Shown: piece by piece, positions 1-31,255 of the stretch
Layout of the letters: every line of letters begins with the position of its first letter
Numbering within the stretch: the first letter of the stretch is position 1
Origin: a virus
Length of the DNA: 31,255 nucleotides
IMG/VR virus record: IMGVR_UViG_3300031140_000023
Span: 1-31,255 of that record
Strand: one strand, 5' to 3'
The notes under the pieces: model-generated
The model's database searches: none
Seen by the model: the letters and a program-made list of their open reading frames with translations, nothing else
Told to the model about the DNA's origin: nothing
Made by a program: the position numbers and the translations under genes

Positions 1-671
1 CTCCGCATTGACGGTTCATTGAAACACCTGGAGATAACGCCATTAGATTTGATCGGGCCGAAGCCAGCCACACCAGGGATGTCATCACCAGCATCACCAG
101 AGATGAGCTGCGTGTAGTAATGCCGTATGGCTTGCATCTCTGAAACCTCCTTTATTACGAGCGCACGAGGATTGTGCAGGAGACAATGAGTCCCGGGGAT
201 GCACTGGAGGTCTTTATCGATACTACAGACAATGAACTCCTCCCCCGCAGCCCTGCACTCTTCAGCCCAGATACGAATGAGGTCATCAGCCTCTCGCCCG
301 TGAGCAGGAGTAGCGATCCCTTGTTCAACGGCCATTCCAGTCACCGTTCGCACAAGATCGCGCTGCAATGACTTAGCTTGGGTACGTCTAGATTTCTTGT
401 AGTCGGGAAAGAGCTGATCCCTGAAGTTATCCTTGCCGCCTACTGCGCCCTTCATCGAGTCAGAGAATGTGAAGACTTGGATATCCTTTACCATTCGAGA
501 GAAGTTCTCCCAGGCCCCTCTGATATACTCCATATCCTCCGTATGGGTGAATTCCATCGGGCGGATACCACCCACGCCATCTGTCGCTATTATGGTATCC
601 CCGTCAATTCCCGCCCTACGACCTGGGAACGCCCGGTATACCAAGCTATCCATGTCAATGAGTGCTATCAC
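1..671 (-). CDS. 5'-3' exonuclease / flap endonuclease (3' end beyond window)
   Basis: This frame is open from a GTG at 671 to the window edge (223 codons, C-terminus missing). The protein shows the PolA-N/T5-D15 type 5' nuclease pattern: an N-terminal metal-binding strand (IDMDSLVYRAF), a LFPDYKKSRR helical-arch segment, the acidic motif EADDLI, then CSIDKDLQ, and the helix-hairpin-helix start SGDAGDDIPGVAGFGPIKS. In T7-like phages such an enzyme (gene 6 role) removes RNA primers and degrades host DNA. The GTG overlaps the stop of the upstream MazG-like gene (GTGA), which implies translational coupling; no strong ribosome binding site is visible. Family identity is firm from motifs; the exact start is likely but not proven. 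Confidence 0.9.
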   Translation of the reverse strand, partial: MIALIDMDSLVYRAFPGRRAGIDGDTIIATDGVGGIRPMEFTHTEDMEYIRGAWENFSRMVKDIQVFTFSDSMKGAVGGKDNFRDQLFPDYKKSRRTQAKSLQRDLVRTVTGMAVEQGIATPAHGREADDLIRIWAEECRAAGEEFIVCSIDKDLQCIPGTHCLLHNPRALVIKEVSEMQAIRHYYTQLISGDAGDDIPGVAGFGPIKSNGVISRCFNEPSMR

Positions 672-1210
672 GTCTTGCCGCGCTGTAAGGTGCCGATGCG
701 TGCTGCGTACTTCATGTAATGCTCCGTCTTATGTTTCTTGGCTGTCACGCCGCTAGCGTTATTGATATCTATGTAGACATCGTGTTCTCTTAGGAGGGCG
801 AGAATCCCCAGCAGATCTGTGACTTCCGCTTCCAACGCCTCGAGGTTAGACTGCGGCTTCTCAGGGTGCTGATCTTCCATAGAGAACATGAGACACTTTG
901 TGGCGGCTTGCGCCACCTCGGAAGCCTCTTGCGCCAATTGTACCAATAAATACTGAACCGTATCTAGTGGAAGCGGGGGTTTTACCAGGTTAACGGGCGC
1001 GTCAAACGATGCAAGTATTGAATGGTAGTCTGAGCGCATCCGCCCCAGCCCCCAGATCTCTAGTGCATCATAGTCAAGGCTGGATGCGCCCATTTCGATG
1101 TAGTGGTACGACGTTAGATACGGTATTTCGAGCTGACTAAGCTGCTTGTAAATAAGCTGCTTGTAAAACGCTCCACGGTTCACTGCTATTACACCGATTC
1201 TATTGACCAT
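668..1210 (-). CDS. MazG-like nucleotide pyrophosphohydrolase
   Basis: 180 residues. The C-terminal half carries the MazG metal-binding pattern: ExxE at residues 95-98 (QEASEVAQ) and ExxD at 129-132 (EAEVTDLL), in two predicted helices. MazG-family enzymes hydrolyse NTPs or dNTPs to the monophosphate, and phage versions are thought to adjust nucleotide or alarmone pools. About 80 N-terminal residues do not match the MazG core and I do not recognise them. The start has AAGGAG nine bases upstream, overlapping the end of the 2OG-oxygenase-like gene. It sits between that gene and the exonuclease, inside the replication and nucleotide block. Confidence 0.7.
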   Translation of the reverse strand: MVNRIGVIAVNRGAFYKQLIYKQLSQLEIPYLTSYHYIEMGASSLDYDALEIWGLGRMRSDYHSILASFDAPVNLVKPPLPLDTVQYLLVQLAQEASEVAQAATKCLMFSMEDQHPEKPQSNLEALEAEVTDLLGILALLREHDVYIDINNASGVTAKKHKTEHYMKYAARIGTLQRGKT

Positions 1211-1211
1211 T

Positions 1212-1736
1212 TCAGTCTCCTTTGAGTTTATAAAACATGGCTATGATGCTGCGGCTGCCTGCCTCTACCCTGCCGAAACCTGCGAATGGATAGCGTGAAT
1301 GATGGTAGTGCGCGGGAAACATAAGCAGCCTGTTGACACGCGCAGCTACGAAATGTAGCGGTTCTTTACGCTCTTCAGGGTTTGGGCTCCAGAAGGCGGT
1401 ACCTGAACAGCCGTCATTGTCGGTCAGGTATAGAATTGCAGCCCTCGTCATCCGAGCATCATCCACTTTGCTGTCTTCGTGTATCCTGCGCTTGGTGTCA
1501 AAATTCTCTGGATTCAATCGCATATATGAGGAGAAGCTATAGAGCTGCTGCCCCTCTTCGATGGCTATTGCGCATTGCAGAGTGCGGAGCAACTCAGGGG
1601 ATGGCTGTGCTAGTAACGCGATAGCACCCCCTAGGTCTGTCTGGTTGTACTGCGTCTCGTTAGACTCTTTGAGAGCGGCTGCAAAACCTTCGGCATAGAG
1701 CCAGCTGTCACACACTTGAATCTTAGCGCTATCCAT
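1212..1736 (-). CDS. 2-oxoglutarate/Fe(II) oxygenase-like protein (DUF6445-like)
   Basis: 174 residues. The visible pattern is HxD at His86-Asp88 (RIHEDSK), a strand AAILYLT, a CSGTAFW segment, NRLLMFPAHYHHS with candidate distal His145/146, then GFG and SRSIIAMFY. This order (HxD, GGT-F, LFP..H, R) is that of the double-stranded beta-helix 2OG-Fe(II) oxygenases, and looks closest to the DUF6445-type family. The substrate cannot be read from the sequence; phage members could act on nucleic acid or protein. It overlaps the upstream gene by eight bases and is followed one base later by the MazG-like gene. Fold confidence is moderate; function is unknown. Confidence 0.6.
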   Translation of the reverse strand: MDSAKIQVCDSWLYAEGFAAALKESNETQYNQTDLGGAIALLAQPSPELLRTLQCAIAIEEGQQLYSFSSYMRLNPENFDTKRRIHEDSKVDDARMTRAAILYLTDNDGCSGTAFWSPNPEERKEPLHFVAARVNRLLMFPAHYHHSRYPFAGFGRVEAGSRSIIAMFYKLKGD

Positions 1737-2169
1737 TTTGAGAGCCCTCTTGGCCGCCAGCAGGTGCTAGCGAGTCAAAACACTGTATGGCGAGGAGGAG
1801 CGCCGTCTCTGCGTCCTGCTGCTGATGCTGTGCGACTGCTACGTCATCCTTTGCGCGTAACGATACAAGGAGGCAGGCATGGATTTCGGCAGTTGCAGCA
1901 GTGACCGCGTCGCTAGCTGACTGCGGCTGAGCTGCCTCGAAGGCCCTCTCAGGTATCACCCCAGGCACCTCCTCCCGTCGGCGAGGGGTGGGGTTGTTAA
2001 ACTCAATGATCAAAGCCAACAGGGTCTCGAAGTCCCAATGCCGTTTGATATAATACGCTGTCGAAGCATTGATCAGCGTTGTGTGAGGAGCGAGCGCACC
2101 GTTTGACAGGACTAGCATATCCCCAAAGTCTTCATCACTGCTACCTCTAATAGCTAATTCTACCTTCAT
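1729..2169 (-). CDS. hypothetical protein
   Basis: 146 residues, not recognised. The start has a perfect AAGGAGGTG Shine-Dalgarno. The N-terminal half (residues 1-65) looks globular, with a hydrophobic helix around TLLALIIEF. A basic, Pro-rich linker (NPTPRRREEVPG) follows, then an Ala/Gln-rich, probably helical C-terminal half. Its stop overlaps the 2OG-oxygenase-like gene and its ATG overlaps the stop of a 43-codon ORF upstream, so it belongs to the operon running from the DNA polymerase to the exonuclease. Confidence 0.75.
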   Translation of the reverse strand: MKVELAIRGSSDEDFGDMLVLSNGALAPHTTLINASTAYYIKRHWDFETLLALIIEFNNPTPRRREEVPGVIPERAFEAAQPQSASDAVTAATAEIHACLLVSLRAKDDVAVAQHQQQDAETALLLAIQCFDSLAPAGGQEGSQNG

Positions 2170-2297
2170 TTCACCACCTCCTTAATATACTTGCGCCCCT
2201 CATAGGGTAGCAAAGCTGCGCGCAGTCTATATACGCCCATAACATAACTGCGCAAATTCTTATCCGAAACCTCTTCCTCACGAAGCAGCCTCCTCAA
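2166..2297 (-). CDS. possible small ORF, TTG start
   Basis: A 43-codon frame fills the gap between two better-supported genes. It starts at a TTG at 2297 inside the end of the preceding 51-codon gene, and its TGA overlaps the next ATG (ATGA). The protein is charged and plausible for a soluble helix (LREEEVSDKNLRSYV, then YEGRKYIKEVV). A competing frame in the same DNA gives a much less protein-like Arg/Cys-rich peptide. The non-ATG start and weak ribosome binding site keep this tentative. Confidence 0.4.
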   Translation of the reverse strand: MRRLLREEEVSDKNLRSYVMGVYRLRAALLPYEGRKYIKEVVK

Positions 2298-2433
2298 TAT
2301 AGAGAACTACCTCATCTGGTATGACAACCACTATGTAGTCGTCGTATGGTTGCTCATTGCAATCTTTCTCGTGGAAATCATCCTGGTGAACTACTTCGCC
2401 ATTAGGATACAGCCTGTAGTTAGTGAATATCAT
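2278..2433 (-). CDS. small acidic hypothetical protein
   Basis: 51 residues, beginning at an ATG that lies inside the last codons of the DNA polymerase gene, with AGGAG about eight bases upstream. The product is acidic and aromatic (HQDDFHEKD, then PYDDYIVVVIPDEVVLYIEE). It looks like a small beta-type protein and has no family I recognise. The good ribosome binding site and the tight overlap with the polymerase gene make it a likely real gene, co-translated with the polymerase. Confidence 0.65.
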   Translation of the reverse strand: MIFTNYRLYPNGEVVHQDDFHEKDCNEQPYDDYIVVVIPDEVVLYIEEAAS

Positions 2434-4423
2434 ACCAGTCTTCTCCTATTTTACCGTCGCCATCCATGATTGTAACACCGAATAACTTCGGCCCTTCTTG
2501 AAATGCCTTAATGCCTAGATCGCGAGCTCTTATAGAGTCTTCAACTCGCGTCATGAAGTCAAGTTCGTCGTGCATGAAAATGAGTGGCACATATTCGATA
2601 TCCTCATCTTCCAACCAGCCCTCCAATAACAAACAAGCCCCTGCGCATGTAGCCTTCTCACAAGATTGCAGAAGGTATACTAGGAGCTTATGCGGAGAAT
2701 CTACATATACCTTCGCCCCTGAGATCGATGTGATCCAGCCACCACTACGACTATTAGATTGCCACTCTGACTTAAGGCGCCTGAGGAGCTTAGAGAAGCC
2801 TGGAACGGCATCCACAAAGCCTGCCTTCAGGAGATTGCCTTGCTTGCTATCCATGGTGCCGAAGATGTAACTCCACAACTTAGCCCCCGCCGCCCCAAAG
2901 AGAAAAGCATAAAGGATCCGCTTGGCATTTCCACGTTTTCGCAGTGCTACGTTCTCCGCCTGCGTATGCTTATCGCAGGCCACTACACCACTAGCGAGTA
3001 CGTACGCCGTCCAATCGATCCCCATGCCCTTGAGCACAGCATCTAAGGCTTCTGCGTTGTACGTATGGATATCACCTGTGAGCAGGATATTTGTGAAGGC
3101 CGCGTCAGCCAGATAGTGCGCCAGTCCCCTAGCTTGGTTGCCTGCGGAGTCGCAACCTACCAAGACCCAGCCCGGCTCGCATGTGAACAGCCTTCGCATC
3201 TCTGGCCCCCACGCGGCGTCCCCTGAGGGAACATTTACGATAGTTTTATGCCTGGCACGGAGGCTAGGTGTTCCAATCGTAATACAATCGCCGTGAACAC
3301 GACCGTCCAGCTCTGAACTAGCCATCCAATTCTTCAGCACTCCGAAGCGCGAGGAGGCCGAGAGGTAGGACAGGTACGCTTGTCCACCCTCCCCCATGAT
3401 CTCAAGCGTGTCTTCTGTGATCTTAGGAGAGGTCTTCAACCGCTGACGTCCGACTTGCTTGTAGTTCCAGGTGTCCGGCTTCCACCCCTGCTCATACAAG
3501 AACATCTTCACATCATCACTAGACGCGAGATTGCGTTCCTCGAAAGCGACCTTGCAGAAATCCCCTATAATGAAAGGCACGTCCTCCAGACCCTTTGGCG
3601 TCCGCTCGTCGACATCAGCCGCTAGTTGGCCGATATCAGGTGCTATCTTAAAGTATGTCGCGAGATGTGCATGGTAGTTACCGGCTACTGTCCACTTAGG
3701 CTCTGTTATATAGGACTGCGCAGGAACGGTGACTCCTTTCCAGGGGCGCCAGCCTCCAGTATGAGGCACTCTGTCTAGAAGCACGGTCTTTCTCCCCAGG
3801 CGAGGTTGCAAGTCAGATGTCACTCGGTTAATCTCAGCTTCAAGTTGCCCGTGTAAGAGCTGCCCGGCCTTCCGATCAAAGGGCCAACCCTTCCACTGCG
3901 CGATAGCAGACCAGCGACTAATAGCTTGCTCAGCTAGTATGTAGTCGGGGAGGTACGGCGCGTTCGGAAGCATCCTTATGAACTCTCTGATAAGGATGTT
4001 GTAGACCTTCTCGTTGATCAAGAGGTCTCGGTCACAATATACAAGCATCTCAGGTGTGTAGACCGCCCACTCATCGAACTTGAATTTAGGGTAACCCAGT
4101 GCCTCTCCCCATATGTCAAGACCGTGACCGCGTAATCCAAATCGTAGGTAGTCCAGCACTCTTGACAAGATCAGCGTATCTCGCTGCTTCACACGCTTGG
4201 GTAGCTTGTAGTTGAAGAGCTTCTGCAGTACAAGTAGGTCGTAGCCGCATAAGTTGTGCGCAGACACCACTCTAGCGTTATCCAGCAACGGCACCCAACC
4301 CATGTCACCCTCCAGAAAATGCAAGCGTTCACCTGAGTCCAGATCTTGGATATTCATAATGTGCATTTTTGTACACTCTACCAGCAGCCCATCATTTTCT
4401 GTGTCAAATACAATATTTTCCAT
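2420..4423 (-). CDS. T7-like family A DNA polymerase
   Basis: 667 residues; T7 gp5 has 704. The 3'-5' exonuclease domain is complete: FDTE (Asp7, Glu9), NLCGYD (Asp62) and YCDRD (Asp133). The polymerase domain has motif A at VGCDSAGNQARGLAH (catalytic Asp425), motif B at KRGNAKRILYAFLFGA (Arg497, Lys501, Tyr505) and motif C at FMHDELDF (His618, Asp619, Glu620). Tyr505 aligns with T7 Tyr526, the residue that makes T7 polymerase tolerant of dideoxynucleotides. The gene follows the DUF3310 gene after a hairpin and has GGAG upstream of its ATG. Replicative polymerase of the phage, clearly of the T7 lineage. No sign of an intron or intein here. Confidence 0.97.
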   Translation of the reverse strand: MENIVFDTENDGLLVECTKMHIMNIQDLDSGERLHFLEGDMGWVPLLDNARVVSAHNLCGYDLLVLQKLFNYKLPKRVKQRDTLILSRVLDYLRFGLRGHGLDIWGEALGYPKFKFDEWAVYTPEMLVYCDRDLLINEKVYNILIREFIRMLPNAPYLPDYILAEQAISRWSAIAQWKGWPFDRKAGQLLHGQLEAEINRVTSDLQPRLGRKTVLLDRVPHTGGWRPWKGVTVPAQSYITEPKWTVAGNYHAHLATYFKIAPDIGQLAADVDERTPKGLEDVPFIIGDFCKVAFEERNLASSDDVKMFLYEQGWKPDTWNYKQVGRQRLKTSPKITEDTLEIMGEGGQAYLSYLSASSRFGVLKNWMASSELDGRVHGDCITIGTPSLRARHKTIVNVPSGDAAWGPEMRRLFTCEPGWVLVGCDSAGNQARGLAHYLADAAFTNILLTGDIHTYNAEALDAVLKGMGIDWTAYVLASGVVACDKHTQAENVALRKRGNAKRILYAFLFGAAGAKLWSYIFGTMDSKQGNLLKAGFVDAVPGFSKLLRRLKSEWQSNSRSGGWITSISGAKVYVDSPHKLLVYLLQSCEKATCAGACLLLEGWLEDEDIEYVPLIFMHDELDFMTRVEDSIRARDLGIKAFQEGPKLFGVTIMDGDGKIGEDWYDIH

Positions 4424-4434
4424 GCTGTCTCCAA

Positions 4435-4454
4435 GAGGTGGCTCGCACCACCTC
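4435..4454 (-). promoter_or_regulatory. intergenic RNA hairpin before DNA polymerase
   Basis: In the short gap between the DUF3310 gene and the polymerase gene the minus strand reads GAGGTGG, a six-base loop, then CCACCTC: a perfect 7-bp stem. It ends a few bases before the GGAG of the polymerase ribosome binding site. There is no U-tract, so it is not a classical terminator. It could be an RNA-processing or stability element, or a modulator of polymerase translation. Confidence 0.5.
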
Positions 4455-4460
4455 CGTTCG

Positions 4461-5069
4461 TTAGTCGCCTAGGATCGTATCGATCTCTTCAACGAGGATT
4501 GGCTTGCAGCCAACCTTTATATAGGCGCGTAAATACCGCAGATACCACTCTGCCTTGGCCAGTTCTTGATCTGAGTGGTCTTTCCTTCCGTTACGATCTA
4601 GGTACTTTCGGATCTGCAGCTCAACAGCGCCGATAAAGACTTCTGGATGGTTCGCGTATCGCGATAACCTGTTCATTGCTTCTAGCCACTGTAATTCCTC
4701 CAGCCCATGCTTCATGTAGCCTTGGTAATGGGGAGGATCAATGGCGTCCATGGGGAGTGGTGTCTTGTCTTGTGCAGCGACGGGCTTGCCCTCTGCCGCA
4801 TCTGGGTTCCAAGCTGCACTCCGTTCTTGCCCCTCTCTATGAAGCTCCAAGTCCTCCAGCGAAGTCAGGAAGTCTATAGGATTCAGAGAGTGGTCGCTTG
4901 CTAAATCAAAAACTTTGATGTAAGAGGGGGGCATTAGCGCCGAAGGAGTAACCTCCTCAAGCTTGTCAAATGTCTGCAGCCTAACGGCTGTCGCGCCCTC
5001 TGCATCAGGATCCTGTGGACCCCATTGTTCATATGCTAGTTGTCTCATATCAATACTTTGAATCTTCAT
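4461..5069 (-). CDS. DUF3310 protein (T7 gp1.7-like)
   Basis: 202 residues from the ATG at 5069. The C-terminal 80 residues fit DUF3310: DPPHYQGY, ELQWLEAMNRL, the IRKYLDRNGRKDHSDQELAKAEW stretch (read in pieces) and YLRYLRAYI. T7 gp1.7, a member of this family, is a nucleotide kinase acting on dTMP and dGMP. The N-terminal part is acidic and unfamiliar. The reading frame extends to 5123, but the ATG at 5069 has GAGG seven bases upstream and overlaps the SSB gene by only 20 bases, so I prefer it. Another ATG at 5048, just after the SSB stop, is possible. Lies between SSB and DNA polymerase. Confidence 0.8.
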   Translation of the reverse strand: MKIQSIDMRQLAYEQWGPQDPDAEGATAVRLQTFDKLEEVTPSALMPPSYIKVFDLASDHSLNPIDFLTSLEDLELHREGQERSAAWNPDAAEGKPVAAQDKTPLPMDAIDPPHYQGYMKHGLEELQWLEAMNRLSRYANHPEVFIGAVELQIRKYLDRNGRKDHSDQELAKAEWYLRYLRAYIKVGCKPILVEEIDTILGD

Positions 5070-5580
5070 CAGCAACCTCAAGTTTCCCAGAGGTATCACC
5101 GATTGCTGTGAATTCGTCAGCATCGTCTTCGAGCACGATAGTATCCTGATCTAGTACCTCGAAGATCTCTGCAGCTAGTTGAGGCGCACGGATCGCAGTA
5201 ACCTGCACCGAATCGAGCATCGCTCGTAATACACCATCTTTGCTTTCTTTTGAGGTGATACCTACGTTGCCTATACTGCCCCAGCCGACTGTTTTGCCTA
5301 GTAGCGGCTTAAGTCGCGAGTCTACAACACGCGGCGGTGTCATCGTGGTTCCATCCAGCAAGACAGCTTTCCGCCGAATGTTCGCTCTGATGTATGTGCC
5401 CTTGTCGTCCTCTTCGAGATGGGTGCTAAGCCCCATGGCTTCCCAGGCCGCTTTCTTGGCGACACGGGAGCGGATCTGGATGCTCCAGTTAGGGTTAGTA
5501 GGTTCGAATCTATTCTCTTGCTCGCCTTCGTCCAATCTTGCGTACCATAATTCTACACCATCAACTCTAAGCTTCGCCAT
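5050..5580 (-). CDS. T7 gp2.5-like single-stranded DNA-binding protein
   Basis: 176 residues. It shows a beta-rich OB-fold-like body (ELWYARLDEG, NWSIQIRSRVAKKAAW, GTYIRANIRRKAV, KTVGWGSIGNVGI) followed by a strongly acidic C-terminal tail rich in Asp and Glu that ends in an aromatic residue (DEDSKY). Phage gp2.5-type SSBs end in an acidic tail with a terminal aromatic that docks on the DNA polymerase and helicase. The position next to DUF3310 and the DNA polymerase fits. Start has GAGGTGG upstream, overlapping the stop of the preceding gene. The family call rests on pattern and context rather than one catalytic motif. Confidence 0.75.
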   Translation of the reverse strand: MAKLRVDGVELWYARLDEGEQENRFEPTNPNWSIQIRSRVAKKAAWEAMGLSTHLEEDDKGTYIRANIRRKAVLLDGTTMTPPRVVDSRLKPLLGKTVGWGSIGNVGITSKESKDGVLRAMLDSVQVTAIRAPQLAAEIFEVLDQDTIVLEDDADEFTAIGDTSGKLEVADEDSKY

Positions 5581-5781
5581 CTAATCCACCTCTTTATATA
5601 AATTATTCCATTCGTCTGCTGTAATCCCAGTCAAGATGAACTCACGCTGGTCAGCGTCAAGTCCGGGGAAAGCATCGTGTAGTGAAGCACCGCCCTCATA
5701 CTTCAGAAGTTCTGCCATGGTTATAGGCATATCAACTGTTCGTGTGATGTCGGTTGCTACTGAAGTTCTAGTAATTTCCAT
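5581..5781 (-). CDS. small hypothetical protein
   Basis: 66 residues, with GAGGT five bases before the ATG; the TAG is directly followed by the SSB ATG. The C-terminal half (DADQREFILTGITADEWNNLY) looks like a short helical phage protein. I do not recognise a domain. Tight linkage to the SSB gene suggests co-expression with replication functions. Confidence 0.75.
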   Translation of the reverse strand: MEITRTSVATDITRTVDMPITMAELLKYEGGASLHDAFPGLDADQREFILTGITADEWNNLYKEVD

Positions 5782-5787
5782 TGTACC

Positions 5788-6183
5788 TCATAGCCACGCG
5801 GGCAATTCGGATTGTTTATCAAGGAAGACTAACTCTTCTACTGAGAATAACTCGTCAGGTACCAGGTATGACATAGCCTTATCATTATCAATTAAGACTA
5901 AAAACAGCTTAGCGCCGCCTACTTCAAATACTGCTTCCCAGGTGCCTCCTTCGACCTGGTTGAACATAACGCGCTGGTCCTCGGTGTCAAGGCAGACGTC
6001 GGTTTCCTTTGTCACAAAAACTAGCCAGCCAAGGGACTGCCGCCCCTCCTCACGGCTGACCTTTAGCGTCTTTACATAGTCGCTGAGGATCGGTTCCATT
6101 ACGCGATTGCTGTAACTTACACACACATCGAACAACGGTCTTGGGATCTCACCCAGACACAGCCTCTCATGTATGGCGATCAT
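5788..6183 (-). CDS. hypothetical protein
   Basis: 131 residues from the ATG at 6183, which overlaps the stop of the upstream gene (ATGA). A TTG twelve bases further upstream is a less likely start. The product has an N-terminal helical part (about 45 residues) and a beta-rich remainder with alternating hydrophobics (GWLVFVTKETDV, KLFLVLIDND). No family is recognised. The two upstream genes have a similar helix-then-sheet layout, so the three may be distant paralogues, but I see no clear aligned motif. Confidence 0.7.
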   Translation of the reverse strand: MIAIHERLCLGEIPRPLFDVCVSYSNRVMEPILSDYVKTLKVSREEGRQSLGWLVFVTKETDVCLDTEDQRVMFNQVEGGTWEAVFEVGGAKLFLVLIDNDKAMSYLVPDELFSVEELVFLDKQSELPAWL

Positions 6184-6593
6184 CCGTGGGTCCAAGTTGG
6201 GTCGTCGGCGTATTCTGCCATCTCCTCAGCATCAGAAGGTTCGACCAGATGCGCCTCGAGGATCACACTGATAGTCGCCATCTCGACCTTACCCTCCCAT
6301 TGACCGGAAAGGATGATGTAGTCGCCCAACAGAAAGACTGTTTCAACCTCCACACTAAAAGCTTCGCAGGTCAATCGTTCTGCTGTGATTTCATCAAAAA
6401 CATCATCAGCTTCTGCAACTACCAAGCCGTGGATGAGACGCTGCGCTGCCACTAAGCTGCCAGCGTAGCCATCAAGTCGTAGGTCTTCCCACTGCCTTAC
6501 CAAACAGTTCGTGACGTATAGTTGGATCAGTGTGCTGAGCTCGTCCGAAAGGACATCCATCCCTGGCTCAGCGCCAGTTAGTACCTTAAACAT
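6180..6593 (-). CDS. hypothetical acidic protein
   Basis: 137 residues, acidic, with helical N-terminal half (TLIQLYVTNCLVRQWEDLRL) and strands near VEVETVFLLGDYIILSGQW. The C-terminus is very acidic. No domain recognised. Lies in a run of small genes between the AP2/HNH gene and SSB, where T7-like phages keep host-interaction and accessory genes. Confidence 0.7.
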   Translation of the reverse strand: MFKVLTGAEPGMDVLSDELSTLIQLYVTNCLVRQWEDLRLDGYAGSLVAAQRLIHGLVVAEADDVFDEITAERLTCEAFSVEVETVFLLGDYIILSGQWEGKVEMATISVILEAHLVEPSDAEEMAEYADDPTWTHG

Positions 6594-6602
6594 GCTCTGC
6601 CT

Positions 6603-6902
6603 TCATTTCGTACCGCCTTTGAATAGTGCAGCTGTCGTTGGCGTTGTGATGCCATAGAAATCGAGGATCAATGCGGCATCTACAATCACCGACTCTCCTG
6701 GTGACTTGCTAAGGTAGAGAACAGCCTCGTGATCCTCCGACCAGATAACGATGCCAGCCCACTCATCAGGGTCTAGCGGATCGACGCACTCAATAAACTT
6801 CACGAAGTGTGTGTGCTCCGTGATCAAGGTGCCGCTAAAAGAGTGGCCTACTACGCCAAGGGAGGCGTAGTACACCAAGAGCTGTATGAAGGCGCTGCTC
6901 AT
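6603..6902 (-). CDS. small hypothetical protein
   Basis: 99 residues, with a GGGGGTG ribosome binding site before the ATG. Mixed hydrophobic and acidic, with strands such as EWAGIVIWSEDHEAVLYL. Not recognised. It follows a 55-base gap that contains an imperfect hairpin. Confidence 0.65.
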   Translation of the reverse strand: MSSAFIQLLVYYASLGVVGHSFSGTLITEHTHFVKFIECVDPLDPDEWAGIVIWSEDHEAVLYLSKSPGESVIVDAALILDFYGITTPTTAALFKGGTK

Positions 6903-6917
6903 ATCACCCCCGGCGCT

Positions 6918-6942
6918 TTCACACCATGACGCCTATGGTGAA
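6918..6942 (-). promoter_or_regulatory. imperfect intergenic hairpin
   Basis: The minus strand reads TTCACCAT, a seven-base loop, then ATGGTGTGAA: an 8-bp stem with one bulged base, in the 55-base gap between two small genes. There is no U-tract after it. Possibly an RNA-processing or regulatory stem; no more can be said. Confidence 0.35.
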
Positions 6943-6957
6943 AAGCCTCTAGGGTGT

Positions 6958-7236
6958 TCACTGCTCCCCCAAGGTAGCTATCGACGACTTCACACAGAAG
7001 TCGTACAAGACAATCCGTTCAAATACTTCGTCGCCAACAGAGATCGTAACACCCTGCTCTGCGACAGTGACCTCCGCGTGTACCGCCGCATAACCCACCG
7101 CCTCTAACGACTTAGCAGCTATGTCCTCCGCCGCTCGTAATGCTAGCGACCTGCTACGGTGCAGGTCGTGCGAAACAGTGATGCCCCGCAAGCTGCCAGG
7201 GATGCTCTTCTGGTGTATCAAACCTACGAAATTCAT
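6958..7236 (-). CDS. small hypothetical protein
   Basis: 92 residues with a clear AAGGAG eight bases before the ATG. The centre is a helix rich in Ala and Arg (RSRSLALRAAEDIAAKSLEAVG) followed by beta strands (VHAEVTVAEQGVTISVGDEV). Not recognised. Similar helix-strand small proteins occur at 7254-7622 and 15866-16150. Confidence 0.7.
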   Translation of the reverse strand: MNFVGLIHQKSIPGSLRGITVSHDLHRSRSLALRAAEDIAAKSLEAVGYAAVHAEVTVAEQGVTISVGDEVFERIVLYDFCVKSSIATLGEQ

Positions 7237-7253
7237 ATGTATCTCCTTGTGCG

Positions 7254-7622
7254 TTACTGCATTACGGGCTTGAAGGTGAGTGCTCCGGCGACACCTGTGT
7301 ACTCAATGCCGTCATTTCCCAAGCGGTTTACAGTGGCGGGATCGTTTTCAGCATAAAGCGTTTCCACTGTTATGATAGCTAACGTGTTAAAGGTACCCAT
7401 GTCACGCTGCTCATACGTCCCACCGAGAACAACGTAGCCCGAGACCGCTTTTTCCACCTTCGCTGCATCGTGAAATTCCTTAATAAGCTCGCGTGTCTCA
7501 GCGCCTACTGCCTTGGCTGCTGAGAAGGCTGCGGCCCTTGTGGTGAAGTAGCGGGGTGATACAAGCGCATCATTCACTCCACTGTTCAGATCCTCTATTG
7601 TGATTACGTATATAGGGTCCAT
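7254..7622 (-). CDS. small hypothetical protein
   Basis: 122 residues. The pattern is a strand (YVITIEDL), then an Ala-rich helix (FTTRAAAFSAAKAV), then strands (SGYVVLGG, TLAIITVETL). The protein from 15866-16150 has the same order with a similar F-x-x-R-x-A-A helix, suggesting a shared small phage fold, though not a proven relation. It starts one base after the stop of the 58-codon gene upstream. Confidence 0.65.
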   Translation of the reverse strand: MDPIYVITIEDLNSGVNDALVSPRYFTTRAAAFSAAKAVGAETRELIKEFHDAAKVEKAVSGYVVLGGTYEQRDMGTFNTLAIITVETLYAENDPATVNRLGNDGIEYTGVAGALTFKPVMQ

Positions 7623-7623
7623 G

Positions 7624-7800
7624 TTAAGGAGCTCCTAGTTCGGCGAGTTGCGTCCTTAGGCCATCTATAATAGCATCTCTGTGCGCTAGCTCAGCCGCGA
7701 TAGAGGCTTTAGAATGCAAGGCCTCTCGAGTCATAGCGTCTACATGCACTAGATAATAATCCTCCAGCTTGCCCACATCACGGTTTCCATACTGTTTCAT
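7624..7800 (-). CDS. small hypothetical protein
   Basis: 58 residues, too short for a usual length cut-off but well supported. AAGGAGGT lies four bases before the ATG, the ATG overlaps the stop of the upstream gene (ATGA), and the stop is directly followed by the next ATG. The product is a charged, helical peptide (MKQYGNRDVGKLEDYYLV, then REALHSKASIAAELAHRDA) that could form a short coiled coil. Confidence 0.75.
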   Translation of the reverse strand: MKQYGNRDVGKLEDYYLVHVDAMTREALHSKASIAAELAHRDAIIDGLRTQLAELGAP

Positions 7801-8195
7801 TCTACCTCCTTAAAAGTCCAAATTCCATTACCATCAACTTCTGCATAGCCTGCTTCTATTAGATGAGCAGCAACCTCACGCTCGCCTACGTTGAAACTCC
7901 GCAACCTATCAGATGCTTTGTCAGTTATGATCGTCACCCCTGCTGCTGTAGCCGCCAGCAGTTCGTAGATATCAACGGGCAAACGTCCTGCACGTGCACC
8001 GTTGACTGATACCGCAACTACGTCATCCTGCAAGTAGAAGCCAGGGTTGACCATGATGCAGTGCATTGCGTACTTCGCCGAAGACGAGCCGACGACGCCT
8101 CGTGCGATAAGGACGTTGCAGTGTCGAAACTTTGTCGCATCCTTCTGCTGGTAGTACCCGCTAGCGATCTGCGAGAGTTGCGCACCAATCAGCAT
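7797..8195 (-). CDS. hypothetical protein
   Basis: 132 residues. Starts at an ATG overlapping the end of the upstream gene; no strong ribosome binding site is seen, so translational coupling is likely. Hydrophobic strands (DDVVAVSVNGARAG, AAGVTIITDK) and a C-terminal part (EREVAAHLIEAGYAEVDGNGIWTF) that resembles a small winged-helix-like hairpin. No family recognised. Confidence 0.65.
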   Translation of the reverse strand: MLIGAQLSQIASGYYQQKDATKFRHCNVLIARGVVGSSSAKYAMHCIMVNPGFYLQDDVVAVSVNGARAGRLPVDIYELLAATAAGVTIITDKASDRLRSFNVGEREVAAHLIEAGYAEVDGNGIWTFKEVE

Positions 8196-8539
8196 TCGTC
8201 GAAAACAGCAGGCACCAAAGCACCGATGGGCGGGGTATTGCTACTTGCGTGTAATGCGCTATACGTCGCAAGGTGACGAAGGTATAGCCGGGTAGGGCTG
8301 CCCAAACCCTCCATCCTCTCGATCAGGGTTCGCGCCTTGCCCCCCGAGGCGAACTGCACCGAGAATAACTGTGAGGGTGAGGCGTCTTGCAGGGCCTTGT
8401 ACTCAGCGGCAGCATCATCGTTCATGGCGTCTATGGCCACCTCCTTGCAGTTATAGGTGAGCGGCATGGCGATCGGTGGCCCGACTGCAACACGCACGCA
8501 GTAAGAGGCTTCAGCGGGGTGGGTCTCTTCTTTTTGCAT
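8189..8539 (-). CDS. hypothetical protein
   Basis: 116 residues with AAGGA upstream of the ATG. The protein carries several Cys (YCVRVAVG, TYNCKEVA, terminal DEC) without a zinc-binding spacing I recognise. It is the first gene after the AP2/HNH gene and opens the run of small accessory genes. Confidence 0.65.
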   Translation of the reverse strand: MQKEETHPAEASYCVRVAVGPPIAMPLTYNCKEVAIDAMNDDAAAEYKALQDASPSQLFSVQFASGGKARTLIERMEGLGSPTRLYLRHLATYSALHASSNTPPIGALVPAVFDEC

Positions 8540-8548
8540 CTGGTTCCT

Positions 8549-9025
8549 TTATGTCATTGATGGGTCAGCGCCCAGCCTTGCTGAAGCGGCCTCATACGCT
8601 TCGCTTGCCGCTTCGGCTGCACTGAAGCGGCCTAAGTAGTGGCGCACGCCATCACGCTGAATCTGCGAGAACCAACCGCCCGCCGGGTGATGGAACACAC
8701 CACGAAAGCCACTCTTGTTATTGACTGACCGCTTTCGGGTGCTGCTGGCGCCAAGCATTTTTTGAGTCTTTAGGCAGAGGTTTGCAAGCGTAAGGTTTCT
8801 GCCGTTGCCATCCAGAAACGAGACGAGCCACCCATCTGTTATTTCGCCATAATGCATTTTCCATATGATCCTTGCCATTGAGTAGGTAGTCCCCTGGTAC
8901 CTTACGAGGGGATCAGGGCGTCCATAGCTCCCTGCCATAGCGCCTGCCCTTCCGCCAGCGCTAGCGTTTATCCTCCAAAGCAGCTTACCCTCTGGTAGAT
9001 ACTCGAATATATCATTAAAGTCCAT
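8549..9025 (-). CDS. AP2-domain HNH endonuclease-like protein, degenerate HNH
   Basis: 158 residues. The N-terminal half (about 40-85) follows the HNH pattern of phage AP2/HNH homing endonucleases (YSMARIIWKMHYG, then a GWLV..LDGN..N..LANL segment). The Asp-His pair expected just before the LDGN stretch is replaced by Ser69-Phe70, so the catalytic His seems lost. The C-terminal half (about 103-150) is an AP2-type DNA-binding domain (NKSGFRGVFHH, YLGRFSAAEAASEAY). AAGGAG overlaps the polymerase exon 2 stop, so the gene is coupled to it. A 38-nt piece matching its start, with only synonymous changes, lies inside the intron at 12414-12451. It may be the intron's former or collaborating homing nuclease, or now only a DNA-binding protein. 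Confidence 0.85.
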   Translation of the reverse strand: MDFNDIFEYLPEGKLLWRINASAGGRAGAMAGSYGRPDPLVRYQGTTYSMARIIWKMHYGEITDGWLVSFLDGNGRNLTLANLCLKTQKMLGASSTRKRSVNNKSGFRGVFHHPAGGWFSQIQRDGVRHYLGRFSAAEAASEAYEAASARLGADPSMT

Positions 9026-9035
9026 TCTTATCTCC

Positions 9036-9734
9036 TTAACTGAAGCAATATTCAGATTCTAATATGGTGGAAATGTCGAAATCACCAACCTCAAGTGCAT
9101 CTGGCGACTCCCCAATTTGCTTCAAGATACCCCCTAGCGGATTGTCTTCGTAGAGCACAACAAACTGCTCTCTAACAATCCTGAAAAGATCATCCATGTC
9201 GGCTGCCAAGCAACCAAACGAATCATGCACGGTTGACACAGGAAAGCTACAGGCATTGACGGTCAAGATCAAGTGCGTTGCATCTAAGCTGTGGATCAAG
9301 TTAGGGGAAGCTCCTTGCGACTGTTTCCCCTTGGACATGACCTCCTTCTCGGTAAAGCAAATGCGTAGTTGCAGTGCATTTGCGTGGTACCCAGTACTCT
9401 TGACACGACCTTCCGCTGGGCCGTAGGGCACCCAGACCTTCTTCACCTCCCCTTCGACATAGTATTGAACTACGGGGAAGTTGATGATAGGCGTCTTCCA
9501 GCTGAGGAATTTACCTGCCTTCTCAGCTCTCTTGCCTGCGTTCTCAAAGATGCCCAGTAGCTGCATTGGCTTGCGTAATGCAGTCCTGCAACCAGCGTGG
9601 GTCTCCCTGCCCAGAAAAGCGCCCCATGAGTTTTCCATGTAGAGCAATCCGGGAATATTGTGTTTCCTTGCGTCGTCTATGATTTGTTGGCCAAGGCCGT
9701 AAGCACTTCCGCCGTAAGGTAACGTCATTACATT
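9036..9734 (-). CDS. T7-like RNA polymerase, exon 2 (C-terminal 232 residues)
   Basis: Continues exon 1 in phase 0 after removal of 9735-13142. The joined sequence reads IVKR|NVMTLPYGGSAYG, matching T7 KRSVMTLAYG, with Tyr513 at the place of T7 Tyr639. Further on come PNLIHSLDATH, the palm motif STVHDSFG (catalytic Asp677, T7 Asp812) and the T7-like C-terminus ILESEYCFS. As an isolated frame it could start only at an internal ATG (9728) and would lack the catalytic Asp and Lys supplied by exon 1. The whole spliced enzyme is 738 residues (T7: 883). It should transcribe the phage's middle and late genes from its own promoters. Confidence 0.93.
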   Translation of the reverse strand, partial: NVMTLPYGGSAYGLGQQIIDDARKHNIPGLLYMENSWGAFLGRETHAGCRTALRKPMQLLGIFENAGKRAEKAGKFLSWKTPIINFPVVQYYVEGEVKKVWVPYGPAEGRVKSTGYHANALQLRICFTEKEVMSKGKQSQGASPNLIHSLDATHLILTVNACSFPVSTVHDSFGCLAADMDDLFRIVREQFVVLYEDNPLGGILKQIGESPDALEVGDFDISTILESEYCFS

Positions 9735-9779
9735 CGTTGTGTTCGAGGAGGTTCGTTAGGCCTCCCCCGTTGTGTATTA
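9735..9779 (-). other. intron 3' end: P9.1 arm, hairpin and 3' splice site
   Basis: UAAUACACAACGG at 9779-9767 is complementary to CUGUUGUGUAUUA at 10749-10737, closing the second cargo loop. A hairpin with a GGAGG/CCUCC stem follows (about 9765-9747), then a single-stranded stretch ending in the terminal G at 9735. The first three bases of exon 2 (AAU) can pair with AUU at 13133-13131 next to the guide sequence, a plausible short P10. The UAA stop of the 307-codon ORF lies in the P9.1 arm itself. Confidence 0.8.
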
Positions 9780-10700
9780 TACGCAGCTGTAAGCCTTAGT
9801 AATTCTGCCCAGCCTCACATCACCCCGTAGGTGCGGGCGGACCCAAGTACGATGTGTAGGCGAAAAAATCCTGACATGCCCCCTGACAGCATGCAGCCTA
9901 ACGCCGCCCCTCCCGCCCCCTTCCGCGCCTTCGGCAGCGATCTCTTGTCTTGTGCCTAGCTCGACAGTCAATACGCGATAAGAGTCGAAAGGCGCTTTCC
10001 CCTTTCTGAGACGTTTCGCATTGCAGGCTGCGGTTACAGGCCTTACCTCCTTTACTACCGTGTTGGCGCACCCGCACATAAACAAGAAAGCTAGCGCCAC
10101 TTCCTGTATGGTTTTAAGCTCGAGGCTTTCGGCATCGGATAGTGGGCCTTTCGCCCCTGCAAACATCGGATTTTGTATGACCAGCCCTTGAGGACTACGG
10201 CCCTCTGCAGTAAACAGCGGCACCAAGCTCACTTGGCGTTGCATACGCAGCATAGTGGGCGATTTAACGAGGTCGCAACCGAACATCATGATAAGGACTG
10301 CGCCGGTGAACAACCCAGACTCATCCCAAAAAATGTCGTGGTCAACCCCACCAAATTGGCCGAGCTCTTTGACCTGCGCCTCCGACATATCAATGACGAA
10401 GAATACCGCCCTACTCGACAAATTTGCAGGGTCACGCTCTTCAACCTCGAGGCATATCCTAGGAAATGGCATATGAAGGCGTGTGCCGCCTAGCGTATCC
10501 ACGTTGCCGACAACATCTAGGTAAGCGTCAGGGGGCAGTAAGAAGTCTACCGCAGTGCCTACTGCAGCGGCAATTGCAGTGAAGGCGCCAGCGTGAATGC
10601 CGGCATCCTCCCACCTTGCCGGGTCGGCTTGTGCCAGCCGCACCGATCTCGCCAAATTAGCCTTGACTACTGCAATACTCATCAGTCTCTTCGTTCTCAT
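9777..10700 (-). CDS. intron-carried conserved-looking phage protein (P9.1 loop)
   Basis: 307 residues, with AAGGAG seven bases before the ATG. The protein is mixed alpha/beta, with a hydrophobic stretch near ESGLFTGAVLIMMFGC. Its C-terminal 70 residues (KRLRKGKAPFDSYRVL, then RGHVRIFSPTHRTWVRPHLRG and RLGRITKAY) resemble a C-terminal segment common in hypothetical phage proteins; I cannot name a function. No LAGLIDADG, GIY-YIG or HNH motif is visible, so it is not an evident homing endonuclease. The gene fits entirely within the P9.1 loop: the start lies 36 bases inside one arm and the stop codon is part of the other. By eye it is GC-richer than the cargo at 10898-12320, suggesting separate origins. 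Confidence 0.85.
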   Translation of the reverse strand: MRTKRLMSIAVVKANLARSVRLAQADPARWEDAGIHAGAFTAIAAAVGTAVDFLLPPDAYLDVVGNVDTLGGTRLHMPFPRICLEVEERDPANLSSRAVFFVIDMSEAQVKELGQFGGVDHDIFWDESGLFTGAVLIMMFGCDLVKSPTMLRMQRQVSLVPLFTAEGRSPQGLVIQNPMFAGAKGPLSDAESLELKTIQEVALAFLFMCGCANTVVKEVRPVTAACNAKRLRKGKAPFDSYRVLTVELGTRQEIAAEGAEGGGRGGVRLHAVRGHVRIFSPTHRTWVRPHLRGDVRLGRITKAYSCV

Positions 10701-10736
10701 TCCAATCTCCTTGAGCTATCGCTCGTTATTTAACGT

Positions 10737-10892
10737 TAATACACAACAGCTGCATGTTACCATGCAGACCAGACTATATCATAGGTGGCCGAAGCCACCC
10801 CCTGCGCTTCCCAGGACCTATCCCAGTACGAGCTAGGACTGCCGAAGCAGCCCATCATCGCTCTAGTCGTTACACTTTCAACACCGCCAAGT
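10737..10892 (-). other. group I intron core, 3' half (P6 to P9.1 arm)
   Basis: In 5'-3' order on the minus strand: P6 arm ACUUGGCGGUGUUG (10892-10879); the R-like segment GUAACGACUAGAG with the 5' strand of P7, GACUA (10868-10864); P7.1 hairpin GGGCUGC-UUCG-GCAGUCC (10853-10836); P3 arm CGCAGGGGGU (10806-10797); P8 hairpin with a GGUGGC-UUCG-GCCACC stem (10799-10784, sharing a few bases with P3); the S-like segment GAUAUAGUCUG with the 3' strand of P7, UAGUC (10776-10772); P9 hairpin CUGCAUG-GUAA-CAUGCAG (10767-10750); P9.1 arm (10749-10737). The S-P9 segment is nearly the same as I recall for the T4 td intron. Confidence 0.88.
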
Positions 10893-10897
10893 GTTTG

Positions 10898-11611
10898 TTA
10901 CTTACCCACCACCACACTGCCTAACCTCCCGAGAAATAGTATCTGACGTAAAGGCTTCTCGTCTATTGGCACTTTGATTACTTCGCAAACCGTTCCATTT
11001 GCAACCTCGTAGTACCTGGAGTACACATTGTCTTCCTTCTTGCGGCCAGCAGCATTAAGCGCATCAGTCACACATATATTTAGTTGCTGTCTTGCAGTTT
11101 CCTCTGTACTATAGAGTGTTACAGCTGAACGCCATACATCAAGTACCCAAACAAGACTACCTTCTACGCTATCATCTTGCTTTATAGCTGCGTCGTGCAT
11201 ACTTCCCATAGCGACCCCTCCAGGTGCGTTGACCGTCAGTCTATTTACTACTTTATATGGATGGTGAGAGCCCTCAGTTAGGCTCTCTTGTGTAGTCCTG
11301 GTGCTAGCGAGTTTGAACTCTAGATCAGAAACTGGTACGTAAGACAAGCTTACGTGGCGTTTCCCAGGGTGCCTGTTTACTTCGCAAAGGACACCACAAT
11401 AAAGTAACCCTTCTTCACCTTCGTTAATAAGCCTTGATAATGTGGGGCCATTCAAAAACCCCCTGACTACTGGGATGCCTGAGCTATCTGAAAATGCTCT
11501 CAATTCCTTAGCTAGCTCAAAAAACCTACCGTGCCATTGCTTCTTACTAGCTATAAAAGGCTGCAGCAGTCGTGCTAACTGAGCAATCTGTCCTCCATTT
11601 AGATCATGCAT
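10898..11611 (-). CDS. intron-carried hypothetical protein (P6 loop)
   Basis: 237 residues, not recognised. The N-terminal 90 residues look helical and include a basic stretch (FIASKKQWHGRFFELAKEL); the remainder is beta-rich with runs such as GSLVWVLDVWRSAVTLY. No nuclease, kinase or known DNA-binding motif is visible. It is the last ORF of a three-gene cluster (12320 to 10898) with four- to five-base spacing or overlaps, and its stop lies just five bases before the P6 arm, so the cargo ends exactly where the ribozyme resumes. By eye the DNA is AT-richer than the flanking phage genes. Confidence 0.75.
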   Translation of the reverse strand: MHDLNGGQIAQLARLLQPFIASKKQWHGRFFELAKELRAFSDSSGIPVVRGFLNGPTLSRLINEGEEGLLYCGVLCEVNRHPGKRHVSLSYVPVSDLEFKLASTRTTQESLTEGSHHPYKVVNRLTVNAPGGVAMGSMHDAAIKQDDSVEGSLVWVLDVWRSAVTLYSTEETARQQLNICVTDALNAAGRKKEDNVYSRYYEVANGTVCEVIKVPIDEKPLRQILFLGRLGSVVVGK

Positions 11612-11616
11612 AATAT

Positions 11617-11814
11617 CTAATCCTCAGTCTTTAGAAATTCTATAGTGTCTTGAGATCCTATTAGGTACTGGTGCTTTATTTCAGCAACAGCGGAGTTCAC
11701 CATAGAGTTGGCTACAGCTACAATAGCGTTAGCATCTTTAGCATTGATACGACCCTCTGTTAAGTCTATCAAAGTGACTGCTAATACGGCTCTAAGTTCT
11801 TTTGTGTTTTTCAT
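11617..11814 (-). CDS. intron-carried small protein (P6 loop)
   Basis: 65 residues with GGAG ten bases before the ATG, which overlaps the upstream stop (ATGA). The sequence is helical (ELRAVLAVTLIDLTEGRINA, KDANAIVAVANSMVNSAVAEI) and may form a small helical bundle. This pattern is common among small phage proteins of unknown role. The DNA is AT-rich compared with neighbouring phage genes. Confidence 0.7.
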   Translation of the reverse strand: MKNTKELRAVLAVTLIDLTEGRINAKDANAIVAVANSMVNSAVAEIKHQYLIGSQDTIEFLKTED

Positions 11815-12320
11815 GAGGATATCTCCAGTAGTACTCGTTTAAGTTTAATTAAGGCTCTTTTTACTTCTATTAACTCAGGGGGTGCCTTTTCAGCCCCTTG
11901 AGTTTTAAGCAACCTACGAATATAGCTATCTTTAAGCTCCTTAACCGCTATAAAGCCCTTACGCCTGTTGTATACTTTGCATCCGGGCGCTGTTCGGTCT
12001 TTTACATTCCTGCATTTTCTGCACTGTGTATGCTTCATTAAGGCATGGCGATCATGTCTAGGGAAAGCTTCAAAAGGTAGCATTTGGTTACACACGAAAC
12101 ACTCAAGCATTGTTTTTGTGGCCATTCGCACTCTTCTGGGTATCATCCCTTTTGATAACCTCCACAATCGATCTTTCTTAATATTGCAACTTATACAAAT
12201 CCTATGGGGTATCAGTCGACCGCCACTCAACCTCTCATAAAAGCGCGAAATGACTTTCCATCTGTAACAAGCAATGCATTTATTGCGACCACATATTGTA
12301 GTGTTTGGGGCTTTAGGCAT
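11811..12320 (-). CDS. intron-carried double zinc-finger protein (P6 loop)
   Basis: 169 basic residues with two matching four-cysteine zinc modules: Cys15/Cys18 with Cys42/Cys45, and Cys74/Cys77 with Cys100/Cys103. Both have the layout CxxC-x5-7-F-x-R-x(14-18)-CxxC seen at the N-terminus of many phage HNH-related proteins, but no HNH catalytic His-Asn-His follows. The C-terminal helix (DSYIRRLLKTQ, then PPELIEVKRALIKLKRVLLE) resembles the end of small phage proteins often found with homing endonucleases. It probably binds DNA or RNA; a nuclease role is not supported. The ATG has no strong ribosome binding site: the nearest AAGGAGGG is more than 20 bases upstream. Could be a relic or accessory of intron mobility. 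Confidence 0.75.
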   Translation of the reverse strand: MPKAPNTTICGRNKCIACYRWKVISRFYERLSGGRLIPHRICISCNIKKDRLWRLSKGMIPRRVRMATKTMLECFVCNQMLPFEAFPRHDRHALMKHTQCRKCRNVKDRTAPGCKVYNRRKGFIAVKELKDSYIRRLLKTQGAEKAPPELIEVKRALIKLKRVLLEISS

Positions 12321-12333
12321 ATAAGCTTGGCGA

Positions 12334-12451
12334 CTATCGTCTGCCCTCCTTAAAATATTGTTGACACTTGGGGTGGCCTGGCCGAGTACGTATAGGCGCT
12401 CGGTTCAGGATGCTGCCTTCTGGCAGATACTCAAATATATCATTAAAGTCC
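12334..12451 (-). pseudogene. 5' fragment of an AP2/HNH endonuclease gene
   Basis: The first 38 bases (12451-12414) match the start of the AP2/HNH gene at 9025 at 34 of 38 positions, encoding the same DFNDIFEYLPEG without its start Met. All four differences are synonymous third-position changes. After that the frame runs 26 codons of unrelated sequence to a stop at 12334. The fragment begins inside the end of the upstream 74-codon ORF and supplies its stop codon. It shows that an HNH relative once occupied this intron or recombined here. Confidence 0.8.
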
Positions 12452-12667
12452 GTTGGTTATGACCGAATACTTATCCATTTCTTCCATCATATGATCTTGT
12501 GTAGCTGCGTGCGCCATCCCGTTATCGTATAAGATCTTGAGACCGGGGCGTTCGCCGAAGATGTCGTAGTGCACACCTTCGAACATAAGCCAGGTATGCT
12601 CCATCTCATCAGCGCATATTACCACGCTATTCGGAATCAGCGCATGTAACGCAGCTGCGAAGTTCAC
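12443..12667 (-). CDS. intron-carried small protein (P6 loop)
   Basis: 74 residues. The GTG start overlaps the stop of the upstream ORF (GTGA), so translation is coupled. The protein is acidic with clustered Met and His (HTWLMFEGVHYDIFGE, HAATQDHMMEEMDKY). Not recognised. Its last codons and stop come from the HNH gene fragment at 12451, so the native C-terminus may have been different before that rearrangement. Confidence 0.6.
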   Translation of the reverse strand: MNFAAALHALIPNSVVICADEMEHTWLMFEGVHYDIFGERPGLKILYDNGMAHAATQDHMMEEMDKYSVITNGL

Positions 12668-12813
12668 GCAATTTCCGCAAAAAAGATGTCTACGATCAAC
12701 TCATGAGGACTTTCAGCGTTTTGAGCTGTACCCCTCAGAAGTCCAATTGCTTTCAGAATGTGCGGTGACGCGTTAGGTTCACCAGGAAAGTCCTGGTCAG
12801 CGGGGCGTGTCAT
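12664..12813 (-). CDS. intron-carried small protein (P6 loop)
   Basis: 49 residues from the ATG at 12813, which has GAGGAG eight bases upstream and overlaps the previous gene by 17 bases. A longer frame to 12894 would overlap that gene almost completely and lacks a better start. The sequence (PNASPHILKAIGLL, ESPHELIVDIFFAEIA) suggests a small helical protein. Not recognised. Confidence 0.55.
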   Translation of the reverse strand: MTRPADQDFPGEPNASPHILKAIGLLRGTAQNAESPHELIVDIFFAEIA

Positions 12814-13039
12814 GTTGCATCTCCTCAATTTCAACAGTAAGGCAGGTGTAGTCGCCCACGTCGCATATACCGACTCCAATTTCGTCACCCGCAATGAACA
12901 CCTTTACAACGTCGTACTTCTCGCGGATGGCTTGCAATCTCACGATCAGTGCGCTTATCGAGTCACTGCCATCTAACACAGGGAGGTATTGCTTCCCGTC
13001 CGATGTCGTTATTATTTCTGGTTCGCTTTCTACTAGCAT
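12797..13039 (-). CDS. intron-carried small protein, first P6-loop gene
   Basis: 80 residues from the ATG at 13039, with AAGGA eight bases upstream. The product is a small alpha/beta protein (SALIVRLQAIREKYDVVKVFIAGDEIG is strand-helix-like, read in pieces; then DYTCLTVEIEEM). Not recognised. The frame could be extended to a GTG at 13114, but that would place coding sequence through the ribozyme's P3-P6 arm, so the internal ATG, which lies just inside the loop, is preferred. Confidence 0.65.
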   Translation of the reverse strand: MLVESEPEIITTSDGKQYLPVLDGSDSISALIVRLQAIREKYDVVKVFIAGDEIGVGICDVGDYTCLTVEIEEMQHDTPR

Positions 13040-13058
13040 GTCATTTCCTTTTTGTAGT

Positions 13059-13142
13059 ACTTGGCGGTGTTGCTTAGCTCGGTATTGCCCACAAGGGGTG
13101 TCCACCGAATTCACATGGTTTTACAAGCGCAATTTTTTGTTC
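13059..13142 (-). other. group I intron core, 5' half (P1, P3, P4/P5, P6 arm)
   Basis: The intron starts at G13142. Internal guide GCGCUUG (13130-13124) pairs with the exon end CAAGCGU (13149-13143) in seven pairs including the terminal U.G. P3 arm ACCCCUUGUG (13099-13090) pairs with CGCAGGGGGU at 10806-10797. A Q-like segment GGCAAUACCGAGCUAAG (13089-13073) supplies P4/P5. P6 arm CAACACCGCCAAGU (13072-13059) pairs with 10892-10879. The exon-1 reading frame continues into this region and stops at 13076-13074, immediately before the P6 arm. Confidence 0.88.
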
Positions 13143-14660
13143 ACGCTTGACAATCTTTCTGATGTGTCCTGACTCAGTAATGCGCAGCCAGAACACAGGC
13201 GAACACAACCTCAACACTAGAGCATGACCCTCTTTGAATGTCTTGGCTGCATGTATCGCCTTGAATCGCCCCTCGCTCCTAGGCGCTTGTGAGGCGATAC
13301 GTGATTTTAGAATAGCTAGATGGTCGATGAAGGTCTCGCAATCTTCGATCTCTTGGCTATCCATCTCACGTTTATACTCCCGCAGCTTGTCCCACATATG
13401 CGCCCCGATATACGCATACAGATCACCGGGATACAGGCGCGGTACTAGGTTCACATGCTCGGCTGTCTCCGCATCTCTTGATAGCGCTGAAAGATGCTGA
13501 AGACCATTGGTGCTACCGTCGATAAATATCACGACGGTTGATTCAAAGTCGTAGTCTTGATTGCGTCCCCAGTATCGCATGAAGTGTCGAAGCTCCATAC
13601 AGTACAGCATAAATTGCCAGGGTGAGTCAGCATTCATCCAATCCTTGTTTATCTTTGGCGACTCAGCAAAGCCCATGAGCATCCGCAAATGTCGTAGACC
13701 CCATCTGAAGCGTTGCTGCAAAGGTATCTTGTCAGTCGTCCGACTTCCTACCTTGCCTGCCCACTTTGTAGCAATTGCGATTAGCAGCCATCGGAAGCCC
13801 TCTCTGCCTAAGGCTTTGCCCTCAGAACGTCGGAGCAGACCTTTAGCGGTGTCAGCGCCTTGCTCATGCAGGTAAGCGGTGGCAGGGTAGATTCTTGACC
13901 TGAAGTCGTAATAGTACCTGTGATAAAAGATATCCCCTAGAAACTTATCCGCAATTTCATGAATGATCTGATACTCTCTGACCTTGGAAGCCTTCGCCTC
14001 CCTGTCGTAGATTGACCAGATGTCTTTGAACGCCTCTTCGCGATTGTCAAAGGCCCACTGCTGAAGCTGATAGAGTCGGATATCTACCGTCCAGCCCACG
14101 TTTTGGACGCGATTGATACACTTAAAAAGCAGCGGCTGGTTCTCAATAGCAAGACGGTGGAGGACTGCCTTGTCTCCCGTCTTCACCATCACTTCGCCCT
14201 TACTGTTCCAAGCTCTTGTCCAGTTCTCCGCTGGGGAGAGGTGAGGCAAACTCCTGGAGCTTTCGGTGGGAAGGAGACGCCAGAGTGCAGCCAATCCTTC
14301 CGTGTCCACAACCTCAATCAAGTACTTGTTGTGTTTAGAGCCCTCGACAGTGCCAAGCTTCAAGGCGGTAAGACCTACATCCTCTAATGAATATAGAAAA
14401 AAACCGCCTAGCTTTGCTGCTTGTGCTGAATGCTTCTTTACCTCAAACTGGCGCATGAGACCTCGACCTATTGAAGTCGATAGCTCTGCCAGTGGTGCCT
14501 CTTCAGCTTCCCCGTGTGGCGCCCTAGTATACAGGTACGTCACACTAACTAGCGTAGGAATACACTGTTTAAGAGCCCACTCTTTTACGAATGCGATTGA
14601 GGACTTCGGAGGGATCTCCTCGAGTCTAGCGGTCATTGAGGCGACTAGTGCGTCTATCAC
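13143..14660 (-). CDS. T7-like RNA polymerase, exon 1 (N-terminal 506 residues)
   Basis: 506 codons from a GTG at 14660 with AAGGAG nine bases upstream. Recognisable T7-family blocks are YYYDFRSRIYP (about 249-259), TAKGLLRRSEGKALGREGFRWL (about 271-292, read in pieces), motif A FIDGSTNGLQHLSALSRD with catalytic Asp381 (T7 Asp537), and RKIVKR with Lys505 (T7 Lys631). The exon ends after Arg506. Without splicing the frame would add 22 foreign residues and stop at 13074, losing the fingers Tyr and palm His-Asp. Splicing is therefore needed for activity. The gene follows a 51-codon membrane peptide gene and is the first large gene after the terminator at 14948-14989. Confidence 0.93.
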
Positions 14661-14662
14661 AT

Positions 14663-14818
14663 TTAATATCTCCTTAGTAAGTAGATGGTTGCGACCACGG
14701 CGATCAGCACCGTTTGCACTTGTGCTACATGGTATGCTACTGCGAAGAACGTCAGATACAGCATGAACCTGGCTAACACTGTATACACTGCTTTCTCTTT
14801 CTTGTTTAAACGCATCAT
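14663..14818 (-). CDS. small membrane protein
   Basis: 51 residues. After a basic start (RLNKKEK) there are two probable transmembrane helices (VYTVLARFMLYLTFFAVAY and VLIAVVATIYLL) and a basic end (RRY). The start is one of two adjacent ATGs (14818 or 14815); GAGGG lies just before them. The AAGGAG within its last codons serves the RNA polymerase GTG two bases after its stop, so the two are coupled. Role unknown; a holin-like or host-envelope function is possible. Confidence 0.7.
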   Translation of the reverse strand: MMRLNKKEKAVYTVLARFMLYLTFFAVAYHVAQVQTVLIAVVATIYLLRRY

Positions 14819-14869
14819 TCCCTCGGTGAAAAGGGCATGATGTTACTACCCTTTTAAGTTTATAGACAT
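14815..14869 (-). other. two possible leader minigenes
   Basis: ATG at 14869 has AAGGAG seven bases upstream but only seven codons (MSINLKG, stop at 14846). A second seven-codon frame (MPFSPRE) runs 14838-14815 and its stop overlaps the ATG pair of the membrane peptide gene. The first ribosome binding site is strong for such a short frame. They may be leader peptides that couple or throttle translation of the operon, or remnants of a decayed gene. Confidence 0.35.
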
Positions 14870-14947
14870 ATAGATACTCCTTATTTTGGGGGCATTGAGC
14901 CGGACGTGCGCCGGATATGGCGGGTTGCTGCGCTGGCTAAGCGCATG
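14870..14947 (-). promoter_or_regulatory. non-coding leader between terminator and RNA polymerase operon
   Basis: This stretch has no ORF of note. On the minus strand it contains inverted repeats GCGC-(7)-GCGC and CCGG-(7)-CCGG. It follows a strong terminator, so a promoter for the RNA polymerase operon is expected here, but I see neither a convincing host sigma-70 promoter nor a T7-like consensus. Confidence 0.4.
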
Positions 14948-14989
14948 AAAAAAAAAAAGAATAAAAAGAAACCACCCCCGAAGGGGTGG
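14948..14989 (-). terminator. rho-independent terminator
   Basis: Minus strand: CCACCCC-TTCG-GGGGTGG (7-bp stem, UUCG tetraloop, 14989-14972), followed by a T-rich run broken by single other bases down to 14948. It sits ten bases after the stop of the 96-codon membrane protein gene and separates the small-gene block from the RNA polymerase operon. Confidence 0.95.
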
Positions 14990-14998
14990 CTGAAATTG

Positions 14999-15289
14999 TT
15001 ACCTACCTTGACGAATAAGCTTCGCTGAGAGATACACCGCGAGACCAATGCCAAGCGCTTTTACAACGTTTATTGAAAGCTCTGGATCCTTGCCGACATG
15101 CGCTGTGACAGAGGAGAAACAGACAAGCACGAGAAGCCACAAAGCGTAGCGCGTGCCGTTAGCTCTTATATTTCCTGCAACAAAGAGGAGAAGAAAGAAT
15201 GCAACTACTGTGTATCCAATCACATCAGCTACGGGCGCTGATGTTTGCAAGTATATAAGCGCAAAAAGAAACAGAATGGCTTGTATCAT
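14999..15289 (-). CDS. small integral membrane protein
   Basis: 96 residues with about four hydrophobic segments (AILFLFALIYL, VIGYTVVAFFLLLFVAG, YALWLLVLVCFSSV, VVKALGIGLAVYLSA) and a basic C-terminus (KLIRQGR). Its ATG overlaps the upstream stop (ATGA). Size and topology would suit a holin or an exclusion protein, but there is no endolysin in this window and no diagnostic motif. It is the last gene before the terminator. Confidence 0.7.
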   Translation of the reverse strand: MIQAILFLFALIYLQTSAPVADVIGYTVVAFFLLLFVAGNIRANGTRYALWLLVLVCFSSVTAHVGKDPELSINVVKALGIGLAVYLSAKLIRQGR

Positions 15290-15546
15290 GGGATGCAGAC
15301 CGTAACACCTTTACTAGGCCGTCCACTTTTGTAGGATACGCCTGAGGCCTTCGCTTTTGCGTTGAGAAGATCAAAAATTTCTTGATCCCTAGCGGAAAGC
15401 GTCGGCTCTGGAGCATCCTGCTCTGGTGGATCCTGCCATGTCAAACGGCACCTTGCCGTTCTAGCCGCTCTGTTAGAGGCTCTTGCAAACGCCACCAAAC
15501 AAACCAATGCGATAATGATCCCGATCACGAAGTATGCTGTGATCAT
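15286..15546 (-). CDS. single-span membrane protein
   Basis: 86 residues: one N-terminal transmembrane helix (AYFVIGIIIALVCLVAFA, about 4-21), then a basic stretch (RASNRAARTARCR), a Pro/Glu-rich linker and a soluble tail (ARDQEIFDLLNAKAKASGV). The topology suggests an anchored cytoplasmic or periplasmic domain. An inner-membrane spanin-like role is conceivable but the tail is short. Overlaps its neighbours by four bases on both sides, so the three membrane genes form one translational unit. Confidence 0.65.
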   Translation of the reverse strand: MITAYFVIGIIIALVCLVAFARASNRAARTARCRLTWQDPPEQDAPEPTLSARDQEIFDLLNAKAKASGVSYKSGRPSKGVTVCIP

Positions 15547-15650
15547 CGCACCACCTCACGGTTGTCATATTTAATTACAGCAGGTATTGCGTAGCTTAAT
15601 GACACCGCGCTAATCACAAAAGCGATCAGTAAAAATTCTAATGCGAACAT
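15543..15650 (-). CDS. 35-residue membrane peptide
   Basis: Very short frame, but with GGAG six bases before the ATG and a stop overlapping the next ATG (ATGA). One transmembrane helix (LEFLLIAFVISAVSLSYAIPAV) is followed by a charged tail (KYDNREVVR). The bases around its start (GAACGATATGTTC) are the same as at the start of the gene at 16150, suggesting a shared leader. Role unknown. Confidence 0.6.
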   Translation of the reverse strand: MFALEFLLIAFVISAVSLSYAIPAVIKYDNREVVR

Positions 15651-15677
15651 ATCGTTCTCCAATTGTTGTTAATCACA

Positions 15678-15869
15678 CTATTCTACAGTGGCAGGTGCTT
15701 CCTTAGGAGGCAGAGTGCCGTCATGAACAGCCTTTGCCCAGTCTTCCCGCCTTAGTAGCTCGCAGACACCCATTAGCGGATGGCCTATAATATTATGAAC
15801 AGGCCAGTTTCTATATAAGCGATCCACGAGAGCAAGCTTTCTTGTCAGAGCTTGCTCGAGCCGGTTCAT
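15678..15869 (-). CDS. small hypothetical protein
   Basis: 63 residues from the ATG at 15869, preceded by AGAGGTG and overlapping the upstream stop (ATGA). A longer start at 15896 is possible but lies inside the upstream gene. The core NWPVHNIIGHPLMGVCELL resembles a conserved short phage motif (WPVHN-IGHP); the rest is charged. Function unknown. Confidence 0.7.
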   Translation of the reverse strand: MNRLEQALTRKLALVDRLYRNWPVHNIIGHPLMGVCELLRREDWAKAVHDGTLPPKEAPATVE

Positions 15870-16150
15870 GCTACACCTCTTGAAAGACGCGCCCATTTAA
15901 CAGGCGACGACGGTGTAATCTCAATAACACTAAACTTCAAAACCCGACAGTCATTCCCAGCATATGTAACAGTAGCTTCATCACCTGTGACGGTCGCCAC
16001 AGCAGTCTTAGCCAAGCTAGCAAGAGCTGAGTGTTCTCTTACTAGTGCTGCCATGGCTCTTTGTGCTGCTTCGCGGCTATCAAATGGTTCTGTTGATACA
16101 GTTGCTTCTGAGAAAAACCCGTTTGTGACTAATGTCATTATAGTGAACAT
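15866..16150 (-). CDS. small hypothetical protein
   Basis: 94 residues with AAGGGA before the ATG. Strand-helix-strand layout (FTIMTLVTNGFF, an Ala-rich helix DSREAAQRAMAALVREH, then VATVTGDEATVTY and LKFSVIEI), similar to the product of 7254-7622. First gene after the 415-base non-coding region, so likely the first gene of an early or middle transcription unit. Confidence 0.65.
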   Translation of the reverse strand: MFTIMTLVTNGFFSEATVSTEPFDSREAAQRAMAALVREHSALASLAKTAVATVTGDEATVTYAGNDCRVLKFSVIEITPSSPVKWARLSRGVA

Positions 16151-16228
16151 ATCGTTCCCTTTGAAAGATTAAATAGAGTAATATCTCTATCATATAAGAT
16201 ACCATTATTTGCGCAGATGCTTTTGCGG

Positions 16229-16258
16229 AAAAAAGCTACCACCCGAAGATGATAGCTT
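16229..16258 (-). terminator. rho-independent terminator
   Basis: Minus strand AAGCTATCATC-TTCG-GGTGGTAGCTT gives an 11-bp stem (two G.U pairs) with a UUCG loop, directly followed by a run of Ts. It closes the structured non-coding region upstream of the gene at 16150. Confidence 0.92.
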
Positions 16259-16267
16259 GTGTGTTGC

Positions 16268-16285
16268 TGATACTAATTGTAGTAT
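16268..16285 (-). repeat. short inverted repeat
   Basis: GATACTA-CAAT-TAGTATC, a perfect 7-bp palindrome with a four-base spacer, between the two terminator-like hairpins. It could be an operator or one more RNA stem. Confidence 0.5.
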
Positions 16286-16295
16286 CAATAGATCT

Positions 16296-16320
16296 ATAAT
16301 AAAAGAGAACCAAGGCTCTC
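16296..16320 (-). terminator. probable second terminator
   Basis: Minus strand GAGAGC-CTTG-GTTCTC (6-bp stem with one G.U) followed by TTTTATTAT. Weaker than the terminator 40 bases downstream; together they form a tandem pair. Confidence 0.5.
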
Positions 16321-16565
16321 CTTAGGGAATTCCTAATACCCACGGGGCGCCGTAGGGTTAATTCAACGGGCAAACCCCGCAGTGCTTTCATCGAGTTACC
16401 CACTGTCACTTTTTATGACGGCTGAGAGAGTGGCCCTCTGCGCTAAAATTTCGGCTGAGGGGACACTCAGGGGACGCCTCCGAACGCCTCAGACGTGGGA
16501 GTTTTGCTGATGCTCTGCACCCTCCCGCGAAAGTGGCTCACCTCAGAGGTGGCCTCGTACTGTCG
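16321..16565 (-). other. non-coding, hairpin-dense region
   Basis: No ORF on either strand. Successive minus-strand stems can be drawn: CACCTC/GAGGTG; GGGAG...CTCCC with an inner TGC...GCA; CTGAG/CTCAG; AGAG/CTCT; CAGTG/CACTG; CGGGG...CCCCG with an inner CCGT/ACGG; TTAGG/CCTAA. They lead into the tandem terminators. This could be a structured RNA, a processing region, or a replication or packaging site. No tRNA or known riboswitch consensus is visible. Confidence 0.55.
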
Positions 16566-17039
16566 TTAGACCAGAAGCTTAAAGGCGTAATAGCCCCGCC
16601 TTGTCCAACCTTGCTTCTCTAGTATCCTGGTGAGAACAAAGGCAGGGTCATTGTGGCTGGCGGTTGAGGCTACGATCTCCATGCCCAGCTCACAGGCGCG
16701 GTCTTCGATAGCTTCGTGCGCCAAGATAACTGCCTTGACGGCTCTTACGCCTGTGAGATTTGTCATGTAATACATCTGTTGGAATGTCTTGGCCTGGGTG
16801 TGGCCGAGACCGATCTCCTTCGCAAGAAACCAGCCTACCAACTCTTCCCCGAGCCGTATCAGCCTGAAGAATTGCTGGCGCTTGGCGGCCTCTGTCATAA
16901 AGCGGATCGTATAGGCTCTGTCAACAGGCACATCTGGCGAGATGCTGAGGTATAGATCTACACAATCTACAATCTCTTGACACGACTGCGCCTTCTCCAG
17001 CCGGAGTATGTTACGCGGGCACACGATTTCTGAAGGCAT
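16566..17039 (-). CDS. GNAT-like N-acetyltransferase fold protein
   Basis: 157 residues. The order of elements (FFRLIRLGEELVGWFLAKEIG, strand-turn-strand; QMYYMTNLTGVRAVKAVILAHEAIEDRACELG, a long helix; EIVASTASHNDPAFVLTRILEKQGW and a final strand GYYAFKLL) fits the GNAT fold common in phage proteins (quoted in pieces). The usual acetyl-CoA loop (Q/R-x-x-G-x-G/A) is not clear, so enzymatic activity is uncertain. It overlaps the gene upstream and is the last gene before the structured non-coding region. Confidence 0.6.
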   Translation of the reverse strand: MPSEIVCPRNILRLEKAQSCQEIVDCVDLYLSISPDVPVDRAYTIRFMTEAAKRQQFFRLIRLGEELVGWFLAKEIGLGHTQAKTFQQMYYMTNLTGVRAVKAVILAHEAIEDRACELGMEIVASTASHNDPAFVLTRILEKQGWTRRGYYAFKLLV

Positions 17040-17289
17040 CGATCAGCTCCCACAAGTCCTCGCTTCGAAAGTGCCCTGCGGGCCTGCCGGTTGCTGGGTC
17101 GCCTAGCATGAACGTGTTATACTCGGCGCCCATGATGCCTACACTTTCGTAGGTTTGTGGAAACGTCGGCAAGAACACGCCGTCTAGACGCTCGCCATGC
17201 CCTATTGTTATAGTGATGTGGGACCCGATCGAGTGTGTGTAATCGATGATATCTTCTTGCGAGCCTATTACTTGTATCTTTGCTCTCAT
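17011..17289 (-). CDS. small hypothetical protein
   Basis: 92 residues, GAGG eleven bases before the ATG. Beta strands near both ends (AKIQVIGSQEDIIDY, SHITITIGHG) and a C-terminal helix (SEDLWELIDAFRNR). Not recognised. Sits between the tail tip gene and the GNAT-like gene, after a hairpin. Confidence 0.65.
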   Translation of the reverse strand: MRAKIQVIGSQEDIIDYTHSIGSHITITIGHGERLDGVFLPTFPQTYESVGIMGAEYNTFMLGDPATGRPAGHFRSEDLWELIDAFRNRVPA

Positions 17290-17313
17290 GCTGTTAATTC
17301 CTCTTAGTTGGGT

Positions 17314-17335
17314 GAGAGCGCCCTAAGACGCTCTC
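17314..17335 (-). terminator. hairpin after the tail tip gene
   Basis: Minus strand GAGAGCG-(8)-CGCTCTC, a perfect 7-bp stem five bases after the tail gene stop. No U-tract follows, so it may act as a weak terminator, an RNase-processing stem or an mRNA-stabilising end. Confidence 0.5.
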
Positions 17336-17339
17336 CTAC

Positions 17340-20300
17340 TTATTTAGCCCGTAGAGCGGCCACCTCTGCTTCTAGTGCAGTAACCTTGGCGGACAGCTCC
17401 TGTATAGCCTTCACCACAGGTGCTGCTACTCCGTTGTAATCGAAGCCTAGCGTGCCATCTGGGTTGGCTGCTACCAAAGAATCACTCTCAGGGATCAGAT
17501 CTTGGACCTCCTGCGCGATAAAGCCATGTGCTGTAAGGCCCGTACTTGCTAGCAGCTTGTAGGTTCTAGGCCTCAAGCTCTCGACAAAAGCAAGCCCCAG
17601 CACCTCGTCCTCTATATCCTTCTTCAGGCGCCTATCGGAAAAGTGTTGTATACTGACTAGACTGCCACTACCTGCCGTTACCACCGATGAGGCCAGGGCC
17701 CCAGATACCTTGATTGAAAGCGCTTCCCCTGCAGGCTGGGCCGCGCCTGCGTTACACCACACATAACGACACCAGTAATAGGCGAGGGTGCCGCCAAGCC
17801 GCCCCGCGCTGTATGCGGTGGCACTGTTGGTCACCCAGGACTCTAAGCCTGCTAACGTCTGTCCGGAATCAGCTAGCACTTTACCGGTGGTATCGCTGAA
17901 GACGGGGATACCCCATTGGTTAGCTGCGCCGGGGCCTGTCACATCGCCAGTACTCCCGCCGCTTCCAAGATAGTATGAGGGTAACTGCCCCCCGAGCTTC
18001 TCTGCATTGCCCGCCGTGAGGTTTGAGACGGTCTGCGTTGAGATCACGAGGGAGCCATTGACCTCGAGCGCGGTATTCGGTGAGGAGAAGAAGCCGCCTA
18101 TAAAAGTACCGTCTCCCACAACACCTATGCCTACACTATTTCCGACCCCTTTACCTACAACACCTACGTTGTAGCGCGATGAGCCAGCTGTAGCGAGGCC
18201 TAGTACCCCTACTCGTGCATTTGAAGACGACAATGGCGATGTTTGGCCATAACCATACACAGAGTAATCCAGCGCGATGAGGGCCCCCCCGATATTCACA
18301 GTGCTGCCAGCCCCCTGAACACCATAGGCCTTGATATTACCGCTTGTGTCCACACTGCCGGCAATGATTGCGCCTAAGTTAGGAGACATGCCTGACAGTG
18401 TAGTAGGCACGCCGCCTACGCCGCTCCAGTTAGCAGTCCCTGCTGCATTGCTTATCGCAGTGACCTGAGTAGAGGTAGCGCCTACTGTTGCGTTGGCTGC
18501 TATACCCGCCAACTTGCCACCATCGATCGTACTGAGACCTGACAGCGTTGTTGGTCTGCTGACTACGCTTGTCCAGTTAGCAGTCCCTGCTGCATTGCTT
18601 ATCGCAGTGACCTGAGTAGAGGTAGCGCCTACTGTTGCGTTGGCTGCTATACCCGCCAACTTGCCACCATCGATCGTACTGAGACCTGACAGCGTTGTTG
18701 GTCTGCTGACTACGCTTGTCCAGTTAGCAGTCCCTGCTGCATTGCTTATCGCAGTGACCTGAGTAGAGGTAGCGCCTACTGTTGCGTTGGCTGCTATGCC
18801 GCTTAGCTTGGTTGTTTGGGCAGGAGTGGCCCCTACTGTTGCGCCTGTTGCTATGCCTGTCAACTTCGTAGTATCAGCCTTTTCTGCAAGACCGAGGGCA
18901 GCCTTTAACAGCTGCCTTTTATTCAACGTGTCGGTCAGTTGAACGATGAAGCCGGGCAGTGTGTTACCCGCAGTAAGCGTTGTGTTCGTCGATAGACTAG
19001 CATCATTTATAAATGACGGTAATGTCCATGGCACAGACGCCACATTACTCACAGTCCAGGAGGCGGAATGGAGCATTGTAGAGAGCGCTTCAAAACTAGT
19101 CACGTAGGTGGATGCCTGCGTTGTGGTCAAGCCTCGATCATTAAAGGTCTGTACCAGCTTCACCCCTTCATCGACCAAGGACATCCAAGCAGCTCTCAAT
19201 TGCTGCTTCTCCAGCACGGTGATGATGCCGTCGTTCGTTATAGTATCAGTGAACGCCTTGGCAAACGATGCGTTTGAGACAACAGTTGTAGCAGACGTAC
19301 CCGCGATGTCAGCTGTAATATTGCCTGTCGTCCCGGCGAGAGACCAGGTGCCAACGAGGCCTCCACTCACCTCACCATCGGCGGTCACTCTTGTCGCGAC
19401 GATGCCTGCGCTATACGACCTGTCCATGGGAAGGCCATAGAGCACTAATGTCCTGGCGTTACCTGCTGCTGTCCCTGCTATCGGGGACAAGAGGCTAAGG
19501 GCGCCTGGAGTGCCTGGAAGTGCGGCAGACTCGAAGTGGATCACAAAGGTATCAGCCTTCAGAGCCCCTTGCGTGTACGACCAGACCAGCGTGATATCCA
19601 CGCTGCCAACAGCTGAAGTAGCAGTTGAGATTGAGACCAATGCAGGCAGATTTGTAGGTGCGTTGGGATTCCGCAGGTCCGCCGTATCACTGACTGTCGT
19701 TGACACATCTGTAGCAGGAACGCCATCGATGGTACCTGAGACATCCCCCTGAAATACAACCGAAGTGCTTGGCTGATAAGGGTTCTCACCTGCGCCTGCA
19801 GCCGTGACAATAGGAGACGCTATCACGCCGTCGGCGTTCACGTCCTTGTCTACTGCTCTGAACGACCGCACACCTATCGTGTAGTAGTCAGAAGCTGCTA
19901 GCCCAAACCCGATAAAAGCGCGTTTATCCGCAGGTACTTGAAATACAGTCTCTTCTGCGGGGGTGGTGCCGAACACATAGGTTGCGGAGGACGCGCTCTT
20001 AGATGCGTATATCGCGAAACCGTCGATGTCACCCTCTGCACCGCTGTAGCCCCATTCGATACTGATATCTGCAGAGCCATCGCTATTCAACGTGTGATCC
20101 ACTGCGGTCCCATCAGTAAGCAGCACCGGTGCGATTACAGCGCCACCATTACGATCGTTTGCTGTGTTGAAGTTCGTAATCGCATCAGCTATATCGGAAG
20201 CGGGGACACCATTGATGTCTGCCGTTACATTGGCGGGAACACCAATTCGGACCCATGACGTGCCAATTACAAGTGCCCCTTGCTCTCCGCCCGCAGACGT

Positions 20301-23300
20301 CATGCGGACCGCTGCGATACCTGCCCTATACGAACGATCCATGGGCACACCGGGGATGATAAACGATCTTGCAATACGATCGACAGTTGCCAACACCGTC
20401 GAGGACGTTGTAGGCCCTACATCATCTTCAGTGAAGTATAATGCGAACCCATCCGCAGGAAGTACTCCATCAGTATAATCCCAGTAAAGCGAGATATCCA
20501 CTGTCCCTACAGGAGACGTAGCAATGCCCATGGTGCCGAGAATAGGAACGCTTGTTGGTGGAGCTAGCGTCCTAAAGGCAATAGTCGCTGCTGTGACAGC
20601 AGCTGCATCATACACCTTCTTCATTGTAAATGTAACAAGCCCAGTTGTACCTGTCGCGGTCTCCGTAGCGCGTATGGTAGCCGTCGCGGTGTCCGCTGCT
20701 ATTGCGGTGATAGCAAGATCGCCCGTGGCTGTGTTCAAGGTAGCTGTCATGTCCACTAGCAAGCCCTCGATAGCGTACACCACCCCTGTATTCAACACAG
20801 TACCGCCCTTAGTAGCTACGGTCAAGACGCCGAATGGGAACTCTGTGGGTAACGGCACCCCATCCTCGTCCACAAGGATCGTAAGCGAGGGAGGAAGCAT
20901 CTGCAGCCAATAGCCGTCAGAGAGTACCGCGTTGACTGTGAGGCTGTCACGGGTACGATAGAACCTCTCAGGGAAACCGGTCTCAGTCACCTCCACCGCA
21001 TAAACCTTGCCGGTAGGTGGGTCAAATGAGGCAACTGCTAGCGCTGCTGTAGTTTCGCCTACGAGCTCTGTGTCATCTTCAAACCACTTGTAGCGCGGCG
21101 TTGTGTATCCCGTATCTTCCGCTGTTAGTGTAAGGGCTAAAGGGTTGAACACCCCATCGCCATCCTTCATGAAGACACTTGTAGGTGATGGCTTGATATC
21201 TACCATTCGGGCGGTTGCCGGATCAAACATGAGATTTATCGCGTCTGCCCCTGTTGTTGTCAGCGATGACCAGGCACCACCAGCTGTAACAGCCCGCACC
21301 GCAAACACAGCGGACGCTGCTGTAAGAAGAGGTAGTGTGTATGGAGGCGTAGTGGCGTCACCTAAGAGCTCCCAGATTTGCGCACCGTCAGCGTCCAGTT
21401 TCCCGAAGGCCCACATATACAGATCGTAGCGAGTGACATCGCTATCAGGCACGAGTGCCCAGCTGAGCTGGCCTGAGGAGGCGTTCAAGATGCCATACTC
21501 CTCCACGTATATAATCCACTCAGGGCGAGACACAATATTTGCGTACACTGAAGGTGGCTTTATGTAATCGTTATCGTTGACATTCCAGGCAAGCTGTACT
21601 GGGTCGAAACGCAACCCTTGAACTTCTGCGACGTTTCCCTCGAGAATCTTGACCTCCTCTATCTTCACGAAGAGGTCTGTCACCTCGCCGAGCGCCAACG
21701 CAACGCTCTCTAGCTTGATGATATCCCCCGGCTCCAAATATGAGTCGACGACGTAATACTGAAACTTGATTGCGAATGCTGAACGTGAGACACGTACCTG
21801 CCCTTCTGCATGGGCTAGCGCGTGATAGTAGTCTGTGATGCCACCCTCGAACGTGTCAACCTCGAGCTCTACACCAGAGTCCTCTTCGAGCATCTCTCTG
21901 TAAGCAGTATCCTCGACGGCGACTGCGTCGTAATGTGTGTAGGCGGCTGAGCGGGTTGACCACACGATGGAGCCGCCTGCTGACGTTAGCGTTGCGCCTA
22001 CACCCTTAGGGCCTTCGCCTCGACCGCGCGGCTTCAGGGCATTCTCCGCATAAATACGGATAGCATACTGCTGGTCTTCTACAAGAGTTACGACCCACGT
22101 CCCATTATCGGGGGCGACATGCCAGACATCATCCCATTCGTCGCCGGGGTTATGCCGCACACCGTCCAAGTAGATCCGCATCCTATCATCAGCTGTATAT
22201 CTGAAGGTGTAAGTACCGCTGGCCTTGCACAGGAATGCCCAGGACATGTCCGTGTTTTCTGTTTGACCATCCCAGACACCATGGCTATTCAGAAGCTTAG
22301 CCTCGCCACTAGCAGCGTCCCAAGAAGAAGAACTAACGATAGAGTAGGCGACACCACCGACGCCCCTGAAGTTGGTCCTAGTGACCTTGGAGGGCCAGGA
22401 AACCGATTCTTCTTTAAAGCGAGAGGTCTCGCTGTGGTATCGAACAGTGGCATGATTCAAGCGCTCATCGGTAGTCGGCCACTTGATCTCAATCTGCTGG
22501 TCTAGCACTAGGTCGGCGTCTGTCAATGTAGCTACAACTGCAGCCAGAGTCTCGGTAATGTCGGCAGGTGCCTGTAACACTAGCTTGTATGTCCCCTGCG
22601 ACCATAAGAGCCGTGCGTCCCCCATCGCCCCTAAGATTTCTTGCACATTCTCACGAATAGGCTTCGAGGTGTCCAATGTCACATTACATTCATACCGAGG
22701 GAGATCGCGATGTGTTACCCAGCGTTTAGGGGTCTCGCCAAGCCTTGTAGCAGGCTGATACAGCTGCCCACCTACAGGCACGTTCGTCCTGACAATAGCA
22801 CCACATACCGCAGCCGCTGCCTCGAAGCTCGGCAAATCCATCTCCGCGATAGGAACACCTTTACCCACACCACCATCGATAAGATAATCCAGCAGACACC
22901 AAGCCGGGTTATTGCTATACGTACGCGCCTCACTGAGGATCCCTAGCGTTACTGTCTTTACAAGGCGACCTTCAACCAGAAATTGAGCGGTAGGGACGGC
23001 TTGGAATTGTGGGCTGTTCCTATTAACCTTTACAACTACGGATGCGTAAGCGAGCCCCGTGAAGAAGGCTGTTTCGCGCTCTGCATAGTTCGCGGCCATA
23101 ACAGCGCAGGCCTTGTTTGCTGGCATCGGCTCCCCTGCACTCGGCAGCGCTGCACCGTGATGCACGTCAATCCTGACACCGTGACTTATAGCGCCCACAG
23201 CTACTGCTTCGGGATCCTGTAGCTCACCCAGGGAGGGGTCTGTCATTGTACGGTTTTCATCGAAAACAACGTCCCACGCAGCTCGGATAGGGCCATGGCA

Positions 23301-23753
23301 TATCGCCTGTTGGTAGAAAAGGTACTCGTTTCGTCCTCCGCTGATCGCCGGGATCGAATGATCCATCAGCTGTGAGGGCAGGGTAGGTGTAAAGTCTTGG
23401 TTAAACCGTTCGCCGTCAACGCCGTATATGTCACCATTATGAACGTAGCTAAGAACACTGCCTTGTCCCGCGAGAAACTCAGAATCAGAGTTAGGGGTGG
23501 CATGTACATAGTCGCCCTTCACACTATGAAATACACGAACGCCACCGACAAGCGCCTTGCCGTATACTACAGGCATCGGCTCGGAAGTCGCCTCCACAAC
23601 GATTTCAAAGCCCTTTCTGGCATCTGCTGCTTTCTTCGCACGCTTCTTGGCTTTGGCTACTTGTATCTGCTGGTAGATCATGGACGCAACCGAAAGGGCA
23701 AGCGAGGCGGCCATAAGGGCCATGGCCACGCTTGTTGGTATTACTATTGACAT
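17340..23753 (-). CDS. giant tail tip/fibre protein (lambda J-like) with S74 chaperone
   Basis: 2137 residues; lambda J has 1132. The N-terminus has a hydrophobic helix (about 9-28) and a J-like tail-hub region (VYGKALVGGVRVF, AICHGPIRAAWDVV, RLNHATVRYHSE) over roughly the first 700 residues. Near 500-560 is a PA14-like insert (GTYTFRYTADDRMRIYLDG). Residues about 700-1500 are tandem Ig/fibronectin-III-like beta domains. Residues about 1650-1776 are a near-perfect 49-residue repeat. The last 99 residues, from Ser2039 (SDRRLKKDI), are a Peptidase_S74 intramolecular chaperone, which in this family trimerises the fibre and cleaves itself off at that Ser; a C-terminal coiled coil follows. It should be the host-recognition tip. 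Its ATG overlaps the previous stop. Confidence 0.93.
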   Translation of the reverse strand: MSIVIPTSVAMALMAASLALSVASMIYQQIQVAKAKKRAKKAADARKGFEIVVEATSEPMPVVYGKALVGGVRVFHSVKGDYVHATPNSDSEFLAGQGSVLSYVHNGDIYGVDGERFNQDFTPTLPSQLMDHSIPAISGGRNEYLFYQQAICHGPIRAAWDVVFDENRTMTDPSLGELQDPEAVAVGAISHGVRIDVHHGAALPSAGEPMPANKACAVMAANYAERETAFFTGLAYASVVVKVNRNSPQFQAVPTAQFLVEGRLVKTVTLGILSEARTYSNNPAWCLLDYLIDGGVGKGVPIAEMDLPSFEAAAAVCGAIVRTNVPVGGQLYQPATRLGETPKRWVTHRDLPRYECNVTLDTSKPIRENVQEILGAMGDARLLWSQGTYKLVLQAPADITETLAAVVATLTDADLVLDQQIEIKWPTTDERLNHATVRYHSETSRFKEESVSWPSKVTRTNFRGVGGVAYSIVSSSSWDAASGEAKLLNSHGVWDGQTENTDMSWAFLCKASGTYTFRYTADDRMRIYLDGVRHNPGDEWDDVWHVAPDNGTWVVTLVEDQQYAIRIYAENALKPRGRGEGPKGVGATLTSAGGSIVWSTRSAAYTHYDAVAVEDTAYREMLEEDSGVELEVDTFEGGITDYYHALAHAEGQVRVSRSAFAIKFQYYVVDSYLEPGDIIKLESVALALGEVTDLFVKIEEVKILEGNVAEVQGLRFDPVQLAWNVNDNDYIKPPSVYANIVSRPEWIIYVEEYGILNASSGQLSWALVPDSDVTRYDLYMWAFGKLDADGAQIWELLGDATTPPYTLPLLTAASAVFAVRAVTAGGAWSSLTTTGADAINLMFDPATARMVDIKPSPTSVFMKDGDGVFNPLALTLTAEDTGYTTPRYKWFEDDTELVGETTAALAVASFDPPTGKVYAVEVTETGFPERFYRTRDSLTVNAVLSDGYWLQMLPPSLTILVDEDGVPLPTEFPFGVLTVATKGGTVLNTGVVYAIEGLLVDMTATLNTATGDLAITAIAADTATATIRATETATGTTGLVTFTMKKVYDAAAVTAATIAFRTLAPPTSVPILGTMGIATSPVGTVDISLYWDYTDGVLPADGFALYFTEDDVGPTTSSTVLATVDRIARSFIIPGVPMDRSYRAGIAAVRMTSAGGEQGALVIGTSWVRIGVPANVTADINGVPASDIADAITNFNTANDRNGGAVIAPVLLTDGTAVDHTLNSDGSADISIEWGYSGAEGDIDGFAIYASKSASSATYVFGTTPAEETVFQVPADKRAFIGFGLAASDYYTIGVRSFRAVDKDVNADGVIASPIVTAAGAGENPYQPSTSVVFQGDVSGTIDGVPATDVSTTVSDTADLRNPNAPTNLPALVSISTATSAVGSVDITLVWSYTQGALKADTFVIHFESAALPGTPGALSLLSPIAGTAAGNARTLVLYGLPMDRSYSAGIVATRVTADGEVSGGLVGTWSLAGTTGNITADIAGTSATTVVSNASFAKAFTDTITNDGIITVLEKQQLRAAWMSLVDEGVKLVQTFNDRGLTTTQASTYVTSFEALSTMLHSASWTVSNVASVPWTLPSFINDASLSTNTTLTAGNTLPGFIVQLTDTLNKRQLLKAALGLAEKADTTKLTGIATGATVGATPAQTTKLSGIAANATVGATSTQVTAISNAAGTANWTSVVSRPTTLSGLSTIDGGKLAGIAANATVGATSTQVTAISNAAGTANWTSVVSRPTTLSGLSTIDGGKLAGIAANATVGATSTQVTAISNAAGTANWSGVGGVPTTLSGMSPNLGAIIAGSVDTSGNIKAYGVQGAGSTVNIGGALIALDYSVYGYGQTSPLSSSNARVGVLGLATAGSSRYNVGVVGKGVGNSVGIGVVGDGTFIGGFFSSPNTALEVNGSLVISTQTVSNLTAGNAEKLGGQLPSYYLGSGGSTGDVTGPGAANQWGIPVFSDTTGKVLADSGQTLAGLESWVTNSATAYSAGRLGGTLAYYWCRYVWCNAGAAQPAGEALSIKVSGALASSVVTAGSGSLVSIQHFSDRRLKKDIEDEVLGLAFVESLRPRTYKLLASTGLTAHGFIAQEVQDLIPESDSLVAANPDGTLGFDYNGVAAPVVKAIQELSAKVTALEAEVAALRAK
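18425..18797 (-). repeat. 147-bp tandem repeat in the tail tip gene
   Basis: About 2.5 copies with an exact period of 147 bp (CCAGTTAGC recurs at 18426, 18573 and 18720 on the plus strand). Each codes for 49 residues (LAGIAANATVGATSTQV, then AISNAAGTANW and SRPTTLSGL). The copies are almost identical at DNA level, implying a recent duplication or ongoing homogenisation. Confidence 0.93.
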
Positions 23754-24322
23754 TATCGTTTCCCCCAGCCGAGGATCAGCGTACCGGAGCCCTCAGCATT
23801 TGATTCGAAGCTTGTGTCGTCTGGATTGATTTCCCGCAGGAATGTATCGTTCGTCCAATAAGGCCGTGTATGATCAAGGTCACTCATGGGGTTTCCTCCT
23901 GTTATATTAAATATCGAGCTGCCCACAGCTTGTGTATCAATCTGGTATGCTCCGCCGCCTACGCGGCCTCTGTACACTAAAAGCATATCAGCCAAGTCTG
24001 TTATAGGGGCGCCAGTGGACTGCTCCACAAAACCCAAGCGCACTTCCATACGCAAGCCCACAAGATTGCCTTCCGCATGTAGGCCTGAAAAGAAGGCAGG
24101 GTCCGCAAGTTGGATCGAAAACAAATCTTTCGTAACAGCGGAGTTAGCCGAGGGCGCGTCGACGCCCATCAAGTTACCATCCGCGATATAGGTGCTGCCA
24201 TCGGAGAGTGTTAGATTTCTAAAGTACGAGGTCGTCTTGTAGTCGCCCACTTGCACTGTAGAAAAGCTCTCTTGCGCCATGCCTGCTAGCGCTGCTTGTA
24301 GATAGTCAGAGAGTGCAATCAT
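23753..24322 (-). CDS. tail tip assembly protein
   Basis: 189 residues, starting in an ATGA overlap with the upstream gene and with GGAGG before the ATG. Beta-rich, with segments such as FSIQLADPAFFSG and MEVRLGFVEQ, and a C-terminal part (GNPMSDLDHTRPYWTNDTFL) typical in tone of the small proteins that precede J-like hubs in long-tailed phages. I infer a role comparable to lambda L, K or I in tip assembly from position; no catalytic motif is seen. Confidence 0.65.
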   Translation of the reverse strand: MIALSDYLQAALAGMAQESFSTVQVGDYKTTSYFRNLTLSDGSTYIADGNLMGVDAPSANSAVTKDLFSIQLADPAFFSGLHAEGNLVGLRMEVRLGFVEQSTGAPITDLADMLLVYRGRVGGGAYQIDTQAVGSSIFNITGGNPMSDLDHTRPYWTNDTFLREINPDDTSFESNAEGSGTLILGWGKR

Positions 24323-24924
24323 AAAGCCTCCACTAGTTTTATTGTGCCTGGATCCATTAAGATGCCATCGGTGTAAGACATGCCACTGACAACGTCTGTA
24401 TCATAGCGCATATTAGCGATTACGTCATCCATGTATGTCATGATGGTTCCTACGCCAACGCCACCCACCACGGCAACCCTCAGTGCGGGAAAAATGCCGA
24501 CGGTATTACCGGCAGCTACATCTGTTGTTGTTATGTAAACCTTGGGGTGATTGTCAAATCTAATAAATGTCCCCATCGGGACCAAGCCGCCGGGGGGTGT
24601 GATAGTGATTTGCGAACTCCCTTGCCCGCCACTTGCCCTTACTTCCGCGCCACCTGCGCGTTGCTGAAGCACACCGCTGTTTTGAGGCATTAACACCTCG
24701 ACTATTTCAGAATACCCCTTCGTTATGAGATCGACCATGAGGGTGTTAGCCTCCCTGGTCTCAGGCTTTATTGCCGTCTCTATCTCCCACCGCTGCGCTG
24801 TCCTGCGCATTATCTTGCGGCTTAATGAAAGGGTATCTGAAACGAAGACAGGCTGATTAGACCTGACCGTCATAGGCGCTACGAACGTGCCTATGACTTT
24901 ACTTCCGTCCCAGATACCGTACAT
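24319..24924 (-). CDS. minor tail protein (M/L position)
   Basis: 201 residues from the ATG at 24924, with GGAG nine bases upstream; an upstream TTG at 24930 is less likely. Beta-rich protein with a Gly-rich turn region (GGAEVRASGGQGSSQI, LRVAVVGGVGVGTIMTY). It follows the tape measure gene by 12 bases and precedes the tip assembly gene, the position of lambda M/L or of a distal tail protein. Identity is by context. Confidence 0.65.
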   Translation of the reverse strand: MYGIWDGSKVIGTFVAPMTVRSNQPVFVSDTLSLSRKIMRRTAQRWEIETAIKPETREANTLMVDLITKGYSEIVEVLMPQNSGVLQQRAGGAEVRASGGQGSSQITITPPGGLVPMGTFIRFDNHPKVYITTTDVAAGNTVGIFPALRVAVVGGVGVGTIMTYMDDVIANMRYDTDVVSGMSYTDGILMDPGTIKLVEAL

Positions 24925-24936
24925 TTGCAATACTCC

Positions 24937-27900
24937 TTATGTCAAGCGTCTTTCCTTGTTAAGCTTGTTTACATTACCTGCAATGACCGGAATCATCCTA
25001 GAGATTTCCGATCTCGTTTGGCGACTTATGTCACCTGTCACGTTGATGTTGAAGACCTGCTGGCCGCTAGAGGTATCCCCGTTTGTGCTATCAGCAGCGA
25101 AGTCAGCTATCGTATCGATAGTAGGTGTGGCAGAGCCCACAACGCCACCTGCAGCAAATGCTGGCAGCCTATCCTGGTTGATCATGCTCAGCAACGCAAA
25201 GTTCTTGGCTGCTGATTTAGCGTTGATCACAAACTCCCCGTTAGAGAGCCTTGCCAGTATAGAGTCCGAAGTGCCTGTGCCTTTGCCGAAGATGGGGCCA
25301 CCTGTGGCGCGACGTATGTCAAAACTGCCGGTCTTCCCGGCATTAGCGTCAAAGGTTGTACCAGACCCCGCGCTGCCCATGCTCGCTGCGGAGCTTGCAA
25401 TGCCAACTCCGACGCTTAACCACCCAAGGATCTCAGCGCCTACATCCTTCTTGCCACCTTTACTAGCACCGCCTCCAAACATGCTCGAAAGCATGCTGCC
25501 TAGGGACGACCAGGCATCCGCAAAGACACCGCCTAGTCTTGTGAAGAGACCCTCTTGTACAACGTTGGTGTTGTTGACGGCAGTCTCTATCCCGAATAGT
25601 GCCTCCATTGAGAAGGTGTCTTCAGGCGCTTTCACGCCGCCCTTGGACAGTTCTGCCGTCTTGCTTCCGAACCCGATAGAGTCCAGTGAGGGGAATGAAG
25701 AGGAGTAGGTGCCAACTGCTGAAACACCTCCAGCTGCCACATCCTCATCACTTGCCCCCGTGAAGAGACCTGCGATAGTGCCACCAATACCCTCTCCTAG
25801 CTTGCTGACCGCGTCTGTGAGAACACCATTCTTTCCAGTGAGCGGGTCAGTAAGGCCTTTAATGAAGGTGTCGATGATCTGGTTCGTTAAGCCATCAAGC
25901 AACGTCTTGAAGACATCATCCTTTCCTTTCGCAGCATCACCCAAGGCTGTTCTAAGCATTGTGTCAATGCTGCCAGCGAATGCCACACCTGCTGCTTGGA
26001 TCGCAACAGACGCTCCATTGATACGTTCAGGGATTCTGTTCAACTCGAAAGTCAAGCGATCGATCTCTGCCTGCAGATCCTCGGTTGGGAGCCCTTTGAG
26101 CCGTAGTTCCAAAACCTGCTTAGAACGTTCGGCTATCTTTTCAGCTAGCGTAGCGACCCTTTCAAGCTGCTGGGTAGTTGCGCGGTTCAGAACGTCAGGT
26201 GGGATCTGTACACCCGCCACACTTGACAGCAAGCCTGCTCTGCCACGTAGATCGGTTTCAGCGCTGACTGCACGCATTGACGTGGCTAGCTTTGCTATGT
26301 CGACGCGCAAGTTGGTGACCGAAGATGCCACAATAGAATCGCGGCCTGTAGCTGACGCGGTCACCCTAATATCACCAGGGCTCGGTGCAGCGGTGACACT
26401 ACTCTGCTTGAGATCGGCGACAAGGGCAGTAGGCTCAAAAGACTTGCCCAGGTATGCCGCTGTCAGCTTCTCTGTCGCCAAACGTAGATTATCTAGAGAT
26501 GTAGAATGCTGCTCTAGCGGTGTTTTGTTAAGCTCTTTTAAGCTAACACCGAATTGCCTCTTGAAGAGCGCCATGGTGCTGTCAAGGTCACTAAAATTGA
26601 CATTGTCCAAAACAGCTGCCATCTCACTTGTCAACCCTGGCAAGTTCAAAGCTTGCTCAAAAGCATCCAGGTTGGTGAGTTCCACTGCTAGCTGTCTGTT
26701 CCCTTTGAATAGCTGCAGATCTACATCGGCGAACTTGATGCCTGAGAGGTTACTTATCCGCTCGAGGCTCGACTTCGCGCCCTCTATCAGGGCGGTCTCC
26801 AGGTTGACCTGCGTCTCCTGGAAGAAGGTCAAGTACTCGCCTGCACGTAAGACTTGTCGGAACGTCTTAGCAAAGGCTTCAACTGTTAGGCCGCTGAGTG
26901 TCTCGTCGCTAGCTTCCAGATTGGCCAGCTCCCTCTTGAAGAACTTCGCAGTCTCCGTCAGAAACCTACGAGCCTGAGGTGCTACGGTGGTGAACGAGAA
27001 GATATCCAAATCGCTCTTAAAGACTTCATTGATCTCCGCTATCGCCTTCGGTAGCGTTGTTGAGATATCGTCAACAGCAAATGCCGCATTTCTTTCACCC
27101 TCGAACAGCTTCGTCCGCAAATTCAGGAACTCTTCAACATCCCCCGCTCTGCCGATTTGGAACCGAAGCGCTTTCAGCTCAACATCAGCATCGATGAGAT
27201 CTTGTATTGCGTTAGGGCCTAGCGTCACGAGCCTGCTAGTGTCTGTCAGACTACGCGCTATGGACTTCTTACTTCCCTGGAAAGCGTTCTTATCAACTAG
27301 GCCGATCGACTCCAGTGCTGTCTGAATGGACTTGCCATTGTTGAATGTCAACGCCTTGTTGAAAGCACGCGCCTGCCCGATCAATGCCTCTCTACGTCTG
27401 GCAAGGGTCTCGAAGCTCTTCGATGCCGGATTTACCTTGTTCAGCTGATCGGTGATCGAAGAGATCTCGGTCGCAATACCTGCCAACCGTCCGCGCTCTC
27501 CTGAGGGTAGCCGCAATACGCTAAGCGCGGTGGTGTCCATGTCTGCAAGATTCAGAGCACTAAGCATATCATTGACGCCTTTCACTGCATCATCAGTAGC
27601 CTTCTTTGTGTCCGTCAACGCAGTATTGATCGCTTCGATTCGTGCAACAACAGTCTTGACCACCGCTTCGCTTACGACGGCATCGCCGCTTGCTGCGAGC
27701 TCTGACAGCGTAAGCATCCGCGCCGTTAGTGCTGTTACCTCTGCCTTGAGACGTACCCACTCGCCGATTCCACCAGGCTTCAACACAAAAGCTTCTGGGA
27801 TGGTTTCGCCTAGTTGCTCTGTTATCTTCGCCATTTGCTGAAAAGACGTGAGGCTTGCGTCGCCTGCTATCTCCGTGATGACAGCAGCAAGACCGCTGCG

Positions 27901-30900
27901 TATCGCCCTATTACCCTCGACAACGGCGTTACGTTGCGCGAGTAATGCGGTAGTCTGCGCTTCTCGGGATGCCTCATCGCCTGACTGCAGACCGGCTACC
28001 TTTGCTAGCGCAAGTCTTGCTATCCGGATCTTGTCGACACTGGCAGCAACTGCTACAAACACCGAAGGGTCTACCTTGAGGAATTGGACCTCCGTGAGCT
28101 CTTTAACGCCTGTGGATTTCAAAGCGAGATTGATACTCTCAAAGACCTCCGAGAACGGCAAACGGCTGATAATCCCCGCCCGTAACCGTTCAATGTCGTC
28201 TGCTACCGCTTGCTGGTCTTGCGGCGAAGCAGTGCTTTTGAGGCTCGCCACTTCGGCTTGCTTCAGCAACTTCACGAGCCGACTCACTTGACGACTATCG
28301 ACCCCACCAGTGAATGACAGCCGACGCAACCCTGCCTCAGCGCCTTCTATGTCGAGTTCCTTGACTTGAAACTCTATCAAGGTCTTGAGGAGAATTACCT
28401 TAGGGAGCGATTCAGCTATCGATTCAGCCTCTAGCTTTAGACGCGCTTTATCGATCTGTAGAGCTACGCGAATTTCAGGGGTGGTAGCGTTCGGTATGGC
28501 CTCGTCCAACCTTCGCACCGCGTCGGTGATCATCTGAATACGACCTAGTTCTTGACCATCGCCGAAGAAGTCTAGACCTTTCTCGCCAAAGTCGATCTCT
28601 AACACAGTCTTAACATCTTCAGCAAACTTCTCCATGCGTTCTGAAAGCGCATTGGCAGCTCGCGTGTTAAAGGCTTTTGTTTTCAACTCCTCGACTTCCG
28701 CCCGGAAAGCAGGCTCGAATTTAGCCACCACACGCTCTGCGGCATTGATCCGACGAAGGAGTTCGAGGGGTTCGCCCTTGATGTTACCATTTCGCACTGT
28801 CGCTAGGAGGATGACAGCCTCTTTCAGCTTCTGCCCCATCTCAGCGACATTAGCAACATCGCCTTCAGGCAAGAAATTCTGTCGCTTCTGGATAGCATTT
28901 GCGCCTTGCGCCAATAGCTTGAGAACTCTTGTAACATCAGGGTCCCTCTGCTTGAGCGCGACATTACCTGCGTTCCGTTTAGCAACCTCCGTTGGCACCT
29001 CATTTAGGCCAGTCAAGATCCTGTAAGGCAGACGCCCTAGGGACACAGACCACTTCTGCGTGGCTACGACAGCATTGCTAATGCCGTTGGCAACGGCAGC
29101 AGTGGCCCTGCTGTGGGCCCGTGCAGCACGTTGCAGTACACTCATGTTGTCCGTCGTCACGCCCATGATAAGCGCCCTCGCGCTGTGGCGCCCCCTTACG
29201 TTCTGCAGTTGCTTGAAGCGGTCGGGTGTTGCTTTAGGGATAAAGCTCTGGAAGATATCACGGGATTTCGCGCGAGCACTGTCACGTAAGGTGCTTATAT
29301 CGCCCACGTCACGCTGACGCTGTCTTTGCACTAGGCTCTTGATGTCAGCAGCAATCTTCGCTGCCTCATTCGCAGCTTTCGTGGTTAGCACGCCTGTTTT
29401 GAGCACCTCAAGCTGGATGTCTCTGAGGAGCTTGAGGCCATCGTCCAGGAAGCCGTCAAATCGTTGAAACTCCCCTTTCGAGAACTTCTCGAAGTCAACC
29501 CGGAATAGCAAGGGCTCAATATCGAACTTTATCTTCTGTATCTCGACTACACCAAACTTCTGGATAATTGACTCTCTCCGCCCTCGTGCTGATTCAGGAG
29601 TGATGCCTGCCAAGACCCTTGCTTTGTCGATTAAGAGATCCATCTTACTTACTTCTTCATCGCCGTTGCCGTCTTTACCAAAAAGTATTGAGGCAACTAA
29701 TGCGACAACTGTAACCGCTGCCGCTAATTTTGCGAAGATAGCGAACGGGCCAAGCACAAAAAGGACGCCTCGCGCCAAGCCAGCTAGGGCTGCCACTGCT
29801 CCCGGGACGCCTAGCCTGAACAGTCCGAGCCACGCTGTGATAGCTGCGCCCCGGGTCAACCACCACCCCGCGTTGAACACAGTAGCGAGTGTAACCAATC
29901 GCAAGCTGGCGACCATACGGATCGCGGCGGCTCGTACGAAGATGTCTAGTGCAGCAAAACCTGCCAAGAGCCCATTTATACGCGTAATGGCGGTCAAAGG
30001 CCCCACCATACTAGCGAAGAAAAGCGCTTGACCTGCGTTGAACGCCGCCCTTGCTGCTGCAAGGTTCTTGAATGCAAAAATCAAAAGCTTGACGCCTAGG
30101 AGCAAGCCCAGCATTGGCGCCAATACAACCTTGGCGAAGTTGAGGAAAGCATTGGCGGTCTCGGTCTGCGCCTCCCCGACGCCTTTTGTCAGCGTCTTGA
30201 ACATCCCTACAACGCCGTCACTTATATTTCCGATTGTGGAGGAGACGAGGCTACCTAGGCCAAGCACTACTGCCAGCAGCGCCTTGAAGGGGCTAGAGAC
30301 TGTCTCTTCAAGCCCTATGTCACTAAGCCCTGCAGCTTCTGCCCCTGATGAGAACGAGAGTATCAGGCCTGTGACAAGGGCGCCTATCGCTAGTTTGCTT
30401 GTGAAGATCGCGGCGATACCTTGTAAACCAAGCGAGAGGATGTTCGAGAAACCTGACAGCGATCTACGAAGTCCAGGGCCACCCGCCCGTATACGAGCCG
30501 CTATCCCACCAACCCCGTTACTGAACAGGCTTGTCACAGAGGACCATGCTTGACGGAGCGACACCCCATGCGCGTTCGTCAAGTCCACCGCTGTGCGAAA
30601 TAGATTGCCAATGCTTCTTCGAAGGTTGACGCGCATTGCGCCCCCATCGAAGCGTGTATTGAAGAAGGAATCCAAGAGGCCTATCCGGCCCTCGGAATAC
30701 GCTTCCGCATTCGCCCGCATATTACGAAACAACTGCCGAAGATCTGTAAGCACCTGGGCGGCAGCTTGGTTGAAAGCACGCCTGGTCTTCCGGGTCACCT
30801 GGCTAGAAGTTGCGGTTGCGAACAACGCTCCGAAATTCCTACCAAACGCATCAATCGCGGCTTTTATTGGGCGCGTCCTAGCCAAGAGCGCAATGACACT

Positions 30901-31255
30901 GATGAAGCCGCCCTCCAGGAAGCGGAATAGCGACACAAACAGCCTCGCACCGGCGGCGGGACCGAATACCGCAGCAAATAACGCAGGGATGCCGATAATA
31001 GCTGCCTCTAGCACACCTACACCCTCAATGGTAGTGGAGACGGCGGCTGCAATCGCAAGACCGAGGAATCGCCCGTTTAGGATCAGACCACCCTTGCTCA
31101 ACCCAAAGAGTGCGCCTATCACGCCAAAGATTCCACGAGTCAGCTGCTTGCCGTCGTCATTACGACGTCCGAAGAAGATCTCCCCTAATGTTTTGCGAGG
31201 CTCCGCTGAGAAGGTTGTAAACATAGCTATCGCAGTCAAGATGCCGCCAACGAGC
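24937..31255 (-). CDS. tape measure protein (5' end beyond window)
   Basis: More than 2100 residues. The frame stays open to the window edge (a TTG at 31239 is internal, with LVGGIL before it), so the true start lies outside. The N-terminal third has many hydrophobic segments (GLAIAAAVSTTIEGVG, IGALVTGLILSF, VVLAPMLGLLLGVKLLIFAF, VTVVALVASILF). The centre is long, charged and helical. The C-terminus carries the classic tape measure signature GGPIFGKGTGTSDSILARLS, then NGEFVINAKS and FAAGGVVG. It spans the tail tube and sets its length. With the empirical 0.15 nm per residue, a tail of at least about 315 nm is implied. Followed by minor tail and tip genes, as in lambda-type tail operons. Confidence 0.95.
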   Translation of the reverse strand, partial: LVGGILTAIAMFTTFSAEPRKTLGEIFFGRRNDDGKQLTRGIFGVIGALFGLSKGGLILNGRFLGLAIAAAVSTTIEGVGVLEAAIIGIPALFAAVFGPAAGARLFVSLFRFLEGGFISVIALLARTRPIKAAIDAFGRNFGALFATATSSQVTRKTRRAFNQAAAQVLTDLRQLFRNMRANAEAYSEGRIGLLDSFFNTRFDGGAMRVNLRRSIGNLFRTAVDLTNAHGVSLRQAWSSVTSLFSNGVGGIAARIRAGGPGLRRSLSGFSNILSLGLQGIAAIFTSKLAIGALVTGLILSFSSGAEAAGLSDIGLEETVSSPFKALLAVVLGLGSLVSSTIGNISDGVVGMFKTLTKGVGEAQTETANAFLNFAKVVLAPMLGLLLGVKLLIFAFKNLAAARAAFNAGQALFFASMVGPLTAITRINGLLAGFAALDIFVRAAAIRMVASLRLVTLATVFNAGWWLTRGAAITAWLGLFRLGVPGAVAALAGLARGVLFVLGPFAIFAKLAAAVTVVALVASILFGKDGNGDEEVSKMDLLIDKARVLAGITPESARGRRESIIQKFGVVEIQKIKFDIEPLLFRVDFEKFSKGEFQRFDGFLDDGLKLLRDIQLEVLKTGVLTTKAANEAAKIAADIKSLVQRQRQRDVGDISTLRDSARAKSRDIFQSFIPKATPDRFKQLQNVRGRHSARALIMGVTTDNMSVLQRAARAHSRATAAVANGISNAVVATQKWSVSLGRLPYRILTGLNEVPTEVAKRNAGNVALKQRDPDVTRVLKLLAQGANAIQKRQNFLPEGDVANVAEMGQKLKEAVILLATVRNGNIKGEPLELLRRINAAERVVAKFEPAFRAEVEELKTKAFNTRAANALSERMEKFAEDVKTVLEIDFGEKGLDFFGDGQELGRIQMITDAVRRLDEAIPNATTPEIRVALQIDKARLKLEAESIAESLPKVILLKTLIEFQVKELDIEGAEAGLRRLSFTGGVDSRQVSRLVKLLKQAEVASLKSTASPQDQQAVADDIERLRAGIISRLPFSEVFESINLALKSTGVKELTEVQFLKVDPSVFVAVAASVDKIRIARLALAKVAGLQSGDEASREAQTTALLAQRNAVVEGNRAIRSGLAAVITEIAGDASLTSFQQMAKITEQLGETIPEAFVLKPGGIGEWVRLKAEVTALTARMLTLSELAASGDAVVSEAVVKTVVARIEAINTALTDTKKATDDAVKGVNDMLSALNLADMDTTALSVLRLPSGERGRLAGIATEISSITDQLNKVNPASKSFETLARRREALIGQARAFNKALTFNNGKSIQTALESIGLVDKNAFQGSKKSIARSLTDTSRLVTLGPNAIQDLIDADVELKALRFQIGRAGDVEEFLNLRTKLFEGERNAAFAVDDISTTLPKAIAEINEVFKSDLDIFSFTTVAPQARRFLTETAKFFKRELANLEASDETLSGLTVEAFAKTFRQVLRAGEYLTFFQETQVNLETALIEGAKSSLERISNLSGIKFADVDLQLFKGNRQLAVELTNLDAFEQALNLPGLTSEMAAVLDNVNFSDLDSTMALFKRQFGVSLKELNKTPLEQHSTSLDNLRLATEKLTAAYLGKSFEPTALVADLKQSSVTAAPSPGDIRVTASATGRDSIVASSVTNLRVDIAKLATSMRAVSAETDLRGRAGLLSSVAGVQIPPDVLNRATTQQLERVATLAEKIAERSKQVLELRLKGLPTEDLQAEIDRLTFELNRIPERINGASVAIQAAGVAFAGSIDTMLRTALGDAAKGKDDVFKTLLDGLTNQIIDTFIKGLTDPLTGKNGVLTDAVSKLGEGIGGTIAGLFTGASDEDVAAGGVSAVGTYSSSFPSLDSIGFGSKTAELSKGGVKAPEDTFSMEALFGIETAVNNTNVVQEGLFTRLGGVFADAWSSLGSMLSSMFGGGASKGGKKDVGAEILGWLSVGVGIASSAASMGSAGSGTTFDANAGKTGSFDIRRATGGPIFGKGTGTSDSILARLSNGEFVINAKSAAKNFALLSMINQDRLPAFAAGGVVGSATPTIDTIADFAADSTNGDTSSGQQVFNINVTGDISRQTRSEISRMIPVIAGNVNKLNKERRLT

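Follow-up and report, generated by a model that had tools for sequence, protein, structure and literature searches.

Group IA introns of the T4 td type and the intron described here have in common the core, the S-element, a GNRA-type P9 loop, the terminal G and the U.G pair of P1, and in td, as in the present intron, an ORF lies in the P6a loop. They differ in that our intron interrupts a T7-type RNA polymerase gene and carries about seven ORFs in two loops, as opposed to one homing gene. The closest RNA polymerase precedent is phiPA3, where a group I intron is found at a catalytic residue in the gene for the beta subunit of RNA polymerase and encodes the HNH enzyme gp210, which is harmful to a competing phage (PMC11620839). 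Here too a phage RNA polymerase gene holds a group I intron at a catalytic position, but the enzyme of phiPA3 is a multi-subunit one and its HNH protein is active, whereas the polymerase that we studied is a single-subunit one and no intact HNH gene lies inside its intron. In Pf-WMP3, a T7-like phage, a group IA intron with an HNH gene (I-PfoP3I) interrupts the DNA polymerase gene (PMC3428280); here again a related phage group has the intron in a catalytic gene, although the target is not the RNA polymerase and the intron has a single ORF. Several ORFs in one intron are known from group I introns of fungal mitochondria, a survey counting as many as five homing genes in a single fungal intron (PMC11835236), but those are all LAGLIDADG homing genes, whereas most ORFs of our intron resemble no known nuclease. 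In the literature that we searched, a partial coverage with many subscription papers outside it, we found no intron described for the T7-type polymerase gene of a phage, and neither a T7-type polymerase as a multi-site intron target nor such a multi-gene load. The ribozyme itself is an ordinary td-like group IA intron; what is new is the target gene with its several sites and the unusual multi-gene load.

Our analysis of the window, that is, the whole 31-kb virus record, leaves very little doubt that a td-like group IA intron, predicted to be self-splicing, lies in motif B (the O-helix) of a phage single-subunit RNA polymerase gene. When both exons are joined, they form one open frame of 738 aa plus a stop, which starts with a GTG codon downstream of an AAGGAG ribosome site and aligns with T7 RNA polymerase with an E-value of 6.4e-40. 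Motifs A, B and C are all present in the spliced protein and PF00940 matches both exons, as expected of a T7-type single-subunit enzyme. The original prediction had placed the boundaries at 13142 and 9735 in phase 0, with exon 1 ending in IVKR and exon 2 beginning with NVMTLPYG, and all of this was confirmed in the sequence. Its T7 numbering was also correct, since in the alignment Lys631/Arg632 precede the joint and Tyr639 follows it, the junction falling between the equivalents of Arg632 and Ser633. The proposed location of the intron in the catalytic helix is borne out both by the T7 alignment across the joint and by intronless relatives, among them an IMG/VR locus (L001) with an uninterrupted polymerase (48% identity over 754 aligned positions) in which RKIVKRNVMTLPYGG is contiguous. 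The features of the locus are collected in the table.

Features of the interrupted polymerase gene and its intron (window coordinates; - denotes the minus strand)
Feature	Position	Strand	Details and evidence
Exon 1, T7-type RNA polymerase	13143..14660	-	506 aa; motif A; PF00940, phrog_414, T7 alignment
P1 exon strand CAAGCGU	13143..13149	-	last U forms the splice-site U.G pair
Group I intron, 3408 nt	9735..13142	-	boundaries, P1, covariation, covariance models, intronless alleles
Internal guide sequence GCGCUUG	13124..13130	-	P1 intron strand; begins at intron position 13
P3 5' strand CCAUGUG	13112..13118	-	6/7 pairs, one A.G
P4 5' strand UCGGUG	13103..13108	-	core alignment, covariation, 5' covariance model
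P5 hairpin (CCC/GGG)	13088..13098	-	core alignment, covariation
P4 3' strand UACCGA	13079..13084	-	core alignment, covariation, 5' covariance model
P6a 5' strand CAACACCGCCAAGU	13059..13072	-	14 bp, perfect
P6a loop, 2166 nt	10893..13058	-	ORFs of 105, 76, 74, 169, 65 and 237 aa
105-aa ORF as listed	12797..13114	-	later start inside the loop likely; no family found
76-aa ORF	12664..12894	-	no family found
74-aa ORF	12443..12667	-	weak Phage_YunG-like match, below cut-off
Remnant of HNH gene start, 17 codons	12400..12450	-	within the P6a loop
169-aa ORF	11811..12320	-	CxxC...CxxC unit present twice; weak endonuclease VII family matches
65-aa ORF	11617..11814	-	ORF list
237-aa ORF	10898..11611	-	no relatives found
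P6a 3' strand ACUUGGCGGUGUUG	10879..10892	-	
P7 5' strand GACUA	10864..10868	-	core alignment, covariation table, 3' covariance model
P3 3' strand CGCAGGG	10800..10806	-	core alignment
P8 hairpin GGUGGC-UUCG-GCCACC	10784..10799	-	Rfam partial match, 3' covariance model
P7 3' strand UAGUC	10772..10776	-	Rfam partial match, 3' covariance model
P9 hairpin CUGCAUG-GUAA-CAUGCAG	10750..10767	-	Rfam partial match, 3' covariance model
P9.1 5' strand GUUGUGUAUUA	10737..10747	-	same stem in an intron of L070
307-aa ORF, P9.1 loop	9777..10700	-	AAGGAG upstream; no relatives found
P9.1 3' strand UAAUACACAAC	9769..9779	-	
P9.2 hairpin GGGGAGG/CCUCCUC	9745..9767	-	sequence
Terminal (omega) G	9735..9735	-	sequence
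Exon 2	9036..9734	-	232 aa + stop; rest of motif B, motif C; PF00940, T7 alignment
Free-standing HNH/AP2 gene, directly after exon 2	8549..9025	-	full-length; related to intron-borne HNH proteins

The elements of a group I core, P3-P4-P5-P6-P7-P8, occur in order, as judged from the core alignment and two covariance models. We verified the predicted P1, in which seven pairs join the exon end to the guide, the one at the splice site being U.G, and found a P1 of equal quality in 0.4% of trials when the first intron bases were shuffled; the final intron base is G as claimed. The prediction had also listed P3, P7, P7.1, P8 and td-like P9 elements as all present. P7, P8 and the td-like P9 were indeed found, and hairpins in the place of P7.1/P7.2, where the 5' strand of P7 is followed by the 3' strand of P3, can be seen both in the sequence and in the alignment to the 3' covariance model; P3 proved to be imperfect, with one A.G mismatch among its seven pairs. 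Sequence features of subgroup IA are present as well, in the form of td-like R and S elements (AACGACUA and GAUAUAGUCU), and the S/P9 stretch is found nearly identical in introns of hundreds of phage records.

The strongest independent support for the group I identity came from two covariance models, covering the 5' and 3' halves of the core, which we built from introns of the relatives only, with the window excluded. Each gave a single match in the 31-kb window, both on the minus strand: 13150-13075 for the 5' model (66.6 bits, E 8.6e-17) and 10878-10750 for the 3' model (70.5 bits, E 9.1e-14), these E-values being rough because of short calibrations. Run on 46 other loci, the 5' model retrieved 13 introns, all in six previously suspected loci, plus one match at noise level. 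We also aligned the window core, with its two big loops removed, to 13 introns from four sites. Across these 14 sequences, standard pairs filled 98.1% of the cells, against 81.6% in shuffles and 30 to 46% in slid registers, and both sides of a pair had changed in 94 cells as compared with 30.8 in shuffles. The splice-site U.G pair was kept in 14 of 14 introns, while the remainder of P1 covaries with the insertion site; the sole broken pair of the window core in this alignment is the A.G in P3. P7 is invariant across the alignment and thus contributes no covariation evidence, and P8 was left out of the count as it aligns poorly. The Rfam group I model found no match in the window at its gathering score of 50 bits, giving a partial match of 22.4 bits with the loops in place and 22-24 bits over the runs on the window, a shortfall due to the large loops; the 3' half alone matched with E 1.5e-4, and the 5' half alone gave no match. 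The same model exceeded its gathering score on introns of relatives whose loops are shorter, including introns at exactly the window's site, with 54 to 84 bits in seven of the 13 loci tested. Taken together with the intronless relatives, the independent models and the covariation support the group I assignment made originally.

Comparison of the window with 80 related polymerase loci from IMG/VR revealed a pattern of at least five insertion sites that the original prediction had overlooked. Insertions of about 0.25 to 0.9 kb were present in 17 loci, some of which are near-copies of each other, and the other 63 were uninterrupted in the part that they hold. In the numbering of the window protein the sites are 249, 382, 506 (the window's own) and 512, with a fifth near 387 seen in L152, and all five fall in conserved catalytic stretches. 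Introns at site 506 in L018, L026, L029, L049 and L050 all follow an exon ending in AAGCGU, have GGCGCUU as their guide and finish with G. A pattern scan disclosed further introns at this site in L129, L140/L180, L152, L155, L165 and L191, and each of the eight matches accompanied by the next conserved block lay at this polymerase joint (L146 is the L018 contig again). The site-506 introns vary in content: L140 and L180 have a 251-nt form without an ORF, and one HNH ORF of about 155 aa is found in the introns of L018, L026, L029, L049, L129, L155, L165 and L191. In most introns of the relatives (L018, L026, L034 and others) the unspliced frame meets a stop only a few codons past the 5' splice site, as in CGU/UAA, with the slash marking the site. 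L152 and L165 (both minus strand) and L191 (3239-4277) have introns at both 506 and 512, separated by an exon of about 19 nt, the skipping of which would destroy the enzyme. The polymerase gene of L152 contains four group I introns in all (249, about 387, 506 and 512; minus strand, 10465-7032). Three introns were seen in one polymerase gene of L070 (2926-6000), and the one at site 382 has an 11-bp P9.1 stem identical to that of the window, with a different, helix-turn-helix-like ORF in the loop.

With its 3.4 kb, the window intron is about four times as long as the next longest in the set, and its load of about seven ORFs across the P6a and P9.1 loops had likewise gone unnoticed. About six ORFs, some overlapping and several preceded by a ribosome site, occupy the P6a loop, and the 307-aa ORF is closed off by the perfect 11-bp P9.1 stem. 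Searches of phage records and IMG/VR gave no relatives for the 169-, 237- and 307-aa ORFs, bacterial genomes gave none for the 307-aa ORF, and NCBIfam and PADLOC searches returned nothing useful. The 169-aa ORF, with its weak endonuclease VII match, is the only candidate nuclease inside the intron and an unproven candidate homing endonuclease. The lower G+C content of the 169-, 65- and 237-aa ORFs (stretch 10898-12320; 42 to 44%, against 51.8% for the window) suggests that they were separately acquired. No intact HNH or other homing endonuclease gene, the mark of a mobile intron, was found inside the window intron. The free-standing HNH gene that follows exon 2 is probably inactive, since it has Ser-Phe in place of the catalytic Asp-His and Ala in place of an earlier His. 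We infer that the intron no longer has the homing gene it once carried and has taken up other genes. A 39-nt direct repeat, 90% identical, occurs at 8988-9026 and 12416-12454 of the window and corresponds to the HNH gene start, one copy lying after exon 2 and the other being the remnant in the intron.

The best named relatives of the RNA and DNA polymerases of the window belong to the phages DSS3_PM1 and DSS3_VP1 (Naomviridae), with identities of about 37% and 33%; in these phages the polymerase genes run without interruption. As a control we took a clade of phiL7/Xp10-like and autographivirid polymerases and found no motif B insertion among 79 testable loci, so that in this sampling the intron load looks clade-bound. 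The window (1-31239) also encodes a siphovirus-like tape measure and tail-tip gene alongside the T7-type RNA polymerase, a combination that is unusual and occurs in few named phages.

According to the mechanism that we propose, guanosine would attack 3' of the U in the U.G pair of P1, and the freed exon 1 would then attack after the terminal G. The joined mRNA would be the only source of complete polymerase, as each unspliced polypeptide lacks at least one of motifs A, B and C; if the intron self-splices, as its sequence features predict, the transcription switch of the phage would thereby depend on splicing. This intron family enters the catalytic motifs of the polymerase repeatedly, and its members usually carry a single HNH homing gene in the region of P9; in the window the P6a and P9.1 loops hold other genes, which long perfect stems separate from the core. 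The length of 3.4 kb and the load of about seven ORFs may make splicing slow or inefficient. More speculatively, and with rather low confidence, an intron devoid of its homing gene could serve as a carrier of several unrelated phage genes, expressed from the unspliced RNA, with polymerase made only from the spliced RNA; the long P6a and P9.1 stems would shield the ribozyme from the lodged genes, and splicing would balance these genes against polymerase and time the transcription switch.

We considered other explanations for the interrupted gene. Polymerases of two chains exist in N4-like phages, and the two halves could be translated separately into a two-part enzyme like N4 RNA polymerase II, in which case the insert would be a gene cluster that need not splice. 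The unspliced exon 1 frame continues to a stop at 13074, 22 codons past the splice site, and exon 2 has an ATG at 9728, so that both halves could be translated; in addition, phrog_2166 matches exon 1. However, no clear ribosome site precedes the ATG in the sequence, the break falls between adjacent residues inside one conserved helix, and the insert has a group I core that covaries and an exon-guide pairing that changes in step with the insertion site, making a split polymerase very improbable. We give just as little credence to an assembly chimera in which contigs of foreign origin ended up inside an ordinary short intron. The load without relatives in the collections searched, its partly deviating G+C content and the representation of this phage by one contig would fit such an artefact, but three pieces of one ribozyme follow each other in the correct order and a perfect stem closes each gap between them; a random joint would not create such stems.

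Somewhat less remote, though still improbable, is a former group I intron decayed by gene insertions and the P3 mismatch, which would leave the polymerase unmade and the phage either defective or reliant on the host polymerase. Such decay would be consistent with the A.G pair, the very large loops, the loss of the internal HNH gene and the alterations in the free-standing one. Against it, both exons are open without stops and retain motifs A, B and C, all other core pairs in the alignment are intact, and both loops are closed by perfect stems, as would be expected under selection to keep the inserted genes apart from the core. A td-like group IA intron predicted to splice remains our strongly preferred interpretation.

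In this aquatic phage clade, group I introns have entered the T7-type RNA polymerase gene at five places; as many as four occur in a single gene, and the exon that separates two of them can be as short as 19 nt. The exact site of the window intron offers a natural series of intronless, 251-nt ORF-less, HNH-bearing and multi-gene forms, which makes intron arrival, homing gene loss, gene pickup and the effect on phage transcription timing directly testable.
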